A DNA stretch of 64,000 nucleotides, from positions 247,501 to 311,500 of the forward strand of contig NZ_CP089980.1 of assembly GCF_021389955.1 (NCBI RefSeq), written 5' to 3'. A model generated the notes under the pieces. It saw only the letters and a program-made list of their open reading frames with translations, ran no database searches and had not been told where the DNA came from. Position numbers and translations under genes: made by a program. Positions within the stretch are counted from its first letter, which is position 1, and each line of letters opens with the position of its first letter. Of this stretch, positions 1-64,000 are shown one piece after another. This stretch comes from Fulvivirga maritima. GTDB taxonomy: Bacteria; Bacteroidota; Bacteroidia; Cytophagales; Cyclobacteriaceae.

Positions 1-1086
1 ATCTACAATCTCAAAAGGGAAGATATCCGTAACCGTACCATCTCCTCTTTTATAATGTGTACATACCTTTATCTTATCAAAGATACTCAGCACATCTGCT
101 TTCATCATAAAAAGCTGTGTAACACCATTTATCATGATAGCATACTTCAACGCAGGCAGATCTAACCAACCACATCTTCTTGGCCTACCAGTAGTAGCTC
201 CAAATTCGTTACCTTCTGTCTGCATGTTTTTACCATCTTCATCAAACAATTCGGTTGGGAATGGTCCACTACCCACTCGAGTGCAATATGCTTTGAAGAT
301 TCCGAACACCTCTCCTATCTTATTAGGAGCCACTCCTAGGCCACTACACGCTCCGGGAGTGGTAGTGTTAGAACTGGTAACAAAAGGATAACTACCGAAG
401 TCAATATCTAATAAAGATCCCTGGGCACCTTCGGCCAGCACTTTGGCTCCACTGTTAAGTACTTCATTGATCTTATACTCACTTTCTATGAGCTGGAACT
501 TCTTAAGGAAATCTACAGCCTCGAAAAATTCCTTATCTAACGGCTCCATGTCAGGAACTGCGTTATATTGTTTCAATATCTCTATGTGAGCAGCTACTAG
601 CTTCTGATATTTTTCTTTGAAGTTAGGAGAAAGAACATCTCCTACTCTAAGTCCCATTCGGGCAATCTTATCTTGATAAGTAGGTCCTATCCCTTTCAAA
701 GTAGAGCCTATCTTTGATTTACCTTTTGCTTCTTCATAAGCTGCATCTAAAAGCCTATGGGTAGGTAGTATCAATTGAGTTTTCTTAGAAATGTAAAGGT
801 TGCTATGCACATCTAAGTTAAACTTATCTAATGCCTCTACTTCCTTTTTAAATATTAACGGATCTAGAACTACACCATTTCCAATGATGTTTTCTATGTC
901 TTTTCTAAAGATTCCAGATGGGATTTGATGCAAAACATGCTTAATTCCATCAAACTCCAAGGTATGTCCTGCATTAGGGCCTCCCTGGAAACGTGCCACC
1001 ATATTATATTGAGTGGCTAAAAAGTCAACTATTTTTCCTTTACCTTCATCTCCCCACTGGAGCCCTAGTAACACATCCATTTTCAT
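1..1086 (-). CDS. purA: Adenylosuccinate synthetase, 3' end cut by window edge
   Basis: Catalyses GTP-dependent joining of IMP and aspartate to adenylosuccinate, the first committed step from IMP to AMP in the cytoplasm. Translating the minus strand from ATG at 1086 gives MKMDVLLGLQWGDEGKGK, the family's N-terminal GTP/IMP loop, followed by FQGGPNAGHT and later LAEGAQGSLLDIDFGSYPFVT and TTGRPRRCGWLD-type motifs in the right order. About 361 residues are visible of a family length near 420-430, so only the C-terminus lies outside the window. A second in-frame ATG two codons downstream (1080) would give MDVLLGLQ and is equally plausible. It sits 15 nt after the STAS gene and is probably cotranscribed with it and the Fur-like gene. 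Confidence 0.96.
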   Translation of the reverse strand, partial: MKMDVLLGLQWGDEGKGKIVDFLATQYNMVARFQGGPNAGHTLEFDGIKHVLHQIPSGIFRKDIENIIGNGVVLDPLIFKKEVEALDKFNLDVHSNLYISKKTQLILPTHRLLDAAYEEAKGKSKIGSTLKGIGPTYQDKIARMGLRVGDVLSPNFKEKYQKLVAAHIEILKQYNAVPDMEPLDKEFFEAVDFLKKFQLIESEYKINEVLNSGAKVLAEGAQGSLLDIDFGSYPFVTSSNTTTPGACSGLGVAPNKIGEVFGIFKAYCTRVGSGPFPTELFDEDGKNMQTEGNEFGATTGRPRRCGWLDLPALKYAIMINGVTQLFMMKADVLSIFDKIKVCTHYKRGDGTVTDIFPFEIVD

Positions 1087-1101
1087 TGGTATATATTATA
1101 A

Positions 1102-1446
1102 TTATGCGCTTTTTAAATTCTCAAATGCTTCCTCCTGGCTATCAACGATACTAAAGATAGCGTTCAGTTTTGTAATGATCAGAAGTTTCTTCACACTCTC
1201 AGAGGGTTTTAACAAACATACCTCCCCGCCTTTGTTTCTAAATTTGGTAAGGATGGTGATGAGAACGCCAATGCCACTACTGTTAATGTACCTCAGCTCG
1301 GATATATCAATCATACAAAGGCGAACGCCATTTTGAATATGATCATTAATAATTTCCATAATGCCGATGCCATTATCTTCACCAATCAAATCACCTTCCA
1401 ATTTCAGGATAAAGACCTGATCTTTTAACTCATGACTTACATTCAT
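1102..1446 (-). CDS. STAS-domain protein (anti-sigma factor antagonist-like)
   Basis: A 114-residue single-domain protein with the STAS fold pattern: an N-terminal strand pair (VFILKLEGDLIGEDNG), then IDISELRYINSSGIGVLI, which contains the conserved Asp-Ile-Ser and the Ser-Ser-Gly loop where SpoIIAA/RsbV-type antagonists are phosphorylated. The C-terminal helix carries KLNAIFSIVDSQEEAF, as in the family. In known systems such proteins release a sigma factor from an anti-sigma kinase, but no RsbW-like kinase or sigma factor gene is nearby, so its partner is unknown. It lies between the fur-like gene (17 nt upstream) and purA (15 nt downstream), which suggests one transcript. Confidence 0.85.
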   Translation of the reverse strand: MNVSHELKDQVFILKLEGDLIGEDNGIGIMEIINDHIQNGVRLCMIDISELRYINSSGIGVLITILTKFRNKGGEVCLLKPSESVKKLLIITKLNAIFSIVDSQEEAFENLKSA

Positions 1447-1463
1447 AAAACTACAGGGGTTAA

Positions 1464-1937
1464 TTAAGATGACTGTTCATTCTTCAATTTGGCCTGACAA
1501 TCTCCACAGATTCCGTAAAGGTTTAAGGAATGGTGTAAGATGTCAAAGTTTAGCAGCTCCCCTACCATGGTTTGGATGTTATGGATTCGAGGATCACAAA
1601 ACTCAACCACCTTATGACATTCAGTACAAATCAGATGGTCATGTTGCTTATAGCCATAAGATTTTTCGTACTGTGCCAGGTTTCTTCCAAACTGATGCTT
1701 GCTGACCAAATCACACTCAACCAGTAAGTCAAGTGTGTTATATACAGTAGCTCTGCTCACTCTATAGTTTTTGTTTTTCATACTTATATAGAGTGATTCA
1801 ACATCAAAGTGTCCATCACGAGAGTAAATCTCTTCTAAGATAGCATATCTCTCAGGGGTTTTTCTGAGCCCCTTATTTTCCAGATAAGCTGTGAATATTT
1901 TTTTTACTTCCTCGTAAACTTTCTCGTTAAGTGCCAT
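1464..1937 (-). CDS. Fur-family metal/peroxide-responsive transcriptional regulator
   Basis: 157 residues. The N-terminal winged helix runs through [16 protein letters not shown] and the recognition-helix region [15 protein letters not shown], the hallmark of Fur proteins. The C-terminal dimerisation half has [18 protein letters not shown] and a second CxxC (CGDC) near the end, giving the two cysteine pairs of the structural zinc site. Whether it senses iron, zinc or peroxide (Fur, Zur or PerR) cannot be told from these motifs. It is the first gene of a tight minus-strand group with the STAS gene and purA, and lies 58 nt after relA/spoT. DNA-binding regulator acting in the cytoplasm. Confidence 0.9.
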
Positions 1938-1995
1938 TAGATCTCCTTCTCAAGGATACAAATATAGGATTTCTTTTAGGAATGAAAGAACCTGC

Positions 1996-4206
1996 TTAAT
2001 CATTATAATCAAATCTGGATACTTTCACTACCCCTTCTACTTTTTCCAACTTGTTAATAAGTAGATCCAAATGTACGGTATCTATTACATAGAGCATTAT
2101 ATCTCCTGAAAAAATACCAGAATCAGTGTCTATAGACATAGATCTCATGTTCACTTTTAGCTCATCTGATATAATAGAAGACACATCATTGATCAGTCCA
2201 ACCCTATCAGTACCAATAATTTTAAGTCCTGCCAGGAATGAAGAAGCATGCTGCGATGTCCATTTAGCTTTAACTACCCGGTGGCCATGATTTGCCAAGA
2301 GCTCTGGCGCATTAGGACAAGTAGTTCTGTGAATTTTAATTCCTTCATTAACCGTAACGAAACCAAACACATTGTCTCCAGGAATAGGATTACAACATTT
2401 TGCTAATTTGTAATCTATTACATCCATATCCTCTCCAATGAGCAAGACATCGCTTTCTTTTACTTTTACGATCTCCTTCTCAAAGGATTTAGCATCAGAC
2501 ACTTTGTTATTACTATGTGCCTTAATGGTATTGGACGGCTTAAAGTCTTTGAAGCGTTTGAAATCTTTAAAATCAATTTCGCCAGCCCCCACTTTAAAGA
2601 ATAGCTCAAACTGCGTATTGGTATTAAAATATGCTCTTAAACGATCGAAGGTTTCTCTGGAAGCATCAATCTTTAATTGCTTGAGCTTTCTTAACGTGAT
2701 TTCTTTTCCCTCTTCAGCAATAAACTTTTTATCTTCTTTTAGCTCATCCTTGATTTTAGCCTTGGCTTTAGAAGTAACTACAAACCTGAGCCAACCTTCA
2801 TTAGGCTTTTGCTTACTAGAGGTGAGTATTTCTACCTGGTCTCCATTTTTAAGCTCATAGTTTATAGGCACTAACTTTTGATTTACCTTAGCCCCTATAC
2901 ACCTGGCTCCTATTTCGGTATGAATATCAAAGGCAAAATCAAGCGCAGTGGCTCCATGTGGCAAGGTTTTAAGATCTCCTTTTGGTGTAAATATGAATAC
3001 CTCTTCATTAAAAAGGTTGCCTCTAAAATTATCAACAAACTCCAGAGCACTAGAATCATTTTGCTCCAGCATGTCTCTTACTTTGTTGATCCACTGATCT
3101 AAGCCGGAAGCTCCATGACTATTATCTTTATACTTCCAATGCGCGGCATAACCTTTCTCAGCTATTTCGTCCATTCTTTTAGTACGAATCTGCACCTCAA
3201 CCCACTGACCATTCCGCGCCATAACAGTGGTATGTAATGATTCATAACCATTAGCCTTTGGTGTACTGATCCAATCCCTCAACCTGTCCGGATTGGGTTT
3301 GTAGTAATCCGTAACTATGGAATATACCAGCCAGCAGGCTGCCTTTTCATTTTCAGGAGTGGTGTCAATAATAATTCTGATGGCAAACAAATCATATACC
3401 TGATCAAAAGGTATGTTTTGCTTTTTCATCTTATTCCAAATGGAATATACTGATTTAGGCCTTCCTTTTATGATGTAATTAAGGCCATGATCATTGAGTT
3501 CTTTTTGTAATGGCCTTATAAAACTCTTAATAAAGCGGTTTCTCACTTCTTTGGTCGAAGCAATCTTCCTGATTATTCCCGTATAAGTTTCATTTTCTGT
3601 ATACCTAAGGTACAGATCTTCCATTTCTGATTTTATGGAATATAAACCTAAACGGTGCGCCAGCGGAGCATATAAAAATATAGTTTCTGAGGCTATTTTA
3701 TATTGCTTGTTAACGGGCATACTATCCAGGGTACGCATATTATGTAACCTATCAGCCAGCTTCACCAAAATAACCCTCACATCTTCTGATAGTGTGAGTA
3801 GCATTTTCCTGAAGTTCTCTGCTTGCTGAGAGCTTCCATGTTCAAAAACCCCGGAAATTTTGGTAAGCCCATCTATAATACGGGCTATCTTCTTTCCAAA
3901 ATTACGTTCTATATCTTCGGTAGTCCATTCTGTATCTTCAACGACATCATGCAGCAGTGCTGCCACAATTGATGTAGTACCCAGACCAATTTCATCCACG
4001 CAAATTTTAGCTACCGCCAGTGGATGAAAAATGTACGGTTCTCCGGATTTTCTTCTCATTCCCTGATGAGCATCCATCGAAGTCTTAAAGGCCTTTCTAA
4101 TAATTTTAGAATCTCCTTCCTTTAAAATAGGCTTAGCCCTTCTTAAGAGCTGTCTGTATTTCCTTATTATTTCCTTATTTTCTTCCTCTACATCAATCGC
4201 AATCAT
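1996..4206 (-). CDS. Bifunctional (p)ppGpp synthetase/hydrolase, RelA/SpoT family
   Basis: A 736-residue long RSH enzyme that makes and degrades the stringent-response alarmone (p)ppGpp. Domains in order: HD hydrolase (about 50-200) with FHPLAVAKICVDEIGL and the metal-binding LLHDVVEDT; synthetase (about 240-370) with YDLFAIRIII, ANGYESLHTTV and VEVQIRTKRMDEIAEKG; TGS (about 395-455) with VFIFTPKGDLKTLPHGATAL; a zinc-finger/helical region with CCNPIPGD; and a C-terminal ACT domain (about 665-736). Both catalytic motifs look intact, so it is probably Rel-type and bifunctional. It is 58 nt upstream of the fur-like gene on the same strand. The 98 nt upstream of its start separate it from the divergent tRNA-Leu. 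Confidence 0.96.
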   Translation of the reverse strand: MIAIDVEEENKEIIRKYRQLLRRAKPILKEGDSKIIRKAFKTSMDAHQGMRRKSGEPYIFHPLAVAKICVDEIGLGTTSIVAALLHDVVEDTEWTTEDIERNFGKKIARIIDGLTKISGVFEHGSSQQAENFRKMLLTLSEDVRVILVKLADRLHNMRTLDSMPVNKQYKIASETIFLYAPLAHRLGLYSIKSEMEDLYLRYTENETYTGIIRKIASTKEVRNRFIKSFIRPLQKELNDHGLNYIIKGRPKSVYSIWNKMKKQNIPFDQVYDLFAIRIIIDTTPENEKAACWLVYSIVTDYYKPNPDRLRDWISTPKANGYESLHTTVMARNGQWVEVQIRTKRMDEIAEKGYAAHWKYKDNSHGASGLDQWINKVRDMLEQNDSSALEFVDNFRGNLFNEEVFIFTPKGDLKTLPHGATALDFAFDIHTEIGARCIGAKVNQKLVPINYELKNGDQVEILTSSKQKPNEGWLRFVVTSKAKAKIKDELKEDKKFIAEEGKEITLRKLKQLKIDASRETFDRLRAYFNTNTQFELFFKVGAGEIDFKDFKRFKDFKPSNTIKAHSNNKVSDAKSFEKEIVKVKESDVLLIGEDMDVIDYKLAKCCNPIPGDNVFGFVTVNEGIKIHRTTCPNAPELLANHGHRVVKAKWTSQHASSFLAGLKIIGTDRVGLINDVSSIISDELKVNMRSMSIDTDSGIFSGDIMLYVIDTVHLDLLINKLEKVEGVVKVSRFDYND

Positions 4207-4256
4207 AAGGCAATTTTATAGTTCTATATTTTTTTTTCAAAATTTTTAAGCAAAAG

Positions 4257-4287
4257 GTTGCAATGTAAAATTTAATCAATACATTTG
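4257..4287 (+). promoter_or_regulatory. Bacteroidota-type promoter of tRNA-Leu
   Basis: GTTG at 4257-4260, a spacer of exactly 19 nt, and TACATTTG at 4280-4287 match the Bacteroidota sigma-A consensus TTTG-N19-TAnnTTTG with one mismatch in the upstream box. The tRNA begins 18 nt after the -7 element, consistent with a short 5' leader. Function is inferred from consensus and position. Confidence 0.75.
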
Positions 4288-4304
4288 CACTCCATTTACA
4301 TCAA

Positions 4305-4386
4305 GCGGATGTGGCGAAATTGGTAGACGCACTAGACTTAGGATCTAGCGCCTCCGGGCATGGGGGTTCGAGTCCCTCCATCCGCA
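4305..4386 (+). tRNA. tRNA-Leu(TAG)
   Basis: An 82-nt class II tRNA. The acceptor stem GCGGATG pairs with CATCCGC followed by discriminator A. The D-arm is GCG-AAATTGGTAGA-CGC. The anticodon stem CTAGA/TCTAG encloses loop CTTAGGA, so the anticodon is TAG, reading CUN leucine codons. A long variable arm precedes the T-arm with loop TTCGAGT. CCA is not encoded. A hairpin with a T-run follows at 4396-4446. Confidence 0.97.
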
Positions 4387-4395
4387 CTATTAATT

Positions 4396-4446
4396 ACCCT
4401 CAGTCCAGAACTCTTAGTAATATGAGATCGAGATTGAGGGTTTTTA
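4396..4446 (+). terminator. Probable terminator after tRNA-Leu
   Basis: ACCCTCA at 4396-4402 pairs with TGAGGGT at 4435-4441 across a 32-nt loop and is followed by TTTTTATTT. It fits an intrinsic terminator for tRNA-Leu ahead of the trigger factor gene, although the long loop lowers certainty. Confidence 0.55.
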
Positions 4447-4480
4447 TTTATCACATTTATCACTGTTAAAGATTACAGCT

Positions 4481-5818
4481 TTGGATATCACATTAGACAA
4501 AAAAAGCCCCACAGAAGCCGCAATTAAAGTTACATTAAAGGAGAGTGATTACCAACCCAATGTAGAAGAAAAAGTAAAGGATTTCGCTAAGAAAGCTAGT
4601 ATAAAGGGTTTCAGACCAGGTAAGGTTCCTCCAGGGCTTATCAAGAAAATGTATGGTAAATCAATAGTGGTAGAAGAAATTAATAATATACTTTCAAAAT
4701 CACTATCTGACTATATTAAAAACGAAAATATTCAACTAATCGGTGAGCCACTTCCTGACGAAGAAAAAGCTGCTCAGATCGATTGGGATAATCAAAAAGA
4801 TTTTGAATTCGACTATAACATTGGGATGGTTGATGATTTCAAGTACAATCTTTCTGAAAAAGAAAAGCTTACTTCTTACACTATAGAATTAGATAAAAAG
4901 ACACTTGACGAAACGTTAGATAACGTTAAAAAACAATTCGGCAACAGTGTAAATCCTGAAACTAGTGAAGAAGGAGATTCTCTTTATGGTTTATTTGAGC
5001 AAGTAGATGGAGATATCTCTAACGAAGCTCTTTTAGACTTAAACTGGGAAAATATCACTAAAAAGGATCAGAAAAAATTCACAGGTCTTAAGAAAGACGA
5101 CACTGTAGAATTTGATATTGAAAAAGTAGTTAAAGATCCTCACGCAGTAATGCACCTTTTAAATATTGGTCATGATGAAGCTCATGAACTTAAAGGTAAA
5201 TTCACTCTTACTGTAAAAAACATCAACAGAACTGAGCCTGCTGAGTTAAACCAAGAATTGTTTGACAAAGTATTTGGTAAAGATGCCGTGAGCAGTGAAG
5301 AAGAATTTATAAATAAGGTAAAAGAAACTGTAGAAGATAACTACAAGAGAGAGACTGACTTTTTCCTTGATCAGACTATAAAAGATCACTTTGTAAGCAA
5401 AACCAAAATGGAAATTCCTGAAGAATTTCTTAAAAATTGGTTGCTTAGAACTAACGAAAACATAACTCAAGCAGATCTTGATAAAGAATTTGATGAGTAT
5501 GTTAAATCTTTGAAATGGGATTTGATCAAAAATAAAATTGCTGAAGACAACGAGATTAAAGTTGAGAATGAAGAAGTAGTGGATAGAGCTAAGTCTATGA
5601 TTCTTCAACAACTAGGAGGAGCTGGAGCTGCTGAGCAATTGAAAGATCATATGGATGCTTTTGCTGACAACTACCTGAAAGCAGAGAACGGCCAGAACTA
5701 CATGAAAGTTTTCACTGAAGTTAGAGATGAAAAAATCGTTAATTTCATTAAAGAAAAAGTAACCATTACTGAGAAGAAAGTAGATGTGGAAGGATTTAAA
5801 AAAATTGTTGAAAAATAA
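4481..5818 (+). CDS. tig: Trigger factor, ribosome-associated chaperone
   Basis: 445 residues. Binds at the ribosome exit tunnel and shelters nascent chains. The N-terminal domain contains the ribosome-docking signature GFRPGKVP at 43-50. A divergent PPIase-like middle region (about 155-250) lacks clear catalytic motifs, as is common in Bacteroidota trigger factors. The rest is the helical chaperone domain, rich in Lys and Glu. The only sensible start is TTG at 4481 (MDITLDKKSPTEA), because no in-frame ATG lies near the conserved N-terminus; the upstream region is AT-rich with no clear Shine-Dalgarno site. It precedes clpP and clpX in the same direction, a common bacterial arrangement, but a terminator separates it from clpP. 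Confidence 0.95.
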   Translation: MDITLDKKSPTEAAIKVTLKESDYQPNVEEKVKDFAKKASIKGFRPGKVPPGLIKKMYGKSIVVEEINNILSKSLSDYIKNENIQLIGEPLPDEEKAAQIDWDNQKDFEFDYNIGMVDDFKYNLSEKEKLTSYTIELDKKTLDETLDNVKKQFGNSVNPETSEEGDSLYGLFEQVDGDISNEALLDLNWENITKKDQKKFTGLKKDDTVEFDIEKVVKDPHAVMHLLNIGHDEAHELKGKFTLTVKNINRTEPAELNQELFDKVFGKDAVSSEEEFINKVKETVEDNYKRETDFFLDQTIKDHFVSKTKMEIPEEFLKNWLLRTNENITQADLDKEFDEYVKSLKWDLIKNKIAEDNEIKVENEEVVDRAKSMILQQLGGAGAAEQLKDHMDAFADNYLKAENGQNYMKVFTEVRDEKIVNFIKEKVTITEKKVDVEGFKKIVEK

Positions 5819-5846
5819 ACAACTTACCACATAAAACGTAACAATA

Positions 5847-5871
5847 AAAGCCCTCTATAGGGCTTTTTTTT
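5847..5871 (+). terminator. Intrinsic terminator after trigger factor
   Basis: AAAGCCCTCTATAGGGCTTT forms a short GC-rich hairpin (GCCCT/AGGGC core) followed by an unbroken T-run, 28 nt after the trigger factor stop codon. It implies that clpP-clpX has its own promoter. Confidence 0.85.
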
Positions 5872-5949
5872 ATAATAGTAGATATGTTTAATAAAATCTT
5901 GTTATAATTGAGTATAACGGATTATGCTAACTTAAGAATAGAAGAAACG

Positions 5950-6621
5950 ATGATAAACAAAGAAGAATTTAGGAAATACGCAGTAAAGCATCAAGGCATT
6001 AGCGGTCATACATTTGATGACTATGCCAGCACTGTTGAAAACATGACTCAATATGTAATTGAAGAACGTCCTGGGAACTTCAGAGCTATCGATGTATTTA
6101 CCCGTTTAATCTCTGACAGAATTATATTTTTGGGTATGGGTGTAGATGACCAAATAGCTAATATCATTACAGCCCAGCTGTTATTTCTGGAATCTAGTGA
6201 CCCTAAAAAGGATATTATTATGTATATTAATAGTCCTGGGGGATCTGTATATGCTGGTTTAGGTATTTATGACACTATGCAGTATGTAAATCCTGATGTA
6301 GCTACTATCTGTACAGGTATGGCTGCTTCTATGGCTGCTGTACTTATGTCAGCCGGAGCAAAAGGAAAAAGAGCTGCGTTACCTCACTCAAGAATAATGA
6401 TTCACCAGCCAAGCGGTGGTATGCAAGGACAATCTCGCGATATGGAGATTACCTTAAAGCAAATGCAGGAATTAAGAAAAGATCTTTACCAAATTTTGGC
6501 AGATCATACAGGCCAAAAATATGATAAGATCGAACACGACTCTGACAGAGATTACTGGATGAGGGCAAAAGAGGCCAAGGAATACGGTCTTATTGATGAA
6601 ATATTAGAAAGAAAGAAATAA
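5950..6621 (+). CDS. clpP: ATP-dependent Clp protease proteolytic subunit
   Basis: A self-compartmentalising serine peptidase that pairs with ClpX. With the ATG at 5950 (MINKEEFRKYAVKHQG) it has 223 residues. The triad is visible and correctly spaced: Ser127 in GMAASMAAVL, His152 in RIMIHQPSG, Asp201 in DSDRDYWM; the YINSPGGSV oxyanion region is present. The reading frame stays open upstream to TTG at 5908, which would add 14 residues with no resemblance to the family, so ATG 5950 is preferred. clpX follows after 6 nt, so the two are cotranscribed. Confidence 0.95.
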   Translation: MINKEEFRKYAVKHQGISGHTFDDYASTVENMTQYVIEERPGNFRAIDVFTRLISDRIIFLGMGVDDQIANIITAQLLFLESSDPKKDIIMYINSPGGSVYAGLGIYDTMQYVNPDVATICTGMAASMAAVLMSAGAKGKRAALPHSRIMIHQPSGGMQGQSRDMEITLKQMQELRKDLYQILADHTGQKYDKIEHDSDRDYWMRAKEAKEYGLIDEILERKK

Positions 6622-6627
6622 AAAATT

Positions 6628-7863
6628 ATGGCAGAAGTAACTTGCTCATTTTGTGGGAGGAATAAGAAAGATGTTGATTTGATGATATCAGGCATTCACG
6701 CTCACATTTGTGACAAATGCATCACTCAGGCAAATCAAATTCTTTCGGAGGAGAAAAAAGCCAATACCGGATCTGACGGCACGCCTAATTTCAACTTGGT
6801 TAAGCCTAAAGAGATGAAGAGCTACCTGGATGAGTTTGTAATAGGGCAAGATGAGGCTAAAAAAGTAATATCAGTAGCTGTATATAACCATTATAAAAGG
6901 TTAATGCAACAAAAAGCTGACGATGATGTGACTATAGAAAAGTCTAATATCGTAATGGTAGGCGAAACCGGAACCGGAAAAACTTACTTGGCTCGTACCT
7001 TAGCGAGGATACTTCAGGTTCCTTTTTGTATAGCCGATGCTACGGTACTAACAGAAGCCGGATATGTAGGTGAAGATGTAGAAAGCATTTTAACCAGACT
7101 ATTACAAGCGGCTGATTATGACACAGAGGCTGCTGAAAGAGGCATTGTTTATATAGATGAACTTGATAAAATAGCTAGAAAGTCTGATAACCCATCGATT
7201 ACCAGAGATGTAAGTGGTGAAGGTGTGCAACAGGCACTTTTAAAGCTATTAGAAGGGACTACCGTAAACGTACCACCACAAGGTGGGCGTAAGCATCCTG
7301 ATCAAAAAATGATCTCTGTAAACACTGAAAATATCCTTTTCATTTGTGGTGGAGCCTTTGATGGTATTTCAAGAAATATTGCCAAGAGAATCAATACACG
7401 CCCTATGGGCTTTGCTTCTTCTGGTGACGCTCTTAAACCACTTGATGTAGAGAATGACAACCTCTTAAGATATATTACAGCGCAAGATCTTAAGAGCTTT
7501 GGACTTATACCTGAGCTTATTGGAAGAATGCCTGTACTCACCTTCCTTAATCCATTAGATGGAGATGCATTGCGTCAGATTCTAACGGAACCTAAAAATG
7601 CTTTGATTAAACAATATCAGAAGCTTTTTGAAATGGAAGATATCAAGGTTGAGTTTGAGGATGAAGCTTTAGATTTTATAGTAGAAAAAGCTGTAGAATA
7701 TAAACTTGGAGCCAGAGGTCTAAGATCGATTTGTGAAGCTATTATCAATGATGCTATGTTTGAAATGCCATCAGATGATAAAGCTAAAAAACTGACTATT
7801 GACAGGTCTTATGCTGAAGAGCAATTCAGCAAATCAAAATACAGTAAGCTAAAAGTAGCTTAA
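6628..7863 (+). CDS. clpX: ATP-dependent Clp protease ATP-binding subunit ClpX
   Basis: An AAA+ unfoldase that feeds substrates such as ssrA-tagged proteins to ClpP. 411 residues. The N-terminal zinc-binding domain has CSFCGRN and CDKC (Cys 6, 9, 28, 31). The AAA+ core has Walker A GETGTGKT (112-119), Walker [11 protein letters not shown], the pore-loop region GYVGEDVE and sensor-2 motif GARGLRSI. Length and order match the family. The start ATG at 6628 lies 6 nt after clpP; a convergent terminator follows immediately. Confidence 0.97.
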
Positions 7864-7865
7864 AA

Positions 7866-7902
7866 AAAAAAGAGAGCAGTTTATGACTGCTCTCTTTTTT
7901 TT
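7866..7902. terminator. Bidirectional terminator between clpX and lpxB
   Basis: AGAGAGCAGT-TTATG-ACTGCTCTCT is flanked by A-runs on the left and T-runs on the right, so it can end transcripts from both strands. The lpxB stop codon (7881-7883) lies inside the loop, so the terminator is partly coding. Confidence 0.85.
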
Positions 7903-8990
7903 GATTCTCTTACAATTATATCTGCGGCATTATCAGATGCCCGACCTATATCCAGCTCCTTTTTTATAGCCTTATAATTATTAATCATTTCATTCCGGTA
8001 ATCAGCGTTTTCTAGTAAAAGCGTTAACTCACCCTGAAGATTTTTAATATTCAAATCTTTCTGAATTAGTTCTTTCACCACCAGCTTATTGGCTATTAAG
8101 TTAACCAATGAAATATAAGGCACCATAATTAAATTCTTTGCGATAGCATAAGAAATGGTACTGGTTTTATAGATTACCATCTGCGGAATTTCCCACATGG
8201 CAGTTTCTAATGTGGCAGTTCCTGAAGTTACAATCGCGGCCCTGGCCCCTGCCAGCAGCTCATAGGTATGACCTTCAACCAAGGTTACATTATCATTACT
8301 ATTGATTTCCGCATAGAGCATGTCTGGTAAATTATTAACGGCAGCTATAGCAAAATGTCTATCAGGAAAAAGCTTCACTAATTCATTCAATGTAGGTAGC
8401 ACGCCTAAAAGTTCCTGTTTTCTACTGCCTGGTAATACCGCCACATAATCAGTAAGCCTATTCATTATTGATGAATCCAGCTCATAGCCTTTAACAGCAT
8501 CTAGCACCGGATTACCCACATATTCCACTTCCCAATCAAACTTTTTGTAAAAGTCCTTTTCGAAAGGCATGATGGTAAGCATATGATCGACTCGCTTCTT
8601 TATCTTTTTAGCTCGGCCTTGATTCCATGCCCATACTTTAGGAGATATATAATAGAAAACAGGAATTCCTTCCTTTTTTGCGAAAGCAGCTATCTTAAGG
8701 TTAAAACCAGCATAATCTACCAGAATAATAGCATCAGGATTATAGTTACTAATTTCAGCTTTGCACTGTTTTAAATAACCATTTATTGTTCTGATATTGA
8801 GAAGTACCTCTAAAAAGCCCATAAAAGCAAGATCTCTGTAGTGGACAGAAATTTTGGCTCCTGCTTCCTCCATGTAATCTCCTCCAAAACCTTGAAACTG
8901 CGCTTCGCTATCTCTTTGTTTTACACTTTTTATCAGATTTCCGGCATGTAAATCTCCAGACCTCTCTCCTGCTATTATATAATACTTCAT
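7881..8990 (-). CDS. lpxB: Lipid-A-disaccharide synthase
   Basis: A GT19 glycosyltransferase that condenses UDP-2,3-diacylglucosamine with lipid X to form the lipid A disaccharide at the inner membrane. 369 residues. It opens with YYIIAGERSGDLHAGNL, the family's N-terminal signature, and contains FQGFGGDYMEEAGAKI, YYISPKVWAWNQGRAKKIK, YVGNPVLDAV, LPGSRKQELL and the nucleotide-sugar region TSGTATLETAMWEIPQMV. Full family length. The 6-carboxytetrahydropterin synthase gene ends 7 nt upstream, indicating a two-gene operon although the pathways are unrelated. Confidence 0.95.
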   Translation of the reverse strand: MKYYIIAGERSGDLHAGNLIKSVKQRDSEAQFQGFGGDYMEEAGAKISVHYRDLAFMGFLEVLLNIRTINGYLKQCKAEISNYNPDAIILVDYAGFNLKIAAFAKKEGIPVFYYISPKVWAWNQGRAKKIKKRVDHMLTIMPFEKDFYKKFDWEVEYVGNPVLDAVKGYELDSSIMNRLTDYVAVLPGSRKQELLGVLPTLNELVKLFPDRHFAIAAVNNLPDMLYAEINSNDNVTLVEGHTYELLAGARAAIVTSGTATLETAMWEIPQMVIYKTSTISYAIAKNLIMVPYISLVNLIANKLVVKELIQKDLNIKNLQGELTLLLENADYRNEMINNYKAIKKELDIGRASDNAADIIVRESKKREQS

Positions 8991-8997
8991 TAATATC

Positions 8998-9429
8998 TTA
9001 TCCGTAGTATTCTACGTAATTTCGGGGCGTTTCATAGAGTTTAAGGCTATGAAGCTTACCATTGTCTGTTATGTTGGGTAATTTCTCTTCCAGGATTTTC
9101 CAAAATTCCATCACCAAATTTTCAGTACTGGCCATTTTACCGTGCATAAAATCAACATCGAGATTTAAGTTTTTATGATCTACTTTTTCAATCACCTCAT
9201 CTCTGATCAAACGACTTAACTTTTTAAGGTCAACGATAAATCCTGTTTCAGGATCTGGATCTCCTTTTACTGTTACTATCAATTCAAAATTGTGGCCATG
9301 CCAGTTAGCATTAGCACAAGGGCCAAAAACTTCAACATTCTTTTCCTCAGACCAGTTAGGATTATATAACTTGTGTGCTGCGTTAAAATGCTCTTTCCTA
9401 CTTAAAAAAACCATAGTCTTAATATTCAA
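8998..9429 (-). CDS. 6-carboxytetrahydropterin synthase (QueD/PTPS family)
   Basis: 143 residues. Family members convert 7,8-dihydroneopterin triphosphate to 6-carboxy-5,6,7,8-tetrahydropterin for queuosine (QueD) or to 6-pyruvoyl-tetrahydropterin (PTPS). The zinc histidines are visible in HFNAAHKL and WHGHNF; the catalytic Cys is in FGPCANANWHGHN. The Cys-x5-HGH spacing resembles PTPS-type enzymes rather than the Cys-x3-HGH of E. coli QueD, so the exact product is open. The C-terminal glutamate of the pterin site is probably in KLYETPRNYVEY. No other queuosine gene is in the window; lpxB follows after 7 nt. Confidence 0.88.
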   Translation of the reverse strand: MNIKTMVFLSRKEHFNAAHKLYNPNWSEEKNVEVFGPCANANWHGHNFELIVTVKGDPDPETGFIVDLKKLSRLIRDEVIEKVDHKNLNLDVDFMHGKMASTENLVMEFWKILEEKLPNITDNGKLHSLKLYETPRNYVEYYG

Positions 9430-9506
9430 GTTGCAAATATACGCAAGATTTTGGACTGACCGCTTTACAATAAGTGTGTGATTAGGTTACTTTGTCACAA
9501 AAAAAC

Positions 9507-10463
9507 ATGATAATCGTCACAGGTGCAGCCGGATTTATAGGAAGCCAGTTAATAAAAAAGCTTAATGAAGAAAATTACAACTATATAATAGCTGTTGATA
9601 AATTCGATAATGAGCTGAAAAACAAAAATCTGGAGGGTTTAAAAATAAAGGAAAAGATAGACAGGGATAACCTCATGGCATGGTTAGACGTGAACTATGA
9701 AGAGGTTGAATTTATCTACCATATAGGTGCAAAAACTGACACCACTCTGTTTGATATAGAGCTACTGGAAAGACTTAACACTAACTACACCAAAGAGGTA
9801 TGGAAAAGAAGTGTTAAATATCAGATTCCCGTGGTTTATGCTTCTTCAGCTGCTACCTATGGTTTAGGAGAACATGGCTATGATGATGATGAAACCGAGA
9901 TTAGTAAACTTAAGCCATTAAACCCTTACGGCCAATCTAAGCAAGATTTTGATGTATGGGCATTAGCTCAAAAAGAAAAGCCATTTTTCTGGGCGGGTCT
10001 TAAGTTTTTCAATGTTTATGGACCTAATGAATACCATAAAGGCAGAATGGCTTCTGTAATATGGCATGCCTATAACCAAATTAACAAAACAGGAGGCATG
10101 AAGCTATTCCGGTCACACAATCCTGATTTTAAAGATGGTGAGCAGCAAAGAGACTTTGTATATGTTAAAGATGTAGTGGATGTATGCTATTGGCTGATGC
10201 ATCATAGAACTAACTCAGGCATTTATAACTTAGGTAGCGGGAAAGCAAGGACTTTCTTAGATCTTACCAAAGCAGTATTTGCTGCTATGGGCAAAGAAGA
10301 AAATATAAGCTTTATTGATACTCCTGAAGATATTAGAGACAAATACCAATACTTCACTGAGGCTAACATGGAAAAACTCAGATCTATCGGCTACTCCAAA
10401 AACTTCCATGATCTGGAAGAAGGAGTGAGTGAATATGTGAAAGGATATTTGAGTAAGCTATAA
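9507..10463 (+). CDS. hldD: ADP-L-glycero-D-manno-heptose-6-epimerase
   Basis: A short-chain NAD(P)-dependent epimerase acting on ADP-heptose for the LPS inner core. From ATG 9507 the protein begins MIIVTGAAGFIGSQLIKKLN, the Rossmann glycine motif. The family-specific HIGAKTDTT and the Tyr-x3-Lys pair in NPYGQSKQDFD follow, then FFNVYGPNEYHKGRMASV and DFVYVKD. The frame is open five codons further upstream to TTG 9492, but the ATG puts the nucleotide fold at residue 1 as in homologues. Length (about 318) is normal. Monocistronic, with a terminator shared with the convergent Kir channel gene. Confidence 0.93.
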   Translation: MIIVTGAAGFIGSQLIKKLNEENYNYIIAVDKFDNELKNKNLEGLKIKEKIDRDNLMAWLDVNYEEVEFIYHIGAKTDTTLFDIELLERLNTNYTKEVWKRSVKYQIPVVYASSAATYGLGEHGYDDDETEISKLKPLNPYGQSKQDFDVWALAQKEKPFFWAGLKFFNVYGPNEYHKGRMASVIWHAYNQINKTGGMKLFRSHNPDFKDGEQQRDFVYVKDVVDVCYWLMHHRTNSGIYNLGSGKARTFLDLTKAVFAAMGKEENISFIDTPEDIRDKYQYFTEANMEKLRSIGYSKNFHDLEEGVSEYVKGYLSKL

Positions 10464-10469
10464 TTTTTT

Positions 10470-10502
10470 AGAGCGGGAATGTAAATTCATTCTCGCTCTT
10501 TC
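10470..10502. terminator. Bidirectional terminator between hldD and the KirBac gene
   Basis: AGAGCGGGAATG pairs with CATTCTCGCTCT (one G-T wobble) around a 6-nt loop, with a preceding T/A-rich run and a trailing T-rich run, located in the 42-nt gap between two convergent genes. Confidence 0.8.
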
Positions 10503-10505
10503 CTA

Positions 10506-11459
10506 TTATATCTCCACCCTATCATAATCACTCATCTTATCAAAGTAAAGAAATATGTCTCCTGACGTACCGGTCTGGTATGTGGGTTTAAACTTACCAC
10601 CCCATACAATATCTCCGCATTTATATGAATAACGGGAATGGACCGTTTGGCTAAAAGTATCATCATAACCTTTAATAATAGTGACTATTTCAGCATCCAT
10701 GCGGTTGAAGTCTTCTTGGCTTTTGCCATAAAAGGGACTCTCTTCATTTATAACATGCACAATGGTCCAATTAAGAGGGAAAAACATGATGGATTTCCGT
10801 TCTAATTTGAGATCTATAAATGAACGCCTGGCTATACCTGTTTTATCTTTATTTTTTTCTACAATGACCAAAAGAACTGTAGCTTCCATTTCCAACAGAT
10901 TACTATTTCTCATGTTAGCTATCCGGAATTGAAGACTCTTATAGCCATTTTTAAAAGGAGAGATTAAAACTTTATCACTATACATGAGCCTGGCACTGGG
11001 CTTACTAAACCTACCATATAGAATACCAGTAATTAAGGCAAAACACATCCAACCCAAAATAGCTTCAGTAGCAGCTATTATATTAGCCAAATGACCAACA
11101 GGATGTAGAACTCCATAACCAACTGTAGTAAAAGTTTGAAAGCTGAAATAGTAGGCTTCAAGAAAATTATTAAAAGGTTGTACAGAAGTTATACCACCTA
11201 ATTGGTCTATGCCAATAAGAGCGTATATTGAAGCAAACAGAATATTAAAGCCAAAAAGAAAAGTAAATATTATCAGAAAGAAACGAGTCCATGACATCTT
11301 GATTAATGACTGATAGATGTTACGAGTACTGTAGCCCAACCCTGATTTAATCACATTGAAAGAGCCATCTCTATTGATTAGCCTTTTAGAATTAATGGTA
11401 TACTGCGTTCCTGTACCAGGATCTTCCGTTCTTGATGTATCTATATTTTCTTCTGACAT
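10506..11459 (-). CDS. Inward-rectifier-type potassium channel (KirBac family)
   Basis: 317 residues. An amphipathic slide-helix region is followed by TM1 (about 58-80), a pore helix with the selectivity filter TVGYG at 112-116, and TM2 (about 123-147, LANIIAATEAILGWMCFALITGILYGRF-type, split here only for description). Then comes a C-terminal immunoglobulin-like cytoplasmic domain (about 155-317) with the Kir pattern FRIANMR. Forms K+-selective tetramers in the inner membrane; bacterial homologues are gated by lipids and the cytoplasmic domain. The first 45 residues are hydrophilic and poorly conserved. Single gene; a terminator lies just upstream of its promoter region. Confidence 0.93.
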   Translation of the reverse strand: MSEENIDTSRTEDPGTGTQYTINSKRLINRDGSFNVIKSGLGYSTRNIYQSLIKMSWTRFFLIIFTFLFGFNILFASIYALIGIDQLGGITSVQPFNNFLEAYYFSFQTFTTVGYGVLHPVGHLANIIAATEAILGWMCFALITGILYGRFSKPSARLMYSDKVLISPFKNGYKSLQFRIANMRNSNLLEMEATVLLVIVEKNKDKTGIARRSFIDLKLERKSIMFFPLNWTIVHVINEESPFYGKSQEDFNRMDAEIVTIIKGYDDTFSQTVHSRYSYKCGDIVWGGKFKPTYQTGTSGDIFLYFDKMSDYDRVEI

Positions 11460-11495
11460 TCCTTCTTAGTTACCCAATCTAAAAGTATATAAAAT

Positions 11496-11524
11496 AAAAA
11501 AGGAAAGCTTTAAAAGCTTTCCTC
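11496..11524 (-). terminator. Terminator of the SUF/bacilliredoxin operon
   Basis: On the minus strand GAGGAAAGCTTTTAAAGCTT and the following TTCCTTTTTTATTTTAT form a hairpin (AGGAAAGCTT/AAGCTTTCCT) with a T-run, 26 nt after the bacilliredoxin stop. It ends the long suf transcript. Confidence 0.82.
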
Positions 11525-11549
11525 TTTCATTAATTAATCTGGCAAGCGA

Positions 11550-11966
11550 TTAACAAAACTCTTGGAATACTGCTAATAAGTGATTGCCTATCATTTCTGC
11601 ATTTCTACCTTCAATGTGGTGTCTTTCAACAAAGTGCACCAACTCACCATCTTTAAAAAGAGCGATTGATGGAGAAGAAGGAGGATAAGGCAAGGTATAT
11701 TCTCTTGCTTTTTCCACAGCCTCTTTATCAACTCCAGCAAATACTGTTGCCAAAGTATCAGGCTTCTTATCAGTTTGCTGAACAGCCCACTTCACTCCTG
11801 GCCTTGCGGCTCCTGCTGCACAACCACAAACTGAGTTTATCACTAAAAGAGTAGTTCCTTTATGATCTTTCAACTGGCTATCAACCTCTTCTGCTGTTGT
11901 AAGCTCCTTAAAACCAACCTGAGTCAGGTCAGTTCTCATTGGTGCTACTAATTCTTCTGGGTACAT
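11550..11966 (-). CDS. Bacilliredoxin, BrxA/BrxB (YphP/YqiW) family
   Basis: 138 residues, thioredoxin-like fold. The active site is Cys47-Gly-Cys49 in INSVCGCAAG, followed by the cis-proline region PPSSPSIALFKDG and VHFVERHHIEGR; the last residue is also a cysteine. In Firmicutes such proteins remove bacillithiol from protein thiols. It is the last gene of the suf operon, 26 nt after the SufT-like gene, implying a redox role in Fe-S assembly. Whether this organism makes bacillithiol cannot be seen in the window. Confidence 0.9.
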   Translation of the reverse strand: MYPEELVAPMRTDLTQVGFKELTTAEEVDSQLKDHKGTTLLVINSVCGCAAGAARPGVKWAVQQTDKKPDTLATVFAGVDKEAVEKAREYTLPYPPSSPSIALFKDGELVHFVERHHIEGRNAEMIGNHLLAVFQEFC

Positions 11967-11992
11967 ATCTTTATTCTTTTTACTATAACGAT

Positions 11993-12322
11993 TTATAAAA
12001 ATCCTAATTCTAACTTGGCAGCCTCAGACATCATATCTTGAGTATATGGAGGGTCAAACGTGATTTCTACATTCACATCATTAACACCTTCTATACTTTT
12101 TATGCTCGCCTCTACTTCAGCAGGAATAGACTCTGCTGCAGGGCAATTGGGTGATGTTAAGGTCATTAAAATGTACACGTTATCAATAGGGTGTACACTA
12201 ATTTCATAAATAAGGCCTAATTCATATATATCTACAGGAATTTCAGGATCATACACTGTTTTAAGTGCATTTACCACCTTATCCCTTAAAGTCTCTTCTA
12301 CCTGTTTTGTTTCTTCACTCAT
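11993..12322 (-). CDS. MIP18/DUF59 family Fe-S assembly protein (SufT-like)
   Basis: 109 residues, a single DUF59 domain with the diagnostic motif VYDPEIPVDIYELGLIYEI, then LTSPNCPAAESIP containing the conserved cysteine, and DVNVEITFDPPYT. Family members assist maturation of Fe-S proteins. The gene is embedded in the suf operon, 12 nt after sufE and 26 nt before the bacilliredoxin, supporting a SufT-like auxiliary function. Confidence 0.9.
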   Translation of the reverse strand: MSEETKQVEETLRDKVVNALKTVYDPEIPVDIYELGLIYEISVHPIDNVYILMTLTSPNCPAAESIPAEVEASIKSIEGVNDVNVEITFDPPYTQDMMSEAAKLELGFL

Positions 12323-12334
12323 ATAAATTAAAGT

Positions 12335-12769
12335 TTAGGCTTCTATCTTACTTTTTAAAGCTAAAGCATATAGCTTCATTTGCTTGATCATAGCTCCAAA
12401 TCCATTAGATCTTTGAGTACCTATGAATCTATCCATACCTATTTCCTGAGGGAAATAAAGTTCAGCGTTAATTATATCATCTGGAGTTTGGCCTGAAAAT
12501 ATTCTGGTAAGTAAGCTTACTAAACCTTTAGTGATAGCTGTATTACTATCTGCTCCAAAAAAGACTTTATTGTCGTCTAACCAAGCAGTAAGCCACACTT
12601 TAGATTGACACCCTTTCACAATGTTATCATCAGTTTTATCCTCTTCTTTCATTGGAGTTAGTTTCTGACCTAGCTCCATAATATAGAAATTAGTCATTTC
12701 CATATCTCCATCAAGAATAGAGAACTCTTGTATAATTTGATCCTGAATATCTTTTATACTATCTGCCAT
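12335..12769 (-). CDS. sufE: Cysteine desulfuration protein SufE
   Basis: 144 residues. Accepts the persulfide sulfur from SufS on its catalytic cysteine, here Cys54 in VKGCQSKVWL, and passes it to the SufBCD scaffold. The family pattern (MELGQKLTPM, LLTRIFSGQTPDDI, and the C-terminal GFGAMIKQMKLYA) is clear. Its ATG overlaps the sufS stop by one base (TAATG), so translational coupling is likely. Confidence 0.95.
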   Translation of the reverse strand: MADSIKDIQDQIIQEFSILDGDMEMTNFYIMELGQKLTPMKEEDKTDDNIVKGCQSKVWLTAWLDDNKVFFGADSNTAITKGLVSLLTRIFSGQTPDDIINAELYFPQEIGMDRFIGTQRSNGFGAMIKQMKLYALALKSKIEA

Positions 12770-14016
12770 TACTTCATAAACTTTACTATTCGTTCCAGCC
12801 CTTCTATCATTCTATCTATCTCCTCTACGGTATTATAAACTGCGAAAGAAGCTCTTACTGTTCCTTCTATTCCGAAACGCTCCATTAAAGGCTGTGTACA
12901 ATGGTGCCCTGTTCTTACAGCTACACCTCTTGCATCTAACATCTGCCCGATATCAAAATGATGTACACCTTCAATTACAAAAGACTGCACACTCACCTTA
13001 TCTGACGCTGTACCAATGAGTTTTAGATCTTTGATACTAGACATAGACTCCGCAGCATATTTTAGCAATTTAAGCTCGTGAGCGGCTATAGTTTGCTTAC
13101 CAATGCGGTTTACAAAATGAACAGCTTCCTTTAGAGCAACAATATCTGCAATGTTGGGCGTTCCAGCTTCAAACTTATACGGAATATCGTTAAAGGTAGT
13201 TCCAGAGAAACTAACATCTTTTATCATTTCTCCTCCACTTTGGTACGGAGGCATCTCTTCTAAAAGCTCTCTCTTACCATATAGGGCACCTGCACCAGTA
13301 GGCCCATAAAATTTATGAGCTGATATGGCATAGAAATCACAATCCAGAGCTTGTACATCTAACTCTATATGAGCAGTAGCTTGTGCGCCATCTACTAACA
13401 CCTTAGCCCCAACCTGATGAGCCGCTTTTATAATTCTGGGCAGATCATTGACCGTACCCAAACTGTTAGAAGCATGATTTACGGCTACCATTTTAGTTTT
13501 ATTAGATATGAGTTTTTCAAATGACTCATAATCTAACTCCCCATTATCAAGTACAGGAATCACTTTTATTATGGCTTTTCGCTCTTCAGCTACTATCTGC
13601 CAAGGCACTATATTAGAGTGATGTTCTAAACCAGAAACTATAATCTCATCACCTTCATTTATAAACCTTCTTCCAAAAGAAGAAGCCACAAGATTAATAG
13701 AGTCTGTAGTTCCTTTTGTAAAGATGATTTCTTCTTTCTCTTTACTATTTAAAAACTGATGTAGCACCTCACGGGTTTCTTCAAAAGCCTTGGTAGCTTT
13801 CTCTGCCAGTGTATGTATGCCTCTATGAATATTAGCGTTGTAGCCTTTATAATAATCCTCTAAAGCCTGAATAACCTGTAGAGGTTTTTGTGTAGTAGCC
13901 GCATTGTCAAAATAGGCAAGAGGTTTTCCGTTCACATCCTGATTTAAAACAGGAAACTCATTACGAATTTCCTGCACATCAAGAACTTTCTTACTTTCCT
14001 GACTCACTTCAGCCAT
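12769..14016 (-). CDS. sufS: Cysteine desulfurase SufS
   Basis: A PLP-dependent class V aminotransferase-fold enzyme that extracts sulfur from cysteine. 415 residues. The PLP lysine is Lys235 in ISAHKFYGPTGAG and the catalytic cysteine is Cys373 in VRTGHHCTQPL, the RxGHHCA-type motif of SufS. YFDNAATTQKP and GLEHHSNIVPWQ are also diagnostic. It sits 3 nt after sufD and overlaps sufE by one base, so it acts with SufE as sulfur donor to SufBC2D. Confidence 0.97.
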   Translation of the reverse strand: MAEVSQESKKVLDVQEIRNEFPVLNQDVNGKPLAYFDNAATTQKPLQVIQALEDYYKGYNANIHRGIHTLAEKATKAFEETREVLHQFLNSKEKEEIIFTKGTTDSINLVASSFGRRFINEGDEIIVSGLEHHSNIVPWQIVAEERKAIIKVIPVLDNGELDYESFEKLISNKTKMVAVNHASNSLGTVNDLPRIIKAAHQVGAKVLVDGAQATAHIELDVQALDCDFYAISAHKFYGPTGAGALYGKRELLEEMPPYQSGGEMIKDVSFSGTTFNDIPYKFEAGTPNIADIVALKEAVHFVNRIGKQTIAAHELKLLKYAAESMSSIKDLKLIGTASDKVSVQSFVIEGVHHFDIGQMLDARGVAVRTGHHCTQPLMERFGIEGTVRASFAVYNTVEEIDRMIEGLERIVKFMK

Positions 14017-14019
14017 ATT

Positions 14020-15351
14020 TTAAAAATTTTTATGCAATCTCTCGGACACTAAGCCTTCCAAGTAATCTTTAAGAGGTTCTAATTTTATATTCTCAAGTAT
14101 TTCCGCAGCATAAGCATAAAGCAATAATACTCTAGCTCTCTCCTTACCCACACCACGAGACTGAAGGTAAAATAAAGCCTCTTCGTCTAACTGGCCGGTA
14201 GTACAACCATGAGAACACTTCACGTCATCAGCCCAAATTTCAAGCTGAGGCTTAGTATTGATGATTGCCTCGTTACTTAATAATATATTCTTATTAGACT
14301 GAAAAGCATTAGTCTTTTGCGCCGCCTGACGAACGTATACTTTACCGTTAAATACGCCGTGCGACTGATCTTCCATTATACCTTTATAAAGCTCGTTACT
14401 AAATGAATTAGGCTGTCTATGATCTACGGCAGTATGGTTATCTACATGGGTATTTCCATTTAATAGATATAAACCAAACATATGAGACTCACAGCCTTCT
14501 CCATCAATAGTAATATTGAGGTTATTTCTCACTAAAGCTCCACTTAACGTAAAAGTGTAGGCAGCAAAATAACTTGAACGATCTTGCCATACCTGGGTAG
14601 TACCTACATGATAGGCCGTGTTGTCATTATTTTGAATTTTGAAATAGTCAATATGCGCATTTTCATCCACCACTATTTCAGTCACTACGTTAGTAAAGCT
14701 TACTTGCTCCCCGGCAGTTTTAAATACCTCGATAAACGATGCCTGACTGCTTTTTCCTGCCACAAATAGGTTTCGCGGCTGGGCATGTACCTGCTTGCTA
14801 TTAGCATCATTTATAAAATATAATGCAATAGGCTCTTCTATAACTGTGTTTTTCTCCAACTTTATAAAAGACCCATTTTCTGCCAAAGCAGTATTTAATG
14901 CTACAAAAGCATCTTGCTTGTAATCAGCATATTTAGCCAAATAAACATCTATATCATCCTTATTTTCCTTTAAAGCAAGCTTGATATCCTTTATGATTAT
15001 TTCCTTGCTGATGATATTACTATGCTCTTCAGAATATACCCCATTGATAAAAACAAGGGTATTTGTTTTTAACCCGGGAATGTAGCTATCCTTTATATCA
15101 TCTACAGAAATAGATGCTTGTGATGCAGGTGCGTTAAAATCAAAGTTCTTTTTCAGAACTCTTTGCACCGGTGTATATTTATACTCCTCATTCTTTTTAC
15201 CTGGTAATCCTAAGGTTTTAAATGATTCAAGCGCCTCTTTTCTAATACCATGAAAAGCTGACTTACTCTCACCATTTATTCTGGATTCAAGCTCGTTGAA
15301 ATGAGTAATAAATTTATCTTCCAGACTTGTTTCTTTTAAGATGTCACTCAT
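14020..15351 (-). CDS. sufD: Fe-S cluster assembly protein SufD
   Basis: 443-residue scaffold subunit with the SufB/SufD beta-helix core. The C-terminal half shows DHRQPNSFSNELYKGIMED, VRQAAQKTNAFQSNKNILLS, EIWADDVKCSHGCTTGQLD and FYLQSRGVG, which hold the conserved Cys/His residues at the SufB-SufD interface. The N-terminal half is divergent, as is normal for SufD. Twelve nucleotides separate it from sufC. Confidence 0.95.
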   Translation of the reverse strand: MSDILKETSLEDKFITHFNELESRINGESKSAFHGIRKEALESFKTLGLPGKKNEEYKYTPVQRVLKKNFDFNAPASQASISVDDIKDSYIPGLKTNTLVFINGVYSEEHSNIISKEIIIKDIKLALKENKDDIDVYLAKYADYKQDAFVALNTALAENGSFIKLEKNTVIEEPIALYFINDANSKQVHAQPRNLFVAGKSSQASFIEVFKTAGEQVSFTNVVTEIVVDENAHIDYFKIQNNDNTAYHVGTTQVWQDRSSYFAAYTFTLSGALVRNNLNITIDGEGCESHMFGLYLLNGNTHVDNHTAVDHRQPNSFSNELYKGIMEDQSHGVFNGKVYVRQAAQKTNAFQSNKNILLSNEAIINTKPQLEIWADDVKCSHGCTTGQLDEEALFYLQSRGVGKERARVLLLYAYAAEILENIKLEPLKDYLEGLVSERLHKNF

Positions 15352-15363
15352 GTTAAAACTGTT

Positions 15364-16125
15364 CTACGCAGTAGCAGTATCTACCTCTTCTTTAATCCAA
15401 TCATAACCTTTTTCTTCAAGTTCCAGAGCAAGGTTTTTATCTCCACTTTTCACGATTTTTCCTTTGTACAACACATGTACAAAATCAGGAACAATGTAAT
15501 CTAAAAGTCTTTGATAGTGAGTAACCACAATGGTAGAGGTTTCACTGGTTTTAAGCTTATTAACACCATTTGCCACTATTCTTAGGGCATCTATATCTAA
15601 ACCTGAATCAGTTTCATCAAGTATAGAAAGTTTAGGCTCAAGCATCGCCATTTGGAAAATTTCATTTCTTTTCTTCTCCCCTCCAGAAAACCCTTCATTT
15701 AGAGACCTGCTAAGTAATGACTGGTCAATTTCCACCAATTTCATTTTCTCTTTCATAGTAGTAAGAAAAGAAACAGCATCTAAAGGCTCTTGACCTCTAT
15801 ATTCTCTAATCTGATTTATGGCGGTTTTCAAAAAGTTAGTAGTGCTCACTCCTGGTATTTCTACAGGATATTGAAATGCCAAAAACACTCCTTCACGCGC
15901 TCTATCTTCAGGAGACAGGTCTAAAAGATCCTTTCCAAGATACTCAATCTCTCCATCAGTAACTTCATATTCCTCTCTACCTGCTAATACAGAAGCTAAC
16001 GTACTTTTTCCTGATCCGTTAGGTCCCATGATAGCATGAACTTCTCCTGGCTTTATCTCTAAATTGATGCCATTAAGAATGTCCTTGCCTTCTATTGATG
16101 CGTGTAAGTTTTTTATCTTAAGCAT
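15364..16125 (-). CDS. sufC: Fe-S cluster assembly ATPase SufC
   Basis: 253-residue ABC-type ATPase powering the SufBC2D scaffold. Walker A is GPNGSGKS (34-41), the Q-loop lies in [13 protein letters not shown], the signature is [11 protein letters not shown], and Walker B is [12 protein letters not shown], where the usual acidic Asp-Glu pair is followed by the SufC-typical SGLD; a downstream [14 protein letters not shown] switch histidine is in [12 protein letters not shown] 74-nt gap to sufB holds a small hairpin (GACTA-GTGAT-TAGTC, 16171-16185) of unknown meaning. Confidence 0.97.
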
Positions 16126-16199
16126 TCTATAAGTATATGTTATTTTCTAAGTGATTTACTTTAAATGTAAGACTAGTGATTAGTCCTTTGTAGTGGAGA

Positions 16200-17645
16200 T
16201 TAACCCACGCTGCCTTCTAGTGTTAAGGCCAAAAGTTTCTGAGCTTCTACAGCAAACTCCATTGGTAATTGGTTAAGAACCTCCTTACAGTATCCATTCA
16301 CAATTAGTGCTATGGCACTCTCTTCATCTATTCCTCTTTGGGTACAATAGAAGATTTGGTCCTCTCCAATTTTAGAAGTGGTAGCTTCATGCTCTACCTG
16401 TGCTGATTTATTTTCTATATCTATATACGGGAAGGTATGAGCTCCACACTGATCACCCATTAATAAGGAGTCACACTGTGAGAAGTTACGAGCGCCTTCT
16501 GCTCTTTTCATCACCTTTACCTGACCTCTATAGCTATTTTGAGACTTACCTGCTGAAACACCTTTAGAGACAATCCTTGATTTGGTATTTTTACCAATAT
16601 GGATCATTTTAGTACCAGTATCTGCCTGTTGCATGTTATTGGTTACAGCCACAGAATAAAACTCTCCGGTAGAGTTATCTCCTTTTAAGATACATGAAGG
16701 ATATTTCCAGGTTACTGATGAGCCTGTTTCCACTTGTGTCCATGAAATTTTGGCATTATCGCCGGCACAAATCCCTCTTTTGGTTACGAAGTTATATATA
16801 CCTCCCTTACCATTTTTATCTCCAGGATACCAGTTTTGTACAGTCGAATATTTTACTTCTGCATCTTTCTGCACGTATATTTCTACTACGGCAGCATGCA
16901 GCTGATTTTCATCTCTTTGAGGAGCTGTACATCCTTCCAAATAACTCACATAAGAACCTTCTTCGGCCACGATCAAAGTTCTTTCGAACTGACCCGTATT
17001 AGCTGCGTTAATTCTGAAATATGTACTTAACTCCATTGGGCATCCTACACCCTTGGGAATATAACAAAATGAACCGTCAGAAAATACTGCTGAGTTTAAT
17101 GCTGAGAAATAATTATCTCCTTGAGGAACAACTGATCCCAGATATTTTTTAACTAAATCTGGATGTTCCTTCACTGCTTCGCTAAAAGAGCAAAAGATAA
17201 TACCTAACTCTCCTAGTTTATCTTTAAAGGTAGTAGCCACTGAAACACTGTCTAAAACAGCATCTACAGCCACGCCTGTAAGTCTTTTTTGTTCTTCCAA
17301 AGAAATACCGAGCTTCTTGAAAGTATCCAATAACTCAGGATCTATCTCATCTAAGCTTTTAGGCTTAGCTTTTTGCTTAGGAGCAGAGTAATAGATAATA
17401 TCCTGGTAATTAATTTTAGGAAAGTTTACGTTAGCCCAATCAGGCTCTTCCATTTTAGTCCAGGCACGATAAGCCTTTAATCTCCAATCAAGAAGCCATT
17501 GAGGTTCTTCCTTTTTAGCTGAAATAAAGTGTATTATCTCTTCACTGAGTCCTTTAGGAGCCTGATCTGCTTCCAAATCAATATTCCATCCGTGCTCATA
17601 TTCTTTAGAGGTAAACTGTTCTAAAATTTCGTTGTCTTTGCTCAT
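16200..17645 (-). CDS. sufB: Fe-S cluster assembly protein SufB
   Basis: 481 residues, the main scaffold subunit on which the nascent Fe-S cluster is built. Recognisable motifs include [40 protein letters not shown] (here [19 protein letters not shown]), [38 protein letters not shown] and [13 protein letters not shown]. First gene of the suf operon; a TACATTTG -7 element lies 32-39 nt upstream of its ATG. Confidence 0.97.
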
Positions 17646-17676
17646 ACAGTATTTAGACTAATGTCAAATTGATACG

Positions 17677-17684
17677 CAAATGTA
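17677..17684 (-). promoter_or_regulatory. Candidate -7 element of the suf operon
   Basis: The minus strand reads TACATTTG here, an exact match to the Bacteroidota TAnnTTTG box, 32 nt upstream of sufB. The expected -33 box 19 nt further upstream is not a good TTTG, so the assignment rests on the -7 box and position. No obvious Fe-S regulator operator was recognised. Confidence 0.5.
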
Positions 17685-17760
17685 CAACAAAATCTATACT
17701 TTAGGGTTCCCCAATTAGGCTTTTTTAAGATTGATAAATGCTATGGATTCATAGGTAAGC

Positions 17761-18237
17761 TCAATGATCTTTCATTTCCAGCTGAATATTTCTATTTATA
17801 CTCTCCTCTAATGAAATCATGGTATCCGTTCTCACAATACCTTCTACACGCTGTATTTTATCATGCAACACATTTTTTAGATGCTGCGTGTCTTTACAGT
17901 GGATTTTAGCGAACATACTGTAATTACCAGTAGTGTAATGCACATTAATAATCTCAGGAATCTGTTTTAAGGCTGCTATTACTTGATCATACAATTCACT
18001 TTTAGAAAGGAAAATGCCAATAAAAGCAGTGATATCATATCCAAGCTTAGTATAATCGATCTTAAGCGTAGTTCCTTCTACTACCCCCATATCTTCCAGC
18101 TTTTTCATTCTCACATGCACAGTACCTCCTGAAACAAACACTTGCTTGGCTACTTCCGTGTATGGTTTTTTGGCATTTTTTAGTAAGATTTCAAGAATCT
18201 TAAGATCTACATTATCAATTTCGTAATTCGCAGGCAT
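17761..18237 (-). CDS. Lrp/AsnC family transcriptional regulator
   Basis: 158 residues. The N-terminal helix-turn-helix reads NVDLKILEILLKNAKKPYTE, with the recognition segment FVSGGTVHVRMKKLEDMGVV; the C-terminal RAM/ligand-binding domain has IPEIINVHYTTGNYSMFAKI and RVEGIVRTDTMISLE. Feast/famine regulators respond to amino acids. The gene is minus-strand, 115 nt upstream of sufB, with its own AT-rich promoter region; a link to suf regulation is possible but unproven. Confidence 0.92.
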   Translation of the reverse strand: MPANYEIDNVDLKILEILLKNAKKPYTEVAKQVFVSGGTVHVRMKKLEDMGVVEGTTLKIDYTKLGYDITAFIGIFLSKSELYDQVIAALKQIPEIINVHYTTGNYSMFAKIHCKDTQHLKNVLHDKIQRVEGIVRTDTMISLEESINRNIQLEMKDH

Positions 18238-18346
18238 AAAAATATTCTTTAATTGTGTAGCTTTTATTCAATACTCAATATTATTAAAAATATTATAAAT
18301 AATTAAGTGATTAGTTAATAATATTTTAAAAATAAAAGCACTTCAT

Positions 18347-18354
18347 TACCTTTG
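18347..18354 (+). promoter_or_regulatory. -7 promoter element of the tRNA-like RNA
   Basis: TACCTTTG matches TAnnTTTG exactly and lies 19 nt before the tRNA-like RNA, the same geometry as at tRNA-Leu (18 nt). The -33 position is AT-rich with no clear TTTG. Confidence 0.6.
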
Positions 18355-18373
18355 GACCATCAAAACAGAAACA

Positions 18374-18506
18374 CTGTAGGGTGTTGAAACTGGCAGACAT
18401 GCCCTCCGGTCTCGAGGGTGGAGACGACAGGATAAATTCCTTAATGCATCCAATAGCAATGGGAACTAACTGCTCCGTGGAGGTTCGAATCCTCCCCCTA
18501 CAGCCA
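18374..18506 (+). ncRNA. Unusual tRNA-like RNA, about 130 nt, encoded CCA
   Basis: Clear tRNA-like parts: acceptor stem TGTAGGG (18375-18381) with CCCTACA (18496-18502), discriminator G18503 and encoded CCA; a D-arm-like segment with the conserved GG in AAACTGGCAGA (18387-18397); and a T-arm GGAGG-TTCGAAT-CCTCC (18479-18495). A 5-bp stem CCCTC/GAGGG (18402-18406, 18414-18418) sits where the anticodon arm should be, but its 7-nt loop CGGTCTC has G instead of the invariant U33. About 60 nt (18419-18478), against 10-20 in class II tRNAs, follow before the T-arm; GGAG/CTCC can close this insert. Total length is far beyond a tRNA but too short for tmRNA, and no ALAA-type tag is encoded. It may be a degenerate or intron-bearing tRNA, or a dedicated tRNA-like RNA. 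It has its own -7 box and a strong terminator. Confidence 0.65.
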
Positions 18507-18510
18507 GCTC

Positions 18511-18568
18511 AAATCTTTTGCAATAAAAAAGGAGGCTTTGTAGCCTCCTTTTTTATTGCAAAAGATTT
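18511..18568. terminator. Perfect 27-bp inverted repeat, bidirectional terminator
   Basis: Bases 18511-18537 are exactly complementary to 18542-18568 around a TTGT loop. The GC-rich core GGAGGCT/AGCCTCC is flanked by A6/T6, giving T-runs on both strands. It starts 5 nt after the CCA of the tRNA-like RNA and ends 12 nt before the stop codon of the convergent lipoprotein gene, so it can serve both. The stem is unusually long and mismatch-free. Confidence 0.85.
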
Positions 18569-18580
18569 GTTATATTACAT

Positions 18581-19504
18581 CTAATTTTTAGTCAAGGTCT
18601 GCTCAAACACATAGCCACCAGAAGTATACCAACTTAAATAAAAGGTTTCTGTTTCATTATCCCAGTAACTTGATCCATCAGTAGTCACAGTTCCTAAAGA
18701 AGGACATTCCACAGTAACTGGATTTCTTCTTCGTCCTTCTTCTGTATCTGAATCCCAATCATCGTCAGCATGAACTTCAATAAATACTTCATTAGAATAC
18801 ACACCAATTAAGCCCATAACGACACTAAATTCACCAGTCGTCGTTAATTCAATAGTATTTGTACCTTCTGGGTATCCCGATATATTTGATACATACTCAT
18901 TACGATATTCACCATCATACGCATTCCGAACACTAACGACATAAAGAGCTTGATAAAAATTACCACTAATAGTTCCAGATGAAGCTGACCTAATAGTCAA
19001 TGGTATTGCATACTTTACTGATGGATTAAAATGATAAGTATCCAACCAAATTTCAATACTATCCTTTCTCTCTCCTCTTGGGATAAAAGCATTAAAATCA
19101 TCCTGACCTACTATAGAATATAATGAGTCTGGCAATAACTGAAGTAAAACCTCCTCATCATCCGGGTGTTCTAAATTATATTCTTCCAACTCTGCATTAT
19201 AAGCATTCAAAAGATCGAGATCCATTTCGACTTCTACTGAAATATCCTCAGGAGCTGCATTAGTCCCTGAATGACTAACAATAATGTTAAAACTACGCCC
19301 CTCTTCGGCTATATCATGTGCATTATCATAAATGTGAGGAAAATTATTTCCGGTAGGATTACTCAATAATGATGAGATGTCGAACAACTCAATAATACCT
19401 TCCGATTGCCCTGGATCCATCATCGGATCTTCATCCAAGCAAGAAGATAGCATCAAAGTCAAAGACAATAAGCCTATTATATATTTAAAATTTATTCTTT
19501 TCAT
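18581..19504 (-). CDS. Surface lipoprotein with DUF1735-like domain, SusCD-associated
   Basis: 307 residues. Signal peptide with lipobox LSSC, Cys22, followed by LDED, an acidic surface-export signal. The middle (about 45-190) resembles the DUF1735/BT_3987 N-terminal fold: LLPDSLYSIV, a glycine-containing FIPRGERKDSIEI and a KYAIPLTIRSA strand. The C-terminal part ends YWDNETETFYLSWYTSGGYV, typical of small-molecule or glycan-binding accessory lipoproteins. It is the last gene of the first SusCD locus, 26 nt after the SusD-like gene. The ligand is unknown. Confidence 0.8.
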   Translation of the reverse strand: MKRINFKYIIGLLSLTLMLSSCLDEDPMMDPGQSEGIIELFDISSLLSNPTGNNFPHIYDNAHDIAEEGRSFNIIVSHSGTNAAPEDISVEVEMDLDLLNAYNAELEEYNLEHPDDEEVLLQLLPDSLYSIVGQDDFNAFIPRGERKDSIEIWLDTYHFNPSVKYAIPLTIRSASSGTISGNFYQALYVVSVRNAYDGEYRNEYVSNISGYPEGTNTIELTTTGEFSVVMGLIGVYSNEVFIEVHADDDWDSDTEEGRRRNPVTVECPSLGTVTTDGSSYWDNETETFYLSWYTSGGYVFEQTLTKN

Positions 19505-19530
19505 AATTTCAATTTCTTTGATTTATTAAA

Positions 19531-21123
19531 CTACTCACCTTGAAAGAATATGGCCGTTGTAAATTGATCAACTCCTGGAGGCACATTATCACTATTCAAC
19601 TGAAACTCACTTGCAGGATATAAAAACCTAATAGGCAATCTATCAGCTCTAGGAGAAGTAGATAAAATAGATGCAAATGTAGACTGAGGATTAGTGGAAC
19701 CATTGGCTACTGAAGGGTATCCAGTACGTCTGAATTCACTCCAAGCTTCCTGCGCCATTAAGAAATTAAGCGCAATATACTTTTGAGTTATAATTGCTTC
19801 CAACTTTTCTTCATTGGAGTTGGCTAACGAATAATTGACTAGAGGATTAGTATTATTCTCTTGTAAATATGCTGCTACATCCTCTTCAACATCAAACTCT
19901 ACCGTCACATCTTCATCATCCAGATCTACATTGGATCCAATATTTCCAGAGGCATCCTCATATAAATACCTAAATGAAGCCATGATCCCGTTTTCATAAG
20001 CATCTTCATCATCACCACTTAAAGCCCCCTTCATATATGCTTCAGCCTGCAGAAAATAACTTTCAGACGCTAACATCAACGCCACTCCCGCATCTGGTCC
20101 TTTAAGCACACCTATATGAGTTTCATAATTACTTAACCATGACGGGTTTGGAGAACTAGGTGCGGTAGGGTTATTATTTAAATCGCCTAACTGACCTATT
20201 GGAGTTTCTCCAAATTCTCTATAAACCACCGCACCTCTGTAAGGATCATTTATTTTAGTTCCATCATAAAATGCATACGTATATTCGCTAGCTATACTGG
20301 ATCTTCCTGATCCAGCAGCAGTTCCACTAGCATTTTGCACATATGTTTCCCAATATGGGTTTTGCTGACCTGAAACCTCACCATAGCCAGGGTTTAAAAC
20401 TACATCATCAGTAATGAATCCCACAGTTTCCATACCTGAGAACTGCTCTTGAGCAAAAGAAGCTAAACTAGTCTCTGACATCCTGATTAATAATCTCAAC
20501 TTCAATGTATTAGCAAATTGCGCCCAAGATTCCATATTTCCATTAAAAACGATATCTATTCCTTCAGGTGAATTAGAAAATTCAGAATTCTGAAACTGAT
20601 CTATTGCCTCATTTAACGTAAGCACTAAATCCTGATATACATCTTCTTGAGCATCATAAGTAGGCATCAGATTATCTACACCACTTAATGCATCCGAATA
20701 AGGAACATCTCCATAAAAATCAACTAACATTTGATAATCATAGACTCTCATTACCTTAGCAATACCATTAGCATAAGCCTGAGTACTATCACCTTCAGTC
20801 TGATCTATAATATATTGATAATTATTAAGATCATCAAAAGCAGATTCCCAAGGCCCCGCATGGCTACTTGTAGTGTAGTTATAATAAACCACATCACCCC
20901 AGCCACCATAGCCACCAGCATTTACAAAGATACCCACAACCCAACCTGCTGTAGAACTAAAATAACGAGTTAATGAAGCTGTACTGGTAAGAGCATTAGG
21001 CAAGACCACTTCAGGAGAGGCCTCCGTTGGCGTATTAGGATTTTCATTATCTCCTAAAAAATCGTCACAAGATATGATGATCAAGGCAGCAGCCCAGACG
21101 CATAAATATTTTATATATTTCAT
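19531..21123 (-). CDS. SusD/RagB-type nutrient-binding lipoprotein
   Basis: 530 residues. Lipobox IISC, Cys19, followed by DDFLGD, an acidic export signal. Helical TPR-like SusD fold; motifs FLGDNENPNTPTEASPEVVLP, MRVYDYQMLVDFYGDVPYSDA, QFANTLKLRLLIRMS and AQEAWSEFRRTGYPSVAN, with RLPIRFLYPASEFQLN near the end, are those of the SusD-like_2 group. Acts as the lid of the SusC barrel at the cell surface. Lies 13 nt after its susC partner. The absence of linked glycosidases leaves peptides, glycans or other oligomers possible as cargo. Confidence 0.92.
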   Translation of the reverse strand: MKYIKYLCVWAAALIIISCDDFLGDNENPNTPTEASPEVVLPNALTSTASLTRYFSSTAGWVVGIFVNAGGYGGWGDVVYYNYTTSSHAGPWESAFDDLNNYQYIIDQTEGDSTQAYANGIAKVMRVYDYQMLVDFYGDVPYSDALSGVDNLMPTYDAQEDVYQDLVLTLNEAIDQFQNSEFSNSPEGIDIVFNGNMESWAQFANTLKLRLLIRMSETSLASFAQEQFSGMETVGFITDDVVLNPGYGEVSGQQNPYWETYVQNASGTAAGSGRSSIASEYTYAFYDGTKINDPYRGAVVYREFGETPIGQLGDLNNNPTAPSSPNPSWLSNYETHIGVLKGPDAGVALMLASESYFLQAEAYMKGALSGDDEDAYENGIMASFRYLYEDASGNIGSNVDLDDEDVTVEFDVEEDVAAYLQENNTNPLVNYSLANSNEEKLEAIITQKYIALNFLMAQEAWSEFRRTGYPSVANGSTNPQSTFASILSTSPRADRLPIRFLYPASEFQLNSDNVPPGVDQFTTAIFFQGE

Positions 21124-21136
21124 AAACTAAAGTTCT

Positions 21137-24100
21137 TTAAAATGTTAGAGAAAGAGTGGCTCCATAAAACCTTGTTGGAGGAGTAGAGGATAAAGTCACA
21201 ATCCCTATTGCGTTACCTTCATTGAAATTAAAATCAGGATCGGTATAAATATTAGACTTAGGAGTCCATAAAAATAAATTACGTCCCTGTAATGTTAGGC
21301 TAGCACTTTTAACGACTTTAGTTTTAGCTAATACAGAAGCAGGTAAATTATATGTTATAGCCACTTCTCTTAACTTCCAATAATCTCCTGACACCACATA
21401 ATTATCAGCTACATTCCTTCGGTAACTACCACTTGACCAAAATGTAGATCCACCATCCTCAATTGTAATATTTGTATTCTCTATGTATGAACCTGGGTTT
21501 TCCGGATCTTCATATACAGAATTAGGGAATACAAATCTTTCTCTATTATAATAAGCAGTGGTAATTGCAGAACCAGAGAAGTCATAGCTGCTTCCTCCAT
21601 TATATAATATGTTATATCCACCCCTATACTCAAATAGAAATGATAAACTAAAATTCTTGTAACTCAGACCTCCTGTTAATCCTAACCTATGCTTAGGTAC
21701 TGTATTTCCTAAATTGACCAAATCATCACTAGTTGAAGGATAGCCTGTTTCTGCATCAACTATAACGCGGCCTTGATCATCTCTTTCATAGGTAGTTCCT
21801 AATAACACGGGAAATGGCTCACCCTCTACAGCATAAACCTGAGCCTGGCCACCTGAAGAAAGCTGTAAGCGTGTCAGATCACCACTTATAGATTCCACCC
21901 AGTTGTCATTGTAAGTATAGTTTGCTCCTACATTCACCTCAATATTATCACTTTTATAAGCAACAACATTCAACAATGCCTCTATACCTTCGTTACCAAC
22001 CTCTCCTGTATTTTGCAAATAAGAAGAAAACCCAGTAGTAGTAGAAACTCCTGTTGCAACTGTTTGATCTGTGGTTGAAGTTTTATACCAAGTAGCTGAA
22101 CCTGACACCCTGTTATCTAAAACGGAGAAATCAACACCCGCTTCATAGCCTGTTGTCATCTCTGGCTTAAGGCTTGGGGATACGATCTGATCATTAAGTA
22201 CATATCCTGCTAAACTACCGTAAGGAAAACCATTAGAAGGACCAAAAGTAGAAGATAGAGCATAAGCCCCAAAATTACTCTCATTACCCAAGTTCACCTG
22301 CCCTACCTTTGACCAAGAAGCTCTTAACTTCAACTGATTGATTACACTACTTTCTGAAATAATAGGAATAGCATCAGAAGCTACATATGAAAGTGCCACA
22401 GATGGGTAGAAAAAAGACCTATTATCAGGAGCCAAAATCGACACCCAGTCATTTCTTCCAGTTGCAGTTAAGAATAGATAATCTTTAAATGCAATTTTCA
22501 ACTGCCCGTAAGTACCTACTTGACGTGCCTCATAATTAGATTCGGAAGCACTTGGCTGCCCCAATCTATTTGAAATGTTATACAAGCCTGGAGTCACCAA
22601 TCCTTCGCCTGATATGTTCATAGCTTTAGATTGATTTATTCTAATTGTATTTCCCGCTAGGAAGCTAAAGAACCAATCATCACCAGCAGATTTTTTAAAC
22701 AATAATTGCAAATCAGAAATAGCCTGTGAAGTTGTAAAACTATAATCAGACATACCTCCCACAATATCAGTTTTAGCTGAGGAAACCGATTTAGTATAAT
22801 CTGAAAAAGTAAAACTTCCATACTTATACTTAGAAGTTCTATTTCTAGAAGTCACTCCAATTCTATAAGTAACACCCAACCATTTTAATGGGTCATATTT
22901 CAATTGAAGGTTTCCTATAAAATAGTTATCCTTTCTATCTTCCCTATTATTATCTATAGTCCAATAAGGGTTATCATAATATTCATTGTAGTATCCATTA
23001 GGGTTGGCAAATGGATCATTTTCCCAATCCTCATATTGAGTTAATGGAATTTGAGCAGGAGTCTGAAGCAGGTTATCATAAATAGTTGCGGTAGCGGTAG
23101 TAATATCATACTTATTTCTAATATAACTCGTATTATAAGATAACGTCAGGTTATCAGTAAAGTCCTGAGAACCGTTCAACCTGAAAGAAGCCCTAGTATA
23201 TTCATCCTCTGGCGTAGTTCCATTAGTCTTTAAATATTGAACTGAAAAATAAGTCTGGGATTTATCCGTCCCTCCCGAAATTGAGAAATCAGTTTGGTTT
23301 GTAACACCTGTGTCCCAAAAATCTTCTTTATCATTCGTGGGAGAATAAACTACCTCTTGAACACTTCCATCTTCCAATGGCCTACCAATTGGTCTAAGAG
23401 AACCATCGAAAGCAGGGCCATATTGCTGATTTTCGTAAGCCACATATTGAGTAGGATATCCTCCTGCAGTACCAGAACCAAATTGCGTTTGCATCTCAGG
23501 ATAAAAACTCACTCTTTCAACATTTACCGTATGAGAAATGCTAATTTTAGGCTTACCTGCTTGTCCTCCTTTAGTCGTAATAACTAACGCTCCATTAGAT
23601 GCTGCCGAACCGTAAAGCGCTGCTGCAGTAGCACCGTTAAGTACAGTCATCTCTTCAATATCTTGAGGATTTAAAGTACTAAGCACATCATTAGGAACAA
23701 TTACATTGTCAATTACGATCAATGCTTCATTGTTACCCGTTAAGGATCGATTACCTCGTAAAACTACTCTCACGTTAGGATTAACGCCACTTGAAATAGT
23801 ATTAATCTGTAAACCTGCTACTTTACCTGTCAATCCTTGAGCAGCATTAACTGGTTTAGCTTTAGTAATATCATCGGTTTTTAAAGTAGTGGCACTATAA
23901 CCGATTTCTTTCTTTCTGGCTTCCACACCACCAGCAGTAACAACCACCTCGGTTAGCTCCGTAACGTCAGAGGACATTTCAACATTCACAACAGAACGTG
24001 ATCCCACTTCAACTTCTTTGGTTGTCAACCCAATAAACGAAAACACTAATGTCCCATTTTCCTCAGGCATGTTTAACCTAAATGCCCCATTAATATCTGT

Positions 24101-24265
24101 AACTGTCCCTGTAGTGGTACCTTTAAGCACCACATTTACCCCCGGCAACGCAGAACCATCTTCTTCCGAAGTAACTGTACCAGAGACCGTTTTTCCTTGT
24201 GCAAGTGCGTCCTTTCCCGAGAGCACAAACACAAACATGAAAATTAGTAGTAAAAACTTTCTCAT
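21137..24265 (-). CDS. SusC/RagA-type TonB-dependent outer-membrane transporter
   Basis: 1042 residues. Signal peptide (about 1-22, ending DALAQ), carboxypeptidase-regulatory-like beta domain (about 24-100, VSGTVTSEEDGSALPGVNV), TonB-box-like TEVVVTAGG near 105, plug domain with GLTGKVAGLQI, VVLRGNRSL and the IEEMTVLNGATAAALYGSAA motif, then the 22-strand barrel ending in the aromatic C-terminus GATLSLTF. Takes up its ligand with its SusD partner, powered by TonB-ExbBD. First gene of the locus; a TACTTTTG -7 box lies 47-54 nt upstream. No linked ECF sigma/anti-sigma pair is present. Confidence 0.95.
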   Translation of the reverse strand: MRKFLLLIFMFVFVLSGKDALAQGKTVSGTVTSEEDGSALPGVNVVLKGTTTGTVTDINGAFRLNMPEENGTLVFSFIGLTTKEVEVGSRSVVNVEMSSDVTELTEVVVTAGGVEARKKEIGYSATTLKTDDITKAKPVNAAQGLTGKVAGLQINTISSGVNPNVRVVLRGNRSLTGNNEALIVIDNVIVPNDVLSTLNPQDIEEMTVLNGATAAALYGSAASNGALVITTKGGQAGKPKISISHTVNVERVSFYPEMQTQFGSGTAGGYPTQYVAYENQQYGPAFDGSLRPIGRPLEDGSVQEVVYSPTNDKEDFWDTGVTNQTDFSISGGTDKSQTYFSVQYLKTNGTTPEDEYTRASFRLNGSQDFTDNLTLSYNTSYIRNKYDITTATATIYDNLLQTPAQIPLTQYEDWENDPFANPNGYYNEYYDNPYWTIDNNREDRKDNYFIGNLQLKYDPLKWLGVTYRIGVTSRNRTSKYKYGSFTFSDYTKSVSSAKTDIVGGMSDYSFTTSQAISDLQLLFKKSAGDDWFFSFLAGNTIRINQSKAMNISGEGLVTPGLYNISNRLGQPSASESNYEARQVGTYGQLKIAFKDYLFLTATGRNDWVSILAPDNRSFFYPSVALSYVASDAIPIISESSVINQLKLRASWSKVGQVNLGNESNFGAYALSSTFGPSNGFPYGSLAGYVLNDQIVSPSLKPEMTTGYEAGVDFSVLDNRVSGSATWYKTSTTDQTVATGVSTTTGFSSYLQNTGEVGNEGIEALLNVVAYKSDNIEVNVGANYTYNDNWVESISGDLTRLQLSSGGQAQVYAVEGEPFPVLLGTTYERDDQGRVIVDAETGYPSTSDDLVNLGNTVPKHRLGLTGGLSYKNFSLSFLFEYRGGYNILYNGGSSYDFSGSAITTAYYNRERFVFPNSVYEDPENPGSYIENTNITIEDGGSTFWSSGSYRRNVADNYVVSGDYWKLREVAITYNLPASVLAKTKVVKSASLTLQGRNLFLWTPKSNIYTDPDFNFNEGNAIGIVTLSSTPPTRFYGATLSLTF

Positions 24266-24311
24266 TTGTTTTGTTTAGTTAGAAAATAATTTTGAAGCAA
24301 CTAATTTATAT

Positions 24312-24319
24312 CAAAAGTA
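24312..24319 (-). promoter_or_regulatory. Candidate -7 element of the first SusCD locus
   Basis: The minus strand reads TACTTTTG, an exact TAnnTTTG match, 47 nt upstream of the susC ATG. The -33 position (24339-24342) reads GGTG on the minus strand, a partial match. Confidence 0.5.
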
Positions 24320-24756
24320 TTGAAAAAGCGACATAAGGCACCTTATAATTTTACAGAAAACGATTTCTGCAAAATTTTACATCAAATAAATATCCCAATT
24401 CAAAATATAACACAGCTCGAAAATTTCTAAAAAGCCTGATACAGATCAAAGAATCAATAACCTAAATTGAACTTCAAATAAACTTTTAACGAAAAATAAA
24501 TTAAAAATAAAAATCAAAAATCAACTAAAAGTCATGTCTAAACACTTTTAAAAAACTTATCAAATAAACGATAGGATTATTTATTCAAAATAAGTGCTGC
24601 CTGCGAAAGTTGGAGGAAACACTCATTTGCAAGCTAAAATCTTAACTAATACCGGAGAAAAAGTGAGGGGCGTAAAATTTTCTTAGACTAACGACAACTC
24701 TCCATCTGTCCCTTACTCGGTCCAAGTTTTATAGATATGAAAAGCACACATAATAA

Positions 24757-24786
24757 AAAAGCATCAAGAATTATCTTGATGCTTTT
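24757..24786 (-). terminator. Terminator of the second SusCD locus
   Basis: On the minus strand AAAAGCATCAAGATAATTCT and TGATGCTTTTTTATT form a hairpin (AAGCATCAAGA/TCTTGATGCTT) with a T-run, 40 nt after the stop of the 288-residue lipoprotein gene. It separates the two susCD loci into distinct transcripts. Confidence 0.85.
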
Positions 24787-24825
24787 CAGTATCCCTAAAA
24801 GGATCATAAAATAATTTCAGGACAA

Positions 24826-25692
24826 CTATTCCCCCCCTTGATAATTAGGAAGATAAGTCATTGTAGATGTACCCGTATCTCCAGCATCATTTTCCCAATT
24901 GACAGTAATAGTTCCATCAGCATTGATAGTGCCACTAAAAGAATCTGCGAATTCTTCATCAGCATCCAATATTTGAGTGCCACAAACATCGAAATTGATA
25001 AAATTATTTGCACTTTCTCTGGAAGGATAGAGCCCAAAAGAGCCATCAGAAAGTCGATAATAACCAGGAGAATTTATTCCATTTGGCAAAATATATACTT
25101 CTACTGTATCCTCCAAGTTGGAATAATTTTCATCATTTATTGCGTCATATCCATTAGAAATTGTACTATAAAACCCAATCAAATTTTCACTTGAAAAGCA
25201 ATCTGATCCAATAGAAAATTGAGTCTTCAACGTTGGAACAGTACTTATGTCAGCACTTTTCGGCTCCTCTTGAGCATCATATACAGTTATCACTATTTCT
25301 TCTTCAGCAATAAGAAAAGCACTATTCTCATCTAAAGTTGGCGCATGATAAACAACAACAAAAGATCCTGTAGACTGCCCTCTAACAGCCTCCAAACCTT
25401 CAACGGAGTAACTTCCCCAGTTAGTAGGAATTTGAATATTAGAAAAGGCCACGGAAACAGAATCAATTAAACCAGGAGAATCAACTACTCGTACTTCTAT
25501 CCTTGCTGTACCTCCATTTGGAACAAAAGTATAGGTATCATCATCTGTATCTGTGGCTATAATTTCATCTCCCACATAACTAATAAATGGCGCAGGACCA
25601 TCCAATCTTAATGGAGGGTTAGCATCTGTATAATCATCAACACAAGAGATTAGTAAAAGTGTTAATGACAGTATATATATAATATTTTTCAT
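24826..25692 (-). CDS. Surface lipoprotein of unknown function, SusCD-associated
   Basis: 288 residues. Signal peptide with lipobox LISC, Cys17, followed by VDD, an acidic export signal. The middle (about 30-150) looks like one or two Ig-like beta domains (RIEVRVVDSPGLIDSVSVAF), and two cysteines (DCFSSE and FDVCGT) may form a disulfide in the C-terminal beta domain, which ends TSTMTYLPNY. I do not recognise a family. It is the last gene of the second locus, 14 nt after the other accessory lipoprotein, so probably a SusE/F-like ligand-binding or surface-exposed helper. Confidence 0.75.
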   Translation of the reverse strand: MKNIIYILSLTLLLISCVDDYTDANPPLRLDGPAPFISYVGDEIIATDTDDDTYTFVPNGGTARIEVRVVDSPGLIDSVSVAFSNIQIPTNWGSYSVEGLEAVRGQSTGSFVVVYHAPTLDENSAFLIAEEEIVITVYDAQEEPKSADISTVPTLKTQFSIGSDCFSSENLIGFYSTISNGYDAINDENYSNLEDTVEVYILPNGINSPGYYRLSDGSFGLYPSRESANNFINFDVCGTQILDADEEFADSFSGTINADGTITVNWENDAGDTGTSTMTYLPNYQGGE

Positions 25693-25706
25693 AATCTCTT
25701 AATATT

Positions 25707-26636
25707 TTATTCTGCAGAAATAACAAATTGATTCTCACAACCTTCAAATGGCCCCCCACAAGCTGTAACACTATCATAAATCAAGCTAAAACTTAATTCC
25801 TCTGCTTCAGGATCATAGGTTCCAGCTCCTAAAACAGAAGTATTATATACTACATCTGCAGTACCGCAGCTCAAACCAGGAGATTGATTAATAATCAATA
25901 CCCTTCCACAAATAAAAAGCACTTCTACACTTCTACCATCAAACCCAAAAACTGTAAAATCACTTAAGGTATATATTGGTCCATTTTCCTGCGTCAAAGT
26001 CACTGTTCCACTAGGTCCATCATCAGGCACGAACCCATCTGCACACCCAGAAGTTAACACTACATTATAGGTTCCTTCATAATTTACAGGCAATGGGCAA
26101 GCAACAAAAGAAGTCCAACCTACAGAAAATATTTGCGTGGCGGCAGAATTAACTATCCCTGGAGGAACATTTAAATTTCCATTAATGGTTTCTGAAGGAA
26201 ACACTCTACCATCCGTAAGTGTGGTGGTATTAAAAAACTCCATATAATCACCTCCATTAAATGCTTCAGGACCTGACAACCCTATTAAACTTGCAAGTTC
26301 AGCTGCAGTCCATGTCTCATTCATTATTGCTCCATTTTGAAAATCAGATTGCGTATAAGTTACAACTGGTATACTATCACTAACCTCTCCAGTTTGTGCG
26401 TTATTATAAACCATAGTAATTGCTATACTTTCAATATTTTCATTCTCAGAAAACACATTGTATTGAATCTGAGCGCTAGCAATATCATCAAAATTTAAGT
26501 TTGTAAAATCTGCATCCAGTTGAATCCTAACATTGGCCCCATCTTCCAGGTCAGGCACCCTGACCTTATCATCATCTTGACAGGCTGCCGCAGCAATACC
26601 CATCATAGCTATTAATAATATATTTGTTATTCTCAT
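25707..26636 (-). CDS. Surface lipoprotein of unknown function, SusCD-associated
   Basis: 309 residues. Signal peptide with AAAC, Cys19, followed by QDDDK, a very good acidic surface-export signal. The N-terminal half resembles an Ig-like domain (NIESIAITMVYNN). The C-terminal half has six cysteines (FVACPLP, TSGCADG, FICGR, LSCGT, TACGGP, EGCENQ), probably disulfides in a secreted domain. No family recognised with confidence. It lies 12 nt downstream of the SusD-like gene and 14 nt upstream of the 288-residue lipoprotein. Confidence 0.75.
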   Translation of the reverse strand: MRITNILLIAMMGIAAAACQDDDKVRVPDLEDGANVRIQLDADFTNLNFDDIASAQIQYNVFSENENIESIAITMVYNNAQTGEVSDSIPVVTYTQSDFQNGAIMNETWTAAELASLIGLSGPEAFNGGDYMEFFNTTTLTDGRVFPSETINGNLNVPPGIVNSAATQIFSVGWTSFVACPLPVNYEGTYNVVLTSGCADGFVPDDGPSGTVTLTQENGPIYTLSDFTVFGFDGRSVEVLFICGRVLIINQSPGLSCGTADVVYNTSVLGAGTYDPEAEELSFSLIYDSVTACGGPFEGCENQFVISAE

Positions 26637-26648
26637 TATTGTATTCTT

Positions 26649-28259
26649 TTAATTATCCCAAAAAACTTTGTCCAAAGCAGTCCTTCTCTGAGGTGGTGCA
26701 TTTGGGTTCAGTGAAATATCATTTATATTATAAGGGAGCGACACAGGATAATCCCTGGTTCTTACCGTAACGTTAAGATTGTCCGTATTACCATCATGAA
26801 GTAAAGGGTACCCAGTCCTTCTGTAATCAGTATAGGAATCAACCCCAAAACCAAAGCTTGCTATCCATTTTTCAGTCATAATCAACCTTAGCCTATCATC
26901 CTGATTAGCCCCATCAAAGATTGCTAATACTTCATCTATATAATCATTTCTATCTGCATCAGAAATAGTCGGAGCACTGGCTGCAGAAGCCACTTCATTA
27001 ACCTTATTAAATGCAGCGATCATTGCCTGCTCAAATAATACTCTCTCATCAGCAGCTATAACCTCAGCATTGGCTAACTCGGTCATAATAAAAAGGACAT
27101 CATAGTATGTAAGCATCCTTAGGGGAGCATCTCCTCTTCCAACACTAAAGCTAGCCGTACCACCCTCTCCTGCATCATAAGCACCACCTACAGGATATAG
27201 ACCCAAGATTGACTTGGATGAAGATTGGTCAAACCCTTCATTTGGATCTATATTAAATGAAAATGCATATATAGACACGAATTCACCTACTTTATATGAA
27301 GTAGGATTTTCAGCATCCTCTCCTGGTGATAATTGATTATACCAATAATATGGAGCTCGGGGATCTGAAATACCATTCAAAGGGTTCCCTTCTTGAGGAA
27401 AAAATGTCTGACGCCCAGTCATGATTTCAAATAAATAAGGACTTACCGAATAGAAAGCGGCTCCTTCCGCGTATTCCTGACTATAACCGGGGTTTCTATC
27501 ATCTGGAGACTGCGATGTACCATAGTTCAACTCAAAATCAAATTCTATATCATCAATAAACATATCAGCATCCATCAACTCCTGTACATCTGTACTTACA
27601 TTCTGAACTAACCGAACCTGATTATACATCTTCAATTTTAGAGTATTCCCAAAACGTATCCATTCATCTAACTCTCCTCCATAAATAAGATCTCCTTCCA
27701 CCTCTCCAGGGGTATCACTACTTAAATCGGCAATAGCTTCATCAATTAACAAGTGAACTTCAGCATAAATATCTTCACCATCATCAAAGACTGGAGCTGG
27801 ATTCTCCTGACCCAATCCTCTCTCTGTATAAGGCACATCACCCCAGACATCCACCATTATACTATATGTATAAGCTTTGATTAACTTACCTACACCTGAG
27901 TAGCCCAACTGCCCACTTGCTTCAGCATCATTAATAAGTATATCAACATCAGTTAAAACATTGGCAAATAAGTTATCCCATGGATTAGTTATTCCTCCAT
28001 CATTACCAGAAACCCCATAATCATTTAAGGACCCCCGCCTAACAATTTGATGCATATACAAAGAAGTAATCTGCCCCAACCCACCTACTTGCATACCCAA
28101 AGACTCAGACATATCCACCTGAACTCCTGATAAAAGAAGGCTCGCAGGTGCATTATCAATACCAGGGTTATTAGGATCTTCATTTATGTCTAGAAAATCA
28201 CCACAGCCATTCAAGGCAGTAATAATTATTAACAAAAAATATAGTTTATATCTTTTCAT
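26649..28259 (-). CDS. SusD/RagB-type nutrient-binding lipoprotein
   Basis: 536 residues. Lipobox LNGC, Cys19, followed by GDFLD. Family motifs: DINEDPNNPGIDNAPASLLLS, SIMVDVWGDVPYTE, WIRFGNTLKLKMYNQVRL, RMLTYYDVLFIMTELANAEVI and TEKWIASFGFGVDSYTDYRRTGYPLL (each abbreviated). Same SusD-like_2 type as the SusD of the first locus but clearly divergent from it. Eleven nucleotides after its SusC partner. It forms the lid of the transporter; cargo unknown. Confidence 0.92.
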   Translation of the reverse strand: MKRYKLYFLLIIITALNGCGDFLDINEDPNNPGIDNAPASLLLSGVQVDMSESLGMQVGGLGQITSLYMHQIVRRGSLNDYGVSGNDGGITNPWDNLFANVLTDVDILINDAEASGQLGYSGVGKLIKAYTYSIMVDVWGDVPYTERGLGQENPAPVFDDGEDIYAEVHLLIDEAIADLSSDTPGEVEGDLIYGGELDEWIRFGNTLKLKMYNQVRLVQNVSTDVQELMDADMFIDDIEFDFELNYGTSQSPDDRNPGYSQEYAEGAAFYSVSPYLFEIMTGRQTFFPQEGNPLNGISDPRAPYYWYNQLSPGEDAENPTSYKVGEFVSIYAFSFNIDPNEGFDQSSSKSILGLYPVGGAYDAGEGGTASFSVGRGDAPLRMLTYYDVLFIMTELANAEVIAADERVLFEQAMIAAFNKVNEVASAASAPTISDADRNDYIDEVLAIFDGANQDDRLRLIMTEKWIASFGFGVDSYTDYRRTGYPLLHDGNTDNLNVTVRTRDYPVSLPYNINDISLNPNAPPQRRTALDKVFWDN

Positions 28260-28270
28260 AGTAAATTCAA

Positions 28271-31200
28271 TTAGAGTGTAAACCTGATAGCTACTGCATA
28301 CCTTTTTGGAGTAGGTGTTGCACTATATTCAAAACCTTGCTGATTAGATGAGCCAAATTGATTAATCTCTGGATCGAAATTAGTTCCCTCAGGGAAATTT
28401 GGAGCAGAATACCAAAGATTACGTCCAATAAGGGAAATTCTAGCACTTCCAAAAGGAGTGTTTTTCAACAAAGCCTGCGGAAAATCATAAGCTAAAGAGA
28501 CTTCACGTAATCGGTAACGAGTTGCATCCCAAACACCCCATTCATCCGAGCCATTAATTGCAAAAGAATTCCCAAACCATAAAGAATTTTCATCAATCAT
28601 GGTTCTGTTTGGAATCTTAGCTCCCTCTTCTGTACGAATAGGCTCTAACGTATTAGGATCACCATATACTCCTGGAATTATTCGGGGCATTTCTCGATCT
28701 TCAGTATCAGTAGTCACTCCTCTACCTAACAATGAAATTACTGTATTAGAATAAAGATCTCCCCCTTGAGTCCAATCAAAAACAGCTGACAATGTAAACC
28801 CTTTAAAAGAGAAGGTATTTGTAAGACCTACAATAAAATCCGGATTGGGATTACCTATAATTGCAGGCTCAAGCGCCTGTATTAATCCTCCATTAGAAGG
28901 GTCAATCAAAAGATTACCTTCATCATCTCTTACATCAACCGTACCTCTTATTAGTCCAAACTCTTCACCAGCACGCTGAGTAGCTATAACTCCTCCGGCA
29001 AATCCAGAACCAAAAGTAATTTCTTCAACTCCATCCACTAATTCTTTAATGAGGTTTTTATTATGTGTAAAAGTTCCATTCAAATCCCAACGAAACCCTC
29101 CTGATAACTGTAATGGGGTAGCTTTTAACGTAACCTCTATACCTTCATTAGTAAGCACTCCAAAGTTTGTAAGAAAAGAAGTATAGCCAGAAGAGGAAGG
29201 ATAAGATATAGGTGCTATTTGATTATCAGCCTCACTATAATAGTAAGTCACATCTAATCCTACCCTATAATTTAACCAATTGGTCTGAATTCCAAATTCA
29301 TAATCAGTTTTTTGCTGTGGCTTAAGGTTAGGATCTGGTTGTTGACTTGTTAGAGTCGTTGTAGGATTTCCTAAAAAAGGAGTGTCATCAGAAGGATTAA
29401 TAATAAATACTGGAGCTAGTTGATAAGGATCTGTATCACTACCCACTTTACCCCAAGAAGCGCTTACTTTTAACATATCTAAAAAACTAGATTCAATACT
29501 TAAAGCATCTGTTAATATCGCTGACAATGTAACTGCAGGATAGAAAAAGCTTCTATTATCCACCGGCAAAGTGGACGACCAATCATTTCTCGCCGTTATT
29601 CCTAAATATAAATAATCCTTATACCCAAGTAAAATATCTGTATAGAGACCAACTATTCTTCTTCTTGAATACCCTCTACCTCCAGGCGTAACATTATTTG
29701 TATTATCTAAATCATCTATATCAAAATCCACATAACCAATTCCCTGAGTAGTCTGCCCATCTGAGGTACGTTGATTAATATTATGACCTACAATAGCTCT
29801 CAAATGAAAATCTTCATTTAAATCATTTTCATATGTTGCTGTTAGGTTAGCATCAATTTCTTCAAACTGTATCAAATCATAAATGAACCTACCCTCTCCA
29901 GGATTAGAAGAAGGCCCTGTTGAACCTGGACGAATAAAGTCCGTGTTTTTTTGAGTATAAGTATTAATCCCTGCTGTATATGCTACCTTTAACCAATCCT
30001 TTATCTCATAACCTAAGTTCAAAGAGGCTACAATCCGATCAACATTAGTAGTAAAACCCGCATTCTCATAGGACCAATATGGATTATCCGCCTGACCTCT
30101 TCCTACCATAAATTCACTTCCCAAATCAGTTGGATTTTGATAAGGCTGCCCTTGCACATCCCAATTTCGCCCCAGATATAATGCCCTGGCGAAAGCAGAT
30201 GAATTATTTGAGCCAGACAAACCTACACCGGACTGTACTCCTTCTTGTACCGTTTTAGTATAAGCGATATTAGCCCCAACATTAAAACCATTATCTAGTT
30301 GTGACTGACCACCAACACTAACATTGGTTCTCGCAAAATTAGTATTGGGCACATAGCCATCATTATCACTTCTGGATAAGGTTGTAGTAAGAACCGATTT
30401 TTCATTACCCCCAGTTAAAGTAATTGAATTATCTAATAATATTCCTGTTTCAAATAAATCCTTCACATTGTCTGGGTAAGCCTGATATGGAACAACCACA
30501 TCATCATACAAACCTCCCCACCCATCTCTTCCTGCATACCAATGTGGGATTGTTTCGGTATTAGCATAATTTCTAGTACCCATAAAAGGTGCTCCCCAAG
30601 ATCCATTAACTTGTTGATATGCATAATTGGTACCTGACCCATAAGTATTTTGATAATCAGGAAGGTTAGCAATTTCCTCAAATGCTATAGAGGAATTTAC
30701 CGCTATTTGCAAACCTTGTTTCCCGGCTTTAGCTCTTCCTGTTTTAGTGGTAATGACTACCACACCGTTTGATGCTCGGGTTCCATAAAGAGCAGCCGCT
30801 GCGGCTCCTTTAAGCACAGTCATTGATTCAATATTGTTAGGATCAATATCTGCGATTCTACTACCATAAGCACCTCCACTAGTTAATTGATTAAAGGTTC
30901 CATTAGTATTATTGTTATATGGAATGCCATCCACCACAAAAAGCGGTTGATTATTTCCCAATAAAGAAGAATTACCCCTAATAGTTATCCTTGTAGCACT
31001 ACCTGCTGCTCCCCCTGACCCAGATATATTTACACCAGCTATTTTACCTTGCATTGCACGAAGAGGATCAGGCTCTGCCACCTGCTGCAATTGCTTACCG
31101 CTTACATTTTCAACGGAATACCCTAACCCTCTTGCCTCTCTTTCAATACCTCCTGCAGTTACTACTACCTCATTTAATTGCTTAGCATCTTCAGACATCT

Positions 31201-31486
31201 CAACACTTACTTGTGTCCGTGATCCTATTTCAACTTCTTGAGATAATAGACCTATAAATGAAAAAGTAAGCGTTCCTCCTTCTTCAGGAACTGATAATGT
31301 ATAATTTCCATCGATATCAGTTACTGTACCTGTAGCTGTACCCTTGAGTAAAACATTCACTCCGGGTAATGGCGATCCATCCGAGGCGGAGGTCACCTTA
31401 CCTGAGATGCTCCTTTGCTGCGCCCACACCTCTCCCAAAGGCAGAAAACACAGCAACACGAAACCAATTAGTAAAAAGTTCTTCAT
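28271..31486 (-). CDS. SusC/RagA-type TonB-dependent outer-membrane transporter
   Basis: 1071 residues. Signal peptide cut near Ala22 (VWA-QQ), carboxypeptidase-regulatory-like domain (ISGKVTSASDGSPLPGVNV), LNEVVVTAGGIEREARGLGY around the TonB box, plug with MQGKIAGVNISG, TRITIRGNSSLLGNN and MTVLKGAAAAALYGTRASNG, then the barrel, ending RYAVAIRFTL. First gene of a four-gene locus susC-susD-lipoprotein-lipoprotein. A 17-nt palindrome lies 124-140 nt upstream. No linked ECF sigma factor, hybrid two-component sensor or CAZyme gene. Confidence 0.95.
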   Translation of the reverse strand: MKNFLLIGFVLLCFLPLGEVWAQQRSISGKVTSASDGSPLPGVNVLLKGTATGTVTDIDGNYTLSVPEEGGTLTFSFIGLLSQEVEIGSRTQVSVEMSEDAKQLNEVVVTAGGIEREARGLGYSVENVSGKQLQQVAEPDPLRAMQGKIAGVNISGSGGAAGSATRITIRGNSSLLGNNQPLFVVDGIPYNNNTNGTFNQLTSGGAYGSRIADIDPNNIESMTVLKGAAAAALYGTRASNGVVVITTKTGRAKAGKQGLQIAVNSSIAFEEIANLPDYQNTYGSGTNYAYQQVNGSWGAPFMGTRNYANTETIPHWYAGRDGWGGLYDDVVVPYQAYPDNVKDLFETGILLDNSITLTGGNEKSVLTTTLSRSDNDGYVPNTNFARTNVSVGGQSQLDNGFNVGANIAYTKTVQEGVQSGVGLSGSNNSSAFARALYLGRNWDVQGQPYQNPTDLGSEFMVGRGQADNPYWSYENAGFTTNVDRIVASLNLGYEIKDWLKVAYTAGINTYTQKNTDFIRPGSTGPSSNPGEGRFIYDLIQFEEIDANLTATYENDLNEDFHLRAIVGHNINQRTSDGQTTQGIGYVDFDIDDLDNTNNVTPGGRGYSRRRIVGLYTDILLGYKDYLYLGITARNDWSSTLPVDNRSFFYPAVTLSAILTDALSIESSFLDMLKVSASWGKVGSDTDPYQLAPVFIINPSDDTPFLGNPTTTLTSQQPDPNLKPQQKTDYEFGIQTNWLNYRVGLDVTYYYSEADNQIAPISYPSSSGYTSFLTNFGVLTNEGIEVTLKATPLQLSGGFRWDLNGTFTHNKNLIKELVDGVEEITFGSGFAGGVIATQRAGEEFGLIRGTVDVRDDEGNLLIDPSNGGLIQALEPAIIGNPNPDFIVGLTNTFSFKGFTLSAVFDWTQGGDLYSNTVISLLGRGVTTDTEDREMPRIIPGVYGDPNTLEPIRTEEGAKIPNRTMIDENSLWFGNSFAINGSDEWGVWDATRYRLREVSLAYDFPQALLKNTPFGSARISLIGRNLWYSAPNFPEGTNFDPEINQFGSSNQQGFEYSATPTPKRYAVAIRFTL

Positions 31487-31609
31487 ATTGTTTTGTTTAG
31501 ATTTAAATGTATGTTAGTACAATTTCGATAATAATATAAAAATTAATTTTGTACTAAATCAACATAATCTAAATTTTTTTATAACTTTTCCACCTACAAA
31601 GGGTACTAT

Positions 31610-31626
31610 ATAGTCAAATTGACTAT
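31610..31626. promoter_or_regulatory. 17-nt palindrome, candidate operator upstream of susC
   Basis: ATAGTCA-AAT-TGACTAT is a perfect 7-bp inverted repeat with a 3-nt spacer in the 165-nt gap between the OmpA-protein gene and the second susC. No T-run follows on the minus strand, so a terminator is less likely than a protein-binding site. Function is inferred. Confidence 0.35.
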
Positions 31627-31651
31627 TTTCAAGATAACATCACAAATAAAT

Positions 31652-33559
31652 TCAATCCACCACTTTAAACTCAATTCTGCGATTGAGTTGGCGGTTTTTA
31701 TCTGAGGTATTAGGGTAGGCTGGGGAGGATTGTCCGTAGCCTTTATAGGAGAGTTGTTTTGAGGAAATTCCGTTTTTAATCAGGTAATTATATACCGATT
31801 CAGCTCTTTTTAATGACAGGTTTTGGTTATACTCTTTAGAGCCTGAGTCATCTGTGTGACCACTGATTTCAACTCGTATTATGGAATTGTGGCTCAAAAA
31901 ATCAATTAAACGATTCAATTCAGTAGAGGAAGTGTTATGCAATTGATAGCTATCTAACTCGAAGAATATGTTATTCAACACTACTTTCATCCCTACGTTA
32001 ATTGGGTCCAGATAAATGTCCATAGTAACAGGTTCTTCGGTCTGCTCCTCATAGTTAAAGGAAAGGCTTTTATATAGATAACCGCTTTTTTCTACATATA
32101 GACCGTATTGGGCACCTTCTGTCAAAACCATTAGATAATCTCCACTGATTGAGTCAGAACTTACTTGTGACACTTTTTTATTTCTTTTTAAATCAAATAA
32201 CTGGATTTCTGCATTAATGGGAGCCTTGGTTTTCGCATCGAACACCTGACCTTTCACATATGAGGTCTTGTATTTAACCCTTGAATCCGCCGGCACATCA
32301 AACTCATAAAGTATGCTTCTCCGCTGGTCTACCAGCAAATCTTCATGAGAATAATACCCTTTGGTTCCATCTGCGGTTATATATAAAGATAACTGATCTT
32401 CACTATTATTTATAGGAAATCCCATATTTTTAGCGGGAGTCCAGCCGTCCTCTGTTTTTTCTGAGCTAAAAATATCGAACCCACCAAAACCGGTATGACC
32501 ATTTGATGCAAAATAAAGCGTAACGCCATTAGGATGAATAAAAGGAGAAATTTTCTCTCCTATTGTATTTATTGCTCCTCCCAAATTCTCTGGAGATGAC
32601 CATTCATCATTCTCATCTTTATGACTCACATAAATATCTCTATGCCCAACATCTCCGGTATGTCTGTTAGAAACAAAATAAAGTGTTCGCCCATCCGCAG
32701 AGAGTGATGGCTGAGACTCCCATGCTCTACTATTAATCTTAGGCCCAAGATTAACAGGATCAGTCCATTCATCTCCAATCTTTTTGCTCATATATAGGTC
32801 ACAGCTACCATATCCAGGTCTACCAAAGCAAGAAGTGAATATTAGCGTTCGCCCATCTGCTGATAAAGTACAGGTTCCTTCATTACCATCTGTATTGATA
32901 TTTTTTGACAAGCTTTTGGCAAAGCCCCAGCTGCCATCTTCCTGTTTATAGCTTATTACCAGATCTTCATCATAATCCATGGAGGCACCCAATCGGCGTG
33001 TGAAGATGATAGCATTTTGATCTACTGTTACTATTGGAAAGTACTGAGTAGGAAAGGCATTTACAGTATCGCTTAAAGGGTGTGGGTTAAACAAAGAAGG
33101 ATCATTCAAATTCTGAACAGCAAATTCAGCGTTTTCCTTAATCTTTCTAGCGTCTCTTATTCGATTTCTATTGGTGGGTGAAGAAGCCAGATAACTATTT
33201 ATAGTTTCCAGCACTTCATGATACTTCCCAAGCCTCAGGTAAAGCTTAGAAAGCTCAAATAAAACCAGTGAATTTTTTTCATCTAAAGAGATAGCATGAG
33301 TCATTTGCTTCTCTGCCTCCTCTAGCCGGCCGGTAGACTGATAAACTAACGCCAAGAGCATATAAGCTTCTTGAAATTCATCGTCTTTTTTTAAGGCCTG
33401 CTGAAGCAGTTCTTCAGCGGCCTTATATTGAGCTCTTACCCTATGATTATCTGCCTCACGGTAATAGGCAATGGCCTTTTTAGACTTAGTATGAAACTGA
33501 GCAAATGAAGACCCTAAAAAGCAAAACAGACAACCTATAAGTATGGTAAAAAATTTCAT
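31652..33559 (-). CDS. OmpA-family protein with TPR and PD40 propeller repeats
   Basis: 635 residues. Signal peptide (about 1-20, ending SSFA). TPR helices (about 25-145: YREADNHRVRAQYKAAEELL, AYMLLALVYQSTGRLEEAE). A WD40-like PD40 propeller (about 170-410) with repeated CTLSADGRTLIFTS, PSLSADGRTLYFVSNR and PFIHPNGVTLYFASNG blades. A carboxypeptidase-regulatory-like beta domain (about 430-510). A C-terminal OmpA peptidoglycan-binding domain with ISGHTDDSGSKEYNQNLSLK. Common in Bacteroidota; anchors outer membrane to cell wall, and some relatives (PorE-like) belong to type IX secretion machinery. A T9SS role is only a possibility, as no other por/gld gene is nearby. Confidence 0.9.
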   Translation of the reverse strand: MKFFTILIGCLFCFLGSSFAQFHTKSKKAIAYYREADNHRVRAQYKAAEELLQQALKKDDEFQEAYMLLALVYQSTGRLEEAEKQMTHAISLDEKNSLVLFELSKLYLRLGKYHEVLETINSYLASSPTNRNRIRDARKIKENAEFAVQNLNDPSLFNPHPLSDTVNAFPTQYFPIVTVDQNAIIFTRRLGASMDYDEDLVISYKQEDGSWGFAKSLSKNINTDGNEGTCTLSADGRTLIFTSCFGRPGYGSCDLYMSKKIGDEWTDPVNLGPKINSRAWESQPSLSADGRTLYFVSNRHTGDVGHRDIYVSHKDENDEWSSPENLGGAINTIGEKISPFIHPNGVTLYFASNGHTGFGGFDIFSSEKTEDGWTPAKNMGFPINNSEDQLSLYITADGTKGYYSHEDLLVDQRRSILYEFDVPADSRVKYKTSYVKGQVFDAKTKAPINAEIQLFDLKRNKKVSQVSSDSISGDYLMVLTEGAQYGLYVEKSGYLYKSLSFNYEEQTEEPVTMDIYLDPINVGMKVVLNNIFFELDSYQLHNTSSTELNRLIDFLSHNSIIRVEISGHTDDSGSKEYNQNLSLKRAESVYNYLIKNGISSKQLSYKGYGQSSPAYPNTSDKNRQLNRRIEFKVVD

Positions 33560-33620
33560 ATCGTAACGTTCATAGTAAACTTATGAATCTGAAACGAGAA
33601 ATACCATAAAGAAACAGGAA

Positions 33621-34514
33621 TTAAAGCACTTTGCCTTTCGCTCTACTTTGAGATGCTTTTAATGTATTAAGCAATAAAGAGGCAATAGTCATAGGCCCTA
33701 CTCCTCCTGGCACTGGAGTTATATAACTAGACTTAGGTGCTACTTCGTCAAACTCAACATCTCCTTTTAACACATAACCCCTGGGAGCATCATCTGAAGC
33801 TATTCTGGTAATACCTACATCTACCACTATCACTCCGTCTTTCACCATATCTCCTTTAATTAGACCTGGCTTACCGGTAGCTACAATAAGGATATCCGCC
33901 TTTTTAGTATGCTCTTCCAGATTTTTGGTGTGAATATGACAAACTGTAACCGTAGCATTTTCATGGTAAGACATAATGATGCTCATGGGTGCACCTACCG
34001 TACGGCTGTTACCCACCATTACGCAATGCTTACCCAGAATGTCTATATCATATCTTTTCAATAGCTCAACAATTCCGTAAGGAGTAGCAGGCATTAATCC
34101 TGGGTTTTTAGAGGTGATTTTACCATAATTAAGGTTAGTAAAACCATCTACATCTTTTTCAGGCATTATTCTTTCTGTAACCTTGGTAGATGAAATATGC
34201 TCTGGCAATGGCAACTGCACTATTAAACCATCAATATCATCATCGGCATTGATACGCTCAATCTCTGACATGAGCTTATTTTCGCTTATGCTATCAGGAA
34301 AGTTCAGCAGTGTATATTCGAACCCTACTTTTTTACAAGACTTAATCTTGTTATTCACATAGGTATGGCTAGCACCATCATCTCCTACTAATATAGCTGC
34401 CAAATGAGGTCTCTTTCCTCCCTGATCAACTATTTTTGTTACTTGTTCTGCAATCTCCTCTTTAATATCATCGGCAACCTTTTTACCGTCAAGAATGATA
34501 GTTTCTCCAGACAT
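33621..34514 (-). CDS. folD: Methylenetetrahydrofolate dehydrogenase/cyclohydrolase FolD
   Basis: 297 residues. Interconverts 5,10-methylene-THF and 10-formyl-THF. Motifs: SHTYVNNKIKSCKKVGF with the catalytic Tyr and Lys, GLIVQLPLPEHI, PEKDVDGFTNLNYG, PATPYGIVELLKRY, the Rossmann loop MVGNSRTVGAPMS and the C-terminal PVPGGVGPMTIASLLLNT. Full length. 34 nt downstream of lepA on the same strand. Confidence 0.97.
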   Translation of the reverse strand: MSGETIILDGKKVADDIKEEIAEQVTKIVDQGGKRPHLAAILVGDDGASHTYVNNKIKSCKKVGFEYTLLNFPDSISENKLMSEIERINADDDIDGLIVQLPLPEHISSTKVTERIMPEKDVDGFTNLNYGKITSKNPGLMPATPYGIVELLKRYDIDILGKHCVMVGNSRTVGAPMSIIMSYHENATVTVCHIHTKNLEEHTKKADILIVATGKPGLIKGDMVKDGVIVVDVGITRIASDDAPRGYVLKGDVEFDEVAPKSSYITPVPGGVGPMTIASLLLNTLKASQSRAKGKVL

Positions 34515-34548
34515 TCGAAATATTTACTATTTATTTGAATATAAAATG

Positions 34549-36333
34549 TTAATCTAATTTCAATACAGCCATAAATGCTTCCTGAGGTATCTCTACGTTA
34601 CCCACCTGTCTCATACGCTTCTTACCTTTCTTCTGTTTCTCAAGAAGTTTTCTCTTACGGGTAATATCACCACCATAACATTTGGCCAATACGTTCTTTC
34701 TCATGGCCTTCACTGATTCTCTGGCTATAATCTTAGTGCCGATAGAGGCCTGAATAGCGATCTCAAACATCTGACGAGGAATAAGTTCCCTCAACTTCTC
34801 ACACAATCTTTTACCCCACTCATAGGCTTTATCTCTATGCACAATGGCTGAAAGAGCATCTACTCTATCTCCATTAAGCATAATATCAAGCTTAACCATG
34901 GTTGATTGCCTGAAGCCGATTAGCTCGTAATCTAATGAGGCATAACCTCTGGAAAGTGTCTTGAGTTTATCAAAAAAGTCGAATACAATTTCCGATAAAG
35001 GAAGCTCAAAGGTAAGCTCTACCCTTTCCGGAGTTAAGTAAACCTGATTTTTGATAATACCTCTCTTATCCATACAAAGGCCAATAATATTACCTATAAA
35101 CTCATCTTTAGTGATTATCTGAGCACGGATAAATGGCTCTTCAATATGAGAAATGGTATTTGGCTCCGGCATTTCAGAAGGAGCATTAATATTCATTATC
35201 GATCCATCACTTTTTACTGCATGAAACTGCACTGAAGGCACAGTGGTAATCACTGTCATATCAAACTCACGCTCTAGCCTCTCTTGCACAATCTCCATAT
35301 GCAGCATACCCAGGAAACCACATCTGAAACCAAAACCCAGGGCCGCTGATGTTTCTGGTTCCCAAATAAGTGAGGCATCATTAAGCTGAAGCTTCTCCAT
35401 AGACGCCCTCAACTCTTCAAACTCACTAGTCTCTACAGGATAAATACCAGCAAACACCATTGGTTTTACGTTTTCAAAACCTTTTACCGCTTCGCATGGT
35501 CTGTTGGCATGGGTGATGGTATCCCCCACTTTCACTTCTTTGGCCACCTTTATACCTGAAATGATATAGCCTACGTTTCCGGCCTTAATAGTATCTTTAG
35601 GCTGCTGCTTGAGTTTTAGTACCCCAATTTCATCCGCCTCATAGGTTTTGCCTGTATTGACAAATTTAACTTTGTCGCCTTTATTTATCTCACCATCAAA
35701 AACCCTAAAGTATACTTCTATTCCTCTGAATGGATTAAATACAGAGTCAAAGATCATGGCTTTTAATGGTTTTTGAAGATCGCCTTTCGGCGCTGGTATT
35801 CTGTTTACAATTGCCTCTAATATCTCTGGAATACCTATTCCCTCTTTAGCACTGGCATGAATAACATCAGCAGGATCACAACCAATCAGGTTAACGATCT
35901 CATCAGTAACCTCTTCGGGCATAGCACTAGGCAAGTCAATTTTATTAAGCACAGGAATTATTTCCAGATCGTGCTCTAAAGCCAGATAAAGGTTAGAAAT
36001 AGTCTGAGCTTCAATTCCCTGAGCTGCATCTACTATGAGCAGGGCGCCTTCGCAAGCTGCAATAGATCGTGACACTTCATAGGAAAAGTCTACGTGTCCT
36101 GGAGTGTCTATCAGGTTCAAGGTATAAGTCTGCCCTTCATGAACATAGTCCATCTGAATAGCATGACTTTTAATAGTAATACCACGTTCGCGCTCCAAAT
36201 CCATATCATCAAGCAACTGTTCCTGCATATCTCGTTCGGTTACAGTTCCTGTTGATTGTAAAAGCCTGTCGGCCAGAGTACTTTTACCGTGGTCAATATG
36301 GGCTATTATACAAAAGTTTCTTATTTGCTCCAT
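34549..36333 (-). CDS. lepA: Elongation factor 4 (LepA), translational GTPase
   Basis: 594 residues. A ribosome-associated GTPase that back-translocates or remodels stalled ribosomes. G1 is [11 protein letters not shown]2 lies in [14 protein letters not shown]3 is DTPGHVDF, G4 is NKIDLPSA. Domains II, III and V follow, with [20 protein letters not shown], and the LepA-specific C-terminal domain ends [20 protein letters not shown]. Complete. Located upstream of folD with a 34-nt gap, suggesting cotranscription. Confidence 0.97.
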
Positions 36334-36501
36334 GTATGAATGTTTCCTCTCTAAATGATTCTAACTGGCAGAATTTAAAAGTGCAAAGGTAGATATTTAT
36401 ATGTACTTAACTAACATTGCAGAATACTAATTATTAACAGAAAATTAAAGGCATTAATCTCAAGTTTTTAATATTTGTATTTCTTTCAAAAACTGATCAG
36501 C

Positions 36502-37035
36502 ATGAACATAGCCGAAAATAAAAAACAGAACAACATTTCAGAATATATTATTTACATGTATCAGACCGAAGATCTGATCAGGGTCTATGAATTTGATATT
36601 GAACTTATAAAACAGTATGTAATTAAGCATTTCCCGGTTAGTGATGAAGAAAAGACTGAAATGGCCGAATGGTACAAGGACATTATGGCTCAGATGGAAA
36701 AGGAAGGGATAAAAGAAAAAGGCCATTTATCTACCGTTCAGAATCATGTAGATCAGCTCTCTAGAATGATGGATGATTTAAAAACCAGCGATGAAGAATT
36801 TAAAAAGATCTATGAGCATACCGCACCTTATATAAAAGAAAGCCTTGAATTGGCTCACGGCCAAATTACTGATGAAATTCAAATTTGCTTAAATGGTATT
36901 TACGGATTATTGCTTGCTCGCATGAATGGTCGTGAAGTACCTCAGGAGCTTATGCCTGGCATCAATGCTTTTGGCGACACCCTTTCCTACTTAAGTTATA
37001 AGTATAAGCAGAAGAATTTTTTGAGTGATAATTAG
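36502..37035 (+). CDS. DUF4924 family protein
   Basis: A 177-residue mainly helical cytoplasmic protein. I recognise the Bacteroidota-restricted DUF4924 pattern: an N-terminal NISEYIIYMYQTEDLIRVYE, central TVQNHVDQLSRMMDDL, and a C-terminal ICLNGIYGLLLARMNGREVP followed by a DTLSYLSYKY helix. Function unknown. The frame is open nine codons upstream to TTG 36475, but the ATG at 36502 (MNIAENKKQNN) suits the family N-terminus, and AATATTTG at 36469-36476 resembles a -7 promoter box that would leave the TTG untranscribed. Divergent from lepA. Confidence 0.8.
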   Translation: MNIAENKKQNNISEYIIYMYQTEDLIRVYEFDIELIKQYVIKHFPVSDEEKTEMAEWYKDIMAQMEKEGIKEKGHLSTVQNHVDQLSRMMDDLKTSDEEFKKIYEHTAPYIKESLELAHGQITDEIQICLNGIYGLLLARMNGREVPQELMPGINAFGDTLSYLSYKYKQKNFLSDN

Positions 37036-37072
37036 AGAATCATCTGGCAGAGCTCAAAATCCTCTGCCACCC

Positions 37073-38350
37073 CTACCTCTTAAACACCTCTCCACCTTTC
37101 ATCACAAACACCACGTCTTCCATAGTGTGGATATTTTTTAATGGATTTTCATTCACAGCTATTATGTCTGCCTTTTTACCCTTTTCAATAGAGCCGTATT
37201 TCTGATCAATTTTAAGCATTTGTGCAGGAATTATGGTTGCCGACTGAATAGCCTTCATCGAAGGCATGCCCACCTCCACCATATACCCAAATTCCTTTCC
37301 GTTATCTCCATGAGGGAATACTCCTGCATCTGTACCAAAAGCAATTTTAACACCTCTTTTATAAGCTTCAGCAAAGGTGCTTTGTATCTTCGGGCCAATA
37401 GCCAATGCTTTAGGCACTACCAGCGCAGGATAAAAACCATCAATTTTTGCCTTTTCCGCTACAAACTTGCCGGCCGAAATGGTAGGCACATAATAGGTGC
37501 CTTTTTCTTTCATCAAATCCATAATTTCAGGAGTCATCAGGGTACCATGCTCAATAGAAGTAATCCCTGCCTGTACGGCACGTTTCATCCCCTCAGCTCC
37601 ATGCGCGTGCGCCGCGGTGATCATTCCATATTCATTAGCCGTTTGTACAATGGCCTCTAGCTCATCCATTTGAAATTGAGGGCCAGAACCATCTTTAGCA
37701 ACACTCAGCACACCTCCTGTAGCAGTTATTTTTATCACATCTGCTCCATTTTTATATCTCTGGCGTACCGCTTTTCTTGCTTCATAAGGCCCATTAATAA
37801 CACCGTCATGCGGCCCTGGGTCTCCCATCAGATCATGCCTGTAACTATTAGTAGGGTCGGCATGGCCGCCGGTGGTGGCTATAGACTTACCTGCAGAATA
37901 TATTTTAGGTCCAACTACTTTGCCTGAATTAATAGCATCTCTTAAAGCTGTATTAACTCCGCTTCCACCCAGATCTCTAACGGTAGTAAACCCTGCCATC
38001 AGAGTACGCTTAGCATATACTGTGGCATTAAAAGCGATATCAGCCTCATTTAACTTAAATTCATCAATATAAGAAGTTGGGCTGGCTTCCCCCTCCAGGT
38101 GAACATGCATATCCATCAGTCCTGGCAAAACTGTTTTATCTTTTAAATCGATGATTTGATCTCCTGAGACTGGCTTAGCATACCCCTTTTTTACTTCTAC
38201 AATCTCATCAGCAACCACCACAATAGTCATCTCCTGCTGCACCTTGTCACTTTTGCCATCTATCAGGTTTCCACAATAAATCAATGTTTTTTGAGCATAG
38301 AGAACATTCGCCATCAATAAGCTCAATAGGAGTAGGTAGATCTTTTTCAT
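37073..38350 (-). CDS. Secreted amidohydrolase-family metal-dependent hydrolase
   Basis: 425 residues from ATG 38350 ([13 protein letters not shown]), a signal peptide cut near VLYA-Q; six extra codons upstream are possible. Urease-type TIM-barrel metal site: MDMHVHLEG (HxH), the lysine in [20 protein letters not shown] and EHGTLM histidines, and the aspartate in [11 protein letters not shown]. The N-terminal small domain has [13 protein letters not shown], and the C-terminus [13 protein letters not shown] is typical. Relatives hydrolyse dipeptides (Xaa-Pro/Lys dipeptidase-like) or imidazolonepropionate; the substrate here cannot be told. It follows eutC by 35 nt on the same strand, so it may belong to the ethanolamine transcript. 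Confidence 0.88.
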
Positions 38351-38385
38351 AAAGTAAAATATAATCAAAAAACCAATATCACAAG

Positions 38386-39147
38386 TCAGGCATTGAGATT
38401 CCCCATATTGTCTTTGAGTTTTACGCCAGATATTTTCTTAGAAAAGGCCTCCTGAATAATATAAAAGATTTTATCTGCGGCGGCGGGGTATACCAAGCCA
38501 TTAGGTCTGATATTAGAAATACAGTTTCTACTTTCATCAGTAAGGCCTTTATTAGGCTTGTAGGTTAGGTAGGCACCCAGGCTCTCCGGGGAGCTTAACC
38601 CTGGCCTTTCTCCTATAAGTATGAGCGATAGCCCGGCATGTAATCGCTCTCCAATATCATCTGCAAGGGCCACCCTGCTTTGCTCTGCGATTATTATGGG
38701 AGCGACTGTTTTATGAGCCTCTTGCAGCTTTGGCAGCAACTCTTTTAATAGTGGCACGGCATGCTTATTCACTGCTGAAGATGAAAGCCCATCTGCCAGG
38801 ATGATCACCACATCAAAGCCTGAATGATTAATTTCATCTAATTTCTTAGCAGAGGCATCATTTAAAAATTTGCCTAAATCAGGCCGTTTTAAATATTGCT
38901 CTCTATTTTCGACCTTACTGCTTACACAAATCACCTGCTGAGGCAAGGCCTCCACCTCCGCTTTTAGCTTTTCAATATCTAAATGAGAATAAACGGCATC
39001 TCTGGCATGTGCATGAGCCATTTGAAAAGCCAACGACTCTTTCAAAGGTATGCTAGTGCCATTTCTACCTAAAACTATTCGGGCTGAAGTATATTCTTTC
39101 AAGTTCTTCCATTGGTCTGGTTGATTATTAGGCGCAGGTTTATCCAT
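38386..39147 (-). CDS. eutC: Ethanolamine ammonia-lyase small (light) subunit
   Basis: 253 residues. With EutB forms the adenosylcobalamin-dependent lyase that converts ethanolamine to acetaldehyde and ammonia. The family pattern [28 protein letters not shown], a [16 protein letters not shown] strand and [20 protein letters not shown] are clear; this subunit provides much of the B12-binding surface. Two nucleotides downstream of eutB, so coupled. No EutA reactivase in the window. Confidence 0.95.
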
Positions 39148-39149
39148 AA

Positions 39150-40529
39150 CTATAAATGGTTTAGACTTTCTAAAAGATGTGTTGACTGAGCACTACTTAT
39201 CTTACCTTGCTCATCCATAATGCCAAAATTTAGCAACCACTTTTCAAACTCCGGAGCGGGTTTCAAGCCCAGCACTTGCCTTACATACAGGGCATCATGA
39301 AAAGACGTAGACTGATAATTCAGCATAATATCATCGGCACCAGGAACGCCCATAATGTAATTGCAGCCTGCTACTCCCAACAGCGTCAACAGGTTATCCA
39401 TATCATCTTGATCGGCCTCCGCGTGATTCGTATAGCAGATGTCCACCCCCATAGGCAAGCCCATGAGCTTACCGCAGAAATGATCTTCTAAGGCCGCTCT
39501 TATAATCTGCTTGCCATCATATAGATATTCTGGGCCTATAAAACCTACCACAGTATTGACTAACAGCGGACTATACCTCCTGGCCACAGCATAAGCTCTT
39601 ACTTCACAGGTCTGCTGGTCCAGATCATGATGAGCACCGGCAGAAAGACAGCTACCCTGACCAGTTTCAAAGTACATTACATTATCTCCTACCGTGCCTC
39701 GTTTTAAAGAGCGAGTGGCTTCCAAAGCCTCATCTAAAAGCTTAAGGTCAATCCCGAAGCTTTTATTGGCAGCTTCTGTCCCCGCTATCGACTGAAAATT
39801 AAGGTCTACCGGCGCATTAGCCTCTATAATTTCCATAGTGGTAGTAACATGGCAAAGCACGCAGGTCTGGGTAGGGATTTCATATTTTTGAATAAACATA
39901 TCCAACACCTCTAACAATTGCCTCACTCTTGCAGGACTATCACTAGCGGGGTTAATCCCAATTACCGCGTCTCCACTGCCATACATCAGTCCATCTAAAA
40001 TACTAGCGGCTATTCCTTTTATATCATCTGTAGGGTGATTAGGCTGCAATCGGGTAGAAAAACAGCCCTTTAAACCCAATGTATTACGAAAGCGGGTGAT
40101 CACCTCACATTTTTTAGCAACCGCTATTAGCTCCTGATTCCGCATAAGTTTACTAACAGCTGCCACCATTTCCGGGGTTAATCCAGGAGATAGGTTAGCA
40201 ATATCTGCTCCTGCAGTTTCTTCAGAAAGCAGCCAATCTCTTAAATCGCCTACCGTAAAAGAATTCACCTTTATAAAGCTTTCTTTATGATGCGTGTCTA
40301 TAATTAGGCGGGTCACCTCATCTTTTTCATAATCAATAAGGTGTTCAATCAGGAACTGCTTCAGAGGCACATCGGCCAGCACAATCTGGGCTGCAATGCG
40401 CTCTTCATAGGTTTTAGCTGCCACACCCGCCAGCACATCACCAGATCGATGTGGTGAAGCTTTGGCCATCAGCTGCCTTAGGTTTACAAAATTATAGGTA
40501 TTGTTTTTTACAGTATACTTATAAACCAT
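39150..40529 (-). CDS. eutB: Ethanolamine ammonia-lyase large (heavy) subunit
   Basis: 459-residue TIM-barrel catalytic subunit. Motifs: RSGDVLAGVAAKTYEERIAAQ, CFSTRLQPNHPTDD, YGSGDAVIGINPASDSP, VLCHVTTTMEIIE, TGQGSCLSAGAHHDLDQQTC (20 residues), VNTVVGFIGPEYLY and CYTNHAEADQDDMD, all characteristic of EutB. Length matches the roughly 450-residue family. Lies 4 nt after the ethanolamine permease gene and 2 nt before eutC. Confidence 0.97.
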   Translation of the reverse strand: MVYKYTVKNNTYNFVNLRQLMAKASPHRSGDVLAGVAAKTYEERIAAQIVLADVPLKQFLIEHLIDYEKDEVTRLIIDTHHKESFIKVNSFTVGDLRDWLLSEETAGADIANLSPGLTPEMVAAVSKLMRNQELIAVAKKCEVITRFRNTLGLKGCFSTRLQPNHPTDDIKGIAASILDGLMYGSGDAVIGINPASDSPARVRQLLEVLDMFIQKYEIPTQTCVLCHVTTTMEIIEANAPVDLNFQSIAGTEAANKSFGIDLKLLDEALEATRSLKRGTVGDNVMYFETGQGSCLSAGAHHDLDQQTCEVRAYAVARRYSPLLVNTVVGFIGPEYLYDGKQIIRAALEDHFCGKLMGLPMGVDICYTNHAEADQDDMDNLLTLLGVAGCNYIMGVPGADDIMLNYQSTSFHDALYVRQVLGLKPAPEFEKWLLNFGIMDEQGKISSAQSTHLLESLNHL

Positions 40530-40533
40530 ACGC

Positions 40534-41871
40534 TTAGAGTTCCTTTTCTAATAACAAGTCTGCCTTTATCTTGCTTTTATGCTTTCCTAATACAACATAA
40601 ATAAGCATGATAATGATCAGTGCCAGAAAGAAAATCAAACTAAGAAATGGATTATACCAAATGATGGCCACCAGACTAATACAGCAAAGCAGCAAGGCAA
40701 TAGCCGGAAACCAAGGGTAAAATGGTGCTTTAAAAGGTCTTTCGAGTTCAGGCTCTTTTTTTCGTAATACAAAAAGACTCACCATACTTATAATATACAT
40801 TACCAAAGCTCCCAGCACACTCATTATTATTACCTGATCAGTAGTTCCCGATAGCAAAGCCACACAGCCAACTACTCCACCAGCTACCAAAGCCCAGTGT
40901 GGAGTTCTAAATTTTTTATTCACCTTGCCTAACACAGGAGGTAGATAACCAGCCCTTGCTAAAGCAAACAGCTGCCTTGAATAACCTATAATTATACCAT
41001 GAAAAGAGGCTATTAATCCGAATAAGCCAATACTCGCAAATAGCTTGGTCCACGAATTATCTTTGCCTAAAACTACACTTAGCGCTTCTGGAAGGGGATA
41101 ATCAATATCACTCAAATTTCTCCAGCTGGTTACGCCGCCAGTGAGCACCATGACTCCCAGCGCCAGTAAAACCAGTGTAATAAGACTATAAATATATCCT
41201 TTCGGGATGTTCCTTTTGGGCTCTTTCACTTCTTCCGCCACCATAGCCACTCCTTCTATGGCCAGGTAAAACCATATAGCGAATGGCAAAGCAGCAAACA
41301 CTCCAGACCAACCAAAAGGCATAGGTTCGCTCATAAAAGTGTCTACCTTAAAATCAGGAGCCACTAAGCCCATATACAACATAAGCTCAGCCACAGCCAG
41401 CAACGTGACTACCAATGAAAATACCGCTGACTCCTTGATTCCTAATAGGTTAATGCCTATAAAAACGACAAAACAAGCAATAGAAGTGGGTAAAATAGGT
41501 ATGGCAGGATGCAGAAAATGCAGATAACTACTAAGCGCTAAAGCAATAGCTGGCGGAGCAAATAAGAATTCTATTAAAGTGGCATAGCCCGCAATAAACC
41601 CTCCCATAAAGCCAAAGGCACGATAAGAGTAGGCAAATGGACCTCCGGCATGAGGTATAGATGAGGTAAGCTCGGTAAAGCTAAAAATAAAGGTGACATA
41701 CATAAGGGTAACTATGAGCGTGGCTATGAGAAAGCCAACCGTGCCAGACACACCCCAGCCATAGTTCCACCCAAAATATTCTCCTGAAATAACGAGGCCT
41801 ACAGCAATAGCCCACAAATGGACCGGACGCAACACTTTCCTTAGACCGGGTTCTTCGGACTGATGATTCAT
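40534..41871 (-). CDS. Ethanolamine permease, APC superfamily (Eat-like)
   Basis: 445 residues, about 12 predicted membrane helices. It opens with LRKVLRPVHLWAIAVGLVIS and GEYFGWNYGWGVSG, the N-terminal signature of ethanolamine permeases, with HAGGPFAYSYRAFGFMGGF and PFAIWFYLAIEGVAMVAEEV also conserved. Imports ethanolamine across the inner membrane by proton symport or exchange. Immediate eutB-eutC context makes the substrate assignment firm. First gene of the cluster; the methyltransferase gene is 33 nt upstream on the same strand. Confidence 0.93.
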   Translation of the reverse strand: MNHQSEEPGLRKVLRPVHLWAIAVGLVISGEYFGWNYGWGVSGTVGFLIATLIVTLMYVTFIFSFTELTSSIPHAGGPFAYSYRAFGFMGGFIAGYATLIEFLFAPPAIALALSSYLHFLHPAIPILPTSIACFVVFIGINLLGIKESAVFSLVVTLLAVAELMLYMGLVAPDFKVDTFMSEPMPFGWSGVFAALPFAIWFYLAIEGVAMVAEEVKEPKRNIPKGYIYSLITLVLLALGVMVLTGGVTSWRNLSDIDYPLPEALSVVLGKDNSWTKLFASIGLFGLIASFHGIIIGYSRQLFALARAGYLPPVLGKVNKKFRTPHWALVAGGVVGCVALLSGTTDQVIIMSVLGALVMYIISMVSLFVLRKKEPELERPFKAPFYPWFPAIALLLCCISLVAIIWYNPFLSLIFFLALIIIMLIYVVLGKHKSKIKADLLLEKEL

Positions 41872-41904
41872 AAAAGGTTAGGTTTTAGGTTTAGTTTTAT
41901 TTAA

Positions 41905-42597
41905 TCAACTAAACGGCTGAAGTACTGCCAGGTACTCATCTTCTTCCCCTTCAAACACCACATAGGTGGCCCAACCCACTTCTGCAGCTACGCGCTGCAA
42001 GGTATCCTGATCAATATAAAGCCATTTAAACAGTTCTCCTTGTTCCTGCTTATATTCAAACTGATATTCTACTTGTCCATAATAGTAGTCAGGATATTCT
42101 CCTTCTTCATACAAGTATTCAATATCACTGGAATCTATAATTATACGGCCATTTTCAGTGAGTAGCGTTCTGGCAAAAGTGAGGAAATTTTTAAATGCCC
42201 GTAGTGTTCCCAAAATTCCGGTTCCGTTCATCAGCATCAGGATGGTATCATACTTACGATCTGGACGATACTTCAACAGGTCTGAATGTACAATATTTCT
42301 GACCCCTCGCTGACTCATCACTTTGCATGCCTTTTTAGAACTGTCAAGCGCTACAGTATGGAGCTTATCTTGCAACATAAGGGTATGCACACCCGCTCCT
42401 GCACCAACATCCAACACTACACCATCACATAATTCTATAGCATAGTTCTCCATATCAGATAGATCATCTGGCTCCCTAAAAAACACCTCTACAGGCATCT
42501 CTTCGGGCTCTCCGTAATTATTATGAATAAGGAGAGGTGGCTCAAACGTACCATTATGATAGTCTAGCAATGCTTGACCATATACATCTTCTGGCAT
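41905..42597 (-). CDS. Class I SAM-dependent methyltransferase
   Basis: 230 residues. SAM-binding motif I VLDVGAGAGVHTLML, motif II LHTVALDSSKKACKVMSQRG, motif IV YDTILMLMNGTGI, then a strand-helix region with RIIIDSSDIEYLYEEGEYPD. The Asp-Ser-Ser acidic post-motif differs from DNA methyltransferases; small-molecule methylation is likely, but the substrate is unknown. Same strand as the ethanolamine genes with a 33-nt gap, so possibly in their transcript. Confidence 0.8.
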   Translation of the reverse strand: MPEDVYGQALLDYHNGTFEPPLLIHNNYGEPEEMPVEVFFREPDDLSDMENYAIELCDGVVLDVGAGAGVHTLMLQDKLHTVALDSSKKACKVMSQRGVRNIVHSDLLKYRPDRKYDTILMLMNGTGILGTLRAFKNFLTFARTLLTENGRIIIDSSDIEYLYEEGEYPDYYYGQVEYQFEYKQEQGELFKWLYIDQDTLQRVAAEVGWATYVVFEGEEDEYLAVLQPFS

Positions 42598-42778
42598 ACA
42601 AACGTGACTTTAACCTAGCCATATCAATACTGTTACATAAGGCTAAGCGATAAATATATCTGAATTTCATTAATTATACCACTAATTATAGCATCTACCT
42701 GAAATTAACATGAAACAACCTGCTTTTCATGATGACATTTTTCAAGATTATCATTTACTTTATCGTTTAACTTTTATT

Positions 42779-43363
42779 ATGAATCTTCTTGCACACGCTT
42801 ATTTATCCGGAGATAACACTCAGATTCTGGTAGGAAACCTTATCGGGGACTTTGTGAAAGGGAAAAGGTATGAGCAATATGAAGGCGACTTACAAAAAGG
42901 AATTTTACTCCATCGACAGATCGACGAATACACTGACACCCACCCAATAGTCATCCAAAGCAAACGTCGTCTTTCTGAAAAGTACAGGCACTACAGCGGT
43001 GTAATAGTAGATCTGTTTTATGATTACTTTCTGGCCTCTCAGTGGCAAAAGCATCACCACACCAGTTTAGAACAGTTTTCCGCACAGGTATATGAATCTT
43101 TAAAAACTTTATCTGAACATATTCCCAAAAAGGCCAATGAAATGTTTGGCTACATGGAGCGAGGCAACTGGTTACTTAACTATAGGGAGGTTAAAGGCAT
43201 AGACAGTGCCTTAACAGGACTTTCTCACAGAACAAAATTTCTTTCTAAAATGGAGCAAGCGGCAGATGACCTAGTAGCCTCTAAGGAAGAATTTAAAGAG
43301 GAATTTGATGAATTTTTCCCTCAGATAAAAGCCTTCACTGAAGAGTGGATGCGCCATAACTAA
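42779..43363 (+). CDS. ACP phosphodiesterase-like protein (AcpH/DUF479 family)
   Basis: 194 residues from ATG 42779 (MNLLAHAYLSGDNTQILVGN). The family signature NLLAHAYLS, VGNLIGDFVKGKRYEQY and the metal-binding LHRQIDEYTDTHPIV, then VDLFYDYFLASQW, are conserved. E. coli AcpH removes the 4'-phosphopantetheine arm from acyl carrier protein; the HD-like fold and Asp/His residues fit. The frame is open upstream to 42710, but those 23 extra residues are not family-like, so the internal ATG is preferred. Divergent from the methyltransferase gene. Confidence 0.85.
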   Translation: MNLLAHAYLSGDNTQILVGNLIGDFVKGKRYEQYEGDLQKGILLHRQIDEYTDTHPIVIQSKRRLSEKYRHYSGVIVDLFYDYFLASQWQKHHHTSLEQFSAQVYESLKTLSEHIPKKANEMFGYMERGNWLLNYREVKGIDSALTGLSHRTKFLSKMEQAADDLVASKEEFKEEFDEFFPQIKAFTEEWMRHN

Positions 43364-43417
43364 ACAATTATCGGTTCACAGCGTAATTAGAATAACTGCT
43401 AAAACCATCGGTTTTAT

Positions 43418-43425
43418 TAATTTTG
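43418..43425 (+). promoter_or_regulatory. Candidate -7 promoter element
   Basis: TAATTTTG matches TAnnTTTG exactly, 26 nt upstream of the 122-residue gene's ATG; the -33 site reads ACTG, a partial match. It makes this gene monocistronic together with the downstream hairpin. Confidence 0.55.
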
Positions 43426-43451
43426 CATATCACTAAAATTCAGAAATTGCT

Positions 43452-43820
43452 ATGAACAATGATCCGGAACTAAACGGAAAGTATCTGGGCCAAATATCGG
43501 AAGACTTTGTGGTGGTGGCCGACACGCTTAAAGAAGCCTCTTACCAGATTAGAAAAAGAAAGTTCTCTGATTATCCTATATTCCCTATATCAAAAATAGA
43601 ATTGCCTATCGGTCAATTATTAATTGGCAAAACCGAACTGGCCGTAAACTGGAATTATAATGCTTCTTATTTAGATGAGTTTATACAACGAGAAATAGTA
43701 AGTGATGAAGCTGTTGAGGAATTTAAAGAAGCTTATAAAGATCCTGATGAATTCTGCTGCCTGTTTGTGGTAGATGAGGATTTCACCAATTTCGTATACA
43801 TCCCTTATCCCATAGATTAA
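43452..43820 (+). CDS. Conserved-looking hypothetical protein, 122 residues
   Basis: No family recognised. A small acidic soluble protein with no signal peptide or membrane segment. A mixed alpha/beta pattern is suggested: FVVVADTLKEASYQIRKRKF (strand-helix), a strand-rich middle FPISKIELPIGQLLIGKTEL, then acidic helices and a final strand FCCLFVVDEDFTNFVYIPYP. ATG start at 43452 with its own -7 box upstream and a strong hairpin 8 nt after the stop, so it is its own transcription unit. Confidence 0.75.
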   Translation: MNNDPELNGKYLGQISEDFVVVADTLKEASYQIRKRKFSDYPIFPISKIELPIGQLLIGKTELAVNWNYNASYLDEFIQREIVSDEAVEEFKEAYKDPDEFCCLFVVDEDFTNFVYIPYPID

Positions 43821-43827
43821 GAAATCA

Positions 43828-43864
43828 AGTTATCTCTAAAGCCATAATTACTTTAGAGATAACT
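43828..43864. terminator. Terminator between the 122-residue gene and thiL
   Basis: AGTTATCTCTAAAG pairs perfectly with CTTTAGAGATAACT around a 9-nt loop. It is followed by CTTTAATATTTTT on the plus strand and lies 12 nt from the thiL stop codon, so it may serve both converging genes. GC content is low for a terminator. Confidence 0.65.
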
Positions 43865-43875
43865 CTTTAATATTT

Positions 43876-44910
43876 TTACTGATTAAAGTGATTCCAGCCT
43901 TGAGCCTGTAGTGCCACTTCTCTTTCACCTTTAGTAATCATAATATTACCTGCACTTAGCTCTTGTACATCTCCTATAAAGTGAATATCAGGATGCTTTT
44001 TCAGCTTTTCCATGTCAACTTTAGACACTGTAAAAAGCAGCTCATAATCTTCTCCTCCATTTAAGGTAGCGGTAGTAGCATCAATATTCAGCTCATAACC
44101 GGTATCATAAGTCTGCTTATCAATAGGCAATTTATCTTCAAAAATTCTCATACCAACCTGAGATTGCTTACTGATATGAAACAGCTCTGAAGCCAGACCA
44201 TCAGAAATATCAATCATCGCCGAAGGCACCACTTTTAAATCTTTCAATTCATGTATGATGTCCATTCTGGCCTCAGGCTTTAATTGCCTTTGCACTATAT
44301 AATCATATTTATCTAGCTGAGGTGTCATGTTAGGGTTAGATAAAAACACCTGTTTTTCTCTCTCTAGCACCTGCAAGCCCATGTAAGCGCCTCCTAAATC
44401 ACCAGTAACACAAATCACATCATCTACCTGAGCACCACTTCTTTTAGATATCTTGTCCTTATCAGCTACTCCTACTGCGGTTACAGAAATTACCAGTCCG
44501 CTACCAGAAGAAGTAGTATCTCCACCCACTAAATCTACATTGAAGCTTTCACAAGCAGCCTTCACTCCTCTATAAAGCTCTTCTACAGCTTCTACAGAAA
44601 ACCTGTTACTCAAGCCGAGGCTTATGGTAATTTGCTTTGGAGTGGCATTCATAGCAGCAATGTCAGATACATTTACAGCTACCGCCTTATACCCCAAATG
44701 CTGCAATGGCATAAATGATAGGTCGAAATGAATTCCTTCTAACAGCATATCAGTAGAAAGCACGGTATAATGATCTCCGCTATCTATCAGGGCTGCATCA
44801 TCACCAATACCCAAAGCCGTTTCGCTATTCGTTTTTGTGAAATTCTCACTTAATCTATCAATTAGCCCAAACTCACCTAACTGGCCTATTTCTGTTCGTT
44901 TTTCGCTCAT
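43876..44910 (-). CDS. thiL: Thiamine-monophosphate kinase
   Basis: 344 residues. Phosphorylates thiamine monophosphate to the active cofactor thiamine diphosphate. Family signature GIGDDAALIDSGDHYTVLST, with the metal-binding Asp cluster, then GYKAVAVNVSDIAAMNATPK, DLVGGDTTSSGSGLVISVT, and DISDGLASELFHI and NGGEDYELLFTV. PurM-like fold. Full length. Single gene; divergent from the small lipoprotein gene 190 nt away. Confidence 0.96.
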   Translation of the reverse strand: MSEKRTEIGQLGEFGLIDRLSENFTKTNSETALGIGDDAALIDSGDHYTVLSTDMLLEGIHFDLSFMPLQHLGYKAVAVNVSDIAAMNATPKQITISLGLSNRFSVEAVEELYRGVKAACESFNVDLVGGDTTSSGSGLVISVTAVGVADKDKISKRSGAQVDDVICVTGDLGGAYMGLQVLEREKQVFLSNPNMTPQLDKYDYIVQRQLKPEARMDIIHELKDLKVVPSAMIDISDGLASELFHISKQSQVGMRIFEDKLPIDKQTYDTGYELNIDATTATLNGGEDYELLFTVSKVDMEKLKKHPDIHFIGDVQELSAGNIMITKGEREVALQAQGWNHFNQ

Positions 44911-45053
44911 TATAATATTTTTTAATCATGAAGAAGGCCATTCACCTTCCACTCGTCGATGTATTTCGTCATTTATCTTACAAAGGTAAGCGTATATCTT
45001 CAATCCATGTTCATCACAGGTTACAAATGTGCCCCTCAAGCCTATTTACTGAT

Positions 45054-45071
45054 AATTACCCGCCGGTAATT
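45054..45071. promoter_or_regulatory. Inverted repeat upstream of the small lipoprotein gene
   Basis: AATTACC-CGCC-GGTAATT is a perfect 7-bp inverted repeat 29 nt before the ATG at 45101. It could be an operator or a 5'-UTR hairpin; nothing in the sequence decides. Confidence 0.35.
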
Positions 45072-45100
45072 GATTATAAAACTGAAAGAGAGGAAAGAAG

Positions 45101-45280
45101 ATGAAGACTACAATTAAATATTTCTGTTTATTACTTACCAGCCTGACATTACTTACCAGCTGTGGTCCTAAGCCTCAGTATAAAACTTCTTTAGGAAAGA
45201 AAAAACTTAAGCACTATAACTCTGTGCAGTATGGTACTGAGTCTCCTAAAACGTTTAAAAGCTTTAAGCGTCAGAAGTAA
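45101..45280 (+). CDS. Small lipoprotein, 59 residues
   Basis: ATG 45101 to TAA 45280. A Lys-rich N-terminus and hydrophobic core lead to lipobox LTSC, Cys21, then GPKPQY. With Pro/Lys rather than acids after the cysteine, it lacks the surface-export signal and probably faces the periplasm. The mature part is strongly basic (KKKLKHYNSVQYG, KSFKRQK). GAGAGGAAAG just upstream is one of the few good Shine-Dalgarno sites in the window. Its last 17 bases overlap the end of the convergent methylmalonyl-CoA epimerase gene. Function unknown; the lipobox and ribosome binding site support it as real. Confidence 0.7.
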   Translation: MKTTIKYFCLLLTSLTLLTSCGPKPQYKTSLGKKKLKHYNSVQYGTESPKTFKSFKRQK

Positions 45281-45674
45281 TTTCCTGGCATAGCTCTACC
45301 AATACTCCATTGGTAGATTTAGGATGCAAGAAACACACAAGCTTGTTGTCTGCTCCTTTTTTAGGTTTTTCATTCAGGAGGGTAAACCCTTCCTCTGACA
45401 GTCGTTTCATTTCCGATTCTATATCAGCTACCTCATAAGCAATATGATGTATGCCTTCTCCCCTTTTAGCTATAAACTTAGCTATGGGAGAATCTGCATC
45501 AGTAGCCTCCAAGAGTTCTATTTTAGTATCTCCCAGCTGAAAGAAAGAAGTGCTTACTTTTTCTGACTCCACAGCCTCTAATTTATAAGGCTGCTGGCCA
45601 AAGAGCCTGGCGAAAATATCATTAGAATCTTTAATATTTTTTACGGCTATACCAATGTGCTCAACTTTTATCAT
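45264..45674 (-). CDS. mce: Methylmalonyl-CoA epimerase
   Basis: 136-residue VOC-superfamily enzyme that interconverts (2S)- and (2R)-methylmalonyl-CoA in propionate metabolism. Metal ligands are in VEHIGIAVKNI (His), GEGIHHIAYEV (His) and GVLVELCQE (Glu); FFQLGDTKIELLE and the Lys-rich FLHPKSTNGVLVEL match the family. The mutase that would use the product is not in the window. Its 3' end overlaps the convergent small lipoprotein gene by 17 nt. Confidence 0.93.
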   Translation of the reverse strand: MIKVEHIGIAVKNIKDSNDIFARLFGQQPYKLEAVESEKVSTSFFQLGDTKIELLEATDADSPIAKFIAKRGEGIHHIAYEVADIESEMKRLSEEGFTLLNEKPKKGADNKLVCFLHPKSTNGVLVELCQEITSDA

Positions 45675-45791
45675 AGAATTACGTTTAGGGGATAAGTCTA
45701 GTTTTAGATAACTTTGCTTAAAGTTTGAAACTTTTTAAATTGGGGTGAAGTTTTATTTTAAAATTATTGAAAAAGAATTAGGATTACTGCT

Positions 45792-46205
45792 ATGATGATG
45801 GAAACTTCCGGTGACGTACATGTAGAAGCAGCACGAATTCAGAGAGAGATTAAGAGCCATTTAGGATTAAGGAGCAACGCACTGATGTTTGAATATGGCA
45901 ATATGGAAGGAAAAGTGAAGCTGGATCTGATCACCATCAACCCCAGGCATAATCAATCATTCCTTTTTCACTCTGTAATGGGGTTTGATAAGGTGGATGC
46001 TCTGCAAAAGATGCTGGAGTACGTAAAACATTATAAAGAGAAGGAAAGTAGCTACACTATACAGTGGATAGCCAAAGGAGATAAAGAGCATAATACCTCT
46101 TACTTCAGAGCGAGCGGTGTATATGATGCTTTGGATAAATTATATTATGGCCGTGACTCAAATACCCTCACGGTTTTTAGTGTGGTTCTGAACCCGGTAG
46201 CTTAA
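45792..46205 (+). CDS. Hypothetical protein upstream of an A-type Fe-S carrier
   Basis: 137 residues, no family recognised. Soluble, mixed alpha/beta: a predicted N-terminal helix (GDVHVEAARIQREIKSHLGL), strands ALMFEYGNMEGKVKLDLITI, a helix DKVDALQKMLEYVKHYKEKE, then YTIQWIAKG and a C-terminal strand TLTVFSVVLNPV. Two ATGs in tandem (45792 and 45795). The A-type carrier gene follows after 12 nt, so the two are cotranscribed and may act together. Confidence 0.75.
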   Translation: MMMETSGDVHVEAARIQREIKSHLGLRSNALMFEYGNMEGKVKLDLITINPRHNQSFLFHSVMGFDKVDALQKMLEYVKHYKEKESSYTIQWIAKGDKEHNTSYFRASGVYDALDKLYYGRDSNTLTVFSVVLNPVA

Positions 46206-46217
46206 ATAAAAGAAACT

Positions 46218-46544
46218 ATGATTAATGTAACTGATAAAGCAAAAGAAAAATTAGTATCTCTTCGATCGGAAGAGGGAAAATCTACTGATCATAACATAAG
46301 AGTATTAGTACAGGGAGGAGGATGCTCCGGCCTGATGTACGACCTTAAGTTTGATGCAGAAGTTCAGCCTTCAGACGAAATATTTGAAGACAAAGGAATA
46401 AAAATATTAGTAGACAAGAAGAGCCTTTTATATTTACTAGGCACAACTCTTGACTTCTCAGACGGACTTAATGGTAAAGGATTTCAGTTTATCAATCCTA
46501 ATGCCACCCGCACCTGCGGATGCGGAGAAAGCTTTGCCGTATAA
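46218..46544 (+). CDS. A-type iron-sulfur cluster carrier (IscA/SufA/ErpA family)
   Basis: 108 residues. HesB-like fold with the three cluster-ligating cysteines in GGGCSGLMYDL and ATRTCGCGESF; also INVTDKAKEKLVSLRSEEGK and the SDGLNGKGFQFINPNA strand. It carries Fe-S clusters from a scaffold such as SufBCD (11.9-17.6 kb) to target proteins. Not in the suf operon but paired with a hypothetical gene; a strong terminator follows. Confidence 0.93.
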   Translation: MINVTDKAKEKLVSLRSEEGKSTDHNIRVLVQGGGCSGLMYDLKFDAEVQPSDEIFEDKGIKILVDKKSLLYLLGTTLDFSDGLNGKGFQFINPNATRTCGCGESFAV

Positions 46545-46574
46545 CCCTTAAGTAATTAGTCAAATTATTGAAAA

Positions 46575-46602
46575 GAGGCCGTTCAAAAAATTTGAACGGC
46601 CT
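46575..46602 (+). terminator. Intrinsic terminator after the A-type carrier gene
   Basis: GAGGCCGTTCAAA pairs perfectly with TTTGAACGGCCTC around two bases, followed by ATGCTTTTTAT. The 13-bp GC-rich stem lies 30 nt after the stop. Confidence 0.85.
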
Positions 46603-46661
46603 CATGCTTTTTATCAAAATCTGTTCTTCAGTAGAGCAGAATATGCATCTGTGACTCTTCT

Positions 46662-48407
46662 CTAAAAATCATATTGATTTAAAATAATACCACTTTCCAC
46701 TACAAATAGTTTATTAAGAGTAAAATCAACATAATAACTCACCTCTTTTGAGCTACCCATTTGTATTTGACTCTCTATTTCACCCGTACTTATTTTGATC
46801 TTATTGAATACCAAAACCTCATTCTCTTCAGTCACCAAATAAGTATACTCTGACGGTGAGGAGAACCTATTAGCTTTCACTTCAAACGAACTCCCATCAG
46901 CTTTTAACTTATTAATTGCGATCCTTAGATCATCAGAATCATCGACCAATTCATCACCCCATGTAGATTGCTCATATGATCTTGCTACATTTTTTGCTTT
47001 CTCCAAATCATTAAGGTGTCTATTGGCAGGAACATTAAATACCTTATCATACACCACCTTACCTTCAAAATCAATCAGAATTAACTCTTCTGAACTACTC
47101 AATAGAACACCTGACTCAGTCACTTCTAAGTATTCTATATTTGATTTTGCCTCCGTCTTTAATTTTTTAACTAATTCGGCAGACTCACCTGACTTCAAAT
47201 TATACTTATAAAGTATACTTTTACTTTTATCAAAGAGACATAAATTATCACCATGCTGGTCTATTAAAGAAAGTTCAGTTTTTATAGAATTACCATTATC
47301 CGTACCGTATAAAGGATCAATAATTTTAAAATCTTTCTTTCCAACAATTAATATTTGCTTTCCATATGTAGAGCAGAGGTATATATCTCCTCTCATTTCA
47401 ACATTTTCTACTTTTACCTGGTTTTCAGAATCAACAAACCCGATATAACGAGGACCTATTTTATTTCTAAAAACCAGCAACGTACCCTGCTCAAACTCTA
47501 TTGCATGTTTTGGCGGAGATTTAACTTTTATCCCTCTACCTTTATTTCCCCATACTCCCTCTTGAGTATAAGGGTCTAGTAAATTTGCTTTTACAGCAAG
47601 TGGAACTGAGGTATTGATCACCACTCCTCCTTTAACAAAATTAACAGGGAAAATAGGACCAGCAACAGCCAAAGAGCTTGACCATGTAGGCTCACCTGTT
47701 TTTAAGCTATACCCTTGATATTTCGTTTGTATTACGGTAGATCCAGGTCTATGACTGGCGACAAAAGCTAAGTCTCTGTAAGAATCTAAGAATAAATCGG
47801 CCACAGATCCTGCCTCTTTAGATGCTTGCCATTTCATACTACCCGATTCCCCATCAATCAAATACAATTTACTCGAAGTACAGAAAAGCACATCCTTATC
47901 TTTGGTAAGAACGGCACTCTGTAGTAATTCATTTGAATGATCTCTCCATAAAACCTTTTTTGCAGCCAAATCATAAATAGCCAATTCGTGAGATGCTGAT
48001 TGATTAATTCCACTCAACACCAGTAAATCTGATTGTGGCAAAATAATTAATGTATCAAGGCGTGGAATTTTAATAGCAGAAGATTCAAGGATGGATTCCC
48101 CTGTTCTATAATCAAGCAACATCTTCTCTCCACCTCTCTTGATTTGAAAATATGGTGTATTTTCAAATTGAGACACCTCATTATACATCAAGTTTTGAGG
48201 CACGCTTTTGGTCCACACCACCTGACCATCCTCAGAATTTATTGATGTCAAGTTATTCTCAGACACCAATAAGAGCTGACCATATGGAGAGATATACTCC
48301 CAAGAAGATTTTTCAGGTAAATCGGTAGACCAGGTTGCCGTTTGAGCATTACCGTAATTCGCTAAAGCGAATATTAAAAAAAGTGATCCTAAGTATAATT
48401 TTTTCAT
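46662..48407 (-). CDS. Secreted PQQ-repeat beta-propeller protein
   Basis: 581 residues from ATG 48407 (MKKLYLGSLFLIF), preferred because it places a signal peptide (cleaved near NAQTA) at the N-terminus; the frame runs nine codons further upstream. The body is built of outer-membrane-assembly/PQQ-like blades: INSEDGQVVWTKSVP, DLAAKKVLWRDHSN, IDGESGSMKWQASKEAG, LKTGEPTWSSSLAVAG, PYTQEGVWGNKGRG. No catalytic PQQ-dehydrogenase residues or lipobox were seen, so a structural or binding role in the periplasm is likely; no family closer than this is recognised. Confidence 0.8.
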   Translation of the reverse strand: MKKLYLGSLFLIFALANYGNAQTATWSTDLPEKSSWEYISPYGQLLLVSENNLTSINSEDGQVVWTKSVPQNLMYNEVSQFENTPYFQIKRGGEKMLLDYRTGESILESSAIKIPRLDTLIILPQSDLLVLSGINQSASHELAIYDLAAKKVLWRDHSNELLQSAVLTKDKDVLFCTSSKLYLIDGESGSMKWQASKEAGSVADLFLDSYRDLAFVASHRPGSTVIQTKYQGYSLKTGEPTWSSSLAVAGPIFPVNFVKGGVVINTSVPLAVKANLLDPYTQEGVWGNKGRGIKVKSPPKHAIEFEQGTLLVFRNKIGPRYIGFVDSENQVKVENVEMRGDIYLCSTYGKQILIVGKKDFKIIDPLYGTDNGNSIKTELSLIDQHGDNLCLFDKSKSILYKYNLKSGESAELVKKLKTEAKSNIEYLEVTESGVLLSSSEELILIDFEGKVVYDKVFNVPANRHLNDLEKAKNVARSYEQSTWGDELVDDSDDLRIAINKLKADGSSFEVKANRFSSPSEYTYLVTEENEVLVFNKIKISTGEIESQIQMGSSKEVSYYVDFTLNKLFVVESGIILNQYDF

Positions 48408-48510
48408 AAAAAATAATTTCACACAAAGTAACACCTAAAAATCTCATTGAAAGAGTCAATTATTAAAAAAATCTAACATGAAATAAAACAAAAATCAGCC
48501 CCACATTTCA

Positions 48511-48933
48511 TCACACCTCTGCCACGCACTTCAGCTCTATGGCTATTGGTGTGGGTAGTGCATTCACTTCTACCGTAGTTCGGCAAGGCTGATTTTCTTT
48601 AAAATATTGAGCATAAACTTTATTATAGATGGCAAAATCATCCTTTATGTTGGTAAGGAATACCGTAACATCTACCAATTTATCCCAGCTGCTGCCAGCA
48701 TCTTCCAATATAAACCTGACATTTTCAAAAACCGCATGGCACTGGGCTTCTATATCATAAGCCACTATATCGCCCGCTTCATTTAAGGTAACTCCAGGAA
48801 TCTGTTTACTGCCTTTTTTTCTAGGCCCTACCCCAGAGAGAAAGAGTAAACCGCCCACCTTTCTTGCATGTGGATATAGGCCTACTGCCTCTGGCGCCTT
48901 ATCGGAGTTCATTATATTTTTTGGATCATTCAT
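48511..48933 (-). CDS. RidA/YjgF family reactive-intermediate deaminase
   Basis: 140 residues. RidA enzymes hydrolyse reactive enamine/imine intermediates from PLP enzymes. The substrate arginine is in QPCRTTVEVNALPTP, and DKLVDVTVFLTNI, FENVRFILEDAGSSW and the C-terminal AIELKCVAEV are typical; the Pro/Gly loop LFLSGVGPRKKGSK is longer than in E. coli RidA, as in some subgroups. Divergent from the small membrane protein gene. Confidence 0.9.
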   Translation of the reverse strand: MNDPKNIMNSDKAPEAVGLYPHARKVGGLLFLSGVGPRKKGSKQIPGVTLNEAGDIVAYDIEAQCHAVFENVRFILEDAGSSWDKLVDVTVFLTNIKDDFAIYNKVYAQYFKENQPCRTTVEVNALPTPIAIELKCVAEV

Positions 48934-48988
48934 AATAGTATGGCACTTATGTTGAATAATAATTAGTAAACCTTAAAACTGAAAAACT

Positions 48989-49195
48989 ATGTTCGTAACA
49001 ATATTAACGTTTATCTATAGTGGCATTGCAATTTATGTTTTATACCGATACGCTAAGAAAAAGGCCTCTCGCATAGCAGCATGGAGAGAAAAGGCCAATC
49101 TTAAATTGAATACTATGATGCCTTCCAATAAAAATTGGAGCAAAAACTCTGAAAAAAGAGAGCCTGTTTCTGAGCTTCACACTGAAGTGAATTGA
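48989..49195 (+). CDS. Small membrane protein, 68 residues
   Basis: One N-terminal transmembrane helix (about 2-20, FVTILTFIYSGIAIYVLYRY) followed by a basic stretch KKKASRIAAWREK, predicting a cytoplasmic Lys/Arg-rich tail. No family recognised. The ATG is 55 nt from the divergent RidA start. Its being real rests on ORF size and membrane topology. Confidence 0.55.
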   Translation: MFVTILTFIYSGIAIYVLYRYAKKKASRIAAWREKANLKLNTMMPSNKNWSKNSEKREPVSELHTEVN

Positions 49196-49237
49196 TGATT
49201 TTTTGGTAGCAAAGCGGAAAATAATTCCACAAAGCGA

Positions 49238-50527
49238 CTAAGAGTTCATTATCTCTTCGATCTCATCGGCTTCTAAAGGAATATTTTCCATAAGGTCTAT
49301 TAAACCATCATCAGTAATCACAACATTGTTTTCCAGCCTGATGCCCAGATTCTCTTCTCTGATGTAGATTCCTGGCTCAACGGTAAACACCATTCCAGGC
49401 TTCATTTCCTGGTAAATGTTGCCTACATCATGCACGTCTAAACCCAAATGGTGAGAAGTACCGTGCATAAAATATTTTTTATATGCCGGCTGCAACTCGG
49501 TGCTATTTTTAAGGTCAGTTTTATCTAGCAAGCCCAGTTCCAGCAACTCACTTTGCATATACAGCCCTACCTCTTTATGATACTGTGCTATTACATTTCC
49601 GGGCACTAACATTTGCATAGCCTCCTTCATTACCCGGTGTACTGCTTCATAAATTTCACGTTGCCGCTTAGTAAACCTCCCTGAAACAGGGATAGTTCGG
49701 GTCATATCTGCATTATAGTTCGCATATTCTGCACCTACATCCATGAGCAATAAATCGCCTTCCTTACACTCCATGCTGTTTTCAATGTAATGAAGCACAC
49801 AAGCATTAGCTCCAGAGGCCACTATTGGTGAATAAGCAAAGCCCCTTGACCCGCTCCTCACAAACTCATGAATGTACTCCGCTTCCACCTCATATTCCAT
49901 CACACCCGGTTTTACAAAATTAAGCACCCTTCTGAATCCTTGCTCTGTGATATTACATGCTTTCTGCAAAGCATCTATTTCCCATTCAGATTTTATGGCT
50001 CTCAGGTGATGCATAAGCGGAGCAGCCCGCTCATATTTATGAAGTGGGTACTTTTCTTTACAGCTTTTTATAAACCGAGCATCTCTGGTTTCCACATCTG
50101 CCGCTGACCTTATATGTTCATTAGTATTTAGGTAAACATGCTCTACCTCCCCCATTAAGGTTTGAAAAATACCTTCAAAATCAGTTAGCCAATAAACAGA
50201 TGGAATGCCGCTTGCCTCTTCAGCTTCTTGCTTGGTGTACTTATGCCCTTCCCATATCGCTATGTTCTCATTAGTCTCCCTCAAGAAAAGAATTTCCCTC
50301 AGTCTATCGCTATGAAAATCAGGGTACAGCACCAAAATACTCTCCTCCTGATCTATGCCGGAGAGGTAATAAATATCATTGTTTTGCCTGAAAGCCATAG
50401 TGCCATCAGCATTGGTAGGCATAATGTCATTAGAATTAAAAACGGCCAATGAATTAGGCTTCAATAAATCAGCAAATCTTGCTCTATTTCTAACAAAAAG
50501 CTCTTTATTTATAGGTTGGTAGCGCAT
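49238..50527 (-). CDS. pepP: Aminopeptidase P (Xaa-Pro aminopeptidase), M24B
   Basis: 429 residues. Removes N-terminal residues that precede proline. An N-terminal creatinase-like domain is followed by the pita-bread catalytic domain with metal ligands in LLMDVGAEYANYNADMTRTI (two Asp), HGTSHHLGLDVHD (His), VFTVEPGIYI (Glu) and GIRLENNVVIT (Glu). Cytoplasmic, no signal peptide. Divergent from the subtilase gene 44 nt away. Confidence 0.96.
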   Translation of the reverse strand: MRYQPINKELFVRNRARFADLLKPNSLAVFNSNDIMPTNADGTMAFRQNNDIYYLSGIDQEESILVLYPDFHSDRLREILFLRETNENIAIWEGHKYTKQEAEEASGIPSVYWLTDFEGIFQTLMGEVEHVYLNTNEHIRSAADVETRDARFIKSCKEKYPLHKYERAAPLMHHLRAIKSEWEIDALQKACNITEQGFRRVLNFVKPGVMEYEVEAEYIHEFVRSGSRGFAYSPIVASGANACVLHYIENSMECKEGDLLLMDVGAEYANYNADMTRTIPVSGRFTKRQREIYEAVHRVMKEAMQMLVPGNVIAQYHKEVGLYMQSELLELGLLDKTDLKNSTELQPAYKKYFMHGTSHHLGLDVHDVGNIYQEMKPGMVFTVEPGIYIREENLGIRLENNVVITDDGLIDLMENIPLEADEIEEIMNS

Positions 50528-50571
50528 AGCATTATTTTTTAAATGGTGAAGATTAAACGGGCCTTATAGAT

Positions 50572-52041
50572 ATGATGAAAAAACTAATACTTATTGCTTT
50601 CATTTTTTTCTATGGTCTGACCTGCGGTGCTCAACAAAAATACTGGATATACTTCAAAGACAAAACTGCTTTTTCATCCAATAAAAATGCTTCTGACTAC
50701 TTAGACTTTCCCGTTTCTGACATCTACAAAGACAGCCTTCAGGCCTTAGGAATTACTATTCAACACCAATCTAAGTGGCTCAATGCCGTAACCGCTCAAC
50801 TCACCAAAACTGAAGAACAGACGTTAATAAAAATAGGATTTATAGAATCCATTGATCTCGTCAATCAAAACATAAAAGTGTGCTCCACCGCTCAGTTTGG
50901 AGACAGCAATCTAGCCTTACAACAAATAAAAGCTGACACCCTCATAAAACTACATTGGCATGCCGAAGGAGTAAAAATCGGGATTATAGATGGCGGTTTT
51001 CTGGGAGCCAATAAAGACGAAACGCTTATACCCATTATTGAAAAAGGTCAGGTGGCAGCCTACAAAAATTATATTGAAGAAGACGTTACCGATCCCTACA
51101 TAGGTCAAAAAAGGCTTCAAGATCACCACGGCACCAAAGTATGGAAGTATATAGGAGGTTATTCTGCTGCTAAGGACAAATATTTTGGCCTGGCCACCAA
51201 AGCTCAGTACTACCTGGCCCGAACTGATCAGGGAGACAAAGAGCATCGTGGAGAAGAGGACTACTGGGTAGCCGCTCTGGAATGGATGCATGAGCAAGGC
51301 GTTAGCATCGTAAATTCATCATTGGGTTATTCTACAGGCTTTACTAACCCTAAAGAAAACTACTCCCCGGCAGATGCTGACGGTAAAAGCAGTGCCATTT
51401 CACGAGCTGCCACCATAGCAGCTAAAAAGAAAGGTATGATCATAGTAATCTCTGCAGGAAATGATGGCAGCAATAAGTTCAAGGTAGTAGCGCTACCTGC
51501 CGATGCCGAAGGTGTGATAACCGTAGGCGCCACCGGACACCAGGAATGGAACAAGCAGTTTTATAGCGCCATTGGCCCTGAAGGCTTGTCATATGTAAAA
51601 CCTGACCTCTCTTGCTTTTCTGCTACAGGAACATCTTTCGCAGCACCGGTTATTACCAGTATTATTGCCTCAGTTAAAGGAGCAAACCCCAACCTGAGGA
51701 ACAAAGAACTGATCAAAACACTAAAAGCTTCTTGCCATCTACATGCCTTCCCTAATAATTATATAGGCAATGGAGTACCTAACGTTAATCATCTACTTGG
51801 TCTTATTGCCGAACAGCCTTCACCTGTAACGTCAGAAACCATCACCTCAAAAACCGATGAAGTAGAAATAGCTTTGACCAGTGAAAATATAGTAGCCTTT
51901 CATAAATCTGATAAAGTGAATGTTATTTCTCAAAAGTCTCTACGTCACAAAAAAGGCATTGTAACTATAAAAAAAATAGAAAATGCTAAAAGAACTACCC
52001 TGGCTACTCCTGAAAAAGTCATTGAAATAATCTGGAAATGA
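50572..52041 (+). CDS. Secreted subtilisin-like serine peptidase (S8)
   Basis: 489 residues. Signal peptide (about 1-21). Triad: Asp140 in KIGIIDGGF, His186 in LQDHHGTKV, Ser355 in ATGTSFAAPV; oxyanion Asn297 in SAGNDGS. The usual DSG motif is DGG and the Asp-His spacing is short. N-terminal residues 22-110 may be a propeptide/inhibitor-like domain; about 90 residues after the catalytic domain are unassigned and do not match the T9SS C-terminal sorting domain. The second ATG of the initial MM is equally possible as start. Ends 3 nt before the convergent TMEM175 gene's stop. Confidence 0.93.
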   Translation: MMKKLILIAFIFFYGLTCGAQQKYWIYFKDKTAFSSNKNASDYLDFPVSDIYKDSLQALGITIQHQSKWLNAVTAQLTKTEEQTLIKIGFIESIDLVNQNIKVCSTAQFGDSNLALQQIKADTLIKLHWHAEGVKIGIIDGGFLGANKDETLIPIIEKGQVAAYKNYIEEDVTDPYIGQKRLQDHHGTKVWKYIGGYSAAKDKYFGLATKAQYYLARTDQGDKEHRGEEDYWVAALEWMHEQGVSIVNSSLGYSTGFTNPKENYSPADADGKSSAISRAATIAAKKKGMIIVISAGNDGSNKFKVVALPADAEGVITVGATGHQEWNKQFYSAIGPEGLSYVKPDLSCFSATGTSFAAPVITSIIASVKGANPNLRNKELIKTLKASCHLHAFPNNYIGNGVPNVNHLLGLIAEQPSPVTSETITSKTDEVEIALTSENIVAFHKSDKVNVISQKSLRHKKGIVTIKKIENAKRTTLATPEKVIEIIWK

Positions 52042-52044
52042 TGT

Positions 52045-52809
52045 TTAAGCTACAGTGGCCCTGAGCTTTTTCCTGGCTCTGCGCTCACGGATGAGGATGA
52101 TAACATTCAAAAGATAAACAACGCCAGCCCAGCCGGATGCTGATCCACCAAAAATCCAGACTATGAGCATTGACACTAATGGCACTCCCGTTATCAAAGC
52201 ATATTTACGAACCTCTCGAAGCGTAAGCTCCTTTTCGCGTTTATTAAGTTGTAATTCTTGAGCCTTTTTATGCGCTCGCCAGTACCAAAGAAAAAAGATC
52301 AGATAAATAAGAAAAAAGCCTATTCCGAACCGCACCATGAGATCAGCCCACTGCTCTGTATTGAGGTTAGCATGTTGCATTTCATTAGCTTTTAAAGCCA
52401 TTGCTGCCGAATGAACACCAAACCACTGCATAACCTTTAACCATACCACCGTACCTAATATATTAAACAAGTACTTCAGCGGGTATACATAGAAGAGTAA
52501 AATGAATAAGAAAATAAAATTAAGGGTTCTATTAAAGTTATCTTCCAGCCCATATTTAGTGAAATACTTATAATGGCCATTCCAGATAGCAAGCAAAACC
52601 ATGCTACAGAATATAAAGCCCAAAAAGCCATACATAGAAACCTGCAACTCCAAATAAGTAGTAGGTACTGAAACGGAAATTACCAGCAAAGTAATAGAAA
52701 AGCCAAATACAGTATCTGTGAGGGCTTCTAATCTCGAAGCCTCCAGACCTCTAAACCTAAAACCTTCAGGAGAAACCTCCTTACCAGCTTTAAACTGATC
52801 TCTAAACAT
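52045..52809 (-). CDS. TMEM175-family (DUF1211) potassium channel-like protein
   Basis: 254 residues with about six predicted membrane helices. The first helix carries the family signature RLEALTDTVFGFSITLLVIS, a variant of the RxxxFSD pattern with Leu for Phe and Thr for Ser. Further helices: FLGFIFCSMVLLAIWNGHYK, FIFLFILLFYVYPLKYLF. Bacterial TMEM175 proteins form K+-permeable tetramers in the inner membrane. The KirBac gene at 10.5 kb is a second K+ channel in this window. Function from homology only. Confidence 0.82.
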   Translation of the reverse strand: MFRDQFKAGKEVSPEGFRFRGLEASRLEALTDTVFGFSITLLVISVSVPTTYLELQVSMYGFLGFIFCSMVLLAIWNGHYKYFTKYGLEDNFNRTLNFIFLFILLFYVYPLKYLFNILGTVVWLKVMQWFGVHSAAMALKANEMQHANLNTEQWADLMVRFGIGFFLIYLIFFLWYWRAHKKAQELQLNKREKELTLREVRKYALITGVPLVSMLIVWIFGGSASGWAGVVYLLNVIILIRERRARKKLRATVA

Positions 52810-52874
52810 GTATTATTTAATTGAATGACACTAAAATAAATGCCATTTTAAAAAATAATCTTCTATGTTCCTAT

Positions 52875-54755
52875 TTATGAGAGTTCAGATAATTCCAGCC
52901 AGCGCATTTCCTTTTCATCGAGCTCATTTTCTATGGCTTTCAGTTCTGCACCCCAGTCATTAAGCTTTACATGATCCTGCTCGCCGGAGTTCATTAATTC
53001 ATGCAGTTCTTCTTTCTTTTTATTGAGCTTCTCAATATCCTTTTCTAAAGTATCAAACTCCCGCTTTTCATTATAAGACATCTTTCTGCCTTCATCGGTT
53101 TTTACTTTTACCGTTTTAGGCTCGGCTTCCACTTTAGTTACTTCGGCCTTTTCAGCTTCTTCCTTAGCTTTAGCATATTCTCGGTACACAGAGTAGTTGC
53201 CCGGGAAATCCTGAATTTCATTGGTCTTATCAAACACAAACAGGTGATCTACCAATCTATCCATAAAATACCTATCGTGAGATACTATGATAAGGCAGCC
53301 CTGAAACTGACTTAGAAAATCTTCTAAAGTTCTCAAGGTAATTAGATCGAGGTCATTGGTAGGCTCATCCAGAATTAAAAAGTTAGGATTTTGCACAAGA
53401 ACGCATAGCAGCTGCAAGCGCCTTTTCTCCCCACCGCTGAGCTTATCTACAAAATCATGCTGCGCTGCCGGAGCAAAATTGAATAAAGTCAAAAACCTGG
53501 AAGCCGTTACTGTGCTGCCATCTGCCATGGTAATTACCTCAGCAATCTCCTGCACCACATCTATCACCTTACTTCCTGATTTAAATTCGGGTTCCTTCTG
53601 TTTATAGTAGCCAATTGCTGTAGTAGCTCCTTTCACTATTTCACCTTCATCAGGCTTAATGCTACCTGTAAGTGTATTTAAAAAAGTAGATTTACCGGTT
53701 CCATTCTTGCCCACTATACCTACACGCTCACCTCTCTTGAAAATATATGAAAAGTGTTTAAACAGCTCCTTTTCTCCAAATGACTTTGATATGGAATCTA
53801 TCTCTAAAATTTTTCCGCCCTGCCTTCTTCCCTTTACCTCTAATTCAAGCTGCTGCTTTTCCAGGTTCTGATGCGCCTTTTTCTTAATATCTTCAAAAGC
53901 ATCAATTCTGTATTTGGCCTTGGTTCCCCTTGCTTTTGGCTGCCTTCTGATCCAATCCAGCTCCTTGCCGTACAGGTTTTTGGCCTTTTCCTTTTCAGCC
54001 TGCTGATTCTGTTCACGCTCCGCCTTCTTTTCAAGGAAATAAGAATAGTTACCAGAATATTTAAAAATCTGACTTTGGTCTAACTCTATAATTTCATTAG
54101 TAACACTCTCCAGAAAGTAACGATCGTGAGTTACCATAATAATACCCATCTGGCTCTGAGAGAGGTACTCTTCTAACCACTCAATCGCTTCTAGATCCAA
54201 ATGGTTAGTAGGCTCATCTAAAATAACCAGATCAGGTTTTTCCAATAATGTTTTAGCCAAACCCACTCTTTTCTTTTGACCTCCGGAAAGAGAATCTATA
54301 TTTTGTTGCTGATCATGAATACCCAGTCTACCTAATATCTCCTTCACCTGGCTTTCATAATTCCAGGCATCTAACTCATCCATACGCGTAATAAGGGTAG
54401 TAAGCTGGTCAGTAGCACTAGGGTCTGTGGCCGACTTCACTAGTAAATGCTCATATTCCTTCACCAGCTTAGCCACAGGCTCATCACTATCCAGCACTGC
54501 TTCTATCACAGAAAGAGAATTATCAAATTCAGGCTGCTGATTCAGAAAAGTAACTTTTACGTCATTAGCTACTACTACTTCTCCAGTATCAGGTACATCC
54601 AGGCCAGCCAATATTTTCAATAGTGTAGACTTCCCACTTCCGTTTACACCTACTAAAGCTACTTTTTGTCCTTGTTCTATTCCAAAAGAGATATCCTGAA
54701 AGAGCACCCTGGCTCCAAATGATTTTGATATTTTATCTACTGATAGGTAATTCAT
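52875..54755 (-). CDS. ABC-F family ATPase (Uup/EttA-like)
   Basis: 626 residues, two ATP-binding cassettes without membrane domains. Cassette 1 Walker [13 protein letters not shown], signature LSGGQKKRVGLAK, Walker B LVILDEPTNHLDLEAIEWLE; cassette 2 Walker A KNGTGKSTFLNTL, signature LSGGEKRRLQLL, Walker B FLILDEPTNDLDLITLRTLE. A charged C-terminal coiled coil (about 535-626) is Uup-like. Such proteins act on the ribosome E-site or on DNA transposition/branched structures. The linker between cassettes (about 235-310) is arginine/lysine rich, including a conserved PKARGTKAKYR. Cytoplasmic. Confidence 0.94.
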   Translation of the reverse strand: MNYLSVDKISKSFGARVLFQDISFGIEQGQKVALVGVNGSGKSTLLKILAGLDVPDTGEVVVANDVKVTFLNQQPEFDNSLSVIEAVLDSDEPVAKLVKEYEHLLVKSATDPSATDQLTTLITRMDELDAWNYESQVKEILGRLGIHDQQQNIDSLSGGQKKRVGLAKTLLEKPDLVILDEPTNHLDLEAIEWLEEYLSQSQMGIIMVTHDRYFLESVTNEIIELDQSQIFKYSGNYSYFLEKKAEREQNQQAEKEKAKNLYGKELDWIRRQPKARGTKAKYRIDAFEDIKKKAHQNLEKQQLELEVKGRRQGGKILEIDSISKSFGEKELFKHFSYIFKRGERVGIVGKNGTGKSTFLNTLTGSIKPDEGEIVKGATTAIGYYKQKEPEFKSGSKVIDVVQEIAEVITMADGSTVTASRFLTLFNFAPAAQHDFVDKLSGGEKRRLQLLCVLVQNPNFLILDEPTNDLDLITLRTLEDFLSQFQGCLIIVSHDRYFMDRLVDHLFVFDKTNEIQDFPGNYSVYREYAKAKEEAEKAEVTKVEAEPKTVKVKTDEGRKMSYNEKREFDTLEKDIEKLNKKKEELHELMNSGEQDHVKLNDWGAELKAIENELDEKEMRWLELSELS

Positions 54756-54870
54756 AAGACAAAACTAAGGGAATTTACATGCAGTTTTAACATTACATGG
54801 TTTTATTAAATCTGTAGCAAAATAAGATATTGCTCCAACTGCCAAATATTACTATATTGTATTAAACCTC

Positions 54871-55398
54871 ATGATTATGAAAACAGGAAAAGTACTACTC
54901 TCCATCTTAGGAGTTATTCTGCTCCTTGCCGCTATTTTGCTCATCACCGGCCCTTCAAAAGTACATATGGATCGATCGATTACTATCAATGCCCCTAAGG
55001 AAAAGGTATACAGCACCATTAATAATATGAAGAAATTTAATGAGTGGTCCCCCTGGTATGAGATGGATCCTAGTGCTAAATACTCATTTGAAGGCCCCGA
55101 TAGCGGTGTTGGCGCCAAAATGACCTGGGAAAGTGCGGAGGTAGGCTCCGGTGCCATGTGGATAGTAGATGCCGAAGATAATAAAAAGGTAGACATGCAA
55201 ATGGACTTCGGTTTTGGAGGCGAGACTCATGCCTTATTAATATTAAAACCTACAGACGAAGGCACCTTAGTCACCTGGACCTATGAAGAAAAACCAGGCA
55301 TGATAGCGCGAATGATGTATCACTTCATAGACTTAGAAGCCGTATTAGCACCTGACTATGAGCAAGGATTGAAAAAACTAAAAAGCAACCTGGAATAA
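54871..55398 (+). CDS. SRPBCC-family protein (polyketide cyclase/dehydrase-like)
   Basis: 175 residues. One N-terminal membrane helix (about 6-24, VLLSILGVILLLAAILLI) then a START-like fold: VHMDRSITINAPKEKVYSTI, the FNEWSPWYEMDP motif, a strand set ending TWTYEEKPGMIARMMYHFID, and a C-terminal helix with GLKKLKSNLE. Family members bind hydrophobic ligands; the ligand here is unknown. ATG 54871 follows a short spacer after the divergent ABC-F gene. Confidence 0.85.
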   Translation: MIMKTGKVLLSILGVILLLAAILLITGPSKVHMDRSITINAPKEKVYSTINNMKKFNEWSPWYEMDPSAKYSFEGPDSGVGAKMTWESAEVGSGAMWIVDAEDNKKVDMQMDFGFGGETHALLILKPTDEGTLVTWTYEEKPGMIARMMYHFIDLEAVLAPDYEQGLKKLKSNLE

Positions 55399-55402
55399 GT
55401 GA

Positions 55403-56380
55403 TTAATTGTCATGCTGCCGACTACTATATCTTTTCTCTTTCCATTGCTTCAGCTCTTCTTTCATGGCATTTAATTCCTCTTCTGTAAATTCCACATCTA
55501 TGACACTTTCCAGATCAGGTTGCCCGGCATCTACCCAGCAGGTATACCAGAAATCGCCAACCATTTTCACTGCGCGCCGCATCTGTCGCTCTACCATTCC
55601 ATCAAGCATCTGATGATATTCTTCCGAAAACTCCCTTGAATATACTTTTATAGTAGCGCTACCTCTGGTTTCAAAACTATATTTCTTGTCTTCCTTTAGT
55701 TTTTCTGAGGCCATTATTTCCATAGAAAGAACCGAATCCAGTGCTTCATGGGCATGAACCACGCCTTCCCAAATAGCCAATTGTGCATTATCTAAATATT
55801 CGGCCCGTCCGACAAAAAAATCATAATCCTCCGAGAAAAGCTCTGACAACCGAGACTCCCATAAGCCATGAATTCCCCGTTGCCCGGTAAGCTGACCATT
55901 ATAATTTTCTGTGGTATGTAATGGCACATTAGCATCTGCAATGTAATGACCTATTTCTGCTGATAACCTTAAAATACTTTTTCCATCTCTGATTCGCATA
56001 GCATCCGTAAGCCACCCTTTCATTCTATACACATGCCAGGGCACTATTCCATATGCCTTTAAAGTATCTTCTGTATATTTTTCTACTGCATCTTGCCAAT
56101 ACCTGGGCATTGTATACACGGCACTATCTCCATAAACGTCTACATCTATAAAATGCCTGGACGCCTCTCCTTCTACTGCATACCTTCTTTTATCCGGATT
56201 AACCGCATTTTCTGTTAAATAGCGGATGTTATGTTTATAAAAACCTATCATTTCTACAGGCAGGGTAAACACTGCCAAACGACTAATTTTTTGATGCCCA
56301 TAAAAACCCCAGTACTTATTAAAAGCCGAAAGGATTAGGAAAAGCAGCGAGAAGACCATTTTTTTGATGAAAATTCTCAT
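55403..56380 (-). CDS. Secreted zinc-dependent phospholipase C-like protein
   Basis: 325 residues. Signal peptide-like N-terminus, then WGFYGHQKISRLAV. Zinc ligands follow the phospholipase C/S1-P1 nuclease pattern: His in SRHFIDVDVYG, the HxxxD-x5-H segment GHYIADANVPLHTTE, and HGLWESRL where the final Glu (not Asp) favours the phospholipase C branch. Bacteroidota proteins of this kind are usually annotated only as zinc-dependent phospholipase C family. Ends 4 nt from the convergent SRPBCC gene. Confidence 0.82.
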   Translation of the reverse strand: MRIFIKKMVFSLLFLILSAFNKYWGFYGHQKISRLAVFTLPVEMIGFYKHNIRYLTENAVNPDKRRYAVEGEASRHFIDVDVYGDSAVYTMPRYWQDAVEKYTEDTLKAYGIVPWHVYRMKGWLTDAMRIRDGKSILRLSAEIGHYIADANVPLHTTENYNGQLTGQRGIHGLWESRLSELFSEDYDFFVGRAEYLDNAQLAIWEGVVHAHEALDSVLSMEIMASEKLKEDKKYSFETRGSATIKVYSREFSEEYHQMLDGMVERQMRRAVKMVGDFWYTCWVDAGQPDLESVIDVEFTEEELNAMKEELKQWKEKRYSSRQHDN

Positions 56381-56429
56381 TTATGAGTGGGTATACATAT
56401 TTTATTAAAAAATTATTCTTAAAATAGAT

Positions 56430-56460
56430 TTTGCATATAATAGAATAACCTCTATCTTTG
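56430..56460 (+). promoter_or_regulatory. Consensus promoter of rpsT
   Basis: TTTG at 56430-56433, a spacer of exactly 19 nt, and TATCTTTG at 56453-56460: a perfect Bacteroidota TTTG-N19-TAnnTTTG promoter, 43 nt before the rpsT ATG. Confidence 0.85.
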
Positions 56461-56503
56461 CACACTCAAAATTAACAAGAGCGAAGTCGAATAAATATCA
56501 GAT

Positions 56504-56755
56504 ATGGCAAATCATAAGTCAGCATTAAAAAGAATCAGATCTAATAATGCAAAAAAATTAAGAAACAAGTATCAGCATAAAACAACCAGAACTTACGTTA
56601 GAAGGTTAAAAGATACTACTGATAAATCTGAGGCGCAGGAATTGTTGAAAAAGGTTACATCTATGCTAGATAAATTAGCTAAAAAGAATGTAATTCACCG
56701 CAAAAAAGCTGCTAACCAAAAGTCTAAACTAATGAAATTAGTTAACAGCCTTTAA
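56504..56755 (+). CDS. rpsT: 30S ribosomal protein S20
   Basis: 83-residue basic helical protein binding 16S rRNA. Starts MANHKSALKRIRSNNAKKLR, the invariant S20 N-terminus, and has KNVIHRKKAANQKSKLMKLV near the end. Single gene with its own perfect promoter and terminator. Confidence 0.97.
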   Translation: MANHKSALKRIRSNNAKKLRNKYQHKTTRTYVRRLKDTTDKSEAQELLKKVTSMLDKLAKKNVIHRKKAANQKSKLMKLVNSL

Positions 56756-56775
56756 TTAGTAAGGAAAGATATTAG

Positions 56776-56808
56776 AAGCCTTATCTCACCAGAGGTAAGG
56801 CTTTTTTA
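56776..56808 (+). terminator. Intrinsic terminator after rpsT
   Basis: AAGCCTTATCTC and AGAGGTAAGGCTT form a 12-bp hairpin (one wobble/bulge) with loop ACC, followed by TTTTTTATT, 21 nt after the rpsT stop. Confidence 0.82.
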
Positions 56809-56868
56809 TTATCATTTTACCTCAAAAAGTAATAACTTATATATCATCCAACCATTAGCGGATGATTT

Positions 56869-57564
56869 ATGAGCACCTCAGATTACTTAAACATCAAAAG
56901 CTGGGCAGAGGAAGATCGCCCCAGAGAAAAACTCCTCCTCAAAGGACGGGCTGCACTCTCTGAAGCCGAACTCATAGGCATACTGATCGGCTCCGGCACT
57001 AAATCTCTTTCTGCAGTAGATTTAAGCAAACACATTTTAAGCGAAAATGGCAATGACCTGAATCAACTGGCTAAGCTTTCAGTAAAAGACCTGATGAAGT
57101 TTAAAGGCATTGGCGAAGCTAAAGCCATAAGCATAGTTAGTGCACTAGAGCTAGGTCGCAGAAGAAAAGAAACTGAAGCAGTAAAAAAGCCTCAAATAAC
57201 CTGCTCCGAAGATGTTTACAAAATAATAGCACCCGAGTTATTAGATAACCGCCATGAAGAATTCTGGATCTTAATACTCAACCGCCGGAATATGGTCATC
57301 AAAAAGCAACTCATCAGCAGCGGCGGCGTCTCCGGCACGGTGGCAGACCCTAAAATTATATTCAAATCAGCCCTGGAGGAACTGGCCTGTGGCATAATAC
57401 TAATCCACAACCACCCATCAGGCAACCTCAACCCGAGCCAGCAAGACATCTCGCTTACCAAAAAAATGAAAGAAGGTGGAAGACTTTTAGAAATCCCTGT
57501 ACTAGATCATATCATTTTCACTGACAATGGCTATTTTAGCTTCGCAGATGAAAACATACTTTAA
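56869..57564 (+). CDS. radC: RadC family JAB-domain protein
   Basis: 231 residues. An N-terminal helix-hairpin-helix region (about 20-105: EAELIGILIGSGTKSLSAVD, MKFKGIGEAKAISIVSALEL) and a C-terminal MPN/JAB metalloprotease-like fold with the zinc motif GIILIHNHPSGNLNPSQQDI and a later VLDHIIFTD. Once linked to DNA repair; the real function is unclear. ATG 56869 is unambiguous. DUF1684 gene follows after 3 nt. Confidence 0.95.
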   Translation: MSTSDYLNIKSWAEEDRPREKLLLKGRAALSEAELIGILIGSGTKSLSAVDLSKHILSENGNDLNQLAKLSVKDLMKFKGIGEAKAISIVSALELGRRRKETEAVKKPQITCSEDVYKIIAPELLDNRHEEFWILILNRRNMVIKKQLISSGGVSGTVADPKIIFKSALEELACGIILIHNHPSGNLNPSQQDISLTKKMKEGGRLLEIPVLDHIIFTDNGYFSFADENIL

Positions 57565-57567
57565 AAT

Positions 57568-58173
57568 ATGAGTAGAAACAAGGGGATAATTGGCGCTGTA
57601 GTAGTAGTGGTTATCATCATATTTATATATTCATTTCAAGGACAATCGCCCGAATCATACAAAGCTGAAATAGATAAAAAACGGGAAGCTCAGGAGTCAT
57701 TTATGCGCAACTCCAATGAATCTCCTTTTGTGGAGCAAAACATTAAATTTGAAGGTCTTAAATTCTTCCCTCCAGATCAAAAATATAAGATTAAAGCTCG
57801 GTTTACCCCCAAAGAAAACCCTGAAGTAAGGGAGTTAGCTACCAGCGAAGGTGAACCGGAAGAATACCTGGAGTACGGTTATGCCACTTTTACACTTGAC
57901 GACAAAGAACAGCAGCTTCTCATAATGGAAAATGTACAGGAAGGAGTGCTATTCCTGGCTTTTGCTGATGAAACCAGTGCCGCAGAAACCTATGGTGGAG
58001 GCAGATACCTGGAGCTTAAACATGATGGAGGTAAGAGTATTTTGCTAGACTTTAACCTGGCTTACAACCCTTACTGCGCTTACACTGCAGGCTATAGCTG
58101 TCCACTACCACCTAAAGAGAACTTGCTAACAGTAGCCATTAGAGCTGGAGAGAAGACTTATAAAGATTTGTAA
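57568..58173 (+). CDS. DUF1684 domain protein, membrane-anchored or secreted
   Basis: 201 residues. One hydrophobic N-terminal segment (about 7-24, IIGAVVVVVIIIFIYSF) acts as anchor or signal. The DUF1684 body shows SPFVEQNIKFEGLKFFPPD, FLAFADETSAAETYGGGRYL and the diagnostic FNLAYNPYCAYTAGYSCPLP with its two cysteines, then LTVAIRAGEKTY. Function unknown. Translationally close to radC (3 nt), then the IS element begins 67 nt after its stop. Confidence 0.88.
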   Translation: MSRNKGIIGAVVVVVIIIFIYSFQGQSPESYKAEIDKKREAQESFMRNSNESPFVEQNIKFEGLKFFPPDQKYKIKARFTPKENPEVRELATSEGEPEEYLEYGYATFTLDDKEQQLLIMENVQEGVLFLAFADETSAAETYGGGRYLELKHDGGKSILLDFNLAYNPYCAYTAGYSCPLPPKENLLTVAIRAGEKTYKDL

Positions 58174-58231
58174 GAATGTAAAACATAGGCAATCCAAAAC
58201 TCTGCCTCGGATATATTCATCAAAATTCTTA

Positions 58232-58240
58232 ATTTTATAA
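58232..58240. repeat. Left target-site duplication of the IS element
   Basis: ATTTTATAA (58232-58240) recurs exactly at 59633-59641, directly abutting the two IS ends. A perfect 9-bp duplication implies a recent, simple insertion. Confidence 0.9.
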
Positions 58241-59632
58241 CACTAGTGTCCGACTAAACTCTGGTCTAAGAAATTTTAGCGATTCTAAGCAAAAATAAAG
58301 TGGTTTTCTTCTAATCTGGAAAAGTGAGCCCTCTATGGACTAAATAAAGGGTATTGATTGGTTTTATATATTGTTTTTTGAAGTTCTAGGTCTGGATTGT
58401 TTAGAAAGCGGGTAAGGTGAACATAGGCCATCAAGTGAAACCTTACCAATGAGACCATATTAGAGAAGGCCCATCTTTTTTTGATCTGTTTTCGGACTAC
58501 TTCCATCAATAATAGACAGATCAGGGCACTCCAAATTTGGATCTCAATAGCATTTTGGTTGTCCCCCAGAAAATATTTGAGAGGAAAGTTCTGCTTCAGC
58601 TTTTTAAATAAAAGCTCTATCTGCCATCGGTATTTATAAATGGCCGCTATTGTGGCTGCTTCCAACTCCATATTATTGGTCATAAACACTAATAATTTAT
58701 TATTGAGGTCATCATAATAGGCTATTCTTCTATTTTGAAGCTCTTGCACTTGTCCATCAGTCTTGAAACTGATAACAACTTTTTCATCCTTAAGTACACA
58801 AAAGTCTTTATCTTCAGGCAGTTCTAGCTCATCTATTGATTGATATCTGGCATTTTCCTTCATTCTAGTAATGTAAAATATCCCTTGATGACTCCATTGT
58901 GCGTATTGTCTATAATCGATATACCCTTTATCCATCACCACATAGGATCCTTCTGGGAGTTGTAATTGCTTTAAAAATGTATGATCATGCTGACTTCCCT
59001 TGGTCAACCGTACTAAACATGGCATTAATTCTGCCGCATGAATCATTACATGAGCTTTAATGCCTCCCTTGCTTTTGCCATCTTTTCTAGGGCGTCCTGC
59101 TACCTTGAGAATATCTTTAAACAGACTAATAATCGTTGAATCAACAATATAAAGTTTATTGAGAACTTCCATTCTCAAGCGGCTGTCCGGCAAAAGGTGC
59201 CGATACTTTTTAAACAATTTCATGTAAATGTCTGCAAAGACTATACTACTGCGTTTTTTGTTGCTATCTGATAAAGTGGAACGTCTGGGTATAAATTGAA
59301 TACCTAAATGGATCAGCTTGTTTTGGCAGGCCAAAAGCCCCGTAGTAAGCTCTCTGAGAGCACTTGCCCCACTGAAACAGCAGTATAACATGCTTACTAG
59401 GTGATGCCAAGTATTCAATCTCTTGTAATATCTGTCAGATTGGTATTTTGATATTATTTGATTTAACACCGATTTATCTATCAGCGATAATAGTTGAGAA
59501 AAGATTGGCTGTCCGTAGAAATATGTATTTTTACTCATGTGTGATTTTTTGTTGTGGTAAACCGAAAATACACATTATGGGGCACTCTTGAAATTATTCA
59601 GAGGCCCCTATCTTTTTTCTCGGACACTAGTG
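58241..59632. mobile_element. Intact IS4-family insertion sequence, 1392 bp
   Basis: Ends are perfect 13-bp terminal inverted repeats: CACTAGTGTCCGA at 58241-58253 and TCGGACACTAGTG at 59620-59632; the outermost 8 bp (CACTAGTG) are themselves palindromic. Flanked by 9-bp direct repeats ATTTTATAA. A single full-length transposase ORF lies on the minus strand. Inserted between a DUF1684 gene and a decayed toxin-antitoxin locus, without interrupting a recognisable gene. Confidence 0.93.
58333..59538 (-). CDS. IS4-family transposase
   Basis: 401 residues. An N-terminal DUF4372-like domain (about 1-95: FSQLLSLIDKSVLNQIISKY) precedes the DDE nuclease. Catalytic residues: Asp133 in LYIVDSTIISLF, Asp203 in YVVMDKGYIDYRQY, Glu308 inside the YREK signature Y301-x2-R304-x3-E308-x6-K315 (YKYRWQIELLFKKLK), as in IS4 elements. 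Full length, no frameshift, so probably functional. Confidence 0.95.
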   Translation of the reverse strand: MSKNTYFYGQPIFSQLLSLIDKSVLNQIISKYQSDRYYKRLNTWHHLVSMLYCCFSGASALRELTTGLLACQNKLIHLGIQFIPRRSTLSDSNKKRSSIVFADIYMKLFKKYRHLLPDSRLRMEVLNKLYIVDSTIISLFKDILKVAGRPRKDGKSKGGIKAHVMIHAAELMPCLVRLTKGSQHDHTFLKQLQLPEGSYVVMDKGYIDYRQYAQWSHQGIFYITRMKENARYQSIDELELPEDKDFCVLKDEKVVISFKTDGQVQELQNRRIAYYDDLNNKLLVFMTNNMELEAATIAAIYKYRWQIELLFKKLKQNFPLKYFLGDNQNAIEIQIWSALICLLLMEVVRKQIKKRWAFSNMVSLVRFHLMAYVHLTRFLNNPDLELQKTIYKTNQYPLFSP

Positions 59633-59641
59633 ATTTTATAA
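59633..59641. repeat. Right target-site duplication of the IS element
   Basis: ATTTTATAA, identical to 58232-58240, immediately follows the right terminal repeat. Confidence 0.9.
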
Positions 59642-59659
59642 TAACTTGACAGAATTGAT

Positions 59660-59881
59660 ATGGATTTAAAATCTATTAAAATTGACCTCATACATTGGCT
59701 TACAGAGCTACAGGATCCAGACATCCTAAAACAGCTATATAGCTTCAAAGAAAAACAAGAAAATGAACTTTCTGAAGATCATAACACGCTACTAGATCAG
59801 CGGCTTGATTCTTACAATAAAAATCCAGATACTGTCATCGAATGGAGCAAAGCAATGGAAGATCTTGAAAAAGATCTATGA
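59660..59881 (+). CDS. Type II antitoxin-like (addiction module component) protein
   Basis: 73 residues, acidic, helical. The C-terminal half DHNTLLDQRLDSYNKNPDTV followed by IEWSKAMEDLEKDL matches the small antitoxins that pair with RelE/ParE toxins: a Leu-Asp-x-Arg-Leu helix and a terminal Trp-containing helix. Its stop overlaps the next ATG (ATGA), as in intact toxin-antitoxin operons. Begins 27 nt from the IS end, so its native promoter may have been displaced by the insertion. Confidence 0.72.
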   Translation: MDLKSIKIDLIHWLTELQDPDILKQLYSFKEKQENELSEDHNTLLDQRLDSYNKNPDTVIEWSKAMEDLEKDL

Positions 59882-59940
59882 CCTATAAGCTAAACTTGAC
59901 CCCAGATGCCTATCAAGATATCAAGGATAACACACTCTAG
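59878..59940 (+). pseudogene. Truncated RelE/ParE-type toxin
   Basis: ATG at 59878 overlaps the antitoxin stop. MTYKLNLTPDAYQDIKDNTL then stops at TAG 59938-59940. The opening is that of RelE/ParE-family toxins (basic strand, Pro-Asp-Ala, x-Asp-Ile-Lys helix), which normally run to about 95 residues. No continuation is recognised; the frame after the stop gives a second short stretch ending at 59982. Apparently a decayed toxin, leaving an orphan antitoxin. Confidence 0.6.
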
Positions 59941-60065
59941 CAGATCACCCTTAATTTGGAAGAAGCGTTTGTAAAATATTAATCTGATTTAAACACCTGA
60001 TCACAAGCGCGTTAAATAACCTTCCAAAAAAAATCATTTAACCATCCTTAAAAGCTATAAATGTG

Positions 60066-60073
60066 TAATTTTG
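60066..60073 (+). promoter_or_regulatory. Candidate -7 promoter element of pheT
   Basis: TAATTTTG matches TAnnTTTG exactly, 39 nt before the pheT ATG. The expected -33 position does not match TTTG, so confidence is moderate. Confidence 0.5.
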
Positions 60074-60112
60074 CTGACTTAACATTTTAGCAAATAAACG
60101 GCATTTTAAAGC

Positions 60113-62530
60113 ATGAAAATATCTTTAAACTGGCTTAAAGAATATATAGATTTAAATCAGTCACCTGAAGAACTTGGTAAAATTTTAACTGACACTGGAC
60201 TGGAAGTAGAAGGTCTGGATCCTTTTGAACAGGTAAAAGGAGGCCTGAAAGGATTAGTAGTAGGAGAAGTACTTACCTGCGTACCTCACACCAATGCAGA
60301 TAAACTTAAAGTAACCACTGTAGACTTAGGTGGCGATGCTCCCACACAAATTGTTTGCGGAGCTCCTAACGTTGCTCAGGGACAAAAGGTGATAGTAGCT
60401 ACAGTTGGCGCTACTCTTTATCCTGAAGGACATGAGCCTTTCCAAATCAAAAAGGCAAAAATAAGAGGCGAAGTATCTCAAGGAATGATCTGCGCTGAAG
60501 ATGAAATTGGCTTAGGCCAAAGCCATGCAGGTATTATGGTACTAGATACTGACTTGCCAAACGGAACTCCGGCAGCAGAGTATTTTGACCTTACTGATGA
60601 CACCATCATAGAAATAGGCCTTACTCCTAACCGTGCTGATGCTGCCTCTCACATTGGTGTAGCCAGAGACCTAAAAGCAGCGCTTAAGCAAGAAGTTAAA
60701 TGGCCTGACGTTTCTGCTTTCTCAGTTGATAATACTAATAGTAAGATCACGGTATCTGTAGAAAATGAAGAGGCTTGCCCACGTTATTCAGGCATTTCTA
60801 TCAGCAATGTAAGCGTAAAAGAATCCCCTGAATGGCTTCAGATAAAACTGAAAACATTAGGACTAGAGCCCATCAATAACGTGGTGGATATCACCAACTT
60901 TGTGCTTCATGAAACAGGCCAGCCACTCCATGCTTTTGATGCCAGCCAGATAAAAGGCGACAAAGTAGTGGTGAAGACCTTATCTGAAGGCACTAAATTC
61001 ACTACTTTAGATGATAAAGAAAGAAAATTAAAAGCTGCCGATCTAATGATCTGTGATGGTGAAGGTAATGGTATGTGCATCGCCGGAGTATTTGGAGGAA
61101 AAGGATCTGGAGTTAAAGAAAGCACTACAGATGTATTTCTTGAAAGCGCCTACTTCTCTCCTGACTACATCCGTAAAACCGCTCAACACCATCAGCTAAA
61201 AACTGATGCTTCTTTCCGCTATGAAAGAGGAACAGATCCTAACATAACTGTTTACGCACTTAAAAGAGCGGCTTTACTTATTAAAGAACTAGCCGGAGGA
61301 GAAATCAGCTCAGAAATTACTGACCTGTACCCTACTCCTATTGAAGACTTTAAAGTTCCTGTGAAATATAAAAACGTTCACCGCCTAATCGGCAAGGACA
61401 TTTCTAAAGACAGGATAAAAGAAATATTAACGCTGCTAGACATCAAAATCACTGAAGAAACAGAAGACAGCTTCCTGGCTCTTGTTCCTCCATACAGGGT
61501 TGATGTACAAAGAGAAGCAGATATTGTAGAAGAAATTTTAAGGGTGTACGGATTTAACAATGTAGACCTTCCAGATCATGTACAAAGTGATTATTTGGCA
61601 GAATTCCCTTCTACAGATAAAGATAAAATACAGAAAACCATCACCGAACTGCTGGTAAGCCAAGGTTATTACGAGATTTTAACTAACTCACTTACCAAGC
61701 CTCAGTATGCTGAGAATGCGCCTGAGCTTAATGAAAAAGAGAGTGTACAAATTCTCAACAAGCTAAGCGAAGACCTGGCAGTATTAAGACAGAGCCTGCT
61801 ACATACCGGACTTGAGGTGGCGGCTTATAATATTAACAGAAGGCAGTCTAACTTAAGACTATTTGAATTTGGTAAAAGCTACTTCCATATTGAAGATAGC
61901 TATGTAGAAAAGCAAAAGCTTGCTATTTACCTTACCGGAGATATTGAAAACGAAAACTGGATCAACAAGAGCCGAAAAGTAACTTTTCATGACCTTTACC
62001 AAACAGTAACTTCTGTAATCAGCCGTTTAATATCAAAAGAAGTAACTACAGATGTTACTCATGATTCGCCATTTGCATATGGTTTGGTGGTAAAACTAGG
62101 TCAGAAAGAACTGGCCAAACTAGGAAAAGTAAACACCTCTACTTGCAAAAAAGCAGGTATAAAACAGGAGGTATTTTATGCTGAAATAGATTGGAACCTT
62201 TTAATGAAAAAGGCCGCTAACAGCGTAACATTTGAAGAAGTATCTAAATTCCCTGAGGTAAGACGTGACCTTTCATTGGTGATTGATAAGAAAGTGACCT
62301 TTGAAGAAATCAAAGCCCTTGCTACAGGTAAAAATCAGAAGTTCATTAAAGCGATTAATGTTTTTGATGTGTATGAAGGAGAAAACATTGGCGAAGACAA
62401 AAAAGCCTACGCCATAAGCTTCACGCTGGAAGACAAAGAAAAAACCTTAACTGATAAGGTGATCGATAAAACAATGAACAATTTGATTCGGTTATTTGAA
62501 AATAATCTTAATGCTATTATCCGGAAGTAG
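60113..62530 (+). CDS. pheT: Phenylalanyl-tRNA synthetase beta subunit
   Basis: 805 residues. Forms an alpha2-beta2 enzyme with PheS (not in the window) that charges tRNA-Phe. Domains: N-terminal MKISLNWLKEYIDL; EMAP-like tRNA-binding domain (about 40-150: VVGEVLTCVPHTNADKLKV); B3/B4 editing domain (IGLTPNRADAASHIGVARDL, FVLHETGQPLHAFDASQI, SAYFSPDYIRKTAQHHQL); B5 (RIKEILTLLDIKI and VPPYRVDVQREADIVEEILR); and C-terminal FDX-ACB anticodon-binding domain (SKFPEVRRDLSLVIDKKVTF). Full family length. Possibly transcribed from a -7 box at 60066. Confidence 0.97.
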   Translation: MKISLNWLKEYIDLNQSPEELGKILTDTGLEVEGLDPFEQVKGGLKGLVVGEVLTCVPHTNADKLKVTTVDLGGDAPTQIVCGAPNVAQGQKVIVATVGATLYPEGHEPFQIKKAKIRGEVSQGMICAEDEIGLGQSHAGIMVLDTDLPNGTPAAEYFDLTDDTIIEIGLTPNRADAASHIGVARDLKAALKQEVKWPDVSAFSVDNTNSKITVSVENEEACPRYSGISISNVSVKESPEWLQIKLKTLGLEPINNVVDITNFVLHETGQPLHAFDASQIKGDKVVVKTLSEGTKFTTLDDKERKLKAADLMICDGEGNGMCIAGVFGGKGSGVKESTTDVFLESAYFSPDYIRKTAQHHQLKTDASFRYERGTDPNITVYALKRAALLIKELAGGEISSEITDLYPTPIEDFKVPVKYKNVHRLIGKDISKDRIKEILTLLDIKITEETEDSFLALVPPYRVDVQREADIVEEILRVYGFNNVDLPDHVQSDYLAEFPSTDKDKIQKTITELLVSQGYYEILTNSLTKPQYAENAPELNEKESVQILNKLSEDLAVLRQSLLHTGLEVAAYNINRRQSNLRLFEFGKSYFHIEDSYVEKQKLAIYLTGDIENENWINKSRKVTFHDLYQTVTSVISRLISKEVTTDVTHDSPFAYGLVVKLGQKELAKLGKVNTSTCKKAGIKQEVFYAEIDWNLLMKKAANSVTFEEVSKFPEVRRDLSLVIDKKVTFEEIKALATGKNQKFIKAINVFDVYEGENIGEDKKAYAISFTLEDKEKTLTDKVIDKTMNNLIRLFENNLNAIIRK

Positions 62531-62643
62531 GATAAGTAAAGTTTAATCTTTAATTTACATTTTAAATGACTAGTAACATTAGTTAATAATGCTTACTATA
62601 GAACACTCAAAATGTAATAATGGAGGTCAATTTATAAATAACA

Positions 62644-62940
62644 ATGAATAACGATCAGCTCAAAGCTAGCTTACAAACTCTTGAACGTAAGATTAATTTA
62701 TTATTGGGTGACCATAAGGCGCTGAAACTAGAGATTTCTAAACTTCAGGAAGAAAATCAGGAGTTGCACACGGTGCTAAAGCAGAAAGATGAGCAGATCA
62801 ACAACTTTCAAAATAAGATTAAAATTAGTAAGATTGTAAATAATATAGATACGGAAGAAGGTAACACTTCTGAGTTAAAGAGGAAGATTGACGATTATAT
62901 TAAGGAGATTGATAAGTGTATTGTACACTTAAGTAAATAA
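62644..62940 (+). CDS. Coiled-coil protein, ZapB-like by context
   Basis: 98 residues, nearly all helix. Heptad-like repeats run through about 8-65 (LKASLQTLERKINLLLGDHK, LKLEISKLQEENQELHTVLK, EQINNFQNKIKI). Sequence similarity to E. coli ZapB is not visible beyond coiled-coil composition; the immediate upstream position to zapA (11 nt) suggests a ZapB-like partner in FtsZ-ring organisation. A homologue in front of zapA is common in Bacteroidota. Cytoplasmic. Confidence 0.7.
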   Translation: MNNDQLKASLQTLERKINLLLGDHKALKLEISKLQEENQELHTVLKQKDEQINNFQNKIKISKIVNNIDTEEGNTSELKRKIDDYIKEIDKCIVHLSK

Positions 62941-62951
62941 TACCGCTCCAT

Positions 62952-63236
62952 ATGGACGAACTTTCAATAAGAATAAAAATTGCCGATAGAGAATACCCCA
63001 TGAAGGTAAAGGTGGAGGATGAGGCCAGGGTACGCAGTGCCGGTAAACAAATTAATGAAAGAATTAGATCTTATAGAGAACAATTTGGCATAGATGATAA
63101 ACAAGATCTCTTAGCCATGGTAGCATTTGATTGTCTGGTTGACAAAATGGAGTCTGATGAAAAACAGCACAATATAGATGATAGTGTTGTTGATAAAGTA
63201 AAGCAACTTAACAACCTGATAAACCAATCCTTATAA
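62952..63236 (+). CDS. zapA: Cell division protein ZapA
   Basis: 94 residues. FtsZ-ring cross-linking protein. Start MDELSIRIKIADREYPMKVK, then VEDEARVRSAGKQINERIRS and the C-terminal helix with DLLAMVAFDCLVDKMES, the ZapA pattern. Eleven nt after the coiled-coil gene, and upstream of rny by 196 nt. Confidence 0.92.
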   Translation: MDELSIRIKIADREYPMKVKVEDEARVRSAGKQINERIRSYREQFGIDDKQDLLAMVAFDCLVDKMESDEKQHNIDDSVVDKVKQLNNLINQSL

Positions 63237-63240
63237 ATCA

Positions 63241-63420
63241 TTCCTTCCGCTTTAGCAGGATTTACCTTTTTCTGTAATTCGATTAACAGTGCGTGTTAGT
63301 TACAGAAGAAAAGGAAACATATGGCTTATAAATTTATAAAAACAAAGGTAAATCTAACCAATTTGGCTTTTGGGCTATCTGCCGGGCTTCTGTCACACCC
63401 ACACCACAACCTAACATCAT
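63241..63420 (+). ncRNA. Candidate structured RNA in zapA-rny spacer (6S-like position)
   Basis: GGATTTACCTTT (63258-63269) pairs with AAAGGTAAATCT (63344-63355), a 12-bp outer stem. Inside, CTGTAA (63272-63277) pairs with TTACAG (63300-63305), and within that TAACA pairs with TGTTA around GTGCG (hairpin tip). CCTTTT on the left can also pair with AAAAGG after TTACAGA. The order zapA-RNA resembles the zapA-ssrS (6S RNA) neighbourhood of proteobacteria, but the identity is not proven, and a 33-codon ORF overlaps it. Confidence 0.45.
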
Positions 63421-63422
63421 AA
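63321..63422 (+). CDS. Possible 33-residue small protein in zapA-rny spacer
   Basis: ATG 63321 to TAA 63422 encodes a short peptide starting [20 protein letters not shown], with a basic N-terminus, a moderately hydrophobic centre and a His-rich end (SHPHHNLTS). AAGGA a few bases upstream could act as ribosome binding site. It overlaps the proposed RNA structure, so both may not be real. Low certainty. Confidence 0.3.
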
Positions 63423-63432
63423 ACGTATAACA

Positions 63433-64000
63433 ATGGCAGAAATAATTTATGTAATACTCGCAGGTGTTGTCGGCCTCGGTATTGGTATAATGATAGGCAA
63501 GTCTCTTATTAATAAAATAAATGCCCAAAAAGAGCTTGAAATTGAGGAGAAGGCAAAAAGTATTGTAAAAGAAGCAGAGCTATCTGCCGAAAACATCAAA
63601 AAGAACAAGATCCTGGAAGCCAAAGAGAAATTCTTGAAGCTAAAAGCGGAGTTTGAAGAAGAGGCCTCTAAAAAGAAAAACATCATTATAACCAATGAAA
63701 ACAAGCTAAAACAAAGAGAACAACACCTTTCAAAAGAGTTTGAACAAGTAAAAAGAAAAGAATCTGAGATAAAAGAGCTTAAAGATAAGCTTGCTGCTCA
63801 GATAGATGTGGTGAATAACAAAAAGGTAGAACTAGATAAGTTTAACCAACAAAAGGTAGCCATCCTTGAAAAAATCTCTAATCTTACCGCAGAAGAAGCT
63901 AAAGAACAACTGGTAGAATCACTCAAAGATGAAGCCCAGACCAAAGCTTCATCATTCATTAAAGACATTTTAGAAGAGGCCAAACTTTCTGCTACCAAGC
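63433..64000 (+). CDS. rny: Ribonuclease Y, 5' part only (window edge)
   Basis: An endoribonuclease initiating mRNA decay. The visible 189 codons encode an N-terminal membrane helix ([20 protein letters not shown], residues 1-20) and a long lysine/glutamate-rich coiled coil (about 30-189) with repeated heptads, as in the N-terminus of RNase Y; the KH and HD catalytic domains lie beyond the window. ATG 63433 is the only sensible start. Confidence 0.88.

What the first reader, a model, noticed from the sequence alone, without database searches (positions are those of the whole stretch)
18374..18506. Oversized tRNA-like RNA with a defective anticodon loop and a 60-nt variable insert
The RNA has every tRNA tertiary signature (7-bp acceptor stem with encoded CCA, GG in the D-loop, TTCGAAT T-loop) plus its own -7 box and a strong terminator, but the anticodon-position loop CGGTCTC lacks U33, and about 60 nt replace the variable arm. 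U1-A72 with discriminator G73 recalls tRNA-Gln, whereas the D-arm is class II-like. Total about 130 nt. It could be an interrupted tRNA, a pseudo-tRNA, or a tRNA-like regulatory RNA that binds a synthetase or EF-Tu.
Basis: partly seen in the sequence, partly recalled or inferred. Interest (0 to 1): 0.75.

Follow-up and report, generated by a model that had tools for sequence, protein, structure and literature searches.

The report
Non-decoding tRNA, probably for asparagine
A widespread tRNA-like RNA of Bacteroidota bacteria and their phages carries the charging signals for aspartate and the signal that lets a second enzyme turn that aspartate into asparagine, but is badly built for reading codons, so it may be an RNA used to make an amino acid rather than to read the genetic code.

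Summary
Window 18375-18503 (+) is a 129-nt cloverleaf RNA, one of six copies in this genome (probably Fulvivirga). Relatives occur in many Cytophagales and Saprospiraceae and in viral contigs, often among phage tRNAs. It covaries as a tRNA with a giant variable arm; no Rfam family reaches its cut-off there.

It combines tRNA-Asp signals (G73, G34-U35-C36, C38, G2-C71) with the acceptor pair U1-A72, the published GatCAB amidation signal of tRNA-Asn. In 122 distinct bacterial copies U1-A72, G2-C71 and G73 never vary, whereas decoding positions are degraded (G33 here; 37 is U in 115 of 122, never A).

This predicted a tie to GatCAB. In 98 sampled genomes of the class, all 37 RNA-positive genomes have GatB; 57 of 61 RNA-negative ones lack it, and one of the four exceptions carries a short form. 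One positive genome has GlnRS, AsnRS and GatB, with no AsnA and no AsnB found above cut-off.

Best reading: AspRS charges it, GatCAB makes Asn-RNA, Asn is released: tRNA-dependent asparagine synthesis on a dedicated RNA. Charging, amidation and release are inferred. Most positive genomes also have an AsnB-like gene.

The parts
18375..18381 (+). acceptor stem 5' strand (U1-G2-U3-A4-G5-G6-G7)
   Evidence: pairs with 18496-18502; U1-A72 and G2-C71 in 122 of 122 bacterial copies
18384..18400 (+). D-arm (3-bp stem, 11-nt loop with GG), like that of the genome's tRNA-Leu
   Evidence: outer pair is A-U in 16 and U-A in 10 of 34 copies and unpaired in 8, this copy included (U-U)
18402..18418 (+). anticodon-position arm CCCTC-CGGTCTC-GAGGG; loop 18407-18413 = C32 G33 G34 U35 C36 U37 C38
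18419..18478 (+). giant variable arm; closing stem GGAG 18420-18423 with CTCC 18473-18476, internal motifs GGATAAA and CTAAC, hypervariable tip
   Evidence: closing stem 100% paired, 2 of 4 pairs changed on both sides
18479..18495 (+). T-arm GGAGG-TTCGAAT-CCTCC
18496..18503 (+). acceptor 3' strand CCCTACA and discriminator G73
18504..18506 (+). encoded CCA; only its first C is conserved in the family (C74 in 122 of 122)
18347..18354 (+). TACCTTTG, Bacteroidota-type -7 promoter motif (motif recalled)
   Evidence: CTTTG invariant in the six own copies
18517..18562 (+). intrinsic terminator-like hairpin
17761..18237 (-). neighbouring Lrp/AsnC-family regulator, divergent from the RNA; a homologue lies likewise in 58 of 119 fetched host loci
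   Evidence: PF01037 AsnC_trans_reg

Best explanation
The RNA is a dedicated carrier for tRNA-dependent asparagine synthesis that has largely left decoding. AspRS charges it with aspartate, reading G73, G34-U35-C36 and C38. Because its first pair is U1-A72 (as in tRNA-Asn) instead of G1-C72 (as in tRNA-Asp), GatCAB then amidates Asp-RNA to Asn-RNA. The loop (no U33 in the window's genus, pyrimidine 37 nearly everywhere) and perhaps the giant variable arm keep Asn-RNA from decoding Asp codons. Asn is then freed (or passed on) and used by AsnRS for normal tRNA-Asn. Phages that bring their own tRNA sets would bring it to secure asparagine supply. Shown by tools: structure, the invariant signals, and co-occurrence with GatB. 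Inferred from published rules: charging and amidation. Inferred without direct evidence: release of Asn and the reason for phage carriage.
For: Determinants: published Asp identity is G73, G34, U35, C36, C38 with G2-C71 minor (PMC9976931 section 29, read); U1-A72 confers amidation of Asp-tRNAAsn and G1-C72 prevents it (PMC9976931 passage); bacterial GatCAB recognises U1-A72 (PMC4206432 passage). In 122 distinct bacterial copies from loci found by DNA similarity or model R1, not by a loop pattern: U1-A72 122/122, G2-C71 122/122, G73 122/122; G34 109, U35 118, C36 120, C38 118; position 33 is T 88, G 32, C 2; position 37 is T 115, G 4, C 3. This genome's tRNA-Asp has G1-C72 and loop CTGTCAC; its tRNA-Asn has U1-A72 and G73. 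Prediction written down first (note), then tested: GatB in the class sample of 98 genomes: RNA+GatB+ 37, RNA+GatB- 0, RNA-GatB+ 4, RNA-GatB- 57; presence and absence coincide inside families f23 and f24 (18 both, 5 neither, 0 mixed); one of the four exceptions, G035, carries a 79-nt short form with U1-A72 and G73. In the rest of the 395-genome sample the only three genomes with a strong RNA match (f67) are also GatB+. G568 (RNA+, GatB+) has GlnRS (723 bits, TIGR00440) and AsnRS (669 bits, NF003037), tRNA-Gln, tRNA-Asn and tRNA-Asp, no AsnA, and its best AsnB-like protein found scores 177 bits against a cut-off of 267. tRNA-type maturation: tandem copies and invariant C74, as in the 12 ordinary tRNA genes printed (by eye). 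Phage copies lie near tRNA genes: 53 of 90 viral loci have at least one tRNA, 26 at least five, 7 a tmRNA. An Lrp/AsnC-family gene is the divergent neighbour in 58 of 119 host loci.
Against: No biochemistry and no transcript data. Co-occurrence was not corrected for phylogeny, the RNA+ threshold (E 1e-20) was set after seeing the score gap, and GatB is common outside the class without the RNA. Only 5 of 37 RNA+ genomes lack both AsnA and a strong AsnB-like hit (judged from E-values, which scored three candidates per genome); 3 of 37 have AsnA; the rest have AsnB-like genes, some of which may be paralogues, so the RNA is not shown to be the only asparagine source. tRNA-Asn itself has U1-A72 here, so a non-discriminating AspRS on tRNA-Asn, as in Bdellovibrio, could use GatCAB without this RNA. 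G1-C72 helps E. coli AspRS, and this RNA lacks it. G34 is replaced in 13 of 122 copies, though a few of these rows may be mis-registered. Two of 50 parsed phage copies have A1-U72. I know of no deacylase that would release Asn.
Confidence: 0.5

Rival explanations
1. AspRS charges and GatCAB amidates it as above, but the Asn (or Asp) is not freed: Asn-RNA is the donor for a non-ribosomal transfer to a lipid, peptide or protein.
For: Same determinants and GatB co-occurrence; non-decoding loop; such uses of aminoacyl-tRNA are known for other amino acids (recalled).
Against: No transferase was seen among the commonest neighbours, which are the Lrp/AsnC regulator (58 of 119 loci), SufB (31) and a protein that looks by eye like an acyl-CoA synthetase (25); but most rarer neighbour clusters were not annotated. 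Phage carriage fits a general supply role better.
Confidence: 0.15
2. It is a regulatory decoy or sensor that binds AspRS (or EF-Tu, or a tRNA-Asp-directed nuclease) and is not a metabolic carrier.
For: tRNA-Asp-like loop and G73; many copies; phages carry it; divergent Lrp/AsnC regulator.
Against: Does not explain why U1-A72 never varies in the 122 bacterial copies or why the RNA tracks GatB; an AspRS decoy should gain from G1-C72.
Confidence: 0.15
3. It is a decoding tRNA with anticodon GUC, a second tRNA-Asp or a programmed variant.
For: Cloverleaf, CUGUCUC loop with U33 in 60 of 122 copies, T-loop and tRNA-type 3' end.
Against: Two ordinary tRNA-Asp genes already present; U33 replaced in the window copy; position 37 almost always U; U1-A72 would allow Asp to be amidated on a codon-reading tRNA, giving Asp-to-Asn errors (inference).
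Confidence: 0.07
4. It belongs to a ribosome-rescue or trans-translation-like system.
For: It lies beside phage tmRNA genes in several contigs (tmRNA in 7 of 90 viral loci).
Against: The window genome and G568 have ordinary tmRNA; the arm is too variable in length and sequence to hold a conserved reading frame; does not explain GatB co-occurrence.
Confidence: 0.05
5. It is a tRNA-derived pseudogene, attachment site or mobile repeat without function as RNA.
For: Several near-identical copies in one genome; tandem arrays.
Against: Covariation in all helices, invariant identity positions, a shared locus next to the Lrp/AsnC gene in 58 of 119 loci, promoter motif and terminator. No match in 50,697 phage or 72,556 plasmid records by blastn with the window copy.
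Confidence: 0.03

Closest known systems
tRNA-dependent asparagine synthesis by non-discriminating AspRS + GatCAB on tRNA-Asn (Deinococcus, Thermus, Bdellovibrio; PMC4206432)
   Same: Same two enzymes, same U1-A72 amidation signal, found in organisms that also have AsnRS and GlnRS; that survey already lists Bacteroidetes among the clades of the 18 genera with AsnRS, GlnRS and GatCAB but no asparagine synthetase (passages).
   Different: There the carrier is the decoding tRNA-Asn, reached by a relaxed or second AspRS. Here the carrier would be a separate RNA with the Asp anticodon, so AspRS need not be relaxed.
tRNA-Leu / class II tRNA body (Rfam RF00005)
   Same: D-arm motif (GAAATTGGTAGAC in the window's tRNA-Leu), 7/5 acceptor/T-arm, long variable arm; model R1 also matches sequences of about 85-90 nt, presumably tRNA-Leu, at up to about 63 bits.
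   Different: G73, anticodon loop, U1-A72, arm of roughly 40-125 nt (from total lengths). At the RNA no Rfam family reached its cut-off in the window or in 13 further loci scanned at E up to 1 or 3; a few sub-threshold matches overlapped it or its terminator.
Bacillus cereus pseudo-tRNA (Rogers 2012; title seen in a reference list; rest recalled)
   Same: tRNA-like RNA thought not to serve ordinary decoding.
   Different: Different shape, taxon and proposed role (recalled).
tRNA-Sec and other non-canonical tRNAs (review PMC7609411, passages)
   Same: Class II tRNA-Sec: unusual architecture and a role beyond the standard set.
   Different: tRNA-Sec has an altered acceptor/T-arm length; here 7/5 is kept. 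The word Bacteroidetes does not occur in that review.

Membership tests
Decoding tRNA-Asp | cloverleaf with 7-bp acceptor, 5-bp anticodon and T stems | tested here: met
Decoding tRNA-Asp | U33 and purine 37 in the anticodon loop | tested here: not met
   G33 and U37 in the window copy; position 37 is T or C in 118 of 122 copies, the other 4 (G) possibly mis-registered rows
Decoding tRNA-Asp | G1-C72 pair | tested here: not met
   U1-A72 in 122 of 122
AspRS substrates | G73, G34, U35, C36, C38 | tested here: met
   all five in the window copy; frequencies; rule from PMC9976931
AspRS substrates | actual aspartylation | not testable with these tools
   needs an enzyme assay
GatCAB substrates | U1-A72 pair | tested here: met
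   122 of 122 bacterial, 48 of 50 parsed phage copies; rule
GatCAB substrates | no U20a in the D loop | tested here: inconclusive
   base at that place reads A by eye (GGCAGA), but numbering of an 11-nt loop is uncertain
GatCAB substrates | host encodes GatCAB | tested here: met
   GatB in 37 of 37 RNA+ genomes of the class sample; GatA and GatC not surveyed (in G568 a GatA-type motif was found)
tRNA-dependent asparagine synthesis | GatCAB not needed for Gln-tRNA or Asn-tRNA (GlnRS and AsnRS present) | tested here: met
   one genome only, G568, 72% of its contig read; GlnRS not examined in the window genome, which has AsnRS
tRNA-dependent asparagine synthesis | no AsnA or AsnB | tested here: inconclusive
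   AsnA in 3 of 37 RNA+; about 5 of 37 lack a strong AsnB-like hit as well
tmRNA | tag reading frame and tmRNA model match | tested here: not met
   no tmRNA match at the RNA; separate tmRNA present
Bacterial Y RNA (YrlA) | partner Ro60/TROVE protein | tested here: not met
   TROVE in 5 of 38 genomes searched and not in the window genome, which is one of the 38

The most novel reading that the evidence does not exclude
A tRNA has been turned into a recyclable coenzyme for amino-acid biosynthesis: an RNA with a tRNA-Asp anticodon, a tRNA-Asn acceptor end and a tRNA-Leu-like body on which one Bacteroidota class makes asparagine from aspartate, outside decoding, and which phages carry with their tRNA sets, in a form whose variable arm ends in a self-complementary loop that could pair two copies.
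Probability: 0.4. Interest if true: 0.95.

Novelty: new variant of a known kind. Interest (0 to 1): 0.85.

Why it matters
If right, an RNA family missed by default ARAGORN and by Rfam in the sequences scanned here explains why many genomes of this class keep GatCAB although at least some have both GlnRS and AsnRS. It would be a tRNA retired from decoding to serve metabolism, and would give phage RNA arrays a biosynthetic member. It is directly testable with two purified enzymes and one transcript.

Tried and rejected
Rejected: (1) Y RNA / Ro60, suggested by a passage on tRNA-like partners of TROVE proteins: TROVE in only 5 of 38 genomes, not in this one. (2) Intron: the arm has its own covarying stem; of four ARAGORN settings tried, three found no gene and one (pseudogene and intron mode) gave tRNA-Ala calls on opposite strands. 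(3) The minimum-energy alternative centre. (4) tmRNA variant. (5) An extra class IIb synthetase: the window genome has one each of AspRS, LysRS, AsnRS. (6) The AsnB survey with TIGR01536 was too broad to separate true asparagine synthetase from paralogues. Neighbour clustering gave mainly the Lrp/SufB/acyl-CoA synthetase-like setting; I looked at 22 of 72 host clusters and 22 of 128 viral ones. Literature: searches listed no paper whose title or abstract start describes this RNA. I saw listings, and passages of PMC7609411, PMC2864571, PMC7824862, PMC6409571, PMC9976931 (plus all of its section 29), PMC4206432 and PMC8007984. Supplements and most subscription papers were not searchable.

Full report
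What is there. The window copy runs from 18375 to 18503 on the + strand: acceptor UGUAGGG, a tRNA-Leu-like D-arm, a 5-bp anticodon stem with loop CGGUCUC, 60 nt of variable arm, a T-arm with UUCGAAU, acceptor CCCUACA, G73, then CCA. Default ARAGORN and Rfam at gathering score miss it. Permissive Rfam scans of six loci at E up to 1 and seven at E up to 3 gave no family above its cut-off at the RNA; a few sub-threshold matches (about 23-29 bits against cut-offs of 50 or more) overlapped it or its terminator, and one tRNA match of 34.8 bits lay elsewhere (L284 39-153; the RNA there is near 516).

Family. The genome (6.39 Mb, one contig) holds six copies, and 28 of 38 genomes, own included, match by DNA. 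One relative's contig has exactly the length of a Fulvivirga sediminis scaffold, so the genus is probably Fulvivirga (inference). It also gave 90 viral contigs. Of 149 pattern sites in the host loci, 146 had a T-arm-like sequence downstream; of the 27 host loci printed, one (L151, a Chitinivibrionales record) is a chance match without the rest of the RNA. Blastn with the window copy found nothing in the phage and plasmid collections.

Structure. In 34 aligned copies the cloverleaf plus a variable-arm hairpin covaries: 95.1% of cells paired, 12 of 29 pairs with changes on both sides, 0 of 500 shuffles as good on cells paired or on covariation score. The closing stem of the variable arm (GGAG/CTCC, GAAG/CTTC, GGGG/CCCC, GGTG/CACC and others) is always paired; the distal hairpin is paired in 76.9% of cells. 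Between them lie the motifs RGGAYAAA and CUAAC. The single-sequence minimum-energy fold differs in the centre, but that centre does not covary. G035 has a natural 79-nt short form without the giant arm that keeps U1-A72, G73 and a similar loop, CTATCTC, so the arm can be dispensed with.

Identity signals. In 122 distinct copies from 86 loci found by DNA or model search, not by a loop pattern, U1-A72, G2-C71, G73 and C74 are invariant; loop positions 34, 35, 36 and 38 are G, U, C, C in 109, 118, 120 and 118; position 33 is U in 88, G in 32 and C in 2; position 37 is U in 115, G in 4, C in 3. The script kept only copies with at least six of seven acceptor pairs and a recognisable D-arm; at least four of the 122 loops look mis-registered and were kept in the count. 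In 204 host copies that include those found by the loop pattern U1-A72 holds in 203. The review PMC9976931 (section 29) gives Asp identity as G73, G34, U35, C36, C38, with a minor G2-C71, and says the first pair helps; the same review (passage) and PMC4206432 (passage) give U1-A72 as the signal for GatCAB. So the RNA has an Asp anticodon and an Asn acceptor end. This genome's own tRNA-Asp (two genes, loop CTGTCAC, G1-C72), tRNA-Asn (U1-A72, G73) and tmRNA are ordinary.

Prediction and test. I wrote down the GatCAB idea before testing it. Using one fixed sample of 395 genomes of the phylum, I took RNA presence as best E of 1e-20 or lower with model R1; this threshold was set after seeing the gap between matches above about 88 bits and those of about 85-90 nt and up to about 63 bits, which I take for tRNA-Leu. 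In the 98 genomes of the own class, 37 are RNA+ and all 37 have GatB; 4 have GatB without a strong RNA match (G035, G350, G458, G502); 57 have neither (Fisher p 7.5e-23, not corrected for relatedness). G035 has the short form. Within families f23 and f24 the 23 genomes split 18 with both and 5 with neither. Three genomes of one family outside the class are positive for both. Elsewhere in the sample GatB is common without the RNA, so the RNA implies GatB, not the reverse.

Is GatCAB otherwise idle? In G568 (RNA+, GatB+), 2.4 of 3.34 Mb were read: GlnRS and AsnRS (NCBIfam), a GluRS-type motif, and ARAGORN tRNA-Gln, tRNA-Asn and tRNA-Asp are there, so neither amide tRNA should need GatCAB. One search reports no AsnA, and the best AsnB-like protein scores 177 bits against a 267-bit cut-off, matching the genome-wide best of 3.0e-52, which scored three of its five candidates. 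Results less kind to the idea: AsnA is present in 3 of 37 RNA+ genomes (and 9 of 61 RNA-), and only about 5 of 37 RNA+ genomes (G033, G052, G142, G454, G568) lack a strong AsnB-like hit. The window genome has no AsnA; its two AsnB-like loci pass the broad TIGR01536 cut-off in pieces but not the AsnB equivalog NF006949, and each is interrupted in frame.

Phages. Of 90 viral loci, 89 showed a T-arm-like sequence downstream of the loop and 50 distinct copies parsed fully; U1-A72 in 48 of 50, G73-C74 in 50 of 50. 53 of 90 loci (parts of contigs) hold at least one tRNA, 26 at least five, 14 at least ten, 7 a tmRNA. At least nine carry extra sequence, hairpin-like by eye, in the D-loop, with the acceptor partner found further upstream. 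Of 31 distinct phage tips after the GACCAC motif, 26 contain a perfect palindrome of 6 nt or more, against a mean of 6.4 (maximum 15) in 300 shuffles; host tips show 3 of 43 against 8.9. A loop pairing between two copies is one reading (inference).

Mechanism. Most likely: AspRS charges the RNA, GatCAB amidates it, the faulty anticodon loop keeps it out of decoding, and Asn is freed. The Lrp/AsnC-family gene next door in 58 of 119 host loci (Pfam for the window's own protein) fits amino-acid control but is not proof. Charging and amidation rest on published rules; release is the weakest step. I put 0.5 on this mechanism and about 0.65 on the narrower claim that AspRS and GatCAB act on the RNA.

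Novelty. No Rfam family above cut-off in what was scanned, and none of the ten paper searches listed a paper that describes it. tRNA-dependent asparagine synthesis itself is known; a separate, poorly decoding carrier for it is, as far as these searches go, new.

Noticed in passing
L348 31-128 (G000:C1:1551730-1551827): A second odd tRNA-like sequence, 98 nt, scoring 37 bits as tRNA but not called by ARAGORN: by eye the anticodon arm looks replaced by one long hairpin.
   Followed up: no
viral loci, e.g. L246, L256, L264, L284, L289: Phage copies of the RNA mostly end their variable arm in varied perfect palindromes (26 of 31 distinct tips, against 3 of 43 host tips); possible kissing-loop dimer.
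   Followed up: partly
L221, L224, L225, L242, L272, L274, L284, L301, L304: Phage copies with extra sequence, hairpin-like by eye, in the D-loop.
   Followed up: partly
L263, L276: Divergent phage copies that read A1-U72 by eye; one search counts two of 50 such copies without naming them. L263 also has a tRNA call with a four-letter anticodon.
   Followed up: no
L246, L261, L273, L284, L285: Viral contigs carrying a tmRNA gene, in several cases close to this RNA.
   Followed up: no
G000:C1:590539-592216 and 3542799-3544431 (L357-L360): Two AsnB-like loci of the window genome, one split between frames and one with a stop inside; could be sequencing errors.
   Followed up: partly
L014, L016, L017, L026 (relatives G013, G012, G009, G017): Tandem arrays of two or three RNA copies, several with differing variable-arm tips.
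   Followed up: no
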